A DNA stretch of 64,000 nt from Spiribacter halobius (GTDB lineage Bacteria; Pseudomonadota; Gammaproteobacteria; Nitrococcales; Nitrococcaceae), in contig NZ_CP086615.1 of NCBI RefSeq assembly GCF_020883455.1, forward strand, positions 496,001 through 560,000. The letters run 5' to 3'. Of the stretch, positions 1-64,000 are shown in pieces (the stretch's first letter is position 1; every line of letters starts with the position of its first letter). Under the pieces are notes generated by a model, which was given only the letters and a program-made list of their open reading frames with translations, ran no database searches and had not been told where the DNA came from. A program made the position numbers and the translations under genes.

Positions 1-157
1 CACGTGATCGCTCCCGTTGGCTGCTGGCACGCTGCCAGACGAAATGCGTCTTGCTCCTGCGCATGTGGGGCCCGGAGCGCCGCGCCGAGGGCGTGATCCA
101 ACAGTCCCGCACCAGGCATGGCCGCCAAGCTCGGCCAACGCGCCGCGGATGTAGGCT
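1..157. other. Window edge, no gene assigned
   Basis: This stretch lies downstream of glpK. Short open frames exist on both strands, but none has a recognisable product, start site or codon pattern. I see no clear terminator for glpK here. It may hold the end of a gene that lies mostly outside the window. Confidence 0.4.
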
Positions 158-1654
158 CTAATCGCCGGCCCCGCTCAGAGTCCGGCGCACCGCGTCGTGC
201 CAGCCGGCAATGATGTCGCTGCGGTCGGTGTCGGCGAGCGCCGGCCGGAAACGCTGGTCCAGCTTCCAGTGGCTGCCGAGGGCATCCAGTGACGGCCAGA
301 GGCCATGCTGCAGGCCGGCCAGATAGGCGGCGCCGAGGGCGGTGGTCTCGATGACCTGCGGGCGTTCCACCGCGATGCCGGTGAGGTCGGCGAGCCGCTG
401 CAGCAGCCAGTCGTTCGCCACCATGCCGCCGTCCACGCGCAGCGTCTCCAGATCGCCGCCGGCGTCGGCGGCCATCGCCGCCACCAGATCCCCGGTCTGC
501 AGGCAGACCGAGTCCAGCGCCGCACGCACCAGCTCGGCGACACCGGTATCCCGGGTGAGCCCGAACAGCGCCCCGCGGGCGTCCGGGTCCCACCAGGGGG
601 CGCCCAGTCCGGTGAAGGCGGGGACCAGATACAGCCGGTCCTCGCGGGCGCGGCGGGCCAGAATCTCGCTCTCGGCGGCGCTGGCGATGACGCCGAGGCC
701 GTCGCGCAGCCACTGCACGGCTGCACCGGCGACGAAGATCGAGCCCTCGAGGGCGTAGGTGGGGCGGCCGTGCAGCCGGTAGGCGAGGGTGGTGAGCAGG
801 CGGTTGTCCGAGAGCACGGCGCGCTCGCCGGTGTTCATGAGCGCGAAGCAGCCGGTGCCGTAGGTGCTCTTGATCATGCCCGGGGCGAAGCAGCTCTGGC
901 CGACCACGGCGGCGTGCTGATCCCCCGCGACGCCCTGGATGGGCAGGCTCACGCCAAGGACATCCGGATCGGTCTCGCCGAAGTCCGCGGCGCTGTCGAG
1001 CACCTCCGGGAGCAGGCCCGCCGGGACCTCGAACAGCGCGAGCAGGTCGTCGTCCCAGTCCTGGCGGTGGATGTCGAAGAGCAGCGTACGGCAGGCGTTG
1101 GTGGCGTCGGTGGCGTGCCTGCGGCCGCCGGTGAAGCGCCAGATCAGCCAGCTGTCCACGGTGCCGAAGGCGAGTTCCCCGGCATCCGCCCGCTCCCGGG
1201 CGCCTTCCACGTGATCCAGGATCCAGGCCACCTTGCTCGCCGAGAAGTAGGGGTCGAGCAGCAGGCCCGTGCGCGCGCGCACGGTGGGCTCATGACCGCC
1301 ATCGCGCAGCGCGCTGCAGGTCTCGGCAGTGCGCCGGTCCTGCCAGACGATGGCGTTGTGCACCGGCTCGCCCGTGCGCCGGTCCCAGACCACGGTGGTC
1401 TCGCGCTGATTGGTGATGCCGAGGCTGAGCACCCGGGCGCCGGCGTCGCTGGCATCCGCCAGGGCCTTTCGGCAAACGTCCACGGTGGAGCGCCAGAGGT
1501 CCTCCGGGTCATGCTCCACCCAGCCGCTGTGGGGGTAGTGCTGACGGAACTCCTGCTGGGCGCTGGCGACGATGTGCCCATCGACATCGAACACGATGGC
1601 GCGGGAGCTTGTCGTGCCCTGGTCGACGGCGAGTATGCAGGCATGCTCCGCCAT
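158..1654 (-). CDS. glpK: Glycerol kinase
   Basis: Cytoplasmic FGGY-family kinase of 498 residues (E. coli GlpK is 502) that phosphorylates glycerol to sn-glycerol-3-phosphate, the first step of glycerol use after uptake. Visible signatures are the N-terminal phosphate-binding stretch [14 protein letters not shown], the segment [17 protein letters not shown], and the C-terminal FGGY region around [13 protein letters not shown]. The frame stays open upstream to 1729, but the start at 1654 has a strong Shine-Dalgarno sequence (GAGGAGGAG) just before it, and 1729 would fall inside the promoter. It is divergent from glpR and is the only regulon gene on this strand. Confidence 0.97.
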
Positions 1655-1708
1655 GGCTCTCCTCCTCGGGGCGCGCGGCGTGCGCCGCCGCGGTTGTCGT
1701 TTGCCGCC

Positions 1709-1736
1709 ATGATCGAGTGCGGTCCGCAAATGTCAA
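1709..1736 (-). promoter_or_regulatory. Predicted sigma-70 promoter of glpK
   Basis: On the minus strand a perfect -35 hexamer TTGACA (1731-1736) is followed, after 16 bp, by a -10-like GATCAT (1709-1714, four of six matches). It lies about 50 bp upstream of the glpK start, and the GlpR-type operator sits immediately upstream of the -35 box. Confidence 0.6.
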
Positions 1737-1742
1737 GCCCGC

Positions 1743-1762
1743 AATTTTCGGAAGCGAACGTT
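1743..1762. promoter_or_regulatory. GlpR-type operator in the glpK-glpR intergenic region
   Basis: The 20-mer AATTTTCGGAAGCGAACGTT matches the E. coli GlpR operator consensus WATKYTCGWTWWCGAACATW at about 16 of 20 positions, with inverted half-sites TTCG and CGAA. It lies between the divergent glpK and glpR genes, where a DeoR-type glycerol-3-phosphate-responsive repressor could control both. Binding is inferred. Confidence 0.7.
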
Positions 1763-1810
1763 CGCCGCTGCTAGACTGCGCTCGAAGATGTTGCCCGGAG
1801 GAGACCCTCG

Positions 1811-2626
1811 ATGCCGCCTGCACTGTCCGCGGTCAGCCTCAACCGGCGCCAGCAGGAGATGCTCGGCCTGGTTCGCCAGCAGGGATTCGTGTCCGTCGAG
1901 GCCCTGGCGCAGCACTTCGCCGTCACCGCCCAGACCATCCGCCGCGACATCAACGCCCTCTGCCGGCATGGCCTGCTGCGTCGCTACCACGGCGGCGCGG
2001 GACTGCCCTCCAGCGTCGAGAACGTTGCCTACACGGCGCGCCAGGTGCTCCACCCGGAGGCCAAGGAGCGCATCGCCCGCGAGGTGGCGCAGTACATCCC
2101 CAACCAGGCCTCGCTCTACATCACCCTCGGCACCACCACCGAGGCCGTGGCCCGCGCCCTGCTGGACCACGAGGGCCTGCGGGTGATCACCAACAACCTC
2201 AACGTGGCGACCATCCTTTCCGGCAATCCGAGCTGCGAGGTGATCATCGCCGGCGGCGTCGTGCGCCACCGGGACCGCGGCGTCACCGGCGAGGCCACCA
2301 TCGACTTCATGAACCAGTTCAAGGTCGACTACGCGGTGATGGGCATCTCCGGCATCGAGCACGACGGTACCCTGCTGGACTTCGACTACCGCGAGGTACG
2401 GGTGCTGCAGGCCATCATGCGCAATGCGCGCACCCTGCTGCTCGCCGCCGACCACAGCAAGTTCGGACGCAACGCGCTGGTGAAGGTGGCGGACCTGAGC
2501 CAGGTGGACGTCCTGTTCACGGACGCTGAGCCACCGGCCCCGGTGCGGCGGCTGATGGCCGAGCATGACGGCGAGATCGTCGTGGCCGCGCCAGAAGAGG
2601 AAGCGGCGCCGGCCGCAGACGCATAG
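1811..2626 (+). CDS. glpR: DeoR-family glycerol-3-phosphate regulon repressor
   Basis: DNA-binding repressor of 271 residues. Residues about 10-55 form the DeoR winged helix-turn-helix, with the recognition segment TAQTIRRDINAL. The rest is the sugar-phosphate-sensing DeoRC domain, including the GlpR-typical stretch GISGIEHDGTLLDFDYREV. In E. coli GlpR, glycerol-3-phosphate releases the repressor from DNA. A good Shine-Dalgarno sequence (CGGAGGAG) precedes the ATG. GlpR-like operators lie upstream of this gene and upstream of glpD, consistent with autoregulation and control of the whole cluster. The C-terminal tail is rich in Ala and Glu. Confidence 0.93.
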   Translation: MPPALSAVSLNRRQQEMLGLVRQQGFVSVEALAQHFAVTAQTIRRDINALCRHGLLRRYHGGAGLPSSVENVAYTARQVLHPEAKERIAREVAQYIPNQASLYITLGTTTEAVARALLDHEGLRVITNNLNVATILSGNPSCEVIIAGGVVRHRDRGVTGEATIDFMNQFKVDYAVMGISGIEHDGTLLDFDYREVRVLQAIMRNARTLLLAADHSKFGRNALVKVADLSQVDVLFTDAEPPAPVRRLMAEHDGEIVVAAPEEEAAPAADA

Positions 2627-2644
2627 TCTTCATCGATGCGCGGA

Positions 2645-2696
2645 AATGTTCGGGTTGACGCGCGCGACGGGCGTGCTATGTTTGAAACCGAACATT
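2645..2696 (+). promoter_or_regulatory. glpD operon promoter with overlapping GlpR operator
   Basis: A -35 box TTGACG (2655-2660) and a -10 box TATGTT (2677-2682) are 16 bp apart. The -10 box is the left half of a 20-bp GlpR-type operator at 2677-2696 (TATGTTTGAAACCGAACATT, about 17 of 20 consensus matches). A second perfect half-site AATGTTCG sits at 2645-2652, just upstream of the -35. Repressor bound here would cover the polymerase site. It should drive glpD through glpV. Confidence 0.78.
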
Positions 2697-2740
2697 GCAT
2701 CGGCTCCGCAGCGATCGGGGCCTGACGAGGAGGAGAGCCC

Positions 2741-4272
2741 GTGAGCGGAGCCGCAGCGGAGACTGCCGACCGTTACGACGTGGTCGTCGTCGGGGGTGGC
2801 ATCAACGGAGCCGGGATTGCCCGGGACGCCGCCGGCCGCGGACTGCGCGTAATGCTCTGCGAACAGGGTGATCTCGCCAACTACACCTCCTCCGCCAGCA
2901 CCAAGCTCGTCCACGGCGGGCTGCGCTACCTGGAGTACTATGAATTCCGGCTGGTGCGAAAGGCGCTTGCCGAGCGTGAGGTGCTGCTCGGAATCGCGCC
3001 GCACATCATCTGGCCGCTGCGCTTCGTCATGCCCCACGTGCGCGAGCTGCGCCCGGCCTGGATGATCCGCGCGGGGCTGTTCCTCTACGACCATCTCGGC
3101 GGCCGCAAGAAGCTCGCGGGCTCCCGTGGCATCGATCTGCGCCGGCATCCCGCCGGCGAGCCGCTGCAGGAGGGGCTGACCAAGGGCTTCGTCTACTCCG
3201 ACTGCTGGGTGCAGGACGCGCGCCTGGTGGTGCTCAACTGCCGTGACGCTGCCGACCGCGGCGCCACCGTTCTGCCCCGCACCCGCTGCGTCGGCGCCGA
3301 GCGGAACGGCGAGGGCTGGCTGGTGGGGCTGGAAGACACCGTGACCGGCTCCCGCCGGCAGGTGCATGCCCGGGCGGTGGTCAACGCCGCCGGCCCCTGG
3401 GTCGGTCGCTTCCTGGGCGAGGCCATGCATGACGAGCGCAAGCGCGACGTGCACCTGGTCAAGGGCAGTCACATCGTCGTGCCCAAGCTCTTCGAGCACG
3501 ACCACGCCTATCTCTTCCAGCACACCGATGGCCGCGTGATCTTCGCCATCCCCTACGAGGGCGAGTTCACCCTCATCGGCACCACCGACGTCGCCTACGA
3601 GGGCGACCCGGCCACCGCCAGCGCCAGCGCCGAGGAGATCGACTACCTCTGCCAGGCCGTCAACCGCTACTTCCGGCGGCCAGTGAGCGCCGACGACGTG
3701 GTCTGGACCTACTCCGGCGTGCGCGCGCTCTACGACGAGGATGACTCCGAGAACGCCTCGGCGCTGAGCCGCGACTACACTCTGGATCTGGACACCCGGG
3801 CGGCGCCCCTGCTGTCGGTGTTCGGCGGCAAGATCACCACCTATCGCACGCTCGCCCGCGAGGCCGTGGACCGCATCGCGCCGTTGCTCGGCGCCGAGAT
3901 CCGCGACTGGACCGGCACGGCGGCGCTGCCCGGGGGCGACATCCGCGACGGCGATTTCGAGGGCTATCTGCAGGGGCTGCTGGCCGCCCGCCCCTGGCTG
4001 CCGGAGAGCCTCGGCTGGCGGCTGGCGCGCAACTACGGGCGTGATGCCGAACGGATACTCGGGGCGGCGCAGGGGGTCGAGGGGCTCGGCGAGCACTTCG
4101 GCGCCGACCTCTACGAGGCGGAGCTCCGGCACCTGGCCGAGCGCGAGTGGGCGATGACCGGCGACGACGCCATCTGGCGGCGCAGCAAGCTCGGCCTGCA
4201 GCTCAACGCTGCGGAGCAGGCGCGCGTGGCGGAATGGTTCCAGACGAGGCAGGAGAGGGGAGCGAGCGCATC

Positions 4273-4276
<4 letters not shown>
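2741..4276 (+). CDS. glpD: Aerobic glycerol-3-phosphate dehydrogenase
   Basis: FAD-dependent, membrane-associated dehydrogenase of 511 residues (E. coli GlpD 501) that oxidises glycerol-3-phosphate to dihydroxyacetone phosphate and passes electrons to quinone. The N-terminus holds the FAD-binding Rossmann motif GGGINGAGIARDAAGRG followed by the family segment SSASTKLVHGGLRYLEYYEF. VFGGKITTYRTLA is the conserved FAD-binding stretch of the cap side. The GTG start follows an AGGAGGAGAG ribosome site. The stop overlaps the glpS start (ATGA), so the two are probably translationally coupled. Confidence 0.97.
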
Positions 4277-5346
<1,070 letters not shown>

Positions 5347-5359
5347 CCCGGAAGACACC

Positions 5360-6430
5360 ATGGCCCGTATCGAGCTGAGCAATCTGGCCCATCAGTACAC
5401 GCCCGGGGCGGAGTACGCCCTGCAGAGCATGGACCACGTCTGGGAGGACGGGGGCGCCTACGCGTTGCTCGGTCCTTCCGGCTGCGGCAAGACCACGCTG
5501 CTGAACATCATCTCGGGGCTCGTCCAGCCCTCGGAGGGGCGGGTGCTGTTCGACGGCCGCGACGTCACCGCCCTGCCGCCGGAGCGGCGCAACATCGGCC
5601 AGGTTTTCCAGTTCCCGGTCATCTACGACACGATGAGCGTCTACGACAACCTGGCCTTCCCCCTGCGCAACCGCGGCATCGCCGCCGACGCGGTGGACAA
5701 GCGGGTCCGCCAGGTGGCGGACATGCTGAGCCTCGAGCACGTCATCGGCCGCCGCGCCGAGGGCCTCACCGCCGACGCCAAGCAGAAGATCTCGCTGGGC
5801 CGGGGCCTGGTGCGCGAGGACGTCGCTGCGGTGCTGTTCGACGAGCCGCTCACCGTGATCGACCCGCATCTGAAGTGGCAGCTGCGGCGCAAGCTGCGCG
5901 AGGTCCACGAGCAGCTGCGGCTGACGCTGGTCTACGTCACCCACGACCAGACCGAGGCCATGACCTTCGCCGACCAGGTGGTGGTGATGTACGCCGGGCG
6001 GGTGGTGCAGATGGGCAGCCCCGAGGCCCTGTTCGAGCGCCCGGCGCACACCTTCGTCGGCTACTTCATCGGCAGCCCGGGGATGAACTTCCTCGACTGC
6101 GCCCTGGACGGCGACGCAGCGGTGGTGGACGGCCACCGCATCCCGCTGGATCCCGAACGCCGTGCGGCCGCGGAGCGCGCCAGCGGCCACCTGCAGCTGG
6201 GCATCCGCCCCGAGTACCTGCGTCCGGCGCGGGACGGGGAGCCGGGGCTTGCCGCCCGCGTGGAGCAGGTCGAGGACCTGGGGGATTTCAAGCTCGTTAC
6301 CGCCCGGCTCGGCGAGCGGGCGCTGCATCTGCGCGTGGCGGAGTCCGAGGCCATCGGCAGTGACGGCATCGAGCTGGTGTTCCCCACGGAGCAGACCCTG
6401 CTCTATGCCGACGAGCATCTGGTGGCCTAG
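5360..6430 (+). CDS. glpT: Glycerol ABC transporter ATPase GlpT
   Basis: Second ATPase of the glycerol importer, 356 residues. Walker A is GPSGCGKT (38-45), Walker B is AAVLFDE (156-162) and the H-loop His195 is intact (YVTHDQ). The ABC signature is lost: LSGGQ is replaced by LTADAKQK around 136-143. A C-terminal TOBE-type domain follows. It begins 13 bp after glpS. This GlpT is not the E. coli MFS glycerol-3-phosphate antiporter of the same name. It should form a heterodimer with GlpS and drive the GlpPQ permeases. Confidence 0.92.
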   Translation: MARIELSNLAHQYTPGAEYALQSMDHVWEDGGAYALLGPSGCGKTTLLNIISGLVQPSEGRVLFDGRDVTALPPERRNIGQVFQFPVIYDTMSVYDNLAFPLRNRGIAADAVDKRVRQVADMLSLEHVIGRRAEGLTADAKQKISLGRGLVREDVAAVLFDEPLTVIDPHLKWQLRRKLREVHEQLRLTLVYVTHDQTEAMTFADQVVVMYAGRVVQMGSPEALFERPAHTFVGYFIGSPGMNFLDCALDGDAAVVDGHRIPLDPERRAAAERASGHLQLGIRPEYLRPARDGEPGLAARVEQVEDLGDFKLVTARLGERALHLRVAESEAIGSDGIELVFPTEQTLLYADEHLVA

Positions 6431-6456
6431 GCCGTACGCGCCGGGAGGAGAGAGAG

Positions 6457-7325
6457 ATGGAGAAGCGCGAATACCAGTGGGCCTGGCTGATGGTGCTGCC
6501 GGTGGTGGCGGTGGTCGCATTCAGCGCCATCATCCCGCTGATGACGGTGGTCAACTACTCGGTGCAGGACATCTTCGGACCGGACTCCCGGTTCTTCGTC
6601 GGCACCGAATGGTTCCGGATCATCCTGCGCGACGAGGACCTGCACGGAGCGCTGCTGCGCCAGTTCGGGTTCTCGGCGGCGGTGCTCGCCATCGAGATCC
6701 CGCTCGGCATCGGGCTCGCCCTGTGCATGCCGAAGCGCGGCGTCTGGGTGTCGGTCTGCCTGGTGCTGCTGGCGCTGCCGCTGCTGGTGCCCTGGAACGT
6801 GGTGGGCACGGTCTGGCAGGTGTTCGCCCGCCCGGACATTGGCCTTGCCGGGGTGACGCTGAACGCCATCGGCTTCGACTACAACTACACCGGCGACCCC
6901 TTCGACGCCTGGCTCACGGTGCTGGTGATGGACGTCTGGCACTGGACGTCGCTGGTGATCCTGCTCTGCTACGCCGGGCTGCAGGCCATCCCCGACGCCT
7001 ACTACCAGGCGGCACGCATCGACGGGGCCTCGCGCTGGGCCGTGTTCCGCTACATCGAGCTGCCGAAGCTGCGCGGCGTGCTGCTGATCGCCATCCTGCT
7101 GCGCTTCATGGACAGCTTCCGGATCTACGCCGAGCCCTCCGTGCTTACCGGCGGTGGCCCGGGCAACGCCACCACGTTCCTGAGTCAGGAGCTCACCACC
7201 ATGGCGGTGGGGCAATTCGACCTCGGTCCGGCAGCGGCGTTCTCCCTGATCTACTTCCTGATCATCCTGCTGTTCAGCTACGTCTTCTACATGACGATCA
7301 ACAATCTCGGTAAGGGGGTGAAGTG

Positions 7326-7326
<1 letters not shown>
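6457..7326 (+). CDS. glpP: Glycerol ABC transporter permease GlpP
   Basis: Inner-membrane permease of 289 residues, binding-protein-dependent transport family (MalF/UgpA-like), with about six hydrophobic segments. The ATPase-coupling EAA loop is visible around ARIDGASRWAVFRYIELP. A GGGAGGAGAG ribosome site precedes the ATG. It is followed directly by glpQ, whose start overlaps this stop codon, so the two permeases are probably made in equal amounts. Confidence 0.93.
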
Positions 7327-8129
<803 letters not shown>

Positions 8130-8142
8130 GAGGAGGGACGTC

Positions 8143-8445
8143 ATGGAAGTCGGACAGCAGGGCGGATTCAGCCTCGACTGGATGGCCTGGACCATGCCGG
8201 TGGCCATCTTCTTCACCGCCATCGCGGTGATGCTGGTGGTCTTCGGCGTGCTCCAGTTCGTCTGGCCCACGGTGGAGCGGCGCGGCTTTCTTCCGGTGCC
8301 CACCACCCGCGGCGACCGGCTGTTCATGGGGCTGCTCGGCTCCGCCTACATCCATCTGGGCTGGCTCGCATTCACCGAGGCCAACCTGCTTTTCGCATCG
8401 GCGCTGGCGGCGGCCTTCATGGCCGTGATGCTGCGCTGGGGGTAG
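8143..8445 (+). CDS. glpU: Small membrane protein of the glycerol importer (DUF2160, GlpU)
   Basis: 100-residue protein with two to three hydrophobic segments (about 13-35, 62-77 and 80-97) and a short polar loop around VERRGFLPVPTTRGDR. It matches the DUF2160 pattern, and its place between the permeases and the binding protein is that of glpU in the rhizobial glycerol operon. Its molecular role is not established; an accessory membrane subunit is the natural guess. The start at 8143 follows GAGGAGGG; the frame is open further upstream but overlaps glpQ. Confidence 0.82.
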   Translation: MEVGQQGGFSLDWMAWTMPVAIFFTAIAVMLVVFGVLQFVWPTVERRGFLPVPTTRGDRLFMGLLGSAYIHLGWLAFTEANLLFASALAAAFMAVMLRWG

Positions 8446-8579
8446 CTGGCCCCTGGGGCGTTACCGCTGCGCGGGCGGCGGGCGCCCGAACGCAGCACGG
8501 GCATGTCCCGCCGGCACGGAGCCGGGGGACGGCGATAGTAGAGCAACGGGATAGGCATCCCATGCAGGAGGAGATGACG
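8446..8579. other. glpU-glpV gap
   Basis: This 134-bp gap inside the operon is GC-rich with weak self-complementary runs around 8460-8530. I find no clear promoter or terminator. A structured gap just before a binding-protein gene is common in ABC operons and often sets the higher level of the binding protein; that role is inferred. Confidence 0.35.
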
Positions 8580-10328
<1,749 letters not shown>

Positions 10329-10354
10329 GGCGCTGACCACGCCACGTCAACGCG

Positions 10355-10381
10355 AGGGGGCCTGCGGGCCCCCTTGTTTTT
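10355..10381 (+). terminator. Rho-independent terminator of the glp operon
   Basis: The perfect 8-bp stem AGGGGGCC/GGCCCCCT (10355-10362 with 10367-10374) closes a TGCG loop and is followed by TGTTTTT. It lies 27 bp after the glpV stop. Confidence 0.9.
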
Positions 10382-10519
10382 GGTGGCGTCTGCGGCGTAT
10401 CCGGGGCAGGCTGGCACTAAAGCGGAAAGAACCGCCATCGCTGGGTGGTTGTTCCGCGACGGTTGAACTGAGTCAGGTGCCTCGATCTCCGTAGGAGGCC
10501 TGCAATCGGTATGTCGGAC

Positions 10520-10607
10520 ATTCGGCGCGAGGGCGCGCCTCCCACAGGCCTTAACTTGTCGTGTTGCCAGGATCGGAGCCTGTGGGAGCGGCGCCCCCGC
10601 CGCGAAT
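10520..10607. repeat. REPIN-like inverted pair of REP sequences
   Basis: Two related 29-31-bp units in opposite orientation: 10520-10550 (read on the minus strand) and 10579-10607 (plus strand, starting CCTGTGGGAGCGGCGCC and ending CCGCGAAT). Each unit is itself a small hairpin. The sequence resembles the Pseudomonas REP class (TGTAGGAGCG...CGCGAA). Similar units occur at 28858-28945 and 62699-62727. The rest of 10382-10650 shows nothing else clear. Confidence 0.8.
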
Positions 10608-10650
10608 CTCCCGGGCAGGTGATACGAGGCGATTTGAGTAGGAAACAACC

Positions 10651-12090
10651 ATGGACTCTGTCTTCCCGCCATTCTCCCCCCGCCGCCGACGTTTCCTACG
10701 CGCTGGAGCGGGCCTGCTCGGTACCGGGCTGCTGCCTCTGCCGTTGCGGGCGCTGGCCGCGTCGCCCGGCGAGGTCCGCCGGCTGCATCCGGCCCCGGCC
10801 GCGTGGCGTCTCGGCGGCGATGCGCACCCGCCGGTGGACGTCTGGGCCTACGAGGGGACCGTGCCCGGCCCGGTGCTGCGGGTGCGGCAGGGTGAGCGGC
10901 TGCGGGTGCGCGTGGACAACGGGCTCGACGAGCCGACCAGCGTCCACTGGCACGGGCTCCGGCTGCCCAACGCCATGGACGGGGTGCCCGGGGTGACTCA
11001 GGCGCCCATCGCGCCCGGGGCCGCGTTCGACTATGCCTTCCACGCGGTGGATGCCGGCACCTTCTGGTACCACCCGCATATCCGCAGCGAGCAGCAGGTA
11101 GGGCGCGGGCTCTACGGCGCGCTGATCGTCGAGGAGCGGGAGCCGCCGGCGGTGGATGGCGAATGGCTCTGGGTGCTGGATGACTGGCGCATCACCCGTG
11201 AGGGCCAGCTCGCGGCGTTCGGGAACTGGCACGATCGCAGCCATGGCGGGCGGGTCGGCAACTGGACCACGGTCAACGGCACGCCGCCGGCCGAGCACGC
11301 ACTGCATCGGGGCGAGCGCGTGCGGCTGCGGCTGGTGAACGCCGCCAATGCCCGTATCTTCGGTCTGCGCTTCGGCGGCCACCGCCCCTGGCTGATGGCC
11401 CTGGACGGCCATCCGGTGCCGCCGCGGCGGCTCGACGCCGACGAGCCGATGGTGCTCGGCCCCGGCATGCGGGCGGATCTGTTCCTGGACGGCGAGGCGC
11501 ATGAGCCCGGCAGTGGGCACGAGGTCTTCGATGCCTTCGCCCGGGAGGCCACGGCCCCCGTCGCCCGCCTGCGCTACGCTGCGCCCCGGCGCGAGGCGGC
11601 CCCCGGCGAGCCGGCACCGCTGCCGGCGAATCCCGTGCCGGAGCCGGACCTGGCGCGCGCGGAACGCCACGAGATCACCCTGGATGGCGGCGCCATGGGC
11701 AATATCGACGCGCTGACCATCGACGGCCGCCCGGCCGGCATGAGGCTGATTCGCGAGACCGGTCTGATGTGGGGGATCAACGGGGTCGCCGCCGGCGGCC
11801 ACCATCTGCCGCCGGCGCTCACGCTGGCCCGCGGCGCCCACGTGCGGCTGCGCCTGCGCAACAACACCGCCTGGCCCCATCCCATGCACCTGCACGGCCA
11901 TGCCTTCCGGGTGCTGACGCGCAACGATGCCCCGGTGCCGGATCGGCCCTGGCAGGATACGGTCCTGCTCGACCGCCGCGAGACCGCCGAGGTGGCGTTC
12001 GTGGCGGACAACCCCGGTGACTGGATGTTTCACTGCCACATACTGGAGCACCAGGCGGCGGGGATGATGACGTTGCTGCGGGTTGCCTGA
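10651..12090 (+). CDS. Periplasmic multicopper oxidase
   Basis: 479-residue three-cupredoxin oxidase of the CueO/CopA-like class, probably oxidising Cu(I) or organic substrates at the expense of O2. A twin-arginine signal (RRRRFLRAGAG) directs folded export. All four copper-ligand motifs are present: HWHG and HPH in the first domain (WHGLRLPNAMDGV, FWYHPHIR), and HPMHLHGHAF and HCHILEHQAAGM in the last, giving the type 1 and trinuclear centres. No Met-rich insert like that of E. coli CueO is seen. The ribosome site is modest (TAGGAAAC). It is followed by a small metal-site protein, which suggests a copper-related role, although the copA-csoR locus lies 5.5 kb away. Confidence 0.9.
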   Translation: MDSVFPPFSPRRRRFLRAGAGLLGTGLLPLPLRALAASPGEVRRLHPAPAAWRLGGDAHPPVDVWAYEGTVPGPVLRVRQGERLRVRVDNGLDEPTSVHWHGLRLPNAMDGVPGVTQAPIAPGAAFDYAFHAVDAGTFWYHPHIRSEQQVGRGLYGALIVEEREPPAVDGEWLWVLDDWRITREGQLAAFGNWHDRSHGGRVGNWTTVNGTPPAEHALHRGERVRLRLVNAANARIFGLRFGGHRPWLMALDGHPVPPRRLDADEPMVLGPGMRADLFLDGEAHEPGSGHEVFDAFAREATAPVARLRYAAPRREAAPGEPAPLPANPVPEPDLARAERHEITLDGGAMGNIDALTIDGRPAGMRLIRETGLMWGINGVAAGGHHLPPALTLARGAHVRLRLRNNTAWPHPMHLHGHAFRVLTRNDAPVPDRPWQDTVLLDRRETAEVAFVADNPGDWMFHCHILEHQAAGMMTLLRVA

Positions 12091-12143
12091 CCCCAACCTG
12101 CCGTGGCACGGCGCCCAGTTCTGAACAGCACAGGAGAAGCTTC

Positions 12144-12569
12144 ATGCGATGGTTTTCGAGCCCGACCCCCCGGATGGCGAGCGCCGTATTGGCCTCGAGC
12201 GTGCTTCTGGCGGGTACGACCGCAGCGCTGGCCCATGGCGAGGCGGAGCCCGGGCCGCATGGCGGGGAGATCCGCATGCCCGGGGCGTTCCACACCGAGG
12301 TCGTGGCCGCGTCCGGGGCACTGCGGGTGTATCTGCTGGACATGCAGTTCGAGAACCCGCAGACCGCGGAGTCCTCCGTCGAGGTAACCGTCCGCCAGCA
12401 GGGCGAGACGCACCGGGTGGAGTGCACGGCCGCCGAGCGGGCGTTCCGCTGCCCGCTGCCCGACGGGGTCAGCCTGAACGCCGGCGCGCTCGAGGTCAGC
12501 GCGGTGCGTGGCGGCGGCCAGTCCTGGGACGCGGAGTACTCGCTGCCGCTGGCATTCTCCGGCGGCTAG
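12144..12569 (+). CDS. Small periplasmic protein with His-rich N-terminus
   Basis: 141 residues with a signal peptide ending at about TAALA and a mature start rich in likely metal ligands (HGEAEPGPHGGEIRMPGAFH). The PHGG..GAFHTEV pattern resembles N-terminal segments found in periplasmic heavy-metal proteins. The remainder looks like a small beta-sandwich with two Cys (ECTAAERAFRC). It probably shares a transcript with the multicopper oxidase 53 bp upstream and may bind copper; this is inferred. Its TAG stop is formed by the first three bases of a repeat element. Confidence 0.65.
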   Translation: MRWFSSPTPRMASAVLASSVLLAGTTAALAHGEAEPGPHGGEIRMPGAFHTEVVAASGALRVYLLDMQFENPQTAESSVEVTVRQQGETHRVECTAAERAFRCPLPDGVSLNAGALEVSAVRGGGQSWDAEYSLPLAFSGG

Positions 12570-12748
12570 CCCGGAACTCTCACCGATTCGCGCAGCGAGG
12601 GCGTGGAGATGGCGGGCAGGACAAGGCGCGGGAGAGTCCGGGCGCGCAGGCGTACTCGACAGTACGTCGAGCACGCGGACCGAGCGCAACGCCGGACTGC
12701 CCGTCAGATCCGCGTCCGCAGCCGCGGATCGGTGAGATTTCCGGGCTA
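12567..12748 (+). repeat. 182-bp inverted-repeat element, copy A
   Basis: Begins TAGCCCGGAACTCTCACCG and ends CGGTGAGATTTCCGGGCTA, so its ends are inverted repeats of about 25 bp. An internal hairpin GTACTCGAC-AGTAC-GTCGAGCAC sits in the centre. It is nearly identical to copies at 45598-45779 and 61444-61625 and to the outer parts of 27783-28232. The first three bases are the stop codon of the upstream gene. No protein is encoded. Confidence 0.9.
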
Positions 12749-12770
12749 GGGCTGCGCCTCTGACGATGAA

Positions 12771-12796
12771 CGGCCCCACGCCGAGGCGCGGGGCCG
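12771..12796. terminator. GC-rich hairpin between convergent genes
   Basis: CGGCCCC pairs with GGGGCCG around an inner CGCC/GGCG stem. It lies between the copper-related genes and the convergent dctP. No good T-run follows on either strand, so termination is uncertain. Confidence 0.4.
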
Positions 12797-12836
12797 CTCC
12801 ATTCCGGAATCCGCCCGGAGGCGGTTCAGGGGAGTC

Positions 12837-13949
12837 TCAGAGGCACTCCTCGATGGCCTCGAGGTCCGGCAGCTCCTCGTAGGAACGGCTCAGGTTGAAG
12901 GGCTTGGAGACGTCCCGCCAGGCGGCGTAGTCCTCGAGGTAGGAGACCTGGGAGTGGTAGACGCGGGCGATGCGCTCGTCCTCGCAGGCGCTCTCCACGA
13001 TCACCTCGTTGGCGATCTGCTGGAGCTCCACCAGATCCTCGTCCGGCAGGCGGGTGATCTCCACCCCTGCTTCCTGGAACTGGCGGGTGCCCTCGTTGGA
13101 GCGGCGCTCCGACCAGGCCAGCGACCAGGCCAGGGTGGCCTCGGAGGCGGTGATCAGCGCGTTGCGCGTCTCCTCCGAGAGGGCGTCCCAGGAGTTGCGG
13201 TTGATCATCACGCCGAAGACGCTGGCCGACTGATGCCAGCCCGGGGTGAGCCAGTAGTCGGTGACCTCGTGGAAGCCCGCCTCGTAGTCGACGCCGGGCA
13301 CGGAGAACTCGGCACCGTCCACCACGCCGCGCTCCAGCGCCTGATAGATCTCGCCGCCGGCGAGGCTCACCTGCTGGGCGCCGAGGCGCTCGAGCACACG
13401 GCCCTGGTCACGCCCGGAGACACGCAGGCGCAGGCCCTCGAAGTCCTCGATGGAGCGGATCGGCTCGTTGGTGCGAATGCCCGACTCGTTGTTGGTGATG
13501 CCGTAGGGCAGGTACACCATGTCGTACTCGCCGTAGACCTCCTGGTAGACCTCGAAGCCGCCCCACTCCTGGATCCAGTTCAGGTAGTCGGCGCCGTTGA
13601 AGAGCATCGGCGTGCTCGCCAGCGGGCCGAAGGCCGGGCTGCGTCCGGCCCAGTAGCCGGGCCAGTCGCCGGCGGCGTCGATGTCGCCGGCGCTGGTGGC
13701 GTCGAACACCTGGGTGCCGGGCATGAGCGAGCCGCCCTCGTGGAAGGTGATCTGCAGCTCGTCGCCGGCAAGCTGGTTGGCCAGCTCCACCCAGTGCCGG
13801 TCCAGCTCGATGAGCTCCAGCGACGAGGGCCAGGTGGTGGTCATGGTCCACTGGGTCTGGGCGGCGGCCTGCCCGGCGGCGGCGAGACCGAGGGCGGTGA
13901 CGCCGGCGAGGGCGGCGTGGGTCAGGTTGCTGCGTCGGGTGTGCGTCAT
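12837..13949 (-). CDS. dctP: TRAP transporter solute-binding protein
   Basis: 370-residue periplasmic binding protein of the TRAP family (DctP). The signal peptide ends at about AAGQAAAQ. Family features are the N-terminal TTTWPSSLE segment, the IEDFEGLRLRVSG stretch near the hinge and the GVVDGAEF motif. Length and sequence style fit the TakP/mannitol-chloroaromatic subgroup, known to bind 2-oxo acids and other organic anions; the substrate here is not determined. The start at 13949 follows CGGAGGAGAG. It is the last gene of dctQMP and ends in acidic residues, as do other exported proteins in the window. Confidence 0.88.
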   Translation of the reverse strand: MTHTRRSNLTHAALAGVTALGLAAAGQAAAQTQWTMTTTWPSSLELIELDRHWVELANQLAGDELQITFHEGGSLMPGTQVFDATSAGDIDAAGDWPGYWAGRSPAFGPLASTPMLFNGADYLNWIQEWGGFEVYQEVYGEYDMVYLPYGITNNESGIRTNEPIRSIEDFEGLRLRVSGRDQGRVLERLGAQQVSLAGGEIYQALERGVVDGAEFSVPGVDYEAGFHEVTDYWLTPGWHQSASVFGVMINRNSWDALSEETRNALITASEATLAWSLAWSERRSNEGTRQFQEAGVEITRLPDEDLVELQQIANEVIVESACEDERIARVYHSQVSYLEDYAAWRDVSKPFNLSRSYEELPDLEAIEECL

Positions 13950-13999
13950 GAGTCTCTCCTCCGCGTCTGCGGTTGTCGTTGCGGGGAACCGGTGACCCG

Positions 14000-15314
<1,315 letters not shown>

Positions 15315-15325
<11 letters not shown>

Positions 15326-15830
15326 GGGCGCGCTCCTCCCCGCGCAGGAGCACCGTGACCGCCCGCGCGAACGTCGCCAGCGCCTGCAGGGCGAGCAGTA
15401 CCGCCGCGATGCAGATGACCGTCTTGATGGGGTAGACCGGGATGGCGAGGATGCCGTAGGTCGTCTCGCCGCTGGCCCAGGAGCGGCTCGCGAAGCGAAT
15501 GCTGTAGGCGAGCAGCACGATGACGAACGGAAGGAAGAACACCAGATAGCCCAGCACGTCCAGCAGCGCCTGACCACGGGCGGACAGCCGCTCCTTGAAG
15601 ACGTCCACCTCCACGTGGCTGCGATGCAGCAGCGCGTAGCCACCGAGCATCATGAAGTGCAGGGCGTAGAGCTGCTTGGTGACCTCGAACGCCCAGTCCG
15701 TCGGGCGCGAGAACAGCGCCCGGGAGCCGACGTCATAGATCGTGAACAGCACGATGAACACCGTGGCGACGGCGATGATCCGCCCGGTCCACTCGTTCAG
15801 GCCGTCCACGGCCCGGAGCACGGTGTGCAT
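15315..15830 (-). CDS. dctQ: TRAP transporter small permease
   Basis: 171-residue DctQ subunit with four hydrophobic segments and the family features TDWAFEVTKQLYALHFMMLGG and LHRSHVEVDVF. It is the first gene of dctQMP. The start at 15830 follows GGCGAGGAGGAG. A sigma-54 promoter lies about 80 bp upstream, and the activator gene is next on the same strand. Confidence 0.9.
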
Positions 15831-15909
15831 AGTCTCCTCCTCGCCTGGGGCGCCCGGTTTACGGGAGGGCCGGTGGGCCGGCTTCAGCGCCCTTGTAGCC
15901 CACGGGCGC

Positions 15910-15925
15910 AGCAAGCGCCATGCCA
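15910..15925 (-). promoter_or_regulatory. Sigma-54 promoter of dctQMP
   Basis: TGGCATGGCGCTTGCT on the minus strand has the -24 (TGGCA) and -12 (TTGCT) elements at exact sigma-54 spacing. It lies about 80 bp upstream of dctQ. The adjacent gene encodes a sigma-54 activator with a GAFTGA loop. Confidence 0.85.
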
Positions 15926-15942
15926 GGCCTGCAGGTCATTGA

Positions 15943-15955
15943 AATCAATGCGTTA
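15943..15955 (+). promoter_or_regulatory. IHF-type site upstream of the dctQMP promoter
   Basis: AATCAATGCGTTA fits the IHF consensus WATCAANNNNTTR exactly. It sits between the sigma-54 promoter and the palindrome at 15981-16014, the usual place for DNA bending that brings an upstream-bound activator to the promoter. A 14-bp palindrome CATTGAAATCAATG (15937-15950) overlaps it. Confidence 0.65.
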
Positions 15956-15980
15956 CTGTATGAGCCGGAGGCGCCTCCCC

Positions 15981-16014
15981 CCGCCTGCCGTCCGGACCGC
16001 CGGACGGCAGGCGG
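15981..16014. promoter_or_regulatory. 15-bp-arm palindrome, candidate activator site
   Basis: Perfect 15-bp arms (CCGCCTGCCGTCCGG and its complement) flank ACCG, about 85-115 bp upstream of the expected dctQMP start point. The distance suits an upstream activating site for the neighbouring sigma-54 regulator. It could instead be a terminator for that regulator, but no T-run follows it on the minus strand. Confidence 0.5.
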
Positions 16015-16071
16015 GGCGCCTGAGCCCGACCGACCATCCCGCTTCGGCACGCGGCGGCGGCGGATGGGCTC

Positions 16072-17475
16072 TCAGGGTCGCTCCGGATCGTCGGAGTCAC
16101 TCCGGAAATGCGGACGGATGCCGTGCCGGGCGAGCTTCTCGTAGAAGGTGGACTTGCTCACCGCCAGCTGCCGGGCCGCCTGCATGCGATTGCCCCCGGT
16201 GGCCCGCAGAGCGGCCTCGATGGCCTCGCGCTCGGCGCGGTCGAGCACCTGGCGCAGCGTCCCCTGCGGTGCCGCCGGCCGGGCACTGCGGCGCAGCCCG
16301 CCGGGCAGGTCCTCGACGCCGATGTGATCGCCCTCGCTGAGATAGAACGCCGCCTCCACCGCATTCTCGAGCTCGCGCACGTTGCCCGGCCACTCGGCAC
16401 CGCGGAGCAGCGCCATGGCGTCCTCGTCCATGGCGGGCACGCGCCGGCCCATGCGCCGGGCGAGCCGCGCCAGCACGTGTTCCACCAGCAGCGGGATGTC
16501 CTCCGGGCGCTCGCGCAGGGGCGGCACGTCCAGCGGCACGACGTTGATGCGGTAGAAGAGGTCCTCGCGGAACTGGCCGCGGCTCACCAGTCGCTCCAGC
16601 GGCCGATGGGTGGCGGCGAGGATGCGTACGTCCACCGGTACCGAGCGCGTACCGCCTACCGGCTCGACCTCGCGGCTCTGCAGCACGCGGAGGAGCTTCA
16701 CCTGCATGCTCGGCGGCATGTCGCCGATCTCGTCCAGAAACAGCGTGCCGCCGTCGGCGAGCTGGAAGCGCCCGGGCTTGCCGCCACGGCGGGCGCCGGT
16801 AAAGGCGCCCGGCTCGTAGCCGAAGAGCTCCGCCTCCAGCAGCTCCTCGGGCAGGGCGGCGCAGTTGACGGCGATGAACGGCCCGCTCGCCCGGTTGCTC
16901 TGGGCGTGCAGGGCGCGGGCGCAGAGTTCCTTGCCGGTGCCGGATTCGCCGCGGATGAGCACCGTCGCGTCCCCGGCGGCGACCTTGCGCAGGCGGGCGC
17001 GCAGGTCCTCGATGGCGGCGCTCTCTCCGATCATCGTGCCGGCGCCGGCTCCCGACTCGGCCATGGCCTCGCGGTAGTAGTCCAGCTCCGCCACCAGCCG
17101 CCGGACCTGGGCGTTCATCTGCCAGAGGTCATCGGTGTTGCGGTACATGACGATGCCGATGGCCCCGTCCGGACGGCCGCGGTCAAGGATCGGATAGCGG
17201 CTTGCGATCATGTGCCGCCCCTGGATCAGCTGGATCTGCGCCACCTCGGCGCGCCCGCTGCGGGCGACGATGTGCATGCGGGTGTTCTCGATCACCTCGG
17301 TCACCGGCCGGCCGGTGACGGCGGCCGGGTCGACTCCGAGGAAACGCCCGTAGGCCTGGTTCAGCAGGCGGATGATGCCGTCGCGGTCGACGATCACCAG
17401 GCACTCGTCCATGGCCTCCAGGGCCTGGTGCAGGCGGGCTGCGGAGAGGGACTCCCGGGCGGTGGCTGGGGTCAC
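16072..17475 (-). CDS. Sigma-54-dependent transcriptional activator (PAS-AAA-Fis)
   Basis: 467 residues: a PAS sensor domain (about 15-130), a short coil ([16 protein letters not shown]), an AAA+ domain with Walker A GESGTGKE, the sigma-54-contacting GAFTGA loop and Walker [10 protein letters not shown], then a Fis-type helix-turn-helix ([22 protein letters not shown]). This is the PrpR/TyrR-like layout in which a small molecule or redox state is sensed by PAS. The GTG start follows GGAGGCGCC. It is transcribed in the same direction as dctQMP, which has a sigma-54 promoter, so it very likely controls that transporter. Confidence 0.92.
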
Positions 17476-17553
17476 GGCGCCTCCGTGGTCTGGCGCGCTG
17501 GGTTATGAAGTCCCCGGCGTTCTATCATGCCCCCGTCGCACGGACCAGCGGGC

Positions 17554-17614
17554 TTGACCGCGTGCAGCGCTCGCGCCATCCTGGGGATACCCCACCCGGG
17601 GTGGGGTGGGTAGC
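17554..17614 (+). promoter_or_regulatory. copA promoter region with CsoR-type operator
   Basis: At 17587-17614 the sequence reads ATACCCCACCC followed by GGGGTGGGGTGGGTAGC, an inverted repeat very close to the mycobacterial CsoR operator (GTAGCCCACCCC...GTGGGGTGGGATAC). A -35-like TTGACC is at 17554-17559 with a poor -10 around 17577. The csoR gene itself is at 20222. Copper-dependent derepression is inferred. Confidence 0.72.
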
Positions 17615-17649
17615 ACCACCCCGGGTCGTCCGACTTCCAGGAGACCGCC

Positions 17650-20142
17650 ATGGCTGAGCGCGAGCTCACCCTGACCATCAACGGCATGACCTGTGGGGGC
17701 TGTGTCTCGCGGGTGCAGCAGCGGCTGCGCGCCGAGCCCGGCGTCGCCGGGGCGGAGGTCAATCTCGCCACCGGCCGCGCCTGGCTGCAGCTCGCCGACC
17801 AGCCCCCGGCGGCCGCGGACCTGGCCGCCGCCGTGCGCGACGCCGGCTACGAGGCGCCCGAGGCGGAGACCGTGCTGGCGATCCAGGGCATGACCTGCGG
17901 CGGCTGCGTAAGCCGCGTGGAGCGGGCGCTGGCGGCGACGCCGGGTGTGCTCGAGGCCTCGGTGAACCTCGCCCTCGGCCAGGCCCGGGTGCGCCATCTT
18001 GCCGGGGCGGTGTCCGCGGATGGCCTCGCCCGCGCCGTCCACGACGCCGGCTATACGGCCCGTCCGCACGAGGCCACCGAGGCCGACGCGGAAGCCGGCG
18101 CCGAGGACGGCGAGCTCGCCGCCCTCCGCCGCCGGGTTCGCTGGGCCGCGGCGCTCACCCTGCCGCTGGTGCTGGTGGCCATGGGCCGGCATTTGCCGGG
18201 TAGCGGCGATTTCCTGCTCGGCCTGATGTCCGGGCGGGCCTGGATGCTGGTGGAGCTGTTGCTGGTGACGCCGGTGCTGTTCGGCGCCGGCGGCCAGTTC
18301 TACCGCCAGGGCTGGGCCGAGCTGCGGCATCGTGCCCCGGGCATGAGCAGCCTGGTGATGATCGGCGCCTCCGCGGCCTGGGGCTACTCGCTGCTGGCGC
18401 TGCTGGTGCCGGGGATCTTCCCCCCCGGCACTGCGGCGAGCTACTTCGAGGCGGCGGGCGTCATCGTCACGCTGATCCTCGTGGGGCGCTATCTCGAGCA
18501 CCGCGCCCGCGGCCGCACCTCGGAGGCCATCCGGCGGCTGCTGCGCCTGCAGGCGCACACCGCGCGCGTCGTCCGCAACGGCGAGCCCGTCGAGGTGCCG
18601 CTGGCCGAGGTGGTGGCCGGCGACCAGGTGGTGGTCCGGCCCGGCGAGCGCGTACCGGTGGACGGCGAGGTGCTGGAGGGCGCCTCCCGGGTGGACGAGT
18701 CGATGATCTCCGGGGAGCCGGTGCCGGTGGCCAAGGGCGTGGGCGACGAGCTCGTCGGCGGCACAGTGAACCGCAACGGCAGCCTGACCTTCCGCGTCAC
18801 CCGCACCGGCGACGACACCGTGCTGGCGCGCATCATCCAGCTGGTGGAGCGCGCCCAGGCGGAGAAGCCGCCGATCCAGCAGCTCGCCGACCGTATCGCC
18901 GGCGTGTTCGTGCCCATCGTCATGCTGGTGGCGCTGGCCACCTTCGCCGCGTGGCTGACCGTTGGCCCGGAGCCGGCGCTCTCCTATGCCTTCGTCGCGG
19001 CGGTGAGCGTGCTGCTGATCGCCTGCCCCTGCGCCATGGGGCTCGCCACCCCCACGGCGGTGATGGTGGCGACCGGCAAGGGCGCCGAGGCCGGTGTGCT
19101 GTTCCGCCGCGGCGCGGCGCTGGAGACCCTGGCCGGCGCGGATACCGTGGTCCTGGACAAGACCGGGACCCTCACCGCCGGCGAGCCGCGGCTGACGGAT
19201 CTGGAGGTCCCGGCCGGGGCCGAGGACGAGGCACTGGCGCTGATCGCCGCCGTGGAGGCGCGCAGCGAGCATCCGGTGGCCGAGGCCATCGTCGCCGCCG
19301 CCCGCGAGCGGGGCCTCGCTCTCGCCCCGGTCAGCGACTTCGACGCCGTCGCGGGCTATGGCGTCGAGGGTCGCGTGGACGGACGCTGGGTGCATGTCGG
19401 CGCCGAGCACTACATGACCTGGCTCGGCGTGGACGTCTCTGCCGTCGCCGATACCGCCCGGCGGCTCACGGAGGAGGCGAAGAGCCCGCTGTATGCCGCC
19501 GTGGACGGCCAGCTGCTGGCCCTGCTGGCGGTGGCGGACCCGCCGCGCCGGGAGGCCGAGGCCGCCGTCGCCGAGCTGCAGGGCCTCGGCGTCACCGTGG
19601 CCATGATCACCGGCGACCATCGCGCCACCGCCGAGGCCGTCGGCCGGCGCCTCGGCATCGATCGGGTCATGGCCGGCGTGCTGCCGGACGGCAAGGCCAG
19701 GGAGGTACAGCGGCTGCAGGCCGAGGGGGCCCGGGTGCTGTTCGTCGGTGACGGCATCAACGACGCCCCGGCTCTGGCCCAGGCGGACGCAGGCATCGCC
19801 ATCGGCACCGGCACCGACATCGCCATCGAGGCCGCGGATGTGGTGCTCATGCGCGCTGATCTCCACCAGCTCGGCGCCGCCCTGCGCCTCGCACGCCAGA
19901 CCCGGCGCACGGTGCGGCTGAACTTCCTCTGGGCCTACGGCTATAACGTGGCGCTGATTCCGGTGGCGGCGGGGCTGTTGTTCCCGCTCACCGGCTGGCT
20001 GCTGAACCCGATGGCCGCCGCGGCGGCGATGAGCCTGTCCAGCCTGTTCGTGCTGAGCAACTCGCTGCGCCTGCGCCGTTTCCGCGCCGAGCCACGGGGC
20101 AACGGCAAGCCCGCGCCGGCAGCAGCCGCGGCCACGGGATAA
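17650..20142 (+). CDS. copA: Copper-exporting P1B-type ATPase
   Basis: 830-residue inner-membrane Cu(I) pump. Two N-terminal heavy-metal domains each carry GMTCGGC (near residues 12 and 81). Eight membrane helices follow, with the transport motif CPC at 459-461, the phosphorylated Asp503 in DKTGT, the SEHPVAEAI nucleotide-site histidine motif and the [10 protein letters not shown] hinge. It has an AGGAGACC ribosome site. csoR lies 79 bp downstream, and a CsoR-like operator precedes copA, so the pair forms a self-regulated copper-export unit. Confidence 0.95.
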
Positions 20143-20221
20143 CCGCCCGCCGCCGGTGCCGCGCCCGCGAGCCGACAATCGGTGAGAGACTCTGCCGACA
20201 GCCACAGAAAGGAGACCCGCC

Positions 20222-20524
20222 ATGGCCAGTGATGCCCCGGACGCCTGCTGCCAGCTCGCCCTCGACCCGGCGGTACGTGAGGATGCCCGCCGCCGGCTCG
20301 CCTCGGTGCGCGGGCATGTGGACGGGATCATCCGCATGCTCGAGCGCGAGGACGTCTACTGCGTGGACGTGCTCAAGCAGGTGAAGGCGGTGGAGGGGGC
20401 GCTGGCCAAGGTGGGCGAGGGCGTGCTCCGCAGCCACCTGCGCAACCACGTGGTGTCCGCCCGCGAGCGCGGCGATGCCGACGTCATCGTGGCGGAGCTG
20501 ATGGAGGTCCTGAAGTACCGCTGA
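20222..20524 (+). CDS. csoR: CsoR/FrmR-family copper-sensing repressor
   Basis: 100-residue all-helical repressor. The metal-site positions are Cys47, His72 and His76, a Cys-His-His set. Mycobacterial CsoR has Cys-His-Cys at these positions, while Thermus thermophilus CsoR has Cys-His-His, so copper sensing remains likely, perhaps with broader metal response. An additional CC pair sits at 9-10. It has a strong ribosome site (AAAGGAGAC). Its last 41 bp overlap the 3' end of the convergent diguanylate cyclase gene. Confidence 0.88.
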   Translation: MASDAPDACCQLALDPAVREDARRRLASVRGHVDGIIRMLEREDVYCVDVLKQVKAVEGALAKVGEGVLRSHLRNHVVSARERGDADVIVAELMEVLKYR

Positions 20525-21794
20525 CCGCCGCTGCGCCGAAGGCCAGCGCCTCGTCGGCGGTGACCAGCGCCGCCTTGCCCTCGTCCTTGACCCGGTACAG
20601 CGCCCGGTCGGCGGCATCGAAGGCGTCCCGCCAGTCGCCACTTTCCCCCACAGTCGCCAGGCCGATGCTCGCGGTGAGCTGCAGGCGCCGCTCGCCGACG
20701 GTCAGCTGCAGCGGCTGCAGGGCGCCACGCAGCCGGCGCAGCACCTCGTAGGCGTCGTCGGCATCCGCCTCCGGCAGGCAGACCAGGAACTCGTCGCCGC
20801 CCCAGCGCGCGGCGCTGTCGCTGCGGCGCAGGGCGGCGGCAATCGCGTCCGCCACCGCCTGCAGCATCCGGTCGCCCACGGCGTGGCCGTGGCGGTCGTT
20901 CACCGCCTTGAAATCGTCCAGGTCGATGAGCACCAGCGCGGAGGCGAGCCCCGCGGCCTGGCGCTCGTCCAGGGTGCGCTCCATGGCCCGGCGGTTGTGC
21001 AGTCCGGTGAGGGCGTCGCGGCTCGCCGCCTGATCCAGCTCGCGCAGGCGCAGGGCCTGGTTCCGCCGCTCTTCCAGCAGCCGCCGGTAGTCGGCGCCCA
21101 GCAGCGCCAGCGAGCTGACGTTGAACAGGGCGAAGCCGAGCCAGGCCACCGGCTCGGGGAAGATCACCACCTCCAGCTCCCGCAGGGCGTCCACCGCCGG
21201 CAGGATAACCAGCAGCAGGCCGGTGGCGCCGTGCAGCAGCCACGGCCAGTGCCCCCGCCGCTGCCGGCAGACCGTGAGCACCTGGCGGGCCAGGAACAGC
21301 ATGGCGGTGAGGATTACGGCCAGGTAGACGTCCCGCGCGGCGCCGTAGTGGGGCAGGACGTTGTTGTCCACGACCCGGATCTCGCGGTTCTCCAGCACCG
21401 ACCACTCACCCGGGACGAGGCTCATGACGGCAAGCAGCAGGGCGGCAGCGGTGAGCAGCTGCAGCGTCCGTTGCTGGCGCTGCACGTCGTGGGCAAACAC
21501 CGCGTGCAGGAGGATGTAGGCCGGTCCGGCCAGCACGGCGCTCACCAGGGCCAGCTGATAGGCCGCCGGGACCCAGGTGAGGTCATCGATGTGATGGGAC
21601 AGGCGAATGATCAGGGTGGCGAAGAGATACCCGCCCGAGGCGAGGCTCGCCGCCGCGAAGCAGAGCGCGAGGCCGAGATGGCGATCCGGCTGGCGGTAGG
21701 CGAGGGCGAACCCGCCGGCGGCCAGCGCGCCGAGAAGACTCAGCGTGGCGGCGGCGAAGATGCCGCCGAGAAACAGTGCAGTGGTGAGTGTCAT
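20484..21794 (-). CDS. Membrane-bound diguanylate cyclase
   Basis: 436 residues: an N-terminal half with about seven hydrophobic helices (an unnamed membrane sensor) and a C-terminal GGDEF domain (from about 265) with intact GGDEF. RRSD five residues before it forms the inhibitory I-site (RxxD), so it should make cyclic di-GMP and be product-inhibited. DALTGLHNRRAM marks the start of the catalytic domain. The GGAGGGCCC ribosome site precedes the ATG. A low-complexity tail (SGTSGPPSAPP) is encoded where the gene overlaps csoR. Confidence 0.9.
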   Translation of the reverse strand: MTLTTALFLGGIFAAATLSLLGALAAGGFALAYRQPDRHLGLALCFAAASLASGGYLFATLIIRLSHHIDDLTWVPAAYQLALVSAVLAGPAYILLHAVFAHDVQRQQRTLQLLTAAALLLAVMSLVPGEWSVLENREIRVVDNNVLPHYGAARDVYLAVILTAMLFLARQVLTVCRQRRGHWPWLLHGATGLLLVILPAVDALRELEVVIFPEPVAWLGFALFNVSSLALLGADYRRLLEERRNQALRLRELDQAASRDALTGLHNRRAMERTLDERQAAGLASALVLIDLDDFKAVNDRHGHAVGDRMLQAVADAIAAALRRSDSAARWGGDEFLVCLPEADADDAYEVLRRLRGALQPLQLTVGERRLQLTASIGLATVGESGDWRDAFDAADRALYRVKDEGKAALVTADEALAFGAAAVSGTSGPPSAPPR

Positions 21795-21965
21795 GGGCCC
21801 TCCGAGCCATGTCGCAAATCCGTTTGCCGTCCCCCGGGCCCGGAGGCGGTTCCACTATAGTCGGGGCTCCCCGAGCTGTCAGCCGTGGCTGGAACTTCCG
21901 GACGTTGCGAGGACTCCGCCGTCAGGACCTAGCCGACTCCCGGGGCATTTTCGACAGGAATGGGG

Positions 21966-23117
21966 ATGAGCCTGCTGCTTGCGCTGATCTGCCTGGGTGC
22001 CGTCGCCGGCGGCGCGGCGCTGCTGCTGCTCGGCGTGCGCCGGCTGCCGCTGCTCACCGCCGTGCGTCCGCCCCCCGGTCCGCTGCCGACGGTGTCCGTG
22101 GTGATCGCGGCGCGGGACGAGGCGGCTCACATCGCCGCCACCGTGCGCGCCCTGCTCGCCGCCGCCACGCCAGGCCTCGAGGTCGTGGTGGTGGACGACC
22201 GCTCCGGGGACGGCACCTGGGGCGCGCTGGAGGGCCTTGCCGTCGACCCGCGGCTGCGCCGGATCCGACTGGACAGGCTGCCGCCCGGCTGGCTCGGCAA
22301 GAACCACGCGCTGGCGCGGGGCGCGGCAGCAGCCCGGGGCGAGTGGCTGCTGTTCATGGATGCCGACGTGCGCCTCGAGCCCGGGGCGCTGCCGCGGGCC
22401 CTGGCCGAGGCCGGCCGCCAGCGGCTGGATCATCTCGCCGTCTTCCCCAGCCTGGAGGCCCGGGGCCTGGTGCTGCGGCTGATGCTGCTGCAGTTCGCCA
22501 TGAGCTTCCTCGCCTGGTTCCGCCCCTGGCGCCTGCCGGAGGACCGCCGGGCCTACGTCGGCGTCGGCGCCTTCAACCTGGTCCGGGCCGCCGCCTACCG
22601 GCGGGCCGGCGGCCATGCGGCCTTCGCCCTCTCGCCGCTGGACGACATGATGCTCGGCCGCGTCGTGGCCCGGGCGGGTGGACGCTCCGCGGCCGCCCTC
22701 TCCGGCGGCCTGGTGCGGCTGGCCTGGTACCCGAGCGCCGGCGAGATGATCCGCCACTTCGAGAAGAACGCCTTTGCCGCCTTCGGCTTTCGCCTCACCC
22801 GGCTGGTGGCGCTGACGGCGGTGATCGCCCTGCTCGGCCTGTGGCCGTGGCTGGGGCTCGCCCTCGCCACGGGCCTCGAGCGCGCTCTGCACGCCGCGAC
22901 GGTGGCGGTCACCGTCCTGGTGCACGGGGTGCTGGCCCGCGGCAGCGGCTGGCCGGTGTGGATCGGCCTCGCCAGCCCCCTCGGCACCCTCGCCATGCTC
23001 TGGCTGTGGTGGCGCGGCTCGCTGCTGGCATGCTGGCGGGGGGCGGTGCGCTGGCGTGGCACGACCTATCCGCTGGCGGCACTGCGCGCCCATCACGATC
23101 GGCTTATGCGGGACTGA
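21966..23117 (+). CDS. Membrane glycosyltransferase, family 2
   Basis: 383 residues. The GT-A domain shows VVIAARDEAAHIAATVRALL, VVVVDDRSGDGT and the metal-binding DAD in LLFMDADVRLE; PPGWLGKNHALARGA is typical of HpnB/CrtQ-like enzymes that glycosylate hopanoid or carotenoid lipids. A helix at the N-terminus and two or three near the C-terminus anchor it. Two ATGs (21960 and 21966) are possible; 21966 is better spaced from AGGAA. No hopanoid or carotenoid genes are adjacent, so the acceptor is unknown. Confidence 0.75.
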   Translation: MSLLLALICLGAVAGGAALLLLGVRRLPLLTAVRPPPGPLPTVSVVIAARDEAAHIAATVRALLAAATPGLEVVVVDDRSGDGTWGALEGLAVDPRLRRIRLDRLPPGWLGKNHALARGAAAARGEWLLFMDADVRLEPGALPRALAEAGRQRLDHLAVFPSLEARGLVLRLMLLQFAMSFLAWFRPWRLPEDRRAYVGVGAFNLVRAAAYRRAGGHAAFALSPLDDMMLGRVVARAGGRSAAALSGGLVRLAWYPSAGEMIRHFEKNAFAAFGFRLTRLVALTAVIALLGLWPWLGLALATGLERALHAATVAVTVLVHGVLARGSGWPVWIGLASPLGTLAMLWLWWRGSLLACWRGAVRWRGTTYPLAALRAHHDRLMRD

Positions 23118-23153
23118 GCGCGGGCCGCGCGCCCGCGGCGCCCGCATCCGGCA

Positions 23154-25874
23154 TCAGTCGCCGCCGTCCTCGCCCGCGCCGGTCAGCGGCAGCCGCACGT
23201 GCACGATCTCGCGGTCCTCCGGATCGGGGCGGCGGTGGAAGCCGAGCTGCTTGCAGAGGGTCAGCATGGCCCGGTTCTCCTGCAGGACGTCGCCGCGGAT
23301 CTCCCGGATGCCGCGGCGGCGGGCGTAGTCGATCACGCGCTCCATGAGCAGCCGTCCGAGCCCGCGACGGGTGAGCTCGTGGCTGACGATCACCGCGTAC
23401 TCCGCGCGCTCGTTGTCCGGGTCGGCGTGGATGTGGACGACGCCGAAGATATCCGCCTCGCCGGCCGGGCGGCCGGTCTCGGTGAGCACCAGCGCCATCT
23501 CCCGGTCGTAGTCGATCTGGGTGAAGCGGGCCGCGGCGACGTGGCTCAGCTGCTTGATGGGCGCGAAGAAGCGCATGCGGATCTGCTCCGGGGTGAGCTG
23601 GGCGAAGGCGCGGTGCACCGCCGGCTCGTCCTCGGGCAGGATGGGCCGCAGCAGGAACTCCCGGCCATCGTCCAGGTGCACGGTTTCCTCCAGCTCACGG
23701 GGATAGGGCCGTATCGCCAGCCGCTTTGCGCCACGGTCGTCGCCGCCGAGACGGACCCGCGCGTCCAGGGCGACGACGCCTTCCGATGAGGCGAGCAGCG
23801 GGTTGATGTCGAGCTCGCGGACCTGGGAGAGATCGGCGGCGATCTGGGCGATACGCATCAGGGTGATGGCGATGGCCTCCAGATCCGCCGGCTTGCGGTC
23901 CCGGTAGCCGACCAGCTGGCGGTGGATGCGCGTGCGCTCGATGATTTCGTGAGCGAGCTTGAGGTTGAGCGGAGGGAGGCCGAGGGCCTGATCCCGGATC
24001 ACCTCCACCGCCGTGCCGCCCTGGCCAAACAGCACCACGGGTCCGAACTGGGCGTCCTCGGTGAAGCCCGCGATCAGCTCCCAGGCGCCGGCGCGGCGCA
24101 CCATGGGCTGCACGCTGAAGCCCTCCAGGCGCGCGTCCGGGTAGGTCTCGGCGACCCGGCGCTGCATCGCCTCGGCAGCGTGCCGGACCTGTCCGGCGTC
24201 CTCGAGATCCAGCACCACGCCGCCGACGTCGCTCTTGTGCGTGATGTCGGCCGAGAGGATCTTCACCGCCGCCGGATAGCCCAGCCGGTCGGCGGCGGCA
24301 GCCGCGGCCCCGGGGTCCCGGGCCACCTCCGTCGGCACTACGGAGACGCCGTAGGCGTCCAGCAGCGCCTTCGCCTCCGGCTCGGTGAGCCACTCCCGGC
24401 CCTCGGCGGTGGCGTCGTCCACCAGCCGCCTGGCCCGCTCCGTGTCAGGCGTGAACACCTCCGGCACCGAGGGCGGCGTCTCCAGCAACGCCTCCTGGCT
24501 GCGGCGGTAGTCGACCACGTGCATGAACGCGCGCACGGCGCCCTCGGGCGTGGTGTAGCTCGGGATACGGGCATCGGCGAAGCGCTGGCGCGCGCGCTGC
24601 GCGGTGTACTCGCCCACCCAGCAGGTGAGCACCGTGGGGCGCGGGCCGCCCTGGCCGCGGCGCTCCACCTCGGCCACCACCGCCTCCGCGGCGTCCATGC
24701 TGTCGGCCACGGCAGTGGGACAGTTCAGCACCAGCACGGCGTCGGCCTCCTGCGCCTCGGTGAGCACGGCCAGGGCGTCCGCGTAGCGCTTGCCGGGGGC
24801 GTCGCCGATGATGTCCACCGGGTTGCCGTGGGACCAGGTCGGCGGCAGGACGTCATCCAGCCGCTTCAGGGTCTCCTCGGAGAGCTCGGCCAGATGCCCT
24901 TGGCGGTCCATCAGGGCGTCGGTGGCGAGCACGCCGATGCCGCCGCCGTTGGTGAGGATGGCGAGGCGGTCGCCCTCCGGCAGCCGGGTGGTGGCTACCG
25001 TCTCCACGGCGGCGAACAGCTCGCCGAGGGTGTCCACGCGCAGCATGCCGGCGCGGCGGAAGGCGGCGTCATAGACGGCGTCGGAGCCCGCCAGGGCGCC
25101 GGTGTGGGATGCGGCGGCCTTGGCGCTCGCCGCATGGCGCCCGGACTTGACGACGATGACGGGCTTCATGCGCGCTGCCGCCCGCGCCGCGGACATGAAC
25201 TTGCGGGCGTCGGTCACGGCCTCGACGTAGAGCAGGATCGCCCGGGTCTCCGGGTCGTTGGCGAGGTAGTCGAGCATGTCGCCGAAGTCGACGTCCGACA
25301 TGTCGCCGAGGGAGACCATGTGCGAGAAGCCGATGCCCCGGCGCTCCGCCCAGTCCAGCACCGAGGTGACGATGGCCCCGGACTGGGTGACGAAGGCGAG
25401 CCGCCCCTTTGCCGGCGCCAGATGGGAGAAGCTCGCGTTGAGGCCCTGCCCCGGCACCAGGATGCCCAGGCAGTTCGGGCCGATGATGCGCATCAGGTGC
25501 GGCCGTGCGGCCTCGAGCATGCGCTGGCGCAGGGCCATGCCGTCGTCGTCACCGCCCTCGCCGAAGCCGGCGGTGATCACCACCGCACCGCGGGTGCCGC
25601 GCTCGGCCAGCTGGGCGACGATATCCGGCACCGTCCGCGGCGGGGTGCAGATCACCGCCAGATCGGGGGTTACCGGCAGGCTCTCCACGTCCGGGTAGGC
25701 GAGCACGCCTGCCACCGCCCGGTGCTTCGGGTTCACCGGCATTACCGGTCCGTCGAAGCCGCCGTTGAAGAGGTTACGCGCCAGTACCGCGCCCACGGAG
25801 CCGGCGCGGCGGCTGGCACCGATCACGGCCACGGACTCGGGCTTGAACAGGGCGTCCAGGTTGCGAATGGTCAT
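23154..25874 (-). CDS. ADP-forming acyl-CoA synthetase fused to GNAT acetyltransferase
   Basis: 906 residues with the Pat/YfiQ layout: CoA-binding domain (1 to about 135, VAVIGASRRAGSVG), ligase-CoA domain, ATP-grasp domain (from about 480) and a C-terminal GNAT domain (about 730-890, with the acetyl-CoA loop RRGLGRLLM). In E. coli and Salmonella this protein is a protein lysine acetyltransferase whose synthetase part is inactive. Here a candidate phospho-His lies in WSHGNPVDIIGDA, so synthetase activity cannot be excluded. The ribosome site is weak (GACGAGGTG). It stands alone. Confidence 0.88.
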   Translation of the reverse strand: MTIRNLDALFKPESVAVIGASRRAGSVGAVLARNLFNGGFDGPVMPVNPKHRAVAGVLAYPDVESLPVTPDLAVICTPPRTVPDIVAQLAERGTRGAVVITAGFGEGGDDDGMALRQRMLEAARPHLMRIIGPNCLGILVPGQGLNASFSHLAPAKGRLAFVTQSGAIVTSVLDWAERRGIGFSHMVSLGDMSDVDFGDMLDYLANDPETRAILLYVEAVTDARKFMSAARAAARMKPVIVVKSGRHAASAKAAASHTGALAGSDAVYDAAFRRAGMLRVDTLGELFAAVETVATTRLPEGDRLAILTNGGGIGVLATDALMDRQGHLAELSEETLKRLDDVLPPTWSHGNPVDIIGDAPGKRYADALAVLTEAQEADAVLVLNCPTAVADSMDAAEAVVAEVERRGQGGPRPTVLTCWVGEYTAQRARQRFADARIPSYTTPEGAVRAFMHVVDYRRSQEALLETPPSVPEVFTPDTERARRLVDDATAEGREWLTEPEAKALLDAYGVSVVPTEVARDPGAAAAAADRLGYPAAVKILSADITHKSDVGGVVLDLEDAGQVRHAAEAMQRRVAETYPDARLEGFSVQPMVRRAGAWELIAGFTEDAQFGPVVLFGQGGTAVEVIRDQALGLPPLNLKLAHEIIERTRIHRQLVGYRDRKPADLEAIAITLMRIAQIAADLSQVRELDINPLLASSEGVVALDARVRLGGDDRGAKRLAIRPYPRELEETVHLDDGREFLLRPILPEDEPAVHRAFAQLTPEQIRMRFFAPIKQLSHVAAARFTQIDYDREMALVLTETGRPAGEADIFGVVHIHADPDNERAEYAVIVSHELTRRGLGRLLMERVIDYARRRGIREIRGDVLQENRAMLTLCKQLGFHRRPDPEDREIVHVRLPLTGAGEDGGD

Positions 25875-26217
25875 GGCGCCGCACCTCGTCTGCGGGAAGC
25901 GAATTGCTGCAGAGCAGCATGGTAACGCAGATGAGCAGACGCTTTCGTGAAATGAACAGGGCCCGTGGTGCCTGCGTTTTCGGGTTAGGGCTCAAACAGG
26001 CTCCCGATTCGCAAAGACTCAACTCCGGCGCCAGGAACCCGCGAAGAATAGGGCGCGTAACGGCCGTGCCTCGCACCCTCCTGGTCCGGTACCGGCTTCC
26101 GCGAGCACAGTGGCGTCGCGCATGGCGCGGTGACAGTGATCGGATCAGTGAGCGACTTGCATCGCTGTCCGCCAAGGCCCCATAAAGGCGCCTTGATCAC
26201 GTAATGGAGGAGGCGCC
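25875..26217. other. 343-bp gap, no gene recognised
   Basis: This is the divergent control region between the GNAT fusion gene and the OsmC gene. It is somewhat less GC-rich than the surroundings. Short inverted runs occur (GCTGCAGAGCAGC near 25912), but I cannot name a regulator site. Confidence 0.35.
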
Positions 26218-26727
26218 ATGGACGCAGAGCAGCTACGCGAGATGCAGGCACCGCTCAAGGCCCGCTACCGCGAAGAGCCCGAGGCCGCGCGCATCACGCT
26301 GAAGGCGAGCTCCCGCCTCGGCGAGGGCGTGACCTGCAGCGTGGATACGGCCCGCGGCATGGTGGAGGCCGGGCTGCATCCGGCCACCGGCGGCGATGGC
26401 CAGAGCCTCTGCTCCGGCGACATGCTGCTGGAGGCCCTCGGCGCCTGCGCGGGAGTGACGCTCTCCGCCGTGGCCACCGCGCTCGGCATCGAGCTGCGTG
26501 ACGCGCGTGTCCACGCCGAGGGCGACCTGGACTTCCGCGGCACTCTGGGTGTGGATCGGGACGCTCCGGTGGGCTTCGAGGCCATCCGCGTGCGCTTTGC
26601 GCTCGACACCGATGCCGACGAGGAGCAGATCGCCAGCCTGCTCAAGCTGACCGAGCGCTACTGCGTGGTCTATCAGACGCTGGCGCGCGGCCCGGCGCTG
26701 ACCGTCAGCCACGAGCGTCTGGCGTGA
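26218..26727 (+). CDS. OsmC/Ohr-family protein
   Basis: 169 residues of the OsmC fold, a thiol peroxidase family acting on organic hydroperoxides. The two conserved cysteines are visible in ALGACAGVTL and LTERYCVVYQTL. It has an excellent ribosome site (TGGAGGAGGCGCC). It is joined to the exchanger gene downstream by a GTGA overlap, so the two are probably co-translated; a functional link is not obvious. It may belong to the OsmC-like (YhfA) branch rather than true Ohr. Confidence 0.85.
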   Translation: MDAEQLREMQAPLKARYREEPEAARITLKASSRLGEGVTCSVDTARGMVEAGLHPATGGDGQSLCSGDMLLEALGACAGVTLSAVATALGIELRDARVHAEGDLDFRGTLGVDRDAPVGFEAIRVRFALDTDADEEQIASLLKLTERYCVVYQTLARGPALTVSHERLA

Positions 26728-27785
26728 GCGGCGTCGCCTGGCTGGCGCTGGCCTTTGTCGCCGGCCTGGTGCTGCTCGTGCTGGGCGGCGAGTGGCTGGT
26801 GCGGGGTGCCTCGCGCCTGGCCGCGCGGCTCGGCGTGCCGTCCCTGGTGATCGGGCTGACCGTGGTCGCCTTCGGCACCAGCGCCCCGGAGCTGGCGGTG
26901 ACCGTCGGCGCCGCCGTCAGCGGCGGGCCGGCGGCGGATCTGGCGCTCGGCAACGTCGTCGGCAGCAACATCTTCAACGTGCTGTTCATCCTCGGCATCT
27001 CCGCGCTGGTGACGCCGCTGGCGGTGAATCTGCGCATGGTGCGCCTCGAGGTGCCGGTGATGATTGCGGTGAGCGTGCTCTGCCTCGTGCTCATCGCCAA
27101 CGGCCACGTCGGCCGCGCGGAGGGTCTGCTGCTGGTGGCCGGGCTTGTGGCCTACACCGTGTTCACGCTGGTGCAGTCCCGGGCCGCGGCGAGCGCTGAT
27201 GACGCTGCGCCCACCGGGACCGGCGCGGTCTGGCGGCAGCTGCTGCTCATCGTCGGCGGGCTGGTGGTGCTGGTGGTGGGCTCGCGGCTGCTGCTGCACG
27301 GCGCCGTGGGCGCGGCCCGGCTGATCGGCGTGAGCGAGACGGTGATCGGTCTCACCATCGTCGCCGCCGGCACCTCGCTGCCCGAGCTCACCACCTCCGT
27401 CCTCGCCGGCCTGCGCGGCGAGCGGGACATCGCCGTCGGCAACGTGGTCGGCAGCAATATCTTCAACATCCTGGGGGTGCTGGGCCTGGCCGCGGTCATC
27501 GCGCCGGCGGGCGTGATTGCGCCGCCGGCGGTGATCGCCTTCGACGGCTGGGTGATGCTCGCCGTGGCCGCGCTCTGCCTGCCGGTGTTCTTCACCGGCT
27601 ACCGCATCGAGCGCTGGGAGGGCGGGCTGTTCCTGCTCTACTACCTCGCCTACAGTGCCTGGCTGATTCTGGACGCCACCGGCCACGATGCGCTGCCCGC
27701 GTTCAGCGGGGTGATGCTCTGGGGGGTGCTGCCGCTCACGGTGCTGACGCTGGTGGTCAGCCTCCGGCGGCGGTCGACGGGGTAG
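26724..27785 (+). CDS. Calcium/sodium antiporter (YrbG family)
   Basis: 353-residue inner-membrane cation exchanger made of two inverted halves. The paired alpha repeats are clear: FGTSAPELAVTVGA with GNVVGSNIFNVLF in the first half, and AAGTSLPELTTSV with GNVVGSNIFNILG in the second; these Glu and Asn residues bind the ions in the NCX fold. It starts with GTG overlapping the stop of the OsmC gene. The TAG stop at 27783-27785 is the first triplet of a repeat element. Confidence 0.92.
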   Translation: MSGVAWLALAFVAGLVLLVLGGEWLVRGASRLAARLGVPSLVIGLTVVAFGTSAPELAVTVGAAVSGGPAADLALGNVVGSNIFNVLFILGISALVTPLAVNLRMVRLEVPVMIAVSVLCLVLIANGHVGRAEGLLLVAGLVAYTVFTLVQSRAAASADDAAPTGTGAVWRQLLLIVGGLVVLVVGSRLLLHGAVGAARLIGVSETVIGLTIVAAGTSLPELTTSVLAGLRGERDIAVGNVVGSNIFNILGVLGLAAVIAPAGVIAPPAVIAFDGWVMLAVAALCLPVFFTGYRIERWEGGLFLLYYLAYSAWLILDATGHDALPAFSGVMLWGVLPLTVLTLVVSLRRRSTG

Positions 27786-28232
27786 CCCGCATATCTCACC
27801 TATTCGCGAAGCGAGGGCGTGGAGATGGCGGGCAGGAGAGGGGCAGCGCGCAACCCTTCCCGCGGGCCTCTGCGCTTCAGAGCGGCGACCTGGCAAGGCG
27901 GCGTTCGCAGCGAATGGCCGTAGCCCTTTGCAAGAACGCCAACGCAGTCCAGGGCGCCGCTCTGAAGCGCCCTTTGGGGCCGCACAGCGCGCGCGCAGCC
28001 GGCGTTGCGCTGCTTGACTGTACTCGCGGTACAGCGCTGCGCAGCGCGCCTTGTCTGCACGCGCGCCGTGCGGCCAGAGGCCCGCGGGAAGGGTTCCGCG
28101 CTGCCCAACGCGCGGGAGAGTCCGGGCGCGCAGGCGTACTCGACAGTACGTCGAGCACCCGGACCGAGCGCAACGCCGGACTGCCCGCCAGATCCGCGCC
28201 CGCAGCCGTGAATCGGTGAGATATGCGGGCTA
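27783..28232 (+). repeat. 182-bp-type element, copy B, with a 268-bp insert
   Basis: The outer parts match copies A and C (TAGCCCGCATATCTCACC at the left, GAGATATGCGGGCTA at the right). Between GGCGGGCAGGA and CGCGGGAGAGTCC lies an extra palindromic segment. Open frames crossing it are by-products of the repeat. The left end supplies the stop codon of the antiporter gene. Confidence 0.88.
27841..28106. repeat. Nested palindrome inserted in copy B
   Basis: The ends are 32-bp inverted repeats with one mismatch (27841-27872 and 28075-28106). Inside are a 16-bp perfect pair (GCGCTTCAGAGCGGCG at 27872-27887 with 27955-27970) and a second arm system (27979-28073) that includes GGCGTTGCGC. Folded, it would form a three-way junction. 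It is a second element type lying inside the first. Confidence 0.82.
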
Positions 28233-28280
28233 GGCCCAGCGGGCGTTACCCTCGCGTGAACCCCATCCACCGGAGCCCCC

Positions 28281-28586
28281 ATGACGGACCCGCAGGAACC
28301 CGATCTGGAGACCCGCCTCAACACGGAGACCGGCCGTATCAGCTGGGCGGAGCTGGAGCGGCACTTCGCCCGCGGCTCGGTGGTGCGGGTGGCCCCCAAC
28401 CTCGATCTGGTGGCGGTGGCGGCGGCCTTTGTCCGCGACGACCGCCCGAAGGTGGAGGTCTGGCTCACCAGCGGCGAGGTCCGCAAGGCCACGGGCGAGG
28501 ACGCAGCGGACTGGAACCGCCGGGACCCGGCGCTCTGGGCCGTCGTCGCCGCGCCCTGGGTGCTGGTGCAGGAGCCGGATCGGTAG
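28281..28586 (+). CDS. DUF2288 family protein
   Basis: 101-residue soluble protein of unknown function. The family pattern is clear: an N-terminal LNTETGRISWAELERHFARG, a central LDLVAVAAAF and the C-terminal ALWAVVAAPWVLVQE. It has a CCGGAGCC ribosome site. It stands alone, just right of the copy B repeat. No catalytic motif is evident. Confidence 0.8.
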   Translation: MTDPQEPDLETRLNTETGRISWAELERHFARGSVVRVAPNLDLVAVAAAFVRDDRPKVEVWLTSGEVRKATGEDAADWNRRDPALWAVVAAPWVLVQEPDR

Positions 28587-28701
28587 CTGGGGTATTCGCT
28601 ACCCGTTCGGGCCAACGTGCGACCGCCCTTCCCGTTCGGAGCGCAGCTGTGCTGCGCCATCACCGGATGGGCATCACGGCACATTCAACCGATCGGTGCC
28701 C

Positions 28702-28811
28702 GGCCCGGACTCGGCTGTCCTTCCCGGGACACGGCGTGAATCCATCGATGGAGCCTCCACTGCGGCATCCCTGCCGCAGAGGGTCCCGGGAAGGACAGCC
28801 GAGTCCGGGCC
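28702..28811. repeat. Long hairpin, 29-bp perfect arms
   Basis: Arms 28702-28730 and 28783-28811 are perfectly complementary (GGCCCGGACTCGG... and its reverse). The loop begins ACACGGCGTGAATCCATCG and holds a small hairpin CTGCGGC-atccc-TGCCGCAG style stem. The element at 53924-54029 has the same loop start but different arms. Confidence 0.85.
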
Positions 28812-28838
28812 TTCACGCGCCGGGGCGGGTTCAGGCTC

Positions 28839-28945
28839 TAGCCCGCATATCTCACCGATTCGCGGCGGGGGCGCCGCTTCTACAGGCTTCGCCCAGATGG
28901 CGCGGCACGATCAACGCCTGTGGGAGGCGCGCCCCCGCGCCGAAT
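28839..28945. repeat. Half of the 182-bp element joined to a REPIN-like pair
   Basis: 28839-28861 is one end of the 182-bp element (TAGCCCGCATATCTCACCG). It runs straight into an inverted pair of REP units, 28858-28887 and 28916-28945, sharing ATTCGCGGC. Together with the hairpin at 28702-28811 these fill most of the 390-bp gap between the DUF2288 gene and msrA. Confidence 0.8.
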
Positions 28946-28976
28946 GCCTTTCACGAGGCGCCGTGCCGGCCGGCGT

Positions 28977-29507
28977 TCAGCCGGTCATCCGCGCCCCGAA
29001 GCGGTCCAGGGCCTTCTTCAGCTTGGGGGCGATGACGATCTGGCAGTAGGGCTGGGCGGCGTTCTCCCGGTAGTAGTCCTGATGGTAGGCCTCGGCCGGA
29101 TAGAACCGCTCCAGGGGCTTGAGCTCCGTGACGATGGGGTCGCGGAAGGCGCCCTCGCCCTGCAGGCGCTCGATCACGGCGCGGGCGGTGTCGCGCTGGG
29201 TTTCGTCATGCCAGAGGATGATCGAGCGGTACTGCGGGCCGACGTCGTTGCCCTGGCGGTCGCGGGTGGTCGGATCGTGGATGGTGAAAAAGACCTCCAG
29301 CAGCGTCTCGAAGTCGATACGCTCCGGGCCATAGTCGATCTGCACCACCTCGGCATGGCCGGTTCGGCCGGTGCAGACGCTGCGGTAGTCCGGGTTTGGC
29401 GTGTGGCCGCCGGCATAGCCGGAGGTCACGTGGTTGACGCCCTCGAGGCGCTGAAACACCGCCTCGAGGCACCAGAAGCAGCCGCCGCCGAGTGTTGCCG
29501 TTGCCAT
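28977..29507 (-). CDS. msrA: Peptide methionine sulfoxide reductase A
   Basis: 176-residue cytoplasmic repair enzyme that reduces methionine-S-sulfoxide with thioredoxin. The active-site motif GGCFWC carries catalytic Cys10; Cys13 and Cys residues near the C-terminus (QPYCQIVI) may resolve the sulfenic acid. VTSGYAGGHTPNPDY and EAYHQDYY are further family signatures. The start at 29507 has a good AAAGGAGCACG ribosome site; an open frame extends upstream but has no support. Single gene. Confidence 0.96.
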   Translation of the reverse strand: MATATLGGGCFWCLEAVFQRLEGVNHVTSGYAGGHTPNPDYRSVCTGRTGHAEVVQIDYGPERIDFETLLEVFFTIHDPTTRDRQGNDVGPQYRSIILWHDETQRDTARAVIERLQGEGAFRDPIVTELKPLERFYPAEAYHQDYYRENAAQPYCQIVIAPKLKKALDRFGARMTG

Positions 29508-29726
29508 GTCGTGCTCCTTTCGTTGAGGGCGCGCAGTGGATTGGGGTTGCTGGCGCGGCGGGAGTTCCCCGATCACGGCCACAGTGGGGGCGCCGCAGCC
29601 GGGAGACGTTCTGTGGTGCAGACTCCTGGGGGGGCCGCAAGCGCGAAAGCGTGACGCCCGTCCGCCCCCGGCCGGCGCCGGACAGGCATACTCCCTCTGC
29701 CTGGGGAGTCTATCGGGGGATCCGGG

Positions 29727-30290
29727 ATGAGCGGAATGATGACCCATGCGCCCGATACGGGGCGTCGCCGTCTGCTGTTGGCCGGTGTCGGGCTACTCGC
29801 GGCAGGGCTGGCGCCCGGGGCAGCGGCGCATGCGCTGCGCCCGCGCGGAGAGCGACGGCTGACGCTGCGCAATCTGCACACCGGGGAGACCCTGGAGACC
29901 GTCTACTGGCGCAACGGCAGCTACCGGGAGTCTGCGCTGACGGCGCTCAACCGGCTGCTGCGGGATCATCGCACCGGCGACGTCTTTCCCATCGATCCCA
30001 AGCTTCTGGATCTGATCCACCGGCTGCACGCGGACCTCGACAGCGGCGCGCCCTGGCAGGTCATCTCCGGCTACCGCTCGCCGGCCACCAACGCCATGCT
30101 GCGCGCCCGCTCCGGCGGTGTTGCCCGGCGCAGTCTCCACACGGAGGGCCGGGCCATCGACGTCCGGCTGCCCGACCGGCCGTTGAAGGCGCTGCGGTCC
30201 GCCGCCCTCGCGCTGCGCCGGGGTGGTGTCGGCTACTATCCGCGGTCAGGTTTCGTACACGTCGATACCGGGCGCTTCCGCACCTGGTAG
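29727..30290 (+). CDS. YcbK/DUF882-type murein peptidase-like protein
   Basis: 187 residues with a Tat-like signal (GRRRLLLAGVGLLAAG) and a C-terminal peptidase-M15-type domain (DUF882). Zinc-site residues expected in the family appear in SLHTEGRAIDVRL (His and Asp) and GFVHVDTG (His). E. coli MepK (YcbK) of this family cleaves murein cross-links, so a periplasmic cell-wall role is likely. Several ATGs cluster at the start (29727, 29736, 29739); the first is used here. Confidence 0.85.
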   Translation: MSGMMTHAPDTGRRRLLLAGVGLLAAGLAPGAAAHALRPRGERRLTLRNLHTGETLETVYWRNGSYRESALTALNRLLRDHRTGDVFPIDPKLLDLIHRLHADLDSGAPWQVISGYRSPATNAMLRARSGGVARRSLHTEGRAIDVRLPDRPLKALRSAALALRRGGVGYYPRSGFVHVDTGRFRTW

Positions 30291-30331
30291 GCGTGCACTG
30301 AAGGGCTCAAACGTCTCCGCGGTCTGCGGTC

Positions 30332-30368
30332 TCGCCCGCATATCTCACCGATTCACGGCTGCGGGCTA
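30332..30368. repeat. Shortened 182-bp-type element (37 bp)
   Basis: Left end CGCCCGCATATCTCACCG, then ATTCACGGCTGCGGGCTA: one full end directly joined to the last bases of the other end, as if by internal deletion. Its final CTA is the stop codon (TAG, minus strand) of the lipoprotein gene 30366-30896. Confidence 0.75.
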
Positions 30369-30896
30369 CACGTGCACCCGTCGCGGGGCTGCCGGCTCGC
30401 CCTCAGGCCACCGGTGGACCGCGTCGGTGACCCAGCATCCGGCTGCACAGCTCGCGGTGGCTTCCCGCCTCAGAACGAATACGTAGCTCAGCGTGCGGAA
30501 ATCGCGGGTGGTGATGGTCACCCGCTGTGCCGCGCGTTCGCCGTCGCGGACGAGCTCACCGAGGGCGGCGCTGCGGTGGTCCAGCATGGCGTCGTAGCTC
30601 GGGCCATGCAGCAGGGCGATGAAGCGCTCGATGGGCCCGGTGCTCGCCTGATTGCCGGCTGAGGCGAAGCGGAAGGCAATGCGGATGCCGCCGTCGCCGC
30701 TGAGCGCCGAATTGCGTTGCAGCGCCTCGAGCTGGATGCGCACCACCTCGGCGGGATCAAGCCGCGGATCCGGGCCGAGGCGGGTGAGCTCGTCCGGCGC
30801 AAGCGCCGGGCTGTGCACGGCCTGATCGGTGCAGGCCGCGAGCGCGCTGCCGAGTAGGGCCGCCAGCAGCAGCCGTCGCACGATCCCGATCATCAT
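30366..30896 (-). CDS. DUF4864-like lipoprotein
   Basis: 176 residues with a lipoprotein signal (LLGSALAAC, acylated Cys at about 21). The mature part resembles DUF4864: EVVRIQLEALQRNSA, AFRFASAGN and a C-terminal beta region ending in a positively charged tail. Function unknown; probably periplasmic, lipid-anchored. Two adjacent ATGs (30896 and 30893) follow GGGGGTGAG. The stop codon comes from the short repeat at 30332-30368. Confidence 0.65.
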   Translation of the reverse strand: MMIGIVRRLLLAALLGSALAACTDQAVHSPALAPDELTRLGPDPRLDPAEVVRIQLEALQRNSALSGDGGIRIAFRFASAGNQASTGPIERFIALLHGPSYDAMLDHRSAALGELVRDGERAAQRVTITTRDFRTLSYVFVLRREATASCAAGCWVTDAVHRWPEGEPAAPRRVHV

Positions 30897-30980
30897 TGCT
30901 CACCCCCAGGCCGGTGCGGCGACCGTTCCTGTCCAGTCTGTATAAGCAGAGGCTAGCTGAATGTACAAGGTATGTACAGA

Positions 30981-31151
30981 TTAGTCGGTGCGCGTTCGTC
31001 GGCCTTGCCTGAGCGCGCCGGAGCCACGCAGCAGCAACATGCCGCCACCGATACACGCCAGCCCGAGCGGGATGGGCAGTGGCAGGAGCACGAGACCGAG
31101 GGCGATGAGGAGAATACCGGCGCAGCGATAGAGCAGACGACGCGAGCGCAT
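30981..31151 (-). CDS. Small membrane protein, 56 residues
   Basis: Starts MRSRRLLYRC, then two hydrophobic stretches (LLIALGLVLLPLPIPLGL and ACIGGGMLLLRG) separated by a Pro-rich turn, and ends in a basic tail (RQGRRTRTD). The positive ends and helical hairpin are typical of small inner-membrane proteins of unknown function. The ribosome site is weak (GCTTGGGAC). Codon use is like the neighbouring genes. It is a prediction only. Confidence 0.5.
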   Translation of the reverse strand: MRSRRLLYRCAGILLIALGLVLLPLPIPLGLACIGGGMLLLRGSGALRQGRRTRTD

Positions 31152-31231
31152 GTCCCAAGCTTGCGCCAGGCTGGTGACAGGGCGATGAAGTCCCCTCCCG
31201 GCCGCGACGCCGGGTCGGAGCCGGCAGCGCC

Positions 31232-31672
31232 TCAGCCGGTGGAGCGGGCGAGCCGGTCGCGCAGGCGTTCCACCTCCTGCTCGGCCTCGACGCGCCCGGT
31301 GACGTCCTTCTGGATGCCGATGTAGTAAGTGAGCTGGTCGCGCTCGTCGTAGACGGGGGTGATGCTCAGCTCATTCCAGAACAGGGAGCCGTCCTTGCGG
31401 TAATTGCGCAGCGTCACCCGGCAGGGCTCGCCAGCGTCGATGGCGCGCCGCAGCTGGGCCACGCCCGGCTGGTCGCGGTCGTCCCCCTGCAGGAAGCGGC
31501 AGTCCTGATAGAGGATCTCGTCGCGGCTGTAGCCCGTCAGCTGCTCGAAGGCCGCGTTCACGTAGATCAGGATCTGGTCGTCACCCTCGCGCTCGGCCAC
31601 GACGATGCCGTCATTGGAGGCATCCACCAGGCGCTGCAGCAGCTCCAGATCGAGGGGTTCATGATCGCCCAT
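31232..31672 (-). CDS. Short LOV blue-light photoreceptor
   Basis: 146 residues: a single LOV (PAS) domain with short helical ends and no effector, as in the Pseudomonas putida SB1-LOV and SB2-LOV proteins. The flavin-adduct Cys58 lies in ILYQDCRFLQGDD, close to the P. putida sequence as I recall it; VDASNDGIVVAE, NYRKDGSLFWNELSI and GIQKDV complete the FMN pocket. The C-terminal helix (EAEQEVERLRDRLARS) is a likely dimer coil. The ATG at 31672 follows ACGGAAC. A Nudix gene lies 180 bp upstream on the same strand; partners are unknown. Confidence 0.9.
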   Translation of the reverse strand: MGDHEPLDLELLQRLVDASNDGIVVAEREGDDQILIYVNAAFEQLTGYSRDEILYQDCRFLQGDDRDQPGVAQLRRAIDAGEPCRVTLRNYRKDGSLFWNELSITPVYDERDQLTYYIGIQKDVTGRVEAEQEVERLRDRLARSTG

Positions 31673-31854
31673 AGCACTGTTCCGTCTTCGGCGCGCGGGG
31701 CTGTGCCAGCGCGCAGTTCGGTGGGAGAGGCTGGCTGGCGCGCCCTCTTCTATTCTGGCGCCCCCCGCCTCGGGTGCCAAGGGAAAACCGATCCGAATGA
31801 CGTACCTGGCGTCGTCCGGATCGGGGTATCTGCTGCCCGCGGCGGGTCCGAGGC

Positions 31855-32409
31855 TCACCAGCGCTCGAGCGGGATCTCCGGTTCCGGGTTGGTGAAGGCA
31901 CCGGCGTGATCGCCGGCGGCGGCGCGGCGCTCGTGCTCCAGTGCCCACTGCACGGTGGGAAAGGCGAGCTCGTCCCAGGGGATTTCGTCCCAGCGGAACA
32001 GCGCCACCTCCTGGGACTCGGGTCCGGCGGACACGGCATCGTCGCGCAGGCGGGCGCGGTAGATGAGCTGTACCTGGTGGATGCGGGTAATGCTGTAGAC
32101 GGCGAGCAGCGGCCCGAGCTCGAGGTCGGCCCGTGCCTCCTCCCAGGCCTCGCGCAGCGCGCCGGCCTCGGCGCTCTCCTCGAGCTCCAGGTAGCCCGCC
32201 GGCAGCGTCCAGTAACCGGTGCGGGGCGGGATCGCCCGCCGGCACAGCAGCAGCCGCCCATCGCTTGCCCGGGGTACGCTGCCCACCACGATGCGGGGGT
32301 TCTCGTAGGCCACGTAGCCACAGTCGGGGCAGGTCAGACGCGGGCGGTCGTCACCATCAGGCACCTGGTGGATGCGCGGCCCGTGCTCCGGGTCGTGGGC
32401 GTCGCTCAT
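31855..32409 (-). CDS. Nudix hydrolase with N-terminal zinc ribbon
   Basis: 184 residues. [14 protein letters not shown] zinc-ribbon-like segment near residue 27 precedes a Nudix box of the form G-x5-E-x7-REA-x-EE ([20 protein letters not shown]), which binds Mg and cleaves nucleoside-diphosphate derivatives. The layout resembles NudC-like or ADP-ribose pyrophosphatases, but only one CxxC is visible. Substrate unknown. It lies upstream of the LOV gene on the same strand. Confidence 0.85.
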
Positions 32410-32757
32410 GAGGGGGGCTCGCTGCGGCGGTTACTGGCGAGGGCGCAGCATAGCAGAGCCGGCGACTCGCGCCGCCGGCAGCCGTGAATCGGGGCGATGC
32501 GCAGACTCCCGGATACCCCTGGCAGTATATGGTTATAACGTTATACTGAAAATGAATACTGTCAGACCTGCCTGTCGAGCAGTCACCGTTCCGCCCCGGT
32601 TCGCACGGGGAGCCGCCGATACGCCACCGGCGACGGCGCGGGACGGTGCCGGAGGCCGGCGCGTCGTCTGGCGGACGGGCCTGCACGAGCCGCGATCCGC
32701 CGGAAACACGCGCGTCGATGCAGGACCGCGAAGGGTGGCAACCGGGAGACATGAGAC
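32410..32757. other. 348-bp control region
   Basis: Divergent region between the Nudix gene and the beta-lactamase-fold gene. Bases 32475-32501 resemble a decayed end of the 182-bp element (CAGCCGTGAATCGGGGCG). The AT-rich palindrome at 32524-32547 is listed separately. No other gene is supported here. Confidence 0.4.
32524..32547. promoter_or_regulatory. AT-rich palindromic operator-like site
   Basis: AGTATA and TATACT flank a perfect 12-bp palindrome TATAACGTTATA (32534-32545). In this GC-rich DNA it stands out. Related persulfide dioxygenase genes are controlled by ArsR-type repressors (BigR/SqrR) that bind AT-rich palindromes; no such regulator gene is in the window, so the assignment is inferred. 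Confidence 0.5.
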
Positions 32758-33666
32758 ATGAGCGTATCCGTGGGTGATTCCGCGCAACCGATCGTCCGGG
32801 GCTTCTTCGACCGCCGCACCTTCAGCGTGCAGTACGTGGTGTCCGATCCGGACACCCGGCGCTGTGCCATCATCGACCCGGTGCTGGACTACGACGAGAA
32901 GTCGGGGGCCACGGCGACATTCTCCGCCGACGCCATCCTGCGCCACGTCGAGTCGGAGCGCCTCGAGGTCGAGTGGATCCTCGACACCCATCCCCATGCC
33001 GACCACTTCTCCGCCGCCCGCTATCTGGCCGAGCGCACCGGCGCCCCCACGGCCATCGGCCGTGAGGTGACGGCCGTCCAGCGACTCTGGAAAGGCATCT
33101 ACAACCTGCCGTCGGAGTTTCCCACCGACGGCTCCCAGTGGGATCACCTGTTCGCCGACGGCGACCGGTTCCAGGTGGGGGCGTTGCCGGCGCGGGTGAT
33201 GTTCTCGCCCGGGCACACCCTCGCCTCCATTACCTACGTCATCGGCGACGCCGCGTTCGTCCACGACACCCTGTTCCAGCCGGACTTCGGCACCGCACGG
33301 GCGGATTTTCCCGGCGGCGATGCCGCCCAGCTCTGGCGCAGCATCCAGGACATCCTGGCGCTGCCGGAGGCGACACGGCTGTTCACCGGCCACGATTACA
33401 TGCCGAACGGCCGTGAGCCGCGCTGGGAGAGCACGGTCGCCGAGCAGAAGCGCCACAACCCGCACGTCGCCGGTGTGGCGGGCGAGGCCGAGTACGTCGC
33501 CCTGCGCAATGCCCGGGACCGGCAGCTGCCCATGCCGAAGCTCATCCTGCACGCACTGCAGGTCAACATCCGCGGCGGCCGCCTGCCGGAGCCCGAGGAC
33601 AATGGGCGCCGCTATCTGAAGATCCCCCTGGACGCGCTGGAGGGCGCGGCCTGGGACGATGCCTGA
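32758..33666 (+). CDS. Persulfide-dioxygenase-like metallo-beta-lactamase-fold protein (Blh/ETHE1 type)
   Basis: 302 residues. Metal ligands are in the motif THPHADHFSAARYL, with further ligands in FSPGHT and FTGHDY. The sequence style (VLDYDEKSGATATFSADAIL, then WILDTHPHADH) fits the BigR-controlled Blh proteins and ETHE1-like persulfide dioxygenases, which oxidise glutathione persulfide to sulfite during H2S detoxification. There is no fused rhodanese domain. The start at 32758 follows CGGGAG. It stands alone with a long AT-rich leader. Confidence 0.82.
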   Translation: MSVSVGDSAQPIVRGFFDRRTFSVQYVVSDPDTRRCAIIDPVLDYDEKSGATATFSADAILRHVESERLEVEWILDTHPHADHFSAARYLAERTGAPTAIGREVTAVQRLWKGIYNLPSEFPTDGSQWDHLFADGDRFQVGALPARVMFSPGHTLASITYVIGDAAFVHDTLFQPDFGTARADFPGGDAAQLWRSIQDILALPEATRLFTGHDYMPNGREPRWESTVAEQKRHNPHVAGVAGEAEYVALRNARDRQLPMPKLILHALQVNIRGGRLPEPEDNGRRYLKIPLDALEGAAWDDA

Positions 33667-33877
33667 CGCCGGGCCTTGCCCGACTACGTACGCGCCGGCC
33701 CGTAGGGAGAAACTGCTACGTAGTGGTTTAACCGTAAGAACAATACCTTATGGGCGGTTTGTGCCACACGGACGAAACTTTCGTTGCGGCCTGACAACGC
33801 GGTGACGGTTCCACGCCACAGCCGCTACCGGTCAGGCCCCGGGACGAAGGTAATTCTCATCCGTGGAGGCCCATGCC
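33667..33877. promoter_or_regulatory. Porin upstream region
   Basis: This 211-bp leader is less GC-rich around 33715-33790 (AGTGGTTTAACCGTAAGAACAA) and probably holds the porin promoter, but no hexamer pair is convincing. An AGTGGTTTAACC run contains the small palindrome GGTTTAACC. Confidence 0.35.
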
Positions 33878-34978
33878 ATGCCCATCCAACCCATCCCGCG
33901 GCGCGCGGCCGGCGCGCTTGCCACGGCAGCACTGCTCGGCGTTTCGGGGGCGGCCGTCGCCATCGACGCCGAGATCTCCGGCCACGTCAATCGCGCCATC
34001 ATGGTCTTCGATGACGGCGAGGACTCCGAGACCGCTTTCGTGGACGGCGAGCCGAGCAACAGCCGCGTGCGCTTCCGCGGCACCGGCGAGCTCGGCAACG
34101 GGCTCACCGCCGGCGTCTACGGGGAGTGGGAGCTCGTCTCCAACAACTCGAGTCAGGTCACCATCGACGATACCGATCCGAGCGGCAGCGAGTTCGAGGT
34201 CAACGAGCGCCACATGGACGCGTTCATCCAGGGTGGCTTCGGTAAGCTGAGCCTGGGTCAGGGCGACGGTGCCGCCAACGGCATCGCGGAAACCGACCTC
34301 TCGGGCACGGCCATCATCAACTACGCCGGCGCCGGTGATCTCGGCGGCAGCATCGTCTTCCGCGACGACGGCGTCGCCATCACCGATGCCAGCGGCGACG
34401 AGGTCACCATCGGCGGCAGCTACAGCCAGTTCGACTTCGAGAGCCGCTTCGACCGGGTGCGCTACGACACGCCGGCCTTCGGCCCGCTCCAGGCCGCGAT
34501 CGGCTTCGGCACCAAGGACAACAACGACGTCACCGACGCCGCCCTGCGCTACAGCGGCGAGTTCGCGGGCGGTGCCGAGCTTGCGGCCGGCCTCGGCTAC
34601 TCCACCGAGTCCAGGGGCGGCGCCGAGGGCAGCGAGGAGACCTTCGGCGGTTCCGCCTCGCTGCTGCTGCCGGGCGGGCTCAACTTCACCGCCGTGTACA
34701 CCCGGCAGGAGAACGATGCGGATCTCGACGCCGACACCTTCTACGGCAAGGTGGGCTACCGCGTCGGGCGCCACGCCGTGTCGGTGGACTACGGCATCAC
34801 CAACGACCTCGTCGACGACGACTCCGAGGGCGAGGTCTACGGCGTCGGCTATGTCTTCACCCCGGTGAACTGGGCCGAGCTCTACGCCGGCGTCAAGCAG
34901 CACAGCCTCGACCTCGACGGCGGCAGTGATCCGGACGACATCGTCATCGCCACCGCGGGCACGCGACTGAAGTTCTGA
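33878..34978 (+). CDS. Outer-membrane general porin
   Basis: 366 residues with a signal peptide ending ...SGAAVA. The mature part is an acidic beta-barrel porin of the Gram-negative porin-4 type: EISGHVNRAIMVFDDGEDS at the N-terminus, repeated amphipathic strands and the C-terminal aromatic end TAGTRLKF needed for Bam assembly. It is rich in Asp and Glu, in line with a salt-adapted envelope. The ATG at 33878 sits 8 bp after GGAGG; a GTG at 33863 is less likely. A strong hairpin follows the gene. Confidence 0.9.
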   Translation: MPIQPIPRRAAGALATAALLGVSGAAVAIDAEISGHVNRAIMVFDDGEDSETAFVDGEPSNSRVRFRGTGELGNGLTAGVYGEWELVSNNSSQVTIDDTDPSGSEFEVNERHMDAFIQGGFGKLSLGQGDGAANGIAETDLSGTAIINYAGAGDLGGSIVFRDDGVAITDASGDEVTIGGSYSQFDFESRFDRVRYDTPAFGPLQAAIGFGTKDNNDVTDAALRYSGEFAGGAELAAGLGYSTESRGGAEGSEETFGGSASLLLPGGLNFTAVYTRQENDADLDADTFYGKVGYRVGRHAVSVDYGITNDLVDDDSEGEVYGVGYVFTPVNWAELYAGVKQHSLDLDGGSDPDDIVIATAGTRLKF

Positions 34979-34988
34979 AGCATCGATA

Positions 34989-35019
34989 CCCCCGGCACCG
35001 GCCTCGCCGGTGCCGGGGG
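34989..35019 (+). terminator. Porin-lipoprotein hairpin
   Basis: Perfect 14-bp arms (CCCCCGGCACCGGC and its complement) with a CTC loop, starting 10 bp after the porin stop and ending 21 bp before the lipoprotein start. There is no T-run, so it may act as a partial terminator or as an mRNA-stabilising element. Confidence 0.6.
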
Positions 35020-35040
35020 GCGGCAAACCTGGAGGCGGTC

Positions 35041-35394
35041 ATGCGGGTTTTCGGCAGGCTGATCATCGTTGGCGCCCTGGCTGCCGCACTTGCGGGTTGT
35101 GCCGCCAGCCCCACCGACTATCGATCCCAGCGGGAGGTGCCGGAGGGCCCGGGCATGTTCAGCGGCGGCGACGGCGGCTTCACCGTGATCCGCGATGGAC
35201 GCCCGCTGGGCGGCGCCGACGCCGACGCCGACGCCGATGCCGACGCGTCACCCGGTGACGCCGAGTTTCGGGAGTTCCAGCGCTTCCAGGCCTATCAGCA
35301 GTGGAAGGAGACCGCCCGGGAAACCGGCGAGTACGAGGAGTTCCAGGACTGGCTGCGCTGGCAGGAATACCGGCGCTGGCAGGAGTCCCGCTGA
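35041..35394 (+). CDS. Small lipoprotein with Ala-Asp repeat
   Basis: 117 residues with a lipobox LAGC (Cys about 20). The middle has an Ala-Asp run (ADADADADADA) encoded by a tandem GCCGAC repeat at 35215-35245, prone to length change. The C-terminal 45 residues are charged and aromatic (FREFQRFQAYQQW, EYRRWQESR), suggesting a helix. Function unknown; probably outer-membrane-anchored. A clear terminator follows. Confidence 0.65.
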   Translation: MRVFGRLIIVGALAAALAGCAASPTDYRSQREVPEGPGMFSGGDGGFTVIRDGRPLGGADADADADADASPGDAEFREFQRFQAYQQWKETARETGEYEEFQDWLRWQEYRRWQESR

Positions 35395-35427
35395 GGCTGC
35401 CCGCGCTCAATGTTCATCCCTCACTTG

Positions 35428-35452
35428 GCCCGCCTCGCGCGGGCTTTTCTTT
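35428..35452 (+). terminator. Rho-independent terminator
   Basis: GCCCGC and GCGGGC arms around CTCGC, followed by TTTTCTTT. It is placed 34 bp after the lipoprotein stop and 20 bp before the end of the convergent pagL-like gene. Confidence 0.85.
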
Positions 35453-35471
35453 GGCCGCGCGGACGCACACG

Positions 35472-36014
35472 TCAGAGTCCGTAGCGCAGCGCGAGCAGAG
35501 CGAAGTCCATGCCGGGATTGATCTCCGAGAGCGAGCCGTTGGAGGCGTGGTGGACCTCCGCGGCCACGGTCCACTGGCGAGCCGCGCCGAGCCGCAGGCC
35601 CACGCCGAGATGGGAGTCGAACTGCAGCGCGCTGCCCCAGTCCAGATCGCCGACCACGGTGCGGTCCTCAATCAGCATCAGCCCCGTCCCGGCCTCGACG
35701 TAGCAGCGGCCGTCGTCCGTCAGCGGGGCTGCCAGGGCCGCACGCACCGTGACGGCAGCGGTGGTGTGCCCGCCGGTCCCATTGAGGGGCGTCCACCCAT
35801 CGACGCCGGCCTCCCAGCGCGGCGCCAGTGCCGGCCAGGCATCCGTCGGCTGCCACGCAGGCAGCCGCTGGCCGACCGTCAGCCGGGCGATGCCGGCGTC
35901 TTCCCCGAAGGCGCCACCGACGGCGCCGCCCACCTCCCAGCCGGCGGCGCCGGCAACCCCGGAGAGGCTGGCGCCAAGCGTCAACGCCGCAATTGCGGAG
36001 CGTGCGATGGACAT
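35472..36014 (-). CDS. pagL: PagL-type lipid A 3-O-deacylase
   Basis: 180 residues: signal peptide (to about AGAAG) and an eight-strand outer-membrane barrel. The catalytic His-Ser pair lies in VHHASNGS (His156, Ser158), and the acidic partner is likely in INPGMD (Asp170, where P. aeruginosa PagL has Glu). The enzyme removes the 3-position acyl chain of lipid A, altering outer-membrane surface properties. The ATG at 36014 follows GGGGGGAACC; the open frame continues upstream without support. Confidence 0.85.
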   Translation of the reverse strand: MSIARSAIAALTLGASLSGVAGAAGWEVGGAVGGAFGEDAGIARLTVGQRLPAWQPTDAWPALAPRWEAGVDGWTPLNGTGGHTTAAVTVRAALAAPLTDDGRCYVEAGTGLMLIEDRTVVGDLDWGSALQFDSHLGVGLRLGAARQWTVAAEVHHASNGSLSEINPGMDFALLALRYGL

Positions 36015-36214
36015 GACTATCGGTTCCCCCCGCCACCAAGGTCCTGCCAGATCGTATTCTGGCACCAGAGCATGGCGGATCCGTGGCCGCGCCGCCCATT
36101 GCCGAATCCGCGTACGGGACACCGCGGATGAGCCCCGACTCGCGCTGCCGGCGCCGGCTTCCGCGAGGAACGGGGAAATCCGCCGCAGGCAGGGGGCGGC
36201 AGACCTCTCGCCCG

Positions 36215-36242
36215 AAAAAGAAAAGGCGCCCCGGGGGGCGCC
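36215..36242 (-). terminator. amtB terminator
   Basis: On the minus strand GGCGCCCC and GGGGCGCC arms are followed by TTTTCTTTTT, 35 bp after the amtB stop. Confidence 0.92.
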
Positions 36243-36277
36243 TGAAGCGGCGGTGCGTGCGTGCTTCTTCTTGGTTG

Positions 36278-37600
36278 TCAGGCGGAAGGCTGCGGCGAGG
36301 CAGCCGTGGAGGAGGAGGGCGACTGCGCCCGCCGGCTGCTTCCGCCCCGGGGCTCGCTGCGGAGCTGCTGGGAGGTGAACTCCGGGTAGGCCTCGAGGCC
36401 GCACTCGCCGATGTCGAGGCCCTCGAATTCCTCTTCCTCGCTGACGCGGATGCCCATCACCGCCTTGATGATGCCCCACACCAGCAGGCTCGCCAGGAAC
36501 ACCCACAGGAAGATCACCACGATGCCGAGGATCTGCGCCCCGAAGGTGGCCCCGGGGTTGGTCAGCGGCACCGCCAGCAGGCCCCAGATGCCCGCCGTGC
36601 CGTGCGCCGAGATCGCGCCCACCGGGTCGTCGATCTTCAGCTTGTCCAGCCCCACGATGGAGAACACCACCAGCACGCCGCCCACCGCACCGATGAACGT
36701 CGCCGCCAGCGGCGCCGGCGTCAGCGGCTCGGCGGTGATCGCCACCAGGCCCGCAATCGCCCCGTTCAGCGCCATGGTCAGGTCGGCCTTGCCGAACAGC
36801 ACCCGCGCGGTGGTCAGCGCCGCCACCACGCCGCCGGCCGCGGCCATGTTGGTGTTCACAAAGATCGCCGCCACCGCGTTGGCGTCGGCAATGTTGGAGA
36901 GCACCAGCTGCGAGCCGCCGTTGAAGCCGAACCAGCCAAGCCAGAGGATGAACGTGCCCAGCGTCGCCAGCGGCAGGTTCGCCCCGGGGATCGCCCGCAC
37001 CTGGCCCTCGGGGCCGTACTTGCCGCGCCGCGCGCCGAGCAGCAGCACGCCGGCGAGCGCCGCCGCGGCCCCGGTCATGTGCACCACGCCCGAGCCCGCG
37101 AAGTCCTGGAAGTTGTTGGCGTCAAGGAACCCCCCGCCCCACTTCCAGTAGCCCTGCACCGGGTAGATGAAGCCGGTCATCACCACCGCAAAGAGCAGAA
37201 ACGACCACAGCCGCATGCGCTCGGCGATCGCCCCGGAGACGATGGACATGGCGGTGGCGACGAACACCACCTGGAAGAAGAAGTCCGAGAGGTTGGAGTA
37301 ATACCCCCCCTCGCCGGCGAGCACCGCCTCGGGGCTGTTGTCCGCGCCGATCAGAAAGCCCAGCCCCGGCAGCACCCCGCTGCCCCCGCCGTACATGATC
37401 TGGTAGCCGCAGAGCAGGTACATGATGCTCGCCACCGCGTACAGCGCGACGTTCTTGGTCAGGATCTCGGCGGTGTTCTTCGCCCGCACCAGCCCCGACT
37501 CCAGCATCGCAAACCCGGCCGCCATCCACATCACCAGCGCACCGCTGACCAGGAAGTAGAACGTGTCCAGCGCGTACGCCAGCTCGACTGCCTGTTCCAT
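36278..37600 (-). CDS. amtB: Ammonium transporter
   Basis: 440-residue trimeric membrane channel for ammonium. Eleven hydrophobic helices are apparent, with family segments AGFAMLESGLVRAKN, FQDFAGSGVVHMTG and the twin-histidine region SAHGTAGIWG. The C-terminal tail is long and Ser/Ala-rich (SSRRAQSPSSSTAAS), unlike the short regulatory tail of E. coli AmtB, so PII contact may differ. No glnK neighbour is present. Upstream are a sigma-54 promoter and two NtrC-type sites, so expression should rise in nitrogen limitation. Confidence 0.95.
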   Translation of the reverse strand: MEQAVELAYALDTFYFLVSGALVMWMAAGFAMLESGLVRAKNTAEILTKNVALYAVASIMYLLCGYQIMYGGGSGVLPGLGFLIGADNSPEAVLAGEGGYYSNLSDFFFQVVFVATAMSIVSGAIAERMRLWSFLLFAVVMTGFIYPVQGYWKWGGGFLDANNFQDFAGSGVVHMTGAAAALAGVLLLGARRGKYGPEGQVRAIPGANLPLATLGTFILWLGWFGFNGGSQLVLSNIADANAVAAIFVNTNMAAAGGVVAALTTARVLFGKADLTMALNGAIAGLVAITAEPLTPAPLAATFIGAVGGVLVVFSIVGLDKLKIDDPVGAISAHGTAGIWGLLAVPLTNPGATFGAQILGIVVIFLWVFLASLLVWGIIKAVMGIRVSEEEEFEGLDIGECGLEAYPEFTSQQLRSEPRGGSSRRAQSPSSSTAASPQPSA

Positions 37601-37639
37601 GCCTTATCCCCCGAAGTGATCGATGTTCGTCCCAACGGG

Positions 37640-37655
37640 AGCATCAACCGTGCCA
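37640..37655 (-). promoter_or_regulatory. Sigma-54 promoter of amtB
   Basis: TGGCACGGTTGATGCT on the minus strand: a perfect -24 TGGCACG and a -12 ATGC (consensus TTGC) at correct spacing, about 40 bp upstream of the amtB ATG. Confidence 0.78.
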
Positions 37656-37696
37656 TTGCGCTAAGCCACTGAGACGACAGGGGCGAGGGGTACGTC

Positions 37697-37726
37697 TGCA
37701 TCAAAACGGTGCACTGGCTTGGTGCA
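37697..37726. promoter_or_regulatory. Two overlapping NtrC-type enhancer sites
   Basis: TGCATCAAAACGGTGCA (37697-37713) and TGCACTGGCTTGGTGCA (37710-37726) each match TGCACC-N5-GGTGCA in 11 of 12 positions and share TGCA. They lie roughly 75-90 bp upstream of the predicted amtB start point, a standard NtrC enhancer distance. Confidence 0.8.
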
Positions 37727-37877
37727 GGCTCTCGGTAGCGCACCAATATGAGGCGTAGGCTCGGTGTCCGCGGCGACGGAAAGGCGTAGCGACCGTGCTC
37801 AGGCGGCCGGCGCGCATCGAGGCAGCGAACCGTAACGTCCCTGCGCAGTCGGACCCTCGGGCGGAAGCGAGGCAGCC

Positions 37878-38555
37878 ATGGCACGCATCGAATTCGACAA
37901 TCTGGGTCGCTGGTTCGACGGCGGGCGCCGTCGCACCGTGCTGGAGGGGGTGAGCGGCGTCATCGAGCCGGGCGAGTTCGTGGTGGTCATCGGCCGTAGT
38001 GGATCTGGCAAGTCCACCCTGCTCAACCTGCTCGGCGGCCTCGACCGGCCGAGCGCCGGCAGCGTGCGCATCGACGGCGACGACCTCGCCACGCTGCCGG
38101 ACACCGCGCTCACGGCGCTTCGGCGCCGCCGGCTCGGCTTCATTTTTCAGGCCTACAATCTCATCCCCACCCTCACTGTCGGCGACAACCTGCGCCTGCC
38201 GCTGTCGCTGAACCGGCTGCCCGACCACGGCGTCGTGGCCGACTGGCTCGCCCGGGTCGGCCTCGAGGGGCGCGAGCGCGACTGGCCGGACCGTCTCTCC
38301 GGCGGCGAGCAGCAGCGGGTGGCCGTGGCCCGGGCGCTGATCCACGGCCCGGAGGTGATCCTCGCCGACGAGCCCACCGGCAACCTCGACCTGGACAACG
38401 CCCGGCGGGTGGTGTCGCTGCTCGACGGCCTCTGCCGCGAGCAGGGGCGCACCCTGGTGATGGTGACCCATAGCCGTGAGGTCGTGGGCCTGGCGGACCG
38501 GCTGCTCACCATCCGCGAGGGCCGGCTCGCCCCGGCGGAGGACGCGGCGGCGTGA
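37878..38555 (+). CDS. ABC transporter ATPase, AttE/LolD-like
   Basis: 225-residue ATPase of the MacB/LolD class. Walker A is GRSGSGKS, signature LSGGEQQR, Walker B VILADEPTGNLD and H-loop VTHSRE, all canonical. It is coupled by a GTGA overlap to a long FtsX-type permease. With the AttH-like gene at 43512 this resembles the AttEFGH system, whose substrate is unknown. It probably acts at the periplasmic side of the inner membrane as a mechanotransmitter rather than a classical importer. Confidence 0.88.
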   Translation: MARIEFDNLGRWFDGGRRRTVLEGVSGVIEPGEFVVVIGRSGSGKSTLLNLLGGLDRPSAGSVRIDGDDLATLPDTALTALRRRRLGFIFQAYNLIPTLTVGDNLRLPLSLNRLPDHGVVADWLARVGLEGRERDWPDRLSGGEQQRVAVARALIHGPEVILADEPTGNLDLDNARRVVSLLDGLCREQGRTLVMVTHSREVVGLADRLLTIREGRLAPAEDAAA

Positions 38556-41047
38556 GCCCGCTGCTGCTGCGCACCGGCTGGAACGACCTGCGCCGCCACC
38601 CGCTGCAGACCCTGCTGGCGGTGATCGGCGTCGCGGTGGCCGTGGCCGTCGTGGTGGCGGTGGATCTCGCCAACCACAGCGCCCTGCAGGCCATGCGCGT
38701 CTCGCTGGAGTCGGTCTCCGGGACCGCAACGCATCAGATCGTCGGCGGCCCGGACGGGATCGACGAGCGCGCCTACACGCGCCTGCGCACCGAGCTCGGC
38801 GTCAGCCGCGCGGCGCCGGTGGTGGAGGGCGGGGCCACCGTGCCCGCGGCCGGGGAGCGGCCGCTCACCCTGCTTGGCGTCGACCCCTTCGCCGAGGGGC
38901 CGTTCCGCCGGCCGCTGGTCACCGGGGGCGAGGGCGTGGACCAGGCCCTGGACGCCCTGCTGCTGCGGGACGATGCCATCGCTCTCGGCAGTGGCGAGGC
39001 GCGGCGGCTCGGCGTCGACGCCGGTGAGCGGCTGCGCCTCGCCATCGCTGGCGAGGAGCGGGAGGTGATCGTCGCCGCGGTGATCCCGGATCCGCAGGAT
39101 CAGTGGCGCGGTCTGGCGCTGGCCGACATCGCCGCGGCGCAGGCCCTGCTCGGCGAGACCGGCCGGCTCGGGCGCATCGACCTCATCCTTGACCGTGGCG
39201 AGGCGGAGGCGCTGGCGGAGCGACTGCCGGACGGCCTGCGTGTCGTGCCGGCGGGGGCGAGCGCCAACGCCGTGCTGGAGATGAGCCGGGCCTTCCGCAT
39301 CAACCTCACGGCGCTCTCCCTGCTCGCCGTCGTCGTCGGCGCCTTTCTCGTGTTCAACACCCTGGCGTTCCTCGCCGTGCGCCGGCGTGCGGCCATCGGC
39401 ACCCTGCGTGCCCTGGGGGTGCAGCGGCGGGAGATCCTCGCCGGCGTGCTCGCCGATGCCCTGCTCATCGGCGCGGTGGGTACGGTGCTCGGGCTCGCCC
39501 TCGGCATCGCGCTGGCCCACGGACTGGTGGGGCTGGTGCTGCAGACCATTACCGATCTCTACTTCCGCCGCGCCGCCGGCGAGCTGGTGCTGGCGCCCTG
39601 GAGCCTGGCCGCCGGGGTGCTGGTGGGGCTTGGCGGCTCGGTGCTGGCAGCCCTGGCCCCAGCGCAGGAGGCGGCGGCGACGCCGCCGCGGGCGGCCCTG
39701 GCGCGCAGCGAGCTCGAGGATCGTGCCCGCCGGCTGGCCGGGCGCGGCGCGGCGGCGGGCGCCGGCCTGCTGCTCGCCGGTGGTCTGCTGATTGCGGCGA
39801 CCGGCGGGCTGGTGCCGGCCTTCGCAGGGCTGTTCGCGCTCATTCTGGGAGCCGCGCTGCTGGCACCAGGCTTCATGCTGGTGCTCGGGCGTGCGGTGGG
39901 CCGGCTCACCCGCGGCCGGCCGCTGGCGGCCCTGGCCGTCGAGGGTGCGGTCGCCTCGCTCAGCCGGACCGGTGTGGCCGTGGCGGCGCTGTCCGTGGCC
40001 GTGGCGGCGGTGATCGGGGTGGCGGTGATGATCGCAAGCTTCCGGGCAAGCGTCGTGGACTGGCTCGAGGGCTCGCTCGCCGCCGATTTCTACGTCTCCG
40101 CGCCAGCGCCGCTGGACGACGCCCTCGCCGAGCGACTGGCCGGCGTGGCGGGGGTGGACTGGGTGGCGCGCTCGCGCTGGTACCGCGTGCCTACGGCATC
40201 CGGTCCGGTGCAGCTCTGGGCCCTGGAGCTGCCCCCCGACCGGGACCCCGCGGTGGACATCCGCGCGGGGGAGCCGCGGGCGGCGCTGCAGGCGTTCGAG
40301 GACGATCGGGCGGTGCTGGTCAGCGAGCCGTTCGCCGCGCGCCGCGGTCTCGCCCCGGGCGATGCCCTGACCCTGCCCACGCCATCCGGCGACGCGGCGC
40401 TGACCGTGGCCGGCGTCTACCGCGACTACGGCAGCCCGGGCGGTGTGGTGCTGCTGCGGCGGGCGCTCTACCGCACGCTCTACGGCGACGCCCGGCTCTC
40501 CGGTCTGGGCGTGCACGTCGCCGCCGATGCCGCTCGCCCGGCCGTGCGCGAGGCCCTGGAGGCGGCGCTCGCCGGGGTCCCGGGCGCCCGCCTGCAGGAC
40601 AACGCCGCGGTGCTGGAGCGCTCCCTCGAGGTGTTCGACCGCACCTTCGCCATCACCGAGGTGCTGCGCTGGCTGGCCGGGTTCGTGGCCTTCGTCGGCG
40701 TGGTGAGCGCCCTCATGGCGTTGCACCTGGATCGGGCGCGGGAGCTCGCGGTGCTGCGGGCGGTGGGGCTCGGCCGGCGCGGCGTGGGCGGACTGATCGG
40801 CGCCCAGAGCGGGCTGCTCGGGCTGGCGGCCGGTCTCTGGGCGGTGCCGCTCGGTCTCGCCCTGGCGGCCCTGCTGGTCTTCGTCATCAACCGCCGCGCC
40901 TTCGGCTGGACCATGGGCTTCCACCTGGAGGTGGCGCCGGTGGTCGAGGGGGTGGTGCTGGCAGTGGTCGCGGCGCTGCTCGCCGCAGTGATCCCCGCCT
41001 GGCGGGCGGCCCGCAGCCTGCCGGCGGCGGCGCTCAAGGACGAGTAG
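38552..41047 (+). CDS. FtsX/MacB-type ABC permease, fused AttF-AttG-like
   Basis: 831 residues. An N-terminal helix (about 17-32) precedes a large periplasmic domain, then FtsX-type helices (about 250-370), a second transmembrane block (about 400-500), a second periplasmic domain and a C-terminal FtsX block (about 700-825). This duplicated plan equals two permeases (AttF and AttG) in one chain. The GTG start shares bases with the ATPase stop. A 60-bp short element follows 9 bp after its stop. Confidence 0.88.
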   Translation: MSPLLLRTGWNDLRRHPLQTLLAVIGVAVAVAVVVAVDLANHSALQAMRVSLESVSGTATHQIVGGPDGIDERAYTRLRTELGVSRAAPVVEGGATVPAAGERPLTLLGVDPFAEGPFRRPLVTGGEGVDQALDALLLRDDAIALGSGEARRLGVDAGERLRLAIAGEEREVIVAAVIPDPQDQWRGLALADIAAAQALLGETGRLGRIDLILDRGEAEALAERLPDGLRVVPAGASANAVLEMSRAFRINLTALSLLAVVVGAFLVFNTLAFLAVRRRAAIGTLRALGVQRREILAGVLADALLIGAVGTVLGLALGIALAHGLVGLVLQTITDLYFRRAAGELVLAPWSLAAGVLVGLGGSVLAALAPAQEAAATPPRAALARSELEDRARRLAGRGAAAGAGLLLAGGLLIAATGGLVPAFAGLFALILGAALLAPGFMLVLGRAVGRLTRGRPLAALAVEGAVASLSRTGVAVAALSVAVAAVIGVAVMIASFRASVVDWLEGSLAADFYVSAPAPLDDALAERLAGVAGVDWVARSRWYRVPTASGPVQLWALELPPDRDPAVDIRAGEPRAALQAFEDDRAVLVSEPFAARRGLAPGDALTLPTPSGDAALTVAGVYRDYGSPGGVVLLRRALYRTLYGDARLSGLGVHVAADAARPAVREALEAALAGVPGARLQDNAAVLERSLEVFDRTFAITEVLRWLAGFVAFVGVVSALMALHLDRARELAVLRAVGLGRRGVGGLIGAQSGLLGLAAGLWAVPLGLALAALLVFVINRRAFGWTMGFHLEVAPVVEGVVLAVVAALLAAVIPAWRAARSLPAAALKDE

Positions 41048-41055
41048 ACCCGCGC

Positions 41056-41115
41056 CAGCCCGGATATCTTACCGATCCGCGCCCGCAGCCGCGGATCGGC
41101 GAGATATCCGGGCTA
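41056..41115. repeat. Short form of the 182-bp element (60 bp)
   Basis: The two ends of the 182-bp element (AGCCCGGATATCTTACCGAT and ATCGGCGAGATATCCGGGCTA) are nearly back to back, with only CCGCGCCCGCAGCCGCGG between. It would fold as one long hairpin and could end transcription of the ABC genes before the kinase gene. Confidence 0.85.
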
Positions 41116-41151
41116 GACTTAACCCCGGGCAGGTAGGTTGCGGGGGTTGCC

Positions 41152-43515
41152 ATGACCACGGCTGGCGGCGGCGAGGCCGACGCGACGTGGCTGCTGGCCG
41201 TCGCCGGGCGCGTTGCGCGCATCGGCGGCTGGCGCGTAGAGCTTGGCGAGAGCGTCGTGCGCTGGTCCGACGAGGTCGCGGCCATTCACGGCTCCGCCCC
41301 CGGGGCGTGGCCCACGCTGGACGAGGCGTTCACTTTCTACCGCCCGGGTTCGCGGGAGCGCATCGAGCAGTGCTTCAGGGCCTGTGCCGAGACGGGCACC
41401 CCCTACGACGAGGAGCTGGAGCTGCGCCGCGTCGACGGTACCCGTGTCTGGGTGCGGGCCATCGGCGAGGCGGTGCGGGACGTCGAGGGGCGTATCGTGG
41501 CCGTGCAGGGTGCCCTGCAGGACATCACCGAGCGGCGCGAGGCGGAGGCGCTGGAACGCCGGCGCGCCCGCCAGCGCTCGGAGATGCTGGACATCCTCCA
41601 GGAGATGGCGGCGACGCACCTGGAGGGGCGGCCGTTGCTCGAGCGCATGGCCGAGCGCTGCCAGCGCCTGTTCCAGGCCGATGGCGCCGCGGTGGACCGG
41701 CTCGAGGGCGAGGAGCTGGTCTACCAGGCGGCCACCGGCATCGTCGCGCCCCACGTGGGCCTGCGCCTGCCGATCAGCGGCAGCCTCTCCGGCGCGGCCA
41801 TCCTCGCCAACCGCCAGCTGGTGACCCGCGACGCGGATAACGACCCGCGCCTGGACCCGGCACCGTTCCGCGCGGTCGGCGTGCGCTCGCTCGCCACCTC
41901 GGTGCTGCGCGTCCATGGCGAGGCCCTGGGCACGCTCAAGGTCATGGCCGCCGCCTGCGATGCGTTCACCGAGACCGATGCCGCCCAGCTGCAGCTGCTC
42001 GCCGAGGCCTTCGCCGCGCTCATCCAGCGGCGGGAGGCGGACGCCCGCGCCCGCGGGCAGGCCGAGCTCCTGGAGCAGGTCCAGGAGGCGATCGTCGTCA
42101 AGGCCATGGACGGCCGCGTGCGCTACTGGAACCGCGGCGCGGCGAGGATGTACGGCTACGACCCCGCGGATGCGGTGGGCAAGGACTACGGCGCGCTGGT
42201 CGGCCCCGGGCCGCTGGATGATCCGGCCGGCGCGGCGGCGCTGCGCCAGGGCGGCGACTGGCGCGGCCGGCTCCACCAGCAGCGGCGCGACGGCAGGCCA
42301 GTGGTGGTGGAGGGGCACTGGAGCGTGGTGTCGGACGCACGCGGTGGCGAGCGCCTGCTGGGGGTGCTGACCGACATCACCGAGCGTCTCGCGCTGGAGG
42401 AACAGCTCCGGCAGTCGCAGCGCCTGGAGGCGGTGGGCCAGCTCACCGGCGGCGTGGCCCACGACTTCAACAACCTGCTCACCGTGATCCTCGCCAATGC
42501 CGAGCTGCTGCTGGACACCATCCCGCCCGGCAGCGAGGGGCGCGAGTCCGCGGAGGTGATTACCCGTGCGGCCGAGCGCGGCGGCGATCTCATCCAGCGC
42601 CTGCTCACCTTCGCCCGGCGCCAGCCGCTGGACCCGCGCGCAGTGGACCTCAACCCGCTGCTGGAGGGCCTGCACGGGCTGCTGCGGCGGACCCTGGCGG
42701 CCAACATCGCCCTGCGCCTGGTGCCCGCGCCGCAGCCCGCCGTCGCCTGGGTGGACCCGCATCAGCTCGAGGCGGCCCTCCTCAACATCTGCCTCAACGC
42801 CCGGGATGCCATGGCGGAGGGCGGCGAGCTGCTGATCGAAGTGCAGCCTGACGACGGCGAGGGAATGCTGTCGGTGATCGTGAAGGATACCGGCACCGGC
42901 ATCGATCCGGCGGACCTGGAGCGCGTGTTCGATCCGTTCTTCACCACGAAGGCCAAGGGCCAGGGAACCGGACTGGGGCTCAGCATGGTCTACGGGTTCG
43001 TGATCCAGTCAGGAGGCCGCGTGAGCATCGATTCCCGACCCGAAGAAGGTACCTGCGTGACCCTGACCCTGCCGAGCGCCGGCGGGGCCCGCCCGGCGCC
43101 GAAGATGTCCGCCGCGGACGAGGAGAGCACCGCCCGCGGGGGTGAGCGCATACTCCTTGTGGAGGACGACGAGCTGGTCTGCCAGCACGTGGAAATCCTG
43201 CTGCGGGCGCTGGGCTATGAGGTCGTCACCGCCCACAACGGCCCGCAGGCGCTGGCGAAGCTCGAGGCGGGCGAGGCCGTGGATCTGCTGTTCACCGACG
43301 TCATCATGCCCGGCGGCATGAACGGGCGGGAGCTTGCGGCCGCCGCTCAGCGACTGCGCCCGGATCTGCCCGTGCTCTACAGCTCGGGCTATCCCGACGG
43401 TGCCCTGGGCAGCGACGGCCGGCTGGAAGAGGGCGTCGCACTGCTGCCGAAGCCCTACCGCCGCGCCGAGCTTGCCGCCAAGCTGCGGGAGGTGCTGGGG
43501 CGCCGGGCGCCGTGA
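41152..43515 (+). CDS. Hybrid sensor histidine kinase (PAS-GAF-PAS-HK-REC)
   Basis: 787 residues. An N-terminal PAS with PAC (about 10-130), a GAF domain (about 145-295), a second PAS (about 305-415), then a HisKA segment with His437 in GGVAHDFNNLL, an HATPase domain (VKDTGTGIDP, GQGTGLGLSMVYGF) and a C-terminal receiver with Asp716 in FTDVIMP. There is no output domain or predicted membrane helix, so it is a soluble phosphorelay sensor. The GGGGG run upstream serves as ribosome site. It is coupled by a GTGA overlap to the AttH-like gene. Confidence 0.92.
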   Translation: MTTAGGGEADATWLLAVAGRVARIGGWRVELGESVVRWSDEVAAIHGSAPGAWPTLDEAFTFYRPGSRERIEQCFRACAETGTPYDEELELRRVDGTRVWVRAIGEAVRDVEGRIVAVQGALQDITERREAEALERRRARQRSEMLDILQEMAATHLEGRPLLERMAERCQRLFQADGAAVDRLEGEELVYQAATGIVAPHVGLRLPISGSLSGAAILANRQLVTRDADNDPRLDPAPFRAVGVRSLATSVLRVHGEALGTLKVMAAACDAFTETDAAQLQLLAEAFAALIQRREADARARGQAELLEQVQEAIVVKAMDGRVRYWNRGAARMYGYDPADAVGKDYGALVGPGPLDDPAGAAALRQGGDWRGRLHQQRRDGRPVVVEGHWSVVSDARGGERLLGVLTDITERLALEEQLRQSQRLEAVGQLTGGVAHDFNNLLTVILANAELLLDTIPPGSEGRESAEVITRAAERGGDLIQRLLTFARRQPLDPRAVDLNPLLEGLHGLLRRTLAANIALRLVPAPQPAVAWVDPHQLEAALLNICLNARDAMAEGGELLIEVQPDDGEGMLSVIVKDTGTGIDPADLERVFDPFFTTKAKGQGTGLGLSMVYGFVIQSGGRVSIDSRPEEGTCVTLTLPSAGGARPAPKMSAADEESTARGGERILLVEDDELVCQHVEILLRALGYEVVTAHNGPQALAKLEAGEAVDLLFTDVIMPGGMNGRELAAAAQRLRPDLPVLYSSGYPDGALGSDGRLEEGVALLPKPYRRAELAAKLREVLGRRAP

Positions 43516-44681
43516 ATCGCCCGCTGCGCCCCGATGCCACGGTGCTGGCACTGGCCCTGGTGGTCCTGGTCGGGGCCCTCGCGGCGCTGTGGCGGGCGTC
43601 GCCCACGCCGGCGCCGGCGACCGAATCGGCGGACACGGCAGGCCTCGGCGGGCTGCTCGGGCCCGCGGCGGAGGGCGAGGGCTTCGCCCGGGTCACCGGG
43701 CCGGCGCCGCTGGTGTTCCCGCGGGATCATGCAGCCCATCCGGACCACCGCAGCGAGTGGTGGTACTTCACCGGCAACCTGCGCGGCGCCGACGGTGGCG
43801 ACTACGGCTTTCAGCTCACCCTGTTCCGGTTCGCTCTGGCGCCCTCGGCGCCGCCGCGCGAATCCGCCTGGGCGACGCGCCAGGCCTGGATGGGGCACTT
43901 CGCCATTACCGATATCGCGCGCGGCCGGCACGTGGCGGTGGAGCGCTATCAGCGGGGAGCGCTCGGGCTCGCCGGGGCGGAGATCCGGCCCATACGCGTG
44001 TGGCTCGACGACTGGCAACTGCAGGCCGAGGGCCCGGAGCGGCTGTTCCCGCTCACGCTGGAGGCCCGGGACGCTCCGGCGGGGCTCGATCTGCGCCTGC
44101 GGCTGACGCGCGACAAGCCGCGGGTGCTGCAGGGCGAGGCCGGCTACAGCCGCAAGGGCGAGGATCCGGGCAACGCCTCCCGCTACTACTCCTACACGCG
44201 CCTCGCGGCGGAGGGCAGCCTGCGGATCGCCGGCCGCGAGGCCGAGGTCCGTGGCAGCGCCTGGCTCGACCGCGAGTGGAGCACCAGTGCCCTGGACGAG
44301 GGCCAGGCGGGCTGGGACTGGTTCGCCCTGCAGCTCGCCGACGGCCGGGATCTCATGGTCTATCGCCTGCGCCGCGACGATGGCGCCACCGATCCCCGCT
44401 CGGCGGGCGTGCTGGTGGGCCCGGAGGGCGCGGTCCGCCACCTGGATGCCGACGACTTCCGCGTCCTGCCCCGACGCTACTGGCAGAGCCCCGACACCGG
44501 CGCCCGCTACCCGGTGGACTGGCGCGTGGTGGTCCCGGCCGCCGACCTCAGCCTGGACGTCACCGCCCGCCTGGACGCCCAGGAGATGCCCACCAGCGTC
44601 CGCTACTGGGAGGGCGCCGTGGCCGTCACCGGCAGCGCCGAGGGCGTCGGCTACCTGGAGATGACCGGCTACGACGGGTGA
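43512..44681 (+). CDS. AttH/CrtC-like lipocalin-type protein
   Basis: 389 residues: one N-terminal helix (anchor or uncleaved signal), then two lipocalin-like domains of the CrtC family. Signatures are HRSEWWYFTGNLRG near residue 80 and DREWSTSALDEGQAGWDWFAL in the second half. The carotenoid 1,2-hydratase name does not fit here because no carotenoid genes are near; proteins of this type with an AttE ATPase and FtsX permeases form the AttEFGH set. It is translationally coupled to the kinase gene, not to the ABC genes. Confidence 0.82.
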   Translation: MNRPLRPDATVLALALVVLVGALAALWRASPTPAPATESADTAGLGGLLGPAAEGEGFARVTGPAPLVFPRDHAAHPDHRSEWWYFTGNLRGADGGDYGFQLTLFRFALAPSAPPRESAWATRQAWMGHFAITDIARGRHVAVERYQRGALGLAGAEIRPIRVWLDDWQLQAEGPERLFPLTLEARDAPAGLDLRLRLTRDKPRVLQGEAGYSRKGEDPGNASRYYSYTRLAAEGSLRIAGREAEVRGSAWLDREWSTSALDEGQAGWDWFALQLADGRDLMVYRLRRDDGATDPRSAGVLVGPEGAVRHLDADDFRVLPRRYWQSPDTGARYPVDWRVVVPAADLSLDVTARLDAQEMPTSVRYWEGAVAVTGSAEGVGYLEMTGYDG

Positions 44682-44773
44682 CGCCTTCCGTGGTAGCGGC
44701 CGCCGACCGCGACACGGCCCGGCCCGCAGGACCCTGATTCGCTGCCAGCAGGCGCATCGTGTGGGAGAGGTTC

Positions 44774-44896
44774 AACACAACGACACAACGGACACAACGG
44801 ATCACAACGGGGAGAGTGATGAATGTTCCAGCCCGCGAGCCCTCTATCTCTCTCTCCGTGGTGCCTCGTTGTGCTCGTGGTGTCGTTGTGTTGAGT
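44774..44896. repeat. Inverted CAACACAACG-type repeat
   Basis: Left arm TCAACACAACGACACAACGG (from 44774) and right arm CGTTGTGCTCGTGGTGTCG...TTGA (to 44896) are imperfect inverted copies, flanking about 50 bp. It is low in GC compared with the surroundings and looks like an inserted palindromic element. It fills most of the 284-bp gap between the AttH-like and MlaC-like genes. Confidence 0.75.
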
Positions 44897-44965
44897 CCCA
44901 CCTGTGCTCGGCGGACACGGCGCTCACTGGAGGAATGACCGGCGCTTCACGGTCGGAGGCCGCTC

Positions 44966-45607
44966 CTATCGGTCCTGCTTCCAGGCGTCGTCGAGGCCCG
45001 CCTCGCCGTCGGCCAGGTCGGCGATGACCGCCTCTATGCCCTCCTCGCGCAGGCGCTTGCCGAGGGCGTCGCGGAACAGCAGCAGGGCGCTGATGCCGGC
45101 GACCTCGATATCGAACACCCGCCAGCGGCCGTCGCGGCGGTAGAGCTGCAGGCGCAGCGTGGTTTCGCGGATCTGCGGGCCGCGCAGACGGGCGGCGACG
45201 GTGGCGCGCTGGCCGTCGTCGCTCACCGTGCGCAGGTCGATCTGGCCCTCGCTGGCGAAGTCGGCAATCTCCTCGGCGTAGCGCTGCAGAGCGGCGGCAT
45301 AGAGCCGCGTCAGCCGCTCGCCGAGGGCCTCGCTGAAGCGATCCAGAGTGGCCGCATCCACCTGCCGCGCCCGCGGGCCGAGCAGGAAGCGGCTCATCAG
45401 CTCCAGGTCCACGTGCGGCATGGCCTCGGTGGCGACGATGCGACGGGCGAGCTCGCCGTCCTGCCCCAGCGCTCCGGCCTCCGCGGCGACCCGGGCCAGC
45501 GCCTCGTTCACCACCGACCGCACCACCGCGTCCGGCGCCGGATCCTCTGCCAGGGCCGGCGACAGGGCCAGCAGCAGCCAGAGGCCGAGCAGTAGCCTAG
45601 CCCGCAT
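44966..45607 (-). CDS. MlaC-like phospholipid-binding protein
   Basis: 213 residues: signal peptide (MRARLLLGLWLLLALSPALA) and an MlaC/Ttg2D domain, with RRDGRWRVFDIEVAGISALLL as its hallmark. MlaC shuttles phospholipids across the periplasm; here no mlaFEDB genes are adjacent, so it is an orphan copy. The start codon and codons 2-3 lie inside repeat copy C, whose end reads GGTGAGACATGCGGGCTAG on the minus strand and therefore gives both a Shine-Dalgarno-like GGTGAG and the ATG. Confidence 0.85.
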   Translation of the reverse strand: MRARLLLGLWLLLALSPALAEDPAPDAVVRSVVNEALARVAAEAGALGQDGELARRIVATEAMPHVDLELMSRFLLGPRARQVDAATLDRFSEALGERLTRLYAAALQRYAEEIADFASEGQIDLRTVSDDGQRATVAARLRGPQIRETTLRLQLYRRDGRWRVFDIEVAGISALLLFRDALGKRLREEGIEAVIADLADGEAGLDDAWKQDR

Positions 45608-45779
45608 GTCTCACCGACTCGCGAAGCGAGGGCGTGGAGATGGCGGGCAGGACAAGGCGCGGGAGAGCCCGGGCGCGCAGGCGTACTTGACAGTACGTCG
45701 AGCACCCGGGCCGAGCGCAACGCCGGCCTGTCCGCCAGATCCGCGGCCGCAGCCGCGAATCGGTGAGATATGCGGGCTA
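45598..45779 (+). repeat. 182-bp inverted-repeat element, copy C
   Basis: Begins TAGCCCGCATGTCTCACCG and ends CGGTGAGATATGCGGGCTA. It fills the whole space between the kinase-fold gene (whose TAG stop is its last triplet) and the MlaC-like gene (whose ATG at 45605-45607 is inside it). Same length and orientation as copy A. Confidence 0.92.
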
Positions 45780-46421
45780 GACCAGCAGATCGCGCAGATA
45801 CTCGAGGCGGCGGCGGGAGAGCTCGATGCGCTCGGCGAGCCCCGGGTCCGGATCGGGCAGGGCGTTGAGCACGTCGGCATGGAAGAACACCCCGAAGCTG
45901 TCGATGTAGTGCAGGTGCCGGTTGCGGTCGAGGACCAGATTCTCGAGACCGTAGAGGTCGATTACCCGTTCCTCGGACTGATACCACGCCTCGGCCACCT
46001 CGATGAACCGGCACAGCGCCGCCCGCGCCCGCGGCATGCGCTCGAGCAGCGGCCGCGCCTCGGCCTCGTTGGCGGGGTTGGCGATGTCGAACCAGCGGCT
46101 GATGGTGGGCGCCAGGGCCACCACGCTCTCGACGCCGTCGATGTGGGCGATGACGTAGAGCGTCTCCGGGACGATGTCGCCGAGGGCGTCGCGCAGGCGG
46201 CGGTGCTCGCGTCGCATCACCCGCACCTCGGCGGCTGTGAAGGGCACCCGTGGCACCTTGATGACGAAGTCCCGCGTCTCCCGCTGCCCGTCCCGGCGCA
46301 CGCTGCCCGCGCAGCGCCAGACCTCGCAGTGGTAGCCGTCACTGGACACCAGGGTTGCCGGCAGCCGGTCTGTCCGCAGGGCGTCGATGCGGGCGTCGAT
46401 ACGATCGCTTTCGCGGCTCAC
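45777..46421 (-). CDS. Predicted kinase-fold protein, function unknown
   Basis: 214 residues, rich in Arg and Glu. The pattern of an atypical protein or small-molecule kinase is visible: RDFVIKVPR (candidate ATP-site Lys), a helix REHRRLRDALGDIVPETLYV, then DLYGLENLVLDRNRHLHYIDSFG, read as a catalytic loop D-x4-N and a DxFG-like metal site. The family is not recognised with certainty. The GTG start at 46421 follows GGAGGGCC; the open frame to 46463 lacks such a site. The stop codon is supplied by repeat copy C. Confidence 0.6.
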   Translation of the reverse strand: MSRESDRIDARIDALRTDRLPATLVSSDGYHCEVWRCAGSVRRDGQRETRDFVIKVPRVPFTAAEVRVMRREHRRLRDALGDIVPETLYVIAHIDGVESVVALAPTISRWFDIANPANEAEARPLLERMPRARAALCRFIEVAEAWYQSEERVIDLYGLENLVLDRNRHLHYIDSFGVFFHADVLNALPDPDPGLAERIELSRRRLEYLRDLLV

Positions 46422-46573
46422 GGGCGGCCCTCCGGGGCGGCGGCCCGGAGGGCCGAGTTGCAAGTTTCAGGTTGCAAGTTGAAAGTTCGGCTCAGCTACC
46501 CAGGCTAGCAATGCCACCGATCGGTGCGATCGCCAAACCTTAAACATTAAACCCGAAACCCGAAACTCGGGTG

Positions 46574-47839
46574 CTAAATCCCCCGCCGCACCAGCCATCG
46601 CAGGGTGATGTAGCTCCCCATCGCGATGGTGGCCGCGCCGGCCATGACGCCGGTCATGGCGAGCAGGGGGTCGTCGCCCAGGGCGCCGACGGCGGAGCCG
46701 GTGACGGCACCCAGGCCAAACTGGAACAGGCCGAACAGGGCCGAGGCCGCGCCGGCATTCTGCGGGTAGCGGTCGAGCAGGCCGGCGACGGTGTTGGCGG
46801 CGGCCATGCCCACGGTGCCGACGGCCAGGAACAGTGGTGCGGCCAGCACGGCGAGGCGGGTCTCGCCGCCGAGGGTCAGCCCGGCCAGCAGCCAGCTCGC
46901 GGCGAACATCACCGTGACCGCTGCCCCGAGCATCCGCCGGTAGCCGTAGCGCATCACCAGCCGGCCGTTGATGAGGTTGCCGATGACCAGCCCCAGCACG
47001 TTGAAGGCGAAATAGTAGCCGAACCGGCTCTGGGGCACCCCGAACACCTCGGTGTAGACGAACGGGCTGCCGGTGACGTAGGCGAACAGGGCACCGAAGG
47101 TCATCCCGCCGCAGAGCAGATAGCCCAGCGCCACCGGCGCCCGCAGCATCGGCCCGTAGGCCGCCGTCAGTCGCAGCAGGGTGGCGCCGCTGCGGCGCGC
47201 CGGCGGGTGGGTCTCCGGCAGGCCCTGCTGCACCAGCGCCAGACAGAGCACGGCGAACGCCACCAGGCACCAGAACGCCGCGCGCCAGCCGAGGCTTGCA
47301 GTCAGCCAGCCGCCGATCACCGGGGCGAGCAGCGGGGCGATGGTCATCACCAGGATCACGAACGACATCATCCGTGCCGCCTGCCGGCCTTCGTAGAGAT
47401 CCCGCACCACGGCCCGGGCGAGCACCGGCCCCGCCGCGGCACCGAGCCCCTGCACCAGTCGGGCGCCGTTCAGGGTGGAGACATCCGGCGCCAGCGCGCA
47501 GACCAGGCTCGCCGCGAAGTACAGCACGATGCCGGCGAGCAGCGGCGGCCGCCGCCCGTACCGGTCGGCCAGGGGCCCATAGGCGAGCTGGCCGGCGGCC
47601 AGGCCGAGGAAGAACAGGCTCAGGCTCTGCTGCACGAGGCTCGCGTCCACCGCGAAGTCCCGCGCGATCAGGGGCAGCCCCGGCAGATACAGGTCGATGG
47701 ACAGCGGCCCGAAGGCGCTCATTACGCCGAGGATCACCACCAGCCCCAAGCCGTCCGGCCGCACGCCGCGACGCCGCAACTCGCTCCGGGCCGGCGGCGC
47801 TGCAGTGGCCGAGGGGGCAGAGCGGGTGTCGTCGGGCAT
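46574..47839 (-). CDS. MFS drug-resistance transporter, Bcr/CflA type
   Basis: 421-residue inner-membrane exporter with 12 helices. The start of helix 1 reads FGPLSIDLYLPGLP, and the loop 2-3 motif A is GPLADRYGRRPPLL, both typical of Bcr/CflA multidrug exporters. A 30-residue polar N-terminus precedes helix 1. The ATG at 47839 has only a weak ribosome site. The 46422-46573 gap beside it holds short tandem-like runs (GTTGCAAGTTTCAGGTTGCA and AAACATTAAACCCGAAAC). Confidence 0.9.
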   Translation of the reverse strand: MPDDTRSAPSATAAPPARSELRRRGVRPDGLGLVVILGVMSAFGPLSIDLYLPGLPLIARDFAVDASLVQQSLSLFFLGLAAGQLAYGPLADRYGRRPPLLAGIVLYFAASLVCALAPDVSTLNGARLVQGLGAAAGPVLARAVVRDLYEGRQAARMMSFVILVMTIAPLLAPVIGGWLTASLGWRAAFWCLVAFAVLCLALVQQGLPETHPPARRSGATLLRLTAAYGPMLRAPVALGYLLCGGMTFGALFAYVTGSPFVYTEVFGVPQSRFGYYFAFNVLGLVIGNLINGRLVMRYGYRRMLGAAVTVMFAASWLLAGLTLGGETRLAVLAAPLFLAVGTVGMAAANTVAGLLDRYPQNAGAASALFGLFQFGLGAVTGSAVGALGDDPLLAMTGVMAGAATIAMGSYITLRWLVRRGI

Positions 47840-48003
47840 CGGAGGCCGTGAGCCTGGCTGCGGGCTGCGCAGTGTACCGCACGCTTGCCGGCGGGGCGGC
47901 TCCGCGGGCGCTTTGACGCCGCTCGCGGCGAATCCTCCGGGTGGTACCCGCACCCGTCCCCGCGCCGGTAGACTGCCGACAGCGGGTTCTGAAGGAGTCA
48001 GCC

Positions 48004-48909
48004 GTGTCCAGTGCCTCGCCTCTCAGCGCGCCGGCCCCTGCGCGCCGTCCCACGTCCGCCGCGCCTGAGCTGTCCGTGGACGAGGTGGCTGGCTGGCTGG
48101 GCGGGGGTGGTCCCGCGGTGGTGCTCGCCGGGGCCGGGGTCAGCACCGGGTCCGGCATCCCCGACTATCGGGATGCCAGCGGCGCCTGGAAGCGCAGCCC
48201 GCCCATGCAGCTCGGGGAGTTCCTCGGCAGCGAGCGGGCGCGCCAGCGCTACTGGGCGCGCAGCCTGGTCGGCTGGCGCCGGGTTGCCGCCGCGCGGCCC
48301 AATGCCGCCCACCGTGCCCTGGCCGGTCTCGAGGCCGGCGGCCGGCTCACCGCGGTGATCACCCAGAACGTCGATGGCCTGCACCAGCAGGCCGGCAGCC
48401 GCCGGGTCATCGACCTCCACGGCCGGCTCGACCGCGTCGAGTGCCTGGACTGCGCGCGCGTCCGCCCCCGGGATGAGCACCAGGGCGAGCTCGAGGCCGC
48501 CAATCCCGGCTGGGCGGAGGGTGCAGCGGTAAGCGGCATCGCCCCCGATGGCGACGCCGACCTCGCCGGCACCGACTACCGCGACTTCCGGGTGCCTGCA
48601 TGCCGGGCCTGCGGCGGCGTGCTCAAGCCCGCGGTGGTGTTCTTCGGCGAGGGCGTGCCGCGGGAGCGCGTGTCGGCGGCGCTGGCGCAGGTCTCGCGGG
48701 CCGGGCTGCTGCTGGTGGCGGGCTCCTCGCTCATGGTCTGGTCCGGCTACCGCTTCGTGCGCGCTGCCCGGGAGGCTGGTGTCCCGGTGGTGCTGGCGGG
48801 CCTCGGTCTGACCCGTGCCGAGGGCGAGGCCGCCGGTCGCGTCACCGGCGACTGCCGGGAGACGCTGCCCGCGTTGCTGCGACGCCTCGGCGGCACCGGC
48901 CGGGCATGA
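48004..48909 (+). CDS. Sirtuin (NAD-dependent protein deacylase)
   Basis: 301 residues. NAD-binding GAGVSTGSGIPDYRD, catalytic TQNVDGLHQQAGS with HGRLDRVECLDC following (His as general base) and a four-cysteine zinc site (CLDC and CRAC). GSSLMVWSGYRFV closes the Rossmann fold. The GTG start has GAAGGAGTC upstream. It reverses lysine acylation, so it could oppose the GNAT acetyltransferase encoded at 23154. Its stop overlaps the next gene (ATGA). Confidence 0.92.
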   Translation: MSSASPLSAPAPARRPTSAAPELSVDEVAGWLGGGGPAVVLAGAGVSTGSGIPDYRDASGAWKRSPPMQLGEFLGSERARQRYWARSLVGWRRVAAARPNAAHRALAGLEAGGRLTAVITQNVDGLHQQAGSRRVIDLHGRLDRVECLDCARVRPRDEHQGELEAANPGWAEGAAVSGIAPDGDADLAGTDYRDFRVPACRACGGVLKPAVVFFGEGVPRERVSAALAQVSRAGLLLVAGSSLMVWSGYRFVRAAREAGVPVVLAGLGLTRAEGEAAGRVTGDCRETLPALLRRLGGTGRA

Positions 48910-51245
48910 ACGCCGCGATGGAGTTCGGCCCGCTGGACGCCGACGCCGAGCGGGCGCGCCTCTCCGCGGCGCTGGTGGAGGCCATGGGCGACCTCGACGA
49001 GGGCGAGGCCATGGCCGGCATCCTCGCCCGCTTTGCCGACCGGCTGGCCGCCGCCTCGTCGCGGCTGCGGCTCGCCTGGCTGTACCTCGGCGACCCCCGC
49101 GCCCCGGTCATTCGCCCGCAGTACTGCGCCGGCCCCGAGCAGCGCTACGGCGAGTCACTCAGCGTGGATCGCTCGGCGCTGATGATGCGCGGCCCGGTGC
49201 GCCGGGCGCTGGAGGAGGGGCAGGCAGTGGTGCAGGACATCCCGCCGCGGCTCGGCCCGGTGGCGCGCCTGCTGCCGGGGGTCACGCGCTGGCACCGTGC
49301 CGCGGTGAACGCCGGGGTGTTCGCCGTGCTGGCGCTGCCGTTCCCGCTGCTGCACCGATCGGAGTGGGGCCTGGTCACCGTCTATGCCGATCACCCGGCC
49401 TATTTCGCCCGGGTGGGGCTGGAGCCGTTCCTGGCGCTGGCGCGGCTGGTGCAGGTGGGGCTCGACCGCATCGCCCTGCGCGAGTCCGAGCAGCGCAACC
49501 GCGCCGATCTCGAGCGGCTGCGCGCCCGCGACGCCGCCACCGGGCTGCTCAACCGGGCGGGTCTGCAGGAGCGGCTCGGCGCACTGCTCGGCGAGGGCGG
49601 TGAGCGTATCGGGCTGGTGCAGCTGGACCTCGATGACTTCTCCGAGCTCAATGCCGACCTCGGCCCCGGCGCCGGCGACGAGGTGCTGCTGGAGGTGGCG
49701 GGGCGGCTACGGCAGCTGGCGCCGGACGCCGAGGTGGCGCGGCTCGGGGCCGACGAGTTCGTGGTCCTGTTCCGCAACCTGCCCGCCGCCCTGCCTGCGG
49801 GGCATCTCGCCGAGCGCTGCCAGGCGGCGCTGGCCCGTCCCCTGCAGGTGGCCGGGCGGGGGGTGTCGCTGTCCGCCGCTGCCGGGGTCACGGCAGTGGT
49901 CACCGGGGACGCCGCGGAGGACGCGCTCACCGTGCTGCGGCATGCCGGTGTCGCGCTCGCCGGCGCCCGGCGGCTCGGCCGCGGCGAGCACTGCCTGTAC
50001 GGTCCGCATCTGGAGAGCCGTGTCTCCAGCCGGCACGTCCTCTACGCCGAGCTGCGCCAGGGGCTGCGTCGTGGTGAGCTGCAGCCCTGGTTCCAGCCCC
50101 AGCTCGCCCTGCGCGGCCCCCAGGCGGGGCAGGTGGTGGGCTTCGAGGCCCTGCTGCGCTGGCAGCATCCACGCCAGGGCCAGGTCGCCCCGGGGCGCTT
50201 CATGCCCGAGGCCGAGGCCTCGCCCCTGATCCGCGACATCGGCCTGCAGGTGCTGGACGCCACCCTGACCCGCCTCGCGGCACCGGACTGCGCGGCGCTC
50301 ACCGCCGGCGTCAACATCGGTGCGCGGCACCTGCTCGACGAACGCTTCATCGAAGACGTCACCGCGGCGCTCTCGCGCCATCCCGGTGTGCCGCCGGAGC
50401 GCCTGGAGATCGAGGTCACCGAGACTGCCGCCTTCGCCGATGTGGGGCTCGCGGTGCGGGTGCTGCAGCGCCTGCGTGCCCTCGGCTGTCGCGTCGCCCT
50501 GGACGATTTCGGCACCGGTCAGGCCTCCCTCACCCATCTGCAGGATCTGCCGGTGACGCGGCTGAAGATCGACCGCCGCTTCGTCAGCCGCCTGGCGGCG
50601 AGCCCGCGGGAGTTCGCCATCGTCGCCGGCACCCTGGTTACCGCCCGCGGGCTGGGTATCGAGACGGTGGCGGAGGGCGTGGAGGCCGCCGAGGAGCAGG
50701 CCCTGCTTACGCGCCTCGGCTGCGATGTGCTGCAGGGGTTTCTGCTGGCGCGGCCCATGCCAGGGGAAGCGCTGGGGCAGTGGCTCGCCAGCCACCGGCC
50801 GGACCCCGCCCTGCCGGCGGCGCCGCCCCAGCCCGGGGCGGTGCTGCCGCTGCTGGAGCTGGACGTGCGCCGGGCGGCGCTGCGCGAGCGGCTGGAGGCC
50901 CTGGGTGGCGAGCGCCCGGGGGGCGACGGCGACGGGCTGGCGGAGACCGTCGCCGCGCTGCGGGCGGACGTGCGCGGCGCGAGCGAGGGCCTGGAGCCGG
51001 GGACGGGCGCGCGGCTGCAGGGGGCGGCCGAGGCCTTCACCCGGGCCACCCGCGGCGTGCTGCGGGCGGCGGCCGGTGGCGAGCGGCGGGCCCTGGCAGG
51101 TGCCCTGGACGAGCTGACGGCGGCGGACGGCGAGTGGCGCCGGGCCGCGGAAGCGGCCTATGCCTCGCTTTCGTGCCGGTCCGGGCGCAGCAGCGGGCGC
51201 TCCAGCAGTGCCTCCAGTGCCTCCGGAGGCCCGGGCCGGGCATAG
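48906..51245 (+). CDS. GAF-GGDEF-EAL protein, probable c-di-GMP phosphodiesterase
   Basis: 779 residues: an N-terminal GAF-like domain (about 1-190), a GGDEF domain with degenerate GADEF (281-285), an EAL domain with intact EAL (414-416), DDFGTG and KIDRRF, and a 120-residue Ala/Arg-rich helical tail of unknown role. The changed GGDEF suggests it binds but does not make c-di-GMP, while the EAL part should hydrolyse it. It is coupled to the sirtuin by ATGA. Its last 88 bp overlap the 3' end of the convergent gene 51158-53644. Confidence 0.88.
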   Translation: MNAAMEFGPLDADAERARLSAALVEAMGDLDEGEAMAGILARFADRLAAASSRLRLAWLYLGDPRAPVIRPQYCAGPEQRYGESLSVDRSALMMRGPVRRALEEGQAVVQDIPPRLGPVARLLPGVTRWHRAAVNAGVFAVLALPFPLLHRSEWGLVTVYADHPAYFARVGLEPFLALARLVQVGLDRIALRESEQRNRADLERLRARDAATGLLNRAGLQERLGALLGEGGERIGLVQLDLDDFSELNADLGPGAGDEVLLEVAGRLRQLAPDAEVARLGADEFVVLFRNLPAALPAGHLAERCQAALARPLQVAGRGVSLSAAAGVTAVVTGDAAEDALTVLRHAGVALAGARRLGRGEHCLYGPHLESRVSSRHVLYAELRQGLRRGELQPWFQPQLALRGPQAGQVVGFEALLRWQHPRQGQVAPGRFMPEAEASPLIRDIGLQVLDATLTRLAAPDCAALTAGVNIGARHLLDERFIEDVTAALSRHPGVPPERLEIEVTETAAFADVGLAVRVLQRLRALGCRVALDDFGTGQASLTHLQDLPVTRLKIDRRFVSRLAASPREFAIVAGTLVTARGLGIETVAEGVEAAEEQALLTRLGCDVLQGFLLARPMPGEALGQWLASHRPDPALPAAPPQPGAVLPLLELDVRRAALRERLEALGGERPGGDGDGLAETVAALRADVRGASEGLEPGTGARLQGAAEAFTRATRGVLRAAAGGERRALAGALDELTAADGEWRRAAEAAYASLSCRSGRSSGRSSSASSASGGPGRA

Positions 51246-53644
51246 CGGTAGCCCTGCAGGGAATCGCAGCCGAGGGCGATTAGCGCCCGTTCCTGGCCCT
51301 CCGTCTCCACCCCTTCGGCCACCGTCTCCAGGCCCATGCTGCGGGCGAGGGCGACGATGGTCTCGATGATGCCGGCATCGGTGGGATCCTCGAGCATGTC
51401 GCGGACGAAGGAGCGGTCGATCTTGAGCGCGTTCACCGGCAGGCGCTTGAGGTAGCTGAGCGAGGAGTAGCCGGTGCCGAAATCGTCGATGGCGATGTAG
51501 ACACCCTGCGCCTTGAGCCGGGCGAGGGAATCCAGGTTGGACTCGGCAAAGGCCATCGCCGCGCTCTCGGTGATCTCGAGCTCGAGCCCCTCGGCGGCAA
51601 CGCCATGAGCCTCGATGGCGGCGAGCACGCGCTCGGCGAAGTCGTCCCGCTGCAGCTCCCGGGCGGAGATGTTGAGCGCGACCCGCAGCGGTACGCCCCG
51701 GGCCTGCCAGGCGCGCAGCTGGCGGCAGGCGAGCTCCAGCACGTGCTCGCCCAGGCTGTGGATCAGGCCGCTGGTCTCGGCCACGGGGATGAAGCGCTCG
51801 GTGGGTATTTCCTGCTCGCGGCCGCGCCAGCGGACCAGGGCCTCGACGCTCGCCACCCGGCCGTTTGCGGCCCCCACCCGGGGCTGGTAGGCGAGCTCCA
51901 GGGTGCCCTCGCGCAGTGCGCGGGCGAGCTCGCGCTCCAGGTTCACCCGCGCGTGCAGCTCCAGGCCGTGCTCCGCCTCGTAGGGCAGGTAGCCGAGGCC
52001 GGCGTCCTTGGCCCGGTACATGGCGATGTCGGCGTGCTGCAGCAGCTCGTTCAGGCTGCGCCCGTCCCGCGGGCAGACCACGCCGCCGATGCTCGCGCCC
52101 ATGCGCACCACGCCGGCGCGCACGTTGAACGGGCGCCGGAAGGCCTCCTGGATACGGGCCGCGGTAGCCGCCAGCGCAGCGTGGTCGGCCCCCGGCATGA
52201 GCAGCGCGAACTCGTCGCCGCCGACGCGGGCCAGGGTGTCCCGGCGGCGCACGCAGGCACGCAGCCGCGCCGCCACCTCCACCAGCAGCAGATCGCCGTG
52301 ATCGTGGCCCTGGGTGTCGTTGACGTCCTTGAACCGGTCCAGGTCCATGTACAGCACGCCGAGCCCCGCGCCGCTCACCAGCGCCCGCTTGATGGCTTCC
52401 TCGCCGGCGCGGCGCAGCAGCCGGCGGTTGGGCAGATCGGTGAGCGGGTCGTAATGGGCGAGGCGCTCCACCTCGCGTTCGCGGTGCTTGCGCTCGCTGA
52501 TGTCGTGCAGTGTGGCGTAGAGGGCCGGGCGGCCGTCGTACTCGACGGTGGTGATGGTCACCTCCGCCGGGAAGTCGGTGCCGTCGAAGCGCCGCTGCAT
52601 CCACTCGAAGCGATAGAACTTGCGCGTCTCGGCGATGCGGATGATGCGCTCGGCGAGCTCGCGGGAGTCGCTGCCGTCGGGCTGATGCGGCGGCGACAGC
52701 GCCCAGGGCGTGTGGGGGATCAGCGCCTGGCGGCCGGGGACGCGGAACAGCCGCGCCGAGGCGGCATTGCAGTCCACGATGCGCCCGTCCACCAGCACCA
52801 TCATGGCGTCCTCGGAGGCGTGGAAGACGTCGTGGAACAGCCGCTCGCGGGCCTCCAGCCGGGCCCTGGCGGCGTTACGCTCGGTGACGTCCAGCATGGC
52901 GCCGACGAGTCCCGTGGGGCGGCCGGCAGCGTCGTGGATCACCGCCTTGTGGAACTCGATGGTGTGGCGGCTGCCGTCGTGGAAGCGCACCTCGCTCTCG
53001 TAGCACTGCGTGCCGCCGGCCTCGAGCAGGGCGCGATCCGCCTCGGCATAGCGGGCCGCGAGCTCCGGCGGGGCGAGGTCGTGCACGCCGCGGCCGACGA
53101 TGGCCTCCGGCTCCGCGCCCATGATCTGTCGGGCGAAGCTGCGGTTGCAGCCGCGATAGACGCAGTCGGAATCCTTGAAAAAGATCGGCACCGGCAGCGC
53201 ATCCAGCACCCGGCGGAGGGTCACGTCCAGCGCCCGGGCCGGGCCGTCGCCCTCCGGCGCGGCGGTGAAGACCGGCCCGGGCTCCAGCGCGGCAGCCAGC
53301 TGCGCCAGGTCGGGATGCACGGCCTCCCAGCAGTCTGCCAGCGGCGCATCGGGGCGATGGTCTGCGGCCAGCAGCAGCCGCGGACCCTCGGGCCAGGGCA
53401 GGCGCATGGCCGCGAGCACGCGGACGCTTCCCGGCATGCCGGGGAGGTGGGGTGCGCTCGCGGCGGGGAAGGACTGGCAGGTTGGGCCATCGTCGTCGGC
53501 GGGCAGGTGGGTGGCGAGGTCCGCCGGCAGGCGCTCCAGTCGCAGGCCGGCAGCCGCGGCGATGCGCAGCCCGTCAGCCTCCCCGGGCTCGATGATCGCC
53601 ACGACCGGGGCCTGCAGGGCCGCCGCGGCGGTTCTCGCCAGCAC
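51158..53644 (-). CDS. GAF-PAS-PAS-GGDEF-EAL protein
   Basis: At least 828 residues: GAF-like segment (about 1-120), two PAS domains (about 140-265 and 265-390), a canonical GGDEF (RVGGDEFALLM) and a canonical EAL domain (VEALVRW, DDFGTGYSSLSYLKRLP, KIDRSF). Both catalytic halves look intact, so it could act in either direction. The only usual start is the GTG at 53644, which has no ribosome site and would cut into the GAF domain. The open frame continues upstream to a strong GGAGGAGGG at 53720-53728 that precedes an ATC codon at 53713; the true start is uncertain. Confidence 0.88.
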   Translation of the reverse strand: MLARTAAAALQAPVVAIIEPGEADGLRIAAAAGLRLERLPADLATHLPADDDGPTCQSFPAASAPHLPGMPGSVRVLAAMRLPWPEGPRLLLAADHRPDAPLADCWEAVHPDLAQLAAALEPGPVFTAAPEGDGPARALDVTLRRVLDALPVPIFFKDSDCVYRGCNRSFARQIMGAEPEAIVGRGVHDLAPPELAARYAEADRALLEAGGTQCYESEVRFHDGSRHTIEFHKAVIHDAAGRPTGLVGAMLDVTERNAARARLEARERLFHDVFHASEDAMMVLVDGRIVDCNAASARLFRVPGRQALIPHTPWALSPPHQPDGSDSRELAERIIRIAETRKFYRFEWMQRRFDGTDFPAEVTITTVEYDGRPALYATLHDISERKHREREVERLAHYDPLTDLPNRRLLRRAGEEAIKRALVSGAGLGVLYMDLDRFKDVNDTQGHDHGDLLLVEVAARLRACVRRRDTLARVGGDEFALLMPGADHAALAATAARIQEAFRRPFNVRAGVVRMGASIGGVVCPRDGRSLNELLQHADIAMYRAKDAGLGYLPYEAEHGLELHARVNLERELARALREGTLELAYQPRVGAANGRVASVEALVRWRGREQEIPTERFIPVAETSGLIHSLGEHVLELACRQLRAWQARGVPLRVALNISARELQRDDFAERVLAAIEAHGVAAEGLELEITESAAMAFAESNLDSLARLKAQGVYIAIDDFGTGYSSLSYLKRLPVNALKIDRSFVRDMLEDPTDAGIIETIVALARSMGLETVAEGVETEGQERALIALGCDSLQGYRYARPGPPEALEALLERPLLRPDRHESEA

Positions 53645-53923
53645 GGCGAGCGTGCCCTCGCGTGCCTCGTCCGCAATGTCCGGGGCGCTCAGCCCCTGAT
53701 GCGGGATGGTGATGGGATGCCCTCCTCCCCCGTTGCGGGTTGTGTTCCCGCAGAAGGCCCAATGCCGGCGATTGTAGGCACAGACTGGCGCCGGGGAAAG
53801 TCAGGCCTCATTCCACGGTGATTGCGGGCTGGCGATCCGCAGCGTCATCGTCGGATCTGATGACGAACCTGGCTGCGTAGACCTGCGCCGCGCCGCCGCG
53901 GGTGAGGCATCGGCCGTGCCGAG

Positions 53924-54029
53924 GCGGGGCGGGGTGGGAGCGCCCGGGACACGCCGTGAACCCGTCCCTGGGGGCTCGTAGGCGAGGTCCCTCTCGCCTA
54001 CGGTCCCGGGCGCTCCCACCCCGCCCCGC
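53924..54029. repeat. Long hairpin, 27-bp perfect arms
   Basis: Arms 53924-53950 and 54003-54029 are perfect complements (GCGGGGCGGGGTGGGAGCG... ). The loop begins ACACGCCGTGAACCCGTCC, as in the hairpin at 28702, and contains a second stem CGTAGGCGAG/CTCGCCTACG. It lies in a 460-bp gene-free gap (53645-54104). Confidence 0.85.
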
Positions 54030-54104
54030 TTCGCGGACGTGGGTGGCGTCTTCCGCGACGGGCCGCGGGCGTCCTTCGCGGTCCGCCCCCATGGTAGGCG
54101 GCGC

Positions 54105-54716
54105 TCAGAAGCCGGCGCCGGGCTCCGCCAGATAGGCCTCCTCCGCCGGCGTCGAGGCGCGGCCGAGGATCGCGTTGCGGTGGGGGAAGCGGTCGAAGCG
54201 CAGGATGACGTCCCGGTGCCGGCGGGCGAAGTCGAGGAACATCTCGAAGGGCTCGCGCTCGGCCTCGGGCACGGCGGCGAGCAGCTCCTCGAAGCGGTGC
54301 ACGCACTCGTCCTGGACCGGCAGCGCCTCGGCGTGCTCCATCGGCATGTACACGAAGACACGCTCCACCGGGCGCAGGGTGAGGTCCTCCCGCAGGCGCT
54401 GGGCCTGCAGTGACTGGCCAAGGGCCAGATGGTCGCTGGCGAAGGCCTCGGGTCGGCCCCGGTGCACCACCCGCGGCAGCTGGTCCAGGGCCAGGATCAG
54501 CGCCAGCCGGCCACGGGCGCTGTCCGCCCAGGCGTCCAGCTCGCCGCGCGCCGCCTGGGCCGCCAGGGCGCCGAAGCGCTCGCGGATCTCCTCGTCCTGC
54601 TGGTCGCTCTTGCCCCACCAGAGCTGCGCCTGCCGCTGCGCAATCGCGGCGTCGGAAAGGGCGTCGGCGTCCTCGCCGAACCAGTAGGTGAGCAGGGCTT
54701 CGGCATCGGGTGTCAT
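54105..54716 (-). CDS. DUF924 family protein
   Basis: 203 residues of the DUF924 family, an all-helical fold. Signatures: LTYWFGEDADALSD near the start, LALILALDQLPRVVHRG, and the C-terminal FDRFPHRNAILGRASTPAE. Function unknown. The ATG at 54716 follows GGAGGCCC; an open frame to 54809 lacks a ribosome site. Confidence 0.85.
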   Translation of the reverse strand: MTPDAEALLTYWFGEDADALSDAAIAQRQAQLWWGKSDQQDEEIRERFGALAAQAARGELDAWADSARGRLALILALDQLPRVVHRGRPEAFASDHLALGQSLQAQRLREDLTLRPVERVFVYMPMEHAEALPVQDECVHRFEELLAAVPEAEREPFEMFLDFARRHRDVILRFDRFPHRNAILGRASTPAEEAYLAEPGAGF

Positions 54717-54812
54717 GGAGAGGGGCCTCCGTCGCGATGAATACCAACTTGCAGGGGCGCCGTGGCGCGAACTTCGCCGTTCCGTCCCGGTCCCCAACAG
54801 GCACGACACAAC

Positions 54813-54840
54813 GTTAAACGCGAAACGTTAAACGCGAAAC
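54813..54840. repeat. Two tandem 14-bp units
   Basis: CGTTAAACGCGAAA occurs twice in a row just upstream of the DUF2256 gene. A loosely similar run (AAACATTAAACCCGAAACCC) is at 46541. Such runs are AT-richer than the neighbourhood. Confidence 0.6.
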
Positions 54841-54860
54841 GCCAGACCTGCGGCCGCCCC

Positions 54861-55001
54861 ATGCAACGCCCGCTGCCCGAGAAAGTCTGCGCCGTCTGCG
54901 GCCGCCCGTTCACCTGGCGGCGGAAGTGGGCGCGGGTGTGGCATGAGGTGCGCTACTGCAGTGAGCGCTGCCGCCGGCAGCGGCGGGGAGGCCGGGCATG
55001 A
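54861..55001 (+). CDS. DUF2256 zinc-finger-like small protein
   Basis: 46 residues with two Cys pairs ([16 protein letters not shown] and [14 protein letters not shown]), a likely single zinc site, and a very basic C-terminus. It matches DUF2256, commonly encoded beside cryptochrome/photolyase genes. Here it overlaps the photolyase start (ATGA), so the two are probably made together. The open frame begins at 54762, but the family start is the ATG at 54861. A nucleic-acid-binding helper role is inferred. Confidence 0.78.
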
Positions 55002-56530
55002 GCGCCGTGCAGGTGGTCTGGTTCAAGCGCGATCTGCGGGTGGCGGACCATGCGCCGCTGGCGGCGGCCGCCCAATGCGGCCCGGTGCTGCCGCTGTACG
55101 TGGTGGAGCCGGGCTACTGGGCGCAGCCGGATACGGCCGAGCGGCACTGGGCGTTCATCCGGGAGAGCCTCACCTCGCTGGACGAGGCGCTGCGGCGGCT
55201 GGGGCTGGCGCTCCATCTCGCCGAGGGCGCGGTGACGGACGTGCTGGCCCGCCTCCACGCGGCACACGGCATCGCCGCCGTGCATGCCCATGAGGAGACC
55301 GGCAATGCCTGGAGCTACGCCCGCGACCGGGCGGTTCGCGCCTGGTGCCGCGAGCAGGGGGTGGCGTTGCACGAGACACCGCAGTTCGGCGTGGTGCGGG
55401 GGCTCGACGACCGCGACCGCTGGGCCGGTCTCTGGGAGGCACGCATGCGCCAGCCCGTGATCACGCCGCCAGCCGAGGCGGTGGCTGCGCCGGTGGCACC
55501 GGGCCTGACGGTCGAGACGCTGCCGCGACGGCTCGGTGTCGGACGCACGCCCTGCCCGCAGCGACAGGCGGGCGGCCGCGCGGCAGGCGAGCGGCTGCTC
55601 GCGGGCTTCCTCGCCGAGCGCGGCGAGGACTACCGCCGCGGCATGTCCAGCCCCGCCAGCGCCGAGCAGGTCTGCAGCCGGCTCTCGCCGCATATCGCCT
55701 ACGGCACGCTGTCCCTGCGCGAGGTCGTGCAGGCCCATCGCCGGCGCTGGGCGGCGGCCCGGGCCGGCGCGCCGCGCTCGCGCTGGGCGCAGTCGCTGAA
55801 ATCGTTCGAGTCCCGGCTGCACTGGCACTGCCACTTCATCCAGAAGCTCGAGGACGAGCCGGACATCGAGTTCCGCAACCTGCACCGGGGCTACGACGGG
55901 CTGCGCGAGGACGACTTCGGCCCGGAGCGCTTCGCCGCCTGGGCCCAGGGGCGCACGGGCCTGCCCTTCGTCGACGCCTGCATGCGCATGCTCGCCGCCA
56001 CCGGCTGGATCAACTTCCGCATGCGCGCCATGCTGGTGGCCGTCTCCAGCTATCACCTCTGGCTGCACTGGCGCGAGCCGGCGCTGCACCTGGCGCGGCT
56101 GTTCACGGACTACGAGCCGGGCATCCACTACTGCCAGGTGCAGATGCAGTCCGGCACCACCGGCATCAATACCCTGCGCATCTACAATCCGGTGAAGCAG
56201 TCCCGGGATCAGGACCCGCAGGGGGAGTTCATCCGCCGGTGGGTGCCGGAGCTCGACGCGCTGCCGGCGGAGTGGATCCACGAGCCCTGGCAGCTGCCGG
56301 CGAGCCTGCAGCAGCGCTACGGGGTGCGCATCGGCCGCGACTATCCGGAGCCGGTGGTGGACCACCAGGCCGCCGCCCGCGAGGCCCGGCGGCGGATACG
56401 CGGGCACCGGGCGAGCCGGGACATGCGCCCCGAGTCACAACGCATCCGCCAGCGCCACGCCAGCCGCAGCCCCAGCCCCCGCCGCCCCAAGCGCCCCGCC
56501 GCGCCCGGCCAGGGCCGCCTGAAGCTGTAA
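54998..56530 (+). CDS. Cryptochrome/DNA photolyase family protein
   Basis: 510 residues: N-terminal antenna-binding Rossmann domain ([16 protein letters not shown]) and a C-terminal FAD domain with [36 protein letters not shown] and [15 protein letters not shown]. It may repair UV-induced pyrimidine dimers or act as a blue-light sensor; it belongs to a bacterial branch often paired with DUF2256. The C-terminal 40 residues are basic and Pro-rich ([13 protein letters not shown]). The ATG overlaps the DUF2256 stop. Confidence 0.88.
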
Positions 56531-56546
56531 CTGTCCGGGGACGGGA

Positions 56547-56739
56547 CTAACCGCAAAGGCGCAAAGTGCGCAAAGAAACCGGTAGGTCGGGAAGCGCCAC
56601 AGGCGCTACCCGACACGCCGGAAAGAGCATACGCATGGCCGCGCGTTGCGCGGCTGTCGGCGAGCGCTGCGCGCTTGCCGACCTACGGCTCTTACTACTC
56701 GCTTTTTGCCTCTTTGCGCCCTTTGCGTCTTCGCGGTTA
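56547..56739. repeat. Nested inverted repeats
   Basis: The outer arms are TAACCGCAAAGGCGCAAAG (left) and CTTTGCGTCTTCGCGGTTA (right). Inside them, GTAGGTCGG at 56582 pairs with CCGACCTAC ending at 56687, flanking several small hairpins. It occupies the gap between the convergent photolyase and DUF3050 genes. Similar patterns are common in proteobacterial intergenic DNA. Confidence 0.78.
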
Positions 56740-56761
56740 ATCCCCGTAGAACCCCGCAAGA

Positions 56762-57520
56762 TCAGCGCCCGTGACTCTCGCGGCGGTCGATGTCGGCGCG
56801 GGCCTCGATGATGGCGGCGGCGGTGGCGTCCCAGAGGCGGTGGCGCAGCTCCAGGCTGCGCAGGGTGGCATCCTCGCACCACTGCCGGCGGACCGGGTCC
56901 TCGCCCACCACGTATTCCAGCAGCTCCCGGCTGCGGGCGGCGTGGTGGTGCTGCTCGCGGGCCACGTGGCGGTCCAGGTAGTAGCGGAAATGGGGGCAGC
57001 GGGCGCCGCGGTCGCCGAGGCCGGTGATCAGTGCGGTGAAGAGCTCCGGCAGCACCCGCTCACGCCCGAACAGCAGCGCGCCGGCCACCTCCTCGTCCAT
57101 GCCGCGGGTGGCGATGGTGAGGTGGAAGTCCACGAACTCGCGAACCGCCGGCGGCAGGCGCCGCAGGTCCTGGTCGTCCACGAAGCGGGTGACGGCCCGG
57201 GTATCGGCCCCGACCTCGCTCATCGCCTCCAGGTAGAGCTCGTAGTGGCTCATGGGCCGCCCGCCCATGTCGAGGCCGCTCTCCTCCTCCAGCACCAGCT
57301 CGTTGATCAGGCGGATGAGGCGGGGTGGATGCGGTGCCGGGCGCCAGGGCAGGGTGCAGCCTGTCATGCGCTGCTGCAGGGCCTTCAGCAGGCTCATGAA
57401 GTCCCACACCGCGAAGACGTGGTGCTGCATGAACAGGCGCACCGCTTCCGGCGAGCGCAGCAGCTGGAAGACGGGATGGTGGGCCAGGCCGGCCTGGCGC
57501 CTTTCCAGAGTCTCGAACAT
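56762..57520 (-). CDS. DUF3050 family protein (haem-oxygenase-like fold)
   Basis: 252 residues. Family signatures: QHHVFAVWDFMSLLKALQ, a conserved EEES stretch (LVLEEESGLDMGG) and HFRYYLDRHVAREQHHH. The many His and Glu residues at helix positions suggest a non-haem di-iron site in a haem-oxygenase-like fold; the reaction is unknown. The ATG at 57520 follows GGGAGGCC. Confidence 0.78.
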   Translation of the reverse strand: MFETLERRQAGLAHHPVFQLLRSPEAVRLFMQHHVFAVWDFMSLLKALQQRMTGCTLPWRPAPHPPRLIRLINELVLEEESGLDMGGRPMSHYELYLEAMSEVGADTRAVTRFVDDQDLRRLPPAVREFVDFHLTIATRGMDEEVAGALLFGRERVLPELFTALITGLGDRGARCPHFRYYLDRHVAREQHHHAARSRELLEYVVGEDPVRRQWCEDATLRSLELRHRLWDATAAAIIEARADIDRRESHGR

Positions 57521-57781
57521 GCGGGCCTCCCTGGGCTGCCGCCCCAACGGTCCTCCTGACCTGCCGGCGCCTGCCCGCCCGCGGACACCTTGCCGATGCT
57601 ACGCGGTCGGACTCGCGCAATCCCTGGATTGTACGTGACCGACGCACGCCGTGAGATGCGGAGTGCGTCACAAAGCGGTGAACCTGCCTGCGCCCCTCTC
57701 CTTGACCGGCATCACCCTGGCCCGGGGCCGGCGCGGTAAACTGGCTGTCGCAGTGCAGCATCCCTGTGCCAGGAGTGTCCG

Positions 57782-60496
57782 GTGAGCGCCCAGATCGAAG
57801 TTCAGAGCTGGCATGCCCAGACCGCCGAAGACGTTCTGCATGCGCTGGAGACCCATCGCGACGGCCTCTCCGCGGCGGAGGTCGAGCGCCGTCTCGAGCG
57901 CTACGGCGAGAACCGCGGCCGGCCGCCGCAGCGCCGCAGCCGCCTGCGCCGGCTGGCCGCCCAGTTCCACAATCTGCTCATCTATCTGCTGATCGCGGCC
58001 GCAGCCGTTACCGCCGGCCTCGGCCACTGGATCGACACCGGCGTCATCCTCGGCGTGGTGCTGATCAACGCCGCCATCGGCTACATCCAGGAGGGCAAGG
58101 CCGAGCACGCCCTGGAGGCGATCCGCAGCCTGCTCTCGCCGGAGGCCGTGGTGCGGCGTGACGGCCGCCGCCGCACCGTCGCCGCCACGACCCTCGTGCC
58201 CGGCGACATCGTCTACCTGCAGCCCGGGGACAAGGTGGCGGCGGATCTGCGCCTGTTCGCCGCCAAGGGCCTGGCGGTGGACGAGTCCGCGCTCACCGGC
58301 GAGTCCGTCCCGGTGGACAAGGGCACCGAGCCCGTGGCCGCCGACGCTGCCCTCGGCGATCGCACGGGCATGGCCTTCGCCGGCACGCTGGTGACCGCCG
58401 GCCAGGGCGAGGGCGTGGTGGTGGCCACCGGCGAGGCCACCGAGCTCGGCCGCGTCACCGGGATGCTGGCGCGGGTGGAGGTGGTGACGACCCCCCTGCT
58501 GCGGCGGCTCAATCGCCTCGGCCGGCAGCTTGCCGTGGTCATCCTCGGGCTTGCTGCCGCCACCGTGCTCGCCGGCATGGCCCTGCACGGCTTCGACCCG
58601 GTGACCCTGTTCCTCGCCGCCGTCGGCCTCGCCGTGGCGGCCATCCCCGAGGGCCTGCCGGCCATCGTCACCATCACCCTGGCGCTGGGCGTGCGGCGTA
58701 TGGCCGCGCGCAACGCCATCGTGCGCCGCCTGCCCGCCGTCGAGACTCTGGGCGCGGTGACGGTCATCTGCTCGGACAAGACCGGCACGCTGACCCGCAA
58801 CGAGATGACCGTGCGCAGCGTTGCCACGGCGAGCCACGACTACCGGGTAAGCGGCGAGGGCTACCGCCGGGAGGGCGCGATCACCGGCGGCGAGCCGCAG
58901 GCGGACCGCGCCCTGGCCGCGCTCGTGCGGGCGCTGGTGCTTTGCAACGACACCGCCGTGGACCATGGCGACCCGGACGCACCCCGCGTATCCGGGGACC
59001 CGATGGAGGCGGCGCTGCTGGTGCTGGCCCACAAGGCGGGTGTGGACCCCGACGCCCTGCAAAGGCAGTGCCCGCGCACGGATATCGTGCCCTTCGACTC
59101 CGAGCACCGCTACATGGCCACGCGCAACCGCCTTCCCGAGGGTGAGCAGGTGCTGGTGAAGGGGGCGCCGGAGGTCATCCTCGCCATGTGCGAGCGCGCG
59201 CAGCGCAGTGACGGGGACGCGCCGCTGGACAGCGACGCCTGGCACGCCCGGGCCGAGGCCATGGCGGCAGAGGGCCAGCGCCTGCTGGCCGTGGCGGCGG
59301 CGCCGGCGCGGTCGCATCCGCTGCACCGCGATCACCTCCAGGGGCTGACGCTGCTCGGCATCGTCGGCATCATCGACCCGCCCCGCAGCGAGGCCATCGA
59401 GGCCGTTCGCGCCTGCCAGTCCGCCGGCATCCGCGTGAAGATGATCACCGGCGACCACGGCGTCACCGCCGCCGCCATCGGCCGCGCCCTGGGGCTCGCC
59501 GGCAGCGACCGCGCCGCGGTTACCGGCCGCGAGCTGGACGCCATGGACGACGCGGCCTTCGCCCGGGTGGCCCGGGAGGCCGCCGTGTTCGCCCGCGTCT
59601 CCCCCGAGCACAAGCTGCGCCTCGTGCAGGCGCTGCAGGCCGCCGGCGAGGTGGCGGCAATGACCGGCGACGGCGTCAACGATGCGCCGGCGCTGAAGCG
59701 TGCCGACGTCGGCGTCGCCATGGGCGGCAAGGGCACCGACGCCGCCCGCGAGGCCGCCGAGGTGGTGCTCGCCGACGACAACTTCGCCACCATCGAGGCG
59801 GCGGTGCGCGAAGGGCGGGTGATCTACGACAACATCGTCAAGTCGGTCCTGTTCATCCTGCCCACCAACGCCGGTCAGGCGCTGATGCTGGTGCTGGCCG
59901 TGCTTGCCGGGATGACGCTGCCGATCACCCCGGTGCAGATCCTCTGGGTGAACATGATCACCGCGGTGACGCTGGCGCTGGCACTGGCCTTCGAGCCGCC
60001 CGAGCCCGGCGTCATGGCACGCCCGCCGCGGCCGCCGCGGGCGCCGCTGGTGCCTTCCGGGCTCTGGTCGCGCCTGGCGCTGGTGGCGCTGGCCATGGTC
60101 GCGGCGGCGTTCGGGCTGTTCCTGCTGGAGCGTTCCCAGGGCCGGGATCTCGCCGAGGCGCGGACGCTCGCGGTGAACACGCTGGTGCTGGTGGAGCTCT
60201 GGTACCTGTTCGCGGCGCGCCGGCTGCGGGCGCCGACGTTCACCCGCGACGGCCTGCTCGGCAACCCCTACGTGCTGGGTGCCGCGGGCCTGATCGTCGC
60301 CGCGCAGCTCGCCTTCACCTACCTGCCGGTGATGCAGCTGCTCTTCGATACACGCCCGCTCGGGGCCGGGGACTGGCTGCGCGCGGTGCTGGCGAGCCTG
60401 CCGGCCCTGCTCCTGGTGGAGGCGCACAAGTGGTGGTACCGCCGCCAGCCGGCGGCGGGGCCGGTACGCGCCGCCGGCGTAGGGGTCAGGTCTTGA
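57782..60496 (+). CDS. P2-type cation-transporting ATPase
   Basis: 904 residues: actuator domain with LTGESVPV, phosphorylated Asp332 in DKTGTLT, TGDGVNDAPALK hinge, and about ten helices. Helix 4 has IPEGLPAIVT, as in calcium-type pumps, and helix 6 reads NMITAVTLALALAFEPPEPG. Sequence fits the broad bacterial P2 group; Ca, Mn, Na or K are possible ions. The GTG start follows CAGGAGTG. The last three residues and the TGA stop are encoded within the hairpin at 60476-60549. Confidence 0.88.
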   Translation: MSAQIEVQSWHAQTAEDVLHALETHRDGLSAAEVERRLERYGENRGRPPQRRSRLRRLAAQFHNLLIYLLIAAAAVTAGLGHWIDTGVILGVVLINAAIGYIQEGKAEHALEAIRSLLSPEAVVRRDGRRRTVAATTLVPGDIVYLQPGDKVAADLRLFAAKGLAVDESALTGESVPVDKGTEPVAADAALGDRTGMAFAGTLVTAGQGEGVVVATGEATELGRVTGMLARVEVVTTPLLRRLNRLGRQLAVVILGLAAATVLAGMALHGFDPVTLFLAAVGLAVAAIPEGLPAIVTITLALGVRRMAARNAIVRRLPAVETLGAVTVICSDKTGTLTRNEMTVRSVATASHDYRVSGEGYRREGAITGGEPQADRALAALVRALVLCNDTAVDHGDPDAPRVSGDPMEAALLVLAHKAGVDPDALQRQCPRTDIVPFDSEHRYMATRNRLPEGEQVLVKGAPEVILAMCERAQRSDGDAPLDSDAWHARAEAMAAEGQRLLAVAAAPARSHPLHRDHLQGLTLLGIVGIIDPPRSEAIEAVRACQSAGIRVKMITGDHGVTAAAIGRALGLAGSDRAAVTGRELDAMDDAAFARVAREAAVFARVSPEHKLRLVQALQAAGEVAAMTGDGVNDAPALKRADVGVAMGGKGTDAAREAAEVVLADDNFATIEAAVREGRVIYDNIVKSVLFILPTNAGQALMLVLAVLAGMTLPITPVQILWVNMITAVTLALALAFEPPEPGVMARPPRPPRAPLVPSGLWSRLALVALAMVAAAFGLFLLERSQGRDLAEARTLAVNTLVLVELWYLFAARRLRAPTFTRDGLLGNPYVLGAAGLIVAAQLAFTYLPVMQLLFDTRPLGAGDWLRAVLASLPALLLVEAHKWWYRRQPAAGPVRAAGVGVRS

Positions 60497-60549
60497 CATG
60501 ACAGTTGCGCGAAGCCGCAACTGTCATGTCAAGACCTGACCCCTACGCC
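60476..60549. repeat. Perfect 34-bp-arm hairpin between convergent genes
   Basis: GGCGTAGGGGTCAGGTCTTG... (60476-60509) and its exact complement (60516-60549) flank CGAAGC. The core GGGGTCAGGTCTTGACAT is of a type widely seen near REP-associated transposases. It contains the stop of the P2-type ATPase gene and ends 7 bp before the stop of the HDOD gene, so it may terminate both. Confidence 0.9.
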
Positions 60550-60556
60550 CTACGCC

Positions 60557-61408
60557 CTAGCGCCCGAACAGCGTGGCGTAGACCTCGATGGACTGCAGGT
60601 CCGCCTCCACCCGCAGCGACTCCACCTGGCCGGCATCGAGGCGGATCCGCTCGGCCGCCGCCGGGTCGAGCTCCGGCTCGCTGACCGCCTCGCGGCGGAC
60701 CTTGTGGCCCGGCTCCACCGGCTTGCTGAGGGCGTTGGCGGCGTGCACCAGGCAGGCCTCGTCGCGATAGAGGCGGCTTTCGCCCGGGCGGTGATGGCAG
60801 CCTACGGCCTCGCGGTAGACCGCCGGCAGATCCCAGGCCTTGAGCAGCGCGCCGCCGACGTCGGCGTGGTCGAAGCCGAGCTGCTCCCGCTCCACGGCGT
60901 GCAGCGGCGTGTCGGTCTCGGCGAAGGTCTCGAGGATGTCCTCGGTCTCGTCCGGCAGCTCGTGGTAGAGGGCGAGCTTGCCGAGGTCGTGCAGCAGCCC
61001 GGCGATGAAGGCCTGCTCCGCCTCGCCCACGTCCAGCTCCCGGGAGAGCAGCCGCGCCATCAGGCCGCAGTAGATGCTGTGATGCCAGAAGTCCGCCATG
61101 TCCACCAGGCGGGTGTCGATGCGGGAGAAGGCGCTGGCGACGGCGGTGGCCAGCACCAGCTCGTGCAGCGCCCGCGTGCCGACGACATTGATCGCAAGCG
61201 GTACGGTATCCACGTGCCGCGGCAGCCGGTAGTAGGCGCTGTTCACGAGCCGCAGCAGCCGCGCCGTGAGCGCCGGGTCGTGGCTGATCACCCGGCCGAT
61301 GTCCGCGGCGCCGTAGCGCTCGTCGTCGATCATCTCGCTGATGCGATGGTAGGCCCGCGGCAGCGAGACGAGCTCGCTCAAGCGGCTGGCGATGTCTTCC
61401 GGCTGCAT
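60557..61408 (-). CDS. HDOD-domain signalling protein
   Basis: 283 residues, mainly one HDOD domain (about 15-210). RLLRLVNSAYYRLPRHVDTV is the hallmark, and the HD-like pair is in AGLLHDLGKLALYHELP. HDOD proteins are signalling adaptors linked to c-di-GMP, motility or stress; enzyme activity is usually not shown. The ATG at 61408 is chosen over an upstream one at 61453 that lies within the repeat at 61444-61625. Confidence 0.88.
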   Translation of the reverse strand: MQPEDIASRLSELVSLPRAYHRISEMIDDERYGAADIGRVISHDPALTARLLRLVNSAYYRLPRHVDTVPLAINVVGTRALHELVLATAVASAFSRIDTRLVDMADFWHHSIYCGLMARLLSRELDVGEAEQAFIAGLLHDLGKLALYHELPDETEDILETFAETDTPLHAVEREQLGFDHADVGGALLKAWDLPAVYREAVGCHHRPGESRLYRDEACLVHAANALSKPVEPGHKVRREAVSEPELDPAAAERIRLDAGQVESLRVEADLQSIEVYATLFGR

Positions 61409-61443
61409 GTGCGTGGTTCCCCCCTGAGCCCCCGTGGAACGCC

Positions 61444-61625
61444 CAGCCCGCATATCTCACCGATTCACGGCTGCGGCCGTGGATCTGGCGGACAGTTCTG
61501 CGTTGCGCTCGGTTCGGGTGCTCGACGTACTGTCGAGTACGCCTGCGCGCCCGAACTCTCACGCGCCTTGTCCTGCCCGCCATCTCCACGCCCTCGCTTC
61601 GCGAATCGGTGACATATGCGGGCTA
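61444..61625 (-). repeat. 182-bp inverted-repeat element, copy D
   Basis: Same element as copies A and C in the opposite orientation: CAGCCCGCATATCTCACCG at the left, GCGAATCGGTGACATATGCG near the right end. The centre reads GTGCTCGACGTACTGTCGAG. It fills the gap upstream of the HDOD gene. Confidence 0.9.
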
Positions 61626-61693
61626 ACGGCAGTCTGGCACAGCCCCCGGGGGCGGGCGGCGTGCGTGCGTCACGAAAGCGCGGCGCCTCCCTC

Positions 61694-61798
61694 TCAGCCG
61701 CTTTTGCGCACCAGCAGCCGAAAGCCGATGTCCGCGGTGCGGCTCGCCGGCGGCTGCCCGTCGAGCTCGGACAGCAGCCTCTTTGCCGCCCGCCGCTG
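61694..61798 (-). pseudogene. Possible remnant of a formylglycine-generating-enzyme-like gene
   Basis: A short frame without start ends SRTADIGFRLLVRKSG and stop, which looks like the C-terminus of sulfatase-modifying-factor-domain proteins. It is bounded upstream by an in-frame TAG. No other part of such a gene is seen, so it would be a leftover fragment beside the repeat. Chance similarity is possible. Confidence 0.35.
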
Positions 61799-61872
61799 CT
61801 ACGCTGCCCTACACCCGAACAGGTCGCGGCGCTCCGCGAGCGTCACGGCCGCTGACTGAGAGGACGGTGACC

Positions 61873-62667
61873 ATGCCGCGTTTTGCCGCCAACCTGAGCA
61901 TGCTCTTCGCTGAACGCCCGTTCCTGGAGCGCTTCGCCGCCGCCGCCGAGGCCGGCTTCACCGGGGTTGAGTATCTGTTCCCCTACGCCCACGACGCCGC
62001 CGATATCCGCGCGGCACTGGAGGCGTCGGGGGTCGAGCAGGTGCTGTTCAACCTGCCGCCCGGGGACTGGGAGGCGGGCGAGCGGGGTATCGCCGCGCTC
62101 CCCGGGCGCGAGGCGGATCTCCGCGCCGGCGTCGAGCAGGCCCTCGACTACGCCCGCGCCCTCAGCTGCCCCCGCGTGCACATGATGGCCGGCATCCCGC
62201 CGGCGGACGCCGATCCCGAGGAATGCGAGGCGGTGTACCTGCGCAATCTGCGCCACGCCGCCGGGGAAGCGGCACGCGCCGGCGTCACGCTGCTCATCGA
62301 GCCCATCAACCCGGTGGACATGCCTGGCTACTTCCTGACCCGGCAGGCCCAGGCCCGCCGGCTGCTGGCCGCTGCCGGCGCGGACAGCGCCCGGGTGCAG
62401 CTCGACCTCTACCACGTGCAGATGACCGAGGGCCGCCTCGCCCACGCCCTCGACGAGCAGTGGCCGCGGCTCGGCCATGTCCAGATCGCCGGCGTCCCCG
62501 GCCGCCACGAGCCGGATGCCGATGGCGAGATCAACTGGCCGTGGCTGTTCGCCGAGCTCGACCGCCGCGGCTACGCCGGCTGGGTCGGCTGCGAGTACAA
62601 GCCCCGCGCGGGCACGTCCGAGGGGCTCGGCTGGTTCAACCGCGCGCGTCGGGAGTCCGCGAACTGA
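61873..62667 (+). CDS. hyi: Hydroxypyruvate isomerase-like TIM-barrel enzyme
   Basis: 264 residues (E. coli Hyi 258), xylose-isomerase-like barrel. Signatures: FAANLSMLFAERPFLERF, EYLFPYAHD, the metal-binding LLIEPINPVDMPGYFL and LDLYHVQMTEG, and HVQIAGVPGRHEPD. It interconverts hydroxypyruvate and tartronate semialdehyde in glyoxylate and hydroxy-acid metabolism. The ATG at 61873 follows GAGAGGACGG. It is next to an SDR and a glutathione transferase on the same strand; a shared pathway is possible. Confidence 0.9.
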   Translation: MPRFAANLSMLFAERPFLERFAAAAEAGFTGVEYLFPYAHDAADIRAALEASGVEQVLFNLPPGDWEAGERGIAALPGREADLRAGVEQALDYARALSCPRVHMMAGIPPADADPEECEAVYLRNLRHAAGEAARAGVTLLIEPINPVDMPGYFLTRQAQARRLLAAAGADSARVQLDLYHVQMTEGRLAHALDEQWPRLGHVQIAGVPGRHEPDADGEINWPWLFAELDRRGYAGWVGCEYKPRAGTSEGLGWFNRARRESAN

Positions 62668-62698
62668 AGGCGGTGATGACCGCCGACGCCGGAGAGGG

Positions 62699-62727
62699 GC
62701 CTGTAGGAGCGGCGCCCCCGCCGCTAA
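62699..62727 (+). repeat. Single REP-like unit
   Basis: GCCTGTAGGAGCGGCGCC then CCCGCCGCTAA: same unit as in the REPIN-like pairs at 10520 and 28858, here without a partner. It lies between hyi and the SDR gene. Confidence 0.8.
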
Positions 62728-62772
62728 CCCCGGTCTGCCGGCCAGCGCCCCACGACCAGGAGGACCGACATC

Positions 62773-63519
62773 ATGCGAATGCAGAACAGAACCGCCATCG
62801 TCACCGGGGCCGGGTCCGGGTTCGGCGAGGGCATCGCCCGCCGCTATGCCGAGGAGGGGGCGCGGGTGGTGGTGGCGGATATCAACGATGAGGGTGGGGA
62901 ACGGGTGGCCGCCGGGATCCGCGATGCCGGCGGCGAGGCGGTCTTCATCCACGCCGACGTCGCCCGGGCGGACTCGGTGCAGGCGCTGGTGGAGCGGGCC
63001 CTCGAGCACTTCGGGGATCTCGACACCGTCGTCAACAACGCCGGCATCACCCATCGCAACGGGCCCATGCTGGAGGTGGACGAGGCCACCTTCGACCGCG
63101 TCTACGCGGTGAACGTGAAGAGCCTCTACCACATGGCCCGCTCGGCCGTGCCCGTGTTCCGCCGCCGGGGCGGGGGTTGCTTCGTCAACATCGCCTCCAC
63201 CGCGGGCGTGCGCCCGCGCCCGGGGCTCACCTGGTACAACGGCAGCAAGGGGGCGGCCATCGTCCTCGGCAAGTCCATGGCGGTGGAGCTGGCGCCGGAC
63301 CGGATCCGGGTGAACACCATCAACCCGGTGATGGGGGAGACCGGCCTGCTCGGCGACTTTCTCGGCGACAACCCGCCGGAGAAGATCGTGGCCGGCATCC
63401 CGCTGGGGCGCCTCAGCCGCCCGCTGGACATCGCCCAGGCGGCGCTCTTCCTCGCCTCGGACGAGGCCGAGTTCATCACCGGCGCCAGCCTCGAGGTGGA
63501 TGGCGGCCGCTGCGTGTGA
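62773..63519 (+). CDS. Short-chain dehydrogenase/reductase
   Basis: 248 residues, classical SDR. NAD(P)-binding TGAGSGFGEGIA, the NNAG motif, catalytic Ser in NIASTAG and the YNGSKGA motif (Tyr-x3-Lys). The acidic residue after the second strand (VVADI) favours NAD. Substrate unknown; association with hyi suggests a hydroxy-acid or sugar-derived compound. The AGGAGGA ribosome site precedes the ATG. Confidence 0.9.
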   Translation: MRMQNRTAIVTGAGSGFGEGIARRYAEEGARVVVADINDEGGERVAAGIRDAGGEAVFIHADVARADSVQALVERALEHFGDLDTVVNNAGITHRNGPMLEVDEATFDRVYAVNVKSLYHMARSAVPVFRRRGGGCFVNIASTAGVRPRPGLTWYNGSKGAAIVLGKSMAVELAPDRIRVNTINPVMGETGLLGDFLGDNPPEKIVAGIPLGRLSRPLDIAQAALFLASDEAEFITGASLEVDGGRCV

Positions 63520-63711
63520 GCGGCACCGGCCCTCGGCAGCGTTCCGGCGGCCCCGCGCGCATCGCAATCCGGTCCTGAACGGCGCGCGCCCTGCGCCGGG
63601 GCATGCCCGTTCGGGCCACGTGACGTAAGCTGAGCGCCGAGCGTGTCTGCCGGCGCGGAACAGTCCCCGTGCCGGCGACCCCTGAAAACCAGCCCGTCGA
63701 GGCAAGCTGCG

Positions 63712-64000
63712 ATGATCGATCTCTGGACCTGGACCACCCCCAACGGCCGCAAGGTCTCCATCCTGCTGGAGGAGCTGGGGCTGGACTACGCGGTGCACCC
63801 GGTGGACATCACCGCCGGGGAGCAGCACGAGCCGGACTTTCTCGCCATCAGCCCGAACAACAAGATCCCCGCGATCGTCGACCGCGACGGCGGCATGGCG
63901 CTGATGGAGTCCGGCGCGATCCTGTTCTATCTGGCGGAGAAGACCGGGCAGCTGCTGCCCGCATCGGGCGAGGCGCGGTACCGGGTCATGGAGTGGCTGA
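63712..64000 (+). CDS. YfcG-like glutathione S-transferase, N-terminal part
   Basis: The gene runs off the window after about 96 codons. The thioredoxin-fold domain begins [20 protein letters not shown] and contains [16 protein letters not shown] and [18 protein letters not shown], nearly the pattern of E. coli YfcG, a glutathione-dependent disulfide-bond reductase. The TPNG motif replaces the usual catalytic Tyr/Ser/Cys, as in YfcG/YghU proteins. No strong ribosome site is seen (GGCAAGC). Confidence 0.85.

Follow-up and report, generated by a model that had tools for sequence, protein, structure and literature searches.

In Streptococcus pneumoniae, BOX repeats are described, in the part of the report available, as providing the stop codon of 36 coding sequences and the start of some hypothetical open reading frames (PMC3049150). 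These elements resemble the repeat described here in being small, dispersed and a source of both stop and start codons. As far as the available text goes, however, the frames that BOX elements start are hypothetical and lack good Shine-Dalgarno candidates, whereas the present repeat starts conserved genes behind a GGTGA, and a single copy can supply both a stop and a start (PMC3049150). MITE frames fused to genes, among them a YPAL element that forms part of a signal peptide, are recorded in the accessible sections of a review (PMC2229807). According to the same sections, ERIC, RPE and YPAL are, like the present repeat, short, palindromic and MITE-like, and some are fused in frame to genes; they are read through as open frames, whereas here an in-frame TGA stands ahead of the ATG, and M-R-A is all that the element contributes (PMC2229807). 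A third parallel, taken from an excerpt of its source, is translational coupling by RNA unfolding, in which the upstream ribosome opens the structure around a downstream start (PMC12548453); the modelled structure at the present locus differs in that it would come from a mobile repeat. No report of a MITE whose terminal Shine-Dalgarno sequence and ATG start conserved genes was found in the open-access literature searched.

The window, a 64,000-nucleotide stretch of the Spiribacter halobius genome, contains a MlaC-like gene on the minus strand (44966..45607), given by the ORF finder as a 213-residue frame from 45607 and matching PF05494 (E 8.1e-28). Its ATG start codon (45605..45607, minus strand) lies within the end of copy C, a palindromic repeat of 182 bp counted from TA to TA with CTAG at both edges (45598..45779), which was delimited by sequence and repeat comparison. 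The plus strand at 45597-45615 reads CTAGCCCGCATGTCTCACC and the coding strand GGTGAGACATGCGGGCTAG; the coding strand across the junction is GGTGA GAC ATG CGG GCT AGG CTA CTG. The Shine-Dalgarno-like GGTGA (45611..45615, minus strand), presumably complementary to the 16S rRNA end, is placed 3 nt 5' of the ATG. Two codons 5' of the ATG and in the same frame, a TGA (45611..45613, minus strand) limits the open reading frame and bars starts further upstream. The next ATG, GTG or TTG after the element ATG is a GTG at codon 28, beyond the signal peptide (signal peptides of mlaC and the other candidates were assessed by eye). Because of this upstream TGA and the position of the next start, the ATG in the element is the only usable start predicted to give an exported MlaC-like protein, which confirms the claim of the sequence-only reading that the one start with a proper signal peptide (MRARLLLG...) lies inside the end of copy C. 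The N-terminus reads MRA-R-LLLGLWLLLALSPALA, with M-R-A derived from the element and the hydrophobic core from the host. The gene is intact over its full length, aligns with relatives and has coding-type codon use (third-position GC 0.92). No promoter-like or terminator-like sites were found in 45400-46000, and no Rfam family exceeded its gathering score in the 64-kb window. Downstream, an inverted repeat occupies 44772-44894, between the convergent CrtC-like and MlaC-like genes; its 49-nt arms are 82% complementary and separated by 25 nt.

The far edge of copy C carries a second coding signal, a point absent from the sequence-only reading. The upstream gene (45777..46463, minus strand; ORF finder, start uncertain), which matches no Pfam family over cut-off, ends at a TAG (45777..45779, minus strand) that is the other edge of the repeat. 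A single copy therefore holds the stop of the upstream gene and the start of mlaC, 169 nt apart, and among the 9 resolved co-directional host copies copy C alone supplies both. The upstream protein ends in LRDLLV, about 6 codons shorter than in the relative at locus L010.

The MlaC protein was searched in 59 genomes including the host, and 11 close loci were found in relatives, all in one genus and 42-50% identical; a genome-contig scan with the MlaC protein returned no relatives. The same upstream gene adjoins mlaC in 10 of the 11 loci (L020 lacks it), and in each of these ten the two genes overlap. In seven, the mlaC ATG lies 13 or 16 nt before the end of the upstream stop; at L013, L014 and L015 the overlaps are longer and the starts less certain. 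In four (L010, L012, L016 and L018), the upstream stop is CTAG and its phase to mlaC is that of the host; L010 reads M-N-A-P followed by R-T-L-L-L, compared with M-R-A followed by R-L-L-L in the host. The element went undetected in 14 genomes of the relatives' genus, with up to 15 candidates scored per genome. The sequence-only reading had proposed that the element rewrote the 5' end of mlaC, and the overlap in every relative with this gene pair, in a genus whose 14 genomes show no detectable element, supports that proposal.

Given this overlap, it is likely that the repeat replaced an overlapping stop/start junction and supplied both the start of mlaC and the stop of the upstream gene. Copy C would have inserted at the CTAG of the upstream stop, within an overlap of the upstream gene and mlaC like that seen in relatives, and its arrival would have cut mlaC off from the start codon and Shine-Dalgarno sequence it had before. 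With GGTGAGACATGCGGGC in phase, this end of the element would have become the new mlaC start, and the upstream gene would thereafter have ended at the TAG of the element's other edge. Excising the element and one TA from the mlaC junction leaves no start codon, so this was apparently not a clean insertion. As the upstream protein is about 6 codons short and the old start region is gone, some 18 nt including that region were probably lost. We infer both this order of events and the actual translation of mlaC.

Copy C belongs to an abundant family. The 39 other copies scored are 90-96% identical to it, and, with up to 2 mismatches allowed, the end motif occurs 221 times in the 4.17-Mb host genome, against 0 for a reversed control. 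From 85 fetched regions around listed copies together with the window, 182 ends were read (up to 5 mismatches), a sample in which copies with weaker ends are under-represented; 38 copies belong to a 182-bp size class and 16 to a 60-bp one. The commonest end form, GGTGAGATATG, accounts for 72 of the 182 ends and GGTGAGACATG for 6. The ATG is intact at 109 ends and replaced by AGG or ATC at 58, and GGTGA is present together with the ATG at 89. A further, longer class comprises copies of 449-451 bp that share the ends of the others; they lie in the window at 27783-28232 and elsewhere in the host genome (G000) at 851009, 1043799 and 2808621. Five host ends (G000 110037, 599489, 628016, 1092784 and 2683463) have a common outside flank, GGAGTCTGCGCC, as if nested in another repeat.

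Matches to the repeat were found in 6 of 54 genomes of the order, host included, clearly in G004 (2 places) and more weakly in G047 (17), and a pattern scan of 398 genomes of the phylum gave 7, again including the host. An exact 20-mer scan of named genomes yielded 101 loci (L060-L160), mostly from uncultured Gammaproteobacteria MAGs. The repeat has the features of a MITE: it is short (182 bp or 60 bp), multicopy, as the 221 end matches show, and without a transposase gene, and its ends are terminal inverted repeats, alike when read outward on both sides, with the whole copy folding on itself. In 31 of 72 paired host copies C-TA and TA-G are found at both edges, a pattern in which duplication of TA and of CTAG are indistinguishable; no empty site was found for the paired host copies.

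Ends shared with an autonomous element were found in another organism. At L136, in a Roseovarius MAG, an element of about 1650 bp lies between CTAG-CCTGCATTTCTCACC and GGTGAGATATGCGGG-CTAG and carries a transposase matching PF13701 (DDE_Tnp_1_4; E 6.7e-150), which we take to be a marker of the IS1380 family. No IS1380-type transposase was found in the host at E 0.001, neither PF13358 nor PF13701 has a match in the host genome, and the 182-bp repeat itself carries no transposase. Two host elements with PF01609 were rejected as the parent of the repeat, their ends being unrelated. The ends of the L136 element nearly match those of the repeat, and both have CTAG at each edge; the repeat differs from IS1380-family elements in having no transposase, and IS1247, a member of that family, is described in the accessible part of its report as making 5-bp duplications, not TA or CTAG (PMC3281130). 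Copy C is best explained as a non-autonomous transposable repeat, a MITE, whose ends resemble those of an IS1380-type element.

Eight further genes have a repeat ATG as their best-supported start, one in the host and seven in three MAGs, making nine with mlaC. The host gene encodes an alpha/beta hydrolase; its start lies within a 60-bp copy (3418098-3418157), and the next one comes at codon 36. The hydrolase has an element-free relative in G004 (62% identical) that carries an ATG of its own in the corresponding position, 4 nt beyond the upstream stop; in the host about 100 nt of other sequence lie between the upstream stop and the repeat, so insertion was not clean there either. Four genes in MAGs have profile matches exceeding the NCBIfam cut-offs that begin close to the element ATG: a PilW (L061; TIGR02521 from residue 10, equivalent to profile position 3, with TTG codons inside the hydrophobic core), an XdhB (L116; TIGR02965, residue 11 equivalent to position 4), a UbiH-family hydroxylase (L127; TIGR01988, residue 7 equivalent to position 1) and a DNA-deoxyinosine glycosylase (L097; TIGR04274, residue 7 equivalent to position 1). 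The last is the weakest case because a second ATG is present at codon 12. An exported peptidase-like protein (L075) and a sensor kinase (L105) were judged from N-terminal signal or membrane segments. In a HemD-like gene (L147), the next start is the TTG of codon 25, 4 residues into the Pfam match, and the first 70 of its 267 residues scored 27.2 bits, just below the HEM4 cut-off of 27.5. Some of the further genes have TTG, GTG or ATG codons within their conserved N-terminal segments.

The arrangement of a stop at the left edge and an ATG at the right edge recurs at L061, L075 and L105, where upstream frames of 381 codons (TAG), 513 codons (TAG) and 241 codons (TAA), respectively, end at the left edge; that of L105 is diverged, and 7 mismatches had to be allowed to find it. 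The hydrolase, L116, L127, L097 and L147 show no long upstream frame that stops at the element, and the left edge of L127 was not found. It had been suggested from the sequence that each copy carries a portable weak translation start. The conserved N-termini of these eight genes favour the element ATG and so uphold the portable start, but "each copy" goes too far, given that GGTGA with an ATG occurs at about half of the ends read (89 of 182).

Other genes beside repeat ends were left uncounted. Host genes resembling HDOD (557444, minus strand), RimM (1166857, plus) and PfkB (3840419, minus), all named by eye, and those at 2329759 (plus), 2266598 (minus) and 626113 (plus) likely have a native start downstream. 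At L104 the profile match begins at position 40, and the element-edge loci L084, L090, L107, L113, L126, L131, L133 and L150 were also not counted. As element-started genes, a host DUF454 gene (3057711, plus) and the gene at 1043799 (minus) are ambiguous.

The frames of genes beside repeat ends were assigned by a codon model in the host and as the longest open frame elsewhere; 97 of 182 host ends and 56 of 147 ends elsewhere were unresolved, and 8 of 155 ends elsewhere were dropped for lying less than 300 nt from the end of the stored locus. For genes pointing into the repeat, the terminal TAG is an in-frame stop in 46 of 51 resolved host cases (p 4e-17), for example at 45777-45779 and 27783-27785, and in 34 of 49 cases elsewhere (p 3e-7). 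The repeat perhaps sits at stop codons because CTAG is its target. Genes pointing outward are in the frame of the ATG in 10 of 34 host cases and 16 of 42 elsewhere (26 of 76 pooled, p 0.48). An excess in the ATG frame, as a sign of selection, is thus absent among these 76 host and other genes, and use of the repeat's start by neighbouring genes looks opportunistic. Some insertions may just damage genes. At four host loci (1197025, 2168553, 2827722 and 3569096, all minus strand) and in one gene of L109, signal-peptide-like starts run into the repeat edge in another frame, and no start occurs downstream of the edge before the gene ends. In the four host genes the frame stays open through the repeat and ends in ...RIGEICGL or a variant; the five genes may be fusions or damaged genes. 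A further host copy (G000 2666-2847) lies directly 5' of a RecF-like gene (named by eye), whose GTG start is a few nucleotides past the edge, and the gene on the opposite side ends at the TAG of the other edge.

These five genes, apparently cut at an element edge, together with the 169-nt spacer and the very stable stem of copy C, are what would be expected if the insertion had damaged the operon, leaving mlaC poorly translated or not at all and its open frame a remnant. This explanation is unlikely, since mlaC is intact, aligns with its relatives and keeps the third-position GC noted above, and the phase of the insertion yields a complete signal peptide. Were mlaC to start instead at a rare start codon or at the codon-28 GTG, the element ATG would be a chance in-phase triplet; chance alone places one triplet in three in phase, and the host has no excess of genes in the ATG frame. 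That a different start is used nevertheless seems highly improbable, because codon 28 is past the signal peptide, the stop bars upstream starts, and the repeat ATG fits other conserved genes as well. Replacement of the overlapping junction by the repeat remains the preferred history of the locus.

How mlaC would be translated from the repeat depends on the structure of the mRNA. Folded as RNA with its flanks, copy C gives -140.6 kcal/mol (z -6.3), and in the modelled free RNA the unpaired probability is 0.00 for the Shine-Dalgarno sequence and 0.03 for the AUG. The paired element ends may hide the mlaC start, and a ribosome terminating at the upstream TAG may open the stem and expose it. When the model keeps 9 or 12 nt beyond the upstream stop unpaired, as under a terminating ribosome, the AUG becomes 0.65 or 0.53 unpaired and the Shine-Dalgarno sequence 0.00 or 0.28. 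L061 and L105 behave similarly in the model (the AUG of L105 is already 0.34 unpaired in the free RNA), and the effect at L075 is weak (AUG 0.06 to 0.29). The modelled opening of the AUG follows from the palindrome itself and would hold for other copies too. Such unmasking by the upstream ribosome could keep the two genes coupled across 169 nt, an idea put forward tentatively, as the modelled Shine-Dalgarno sequence stays mostly paired (0.00-0.28 unpaired) and structure just past the upstream stop reduced coupling in a screen, according to the portion of that report available (PMC12548453). Plain reinitiation across 169 nt is argued against by the finding, in the accessible text of another study, that a spacing of about 20 nt nearly abolishes reinitiation (PMC10666635). 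It is quite possible, though short of probable, that the element ATG starts mlaC independently of the upstream gene and that the hairpin merely lowers expression. The GGTGA stands in a good position relative to the ATG, and no long upstream frame terminates at the element ahead of the hydrolase, XdhB, UbiH-like, glycosylase and HemD-like genes, so coupling cannot be required everywhere. Independent initiation fits poorly with the modelled free RNA, in which both the Shine-Dalgarno sequence and the AUG are almost wholly paired, and with the overlap of the two genes in relatives, an arrangement that is usually coupled, as the available part of the same study has it (PMC10666635). A broader proposal is doubtful: that the hairpin serves as a portable coupling cassette, carrying a stop at its first foot and, at its second, a Shine-Dalgarno sequence and ATG that become exposed when a ribosome terminates at the first.

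Entry of a mobile repeat into an overlapping stop/start junction can evidently spare both reading frames for use, and nine genes have a start codon that is best explained as derived from a mobile element. This bears on the annotation of gene starts and on the tolerance of operons to insertions. It also bears on the variable N-termini of exported proteins, for which the element supplies a ready M-R-A n-region. If the repeat does act as a coupling cassette, an overlapping gene pair that receives it would still have both members translated and linked, and such elements could spread through operons without breaking them.
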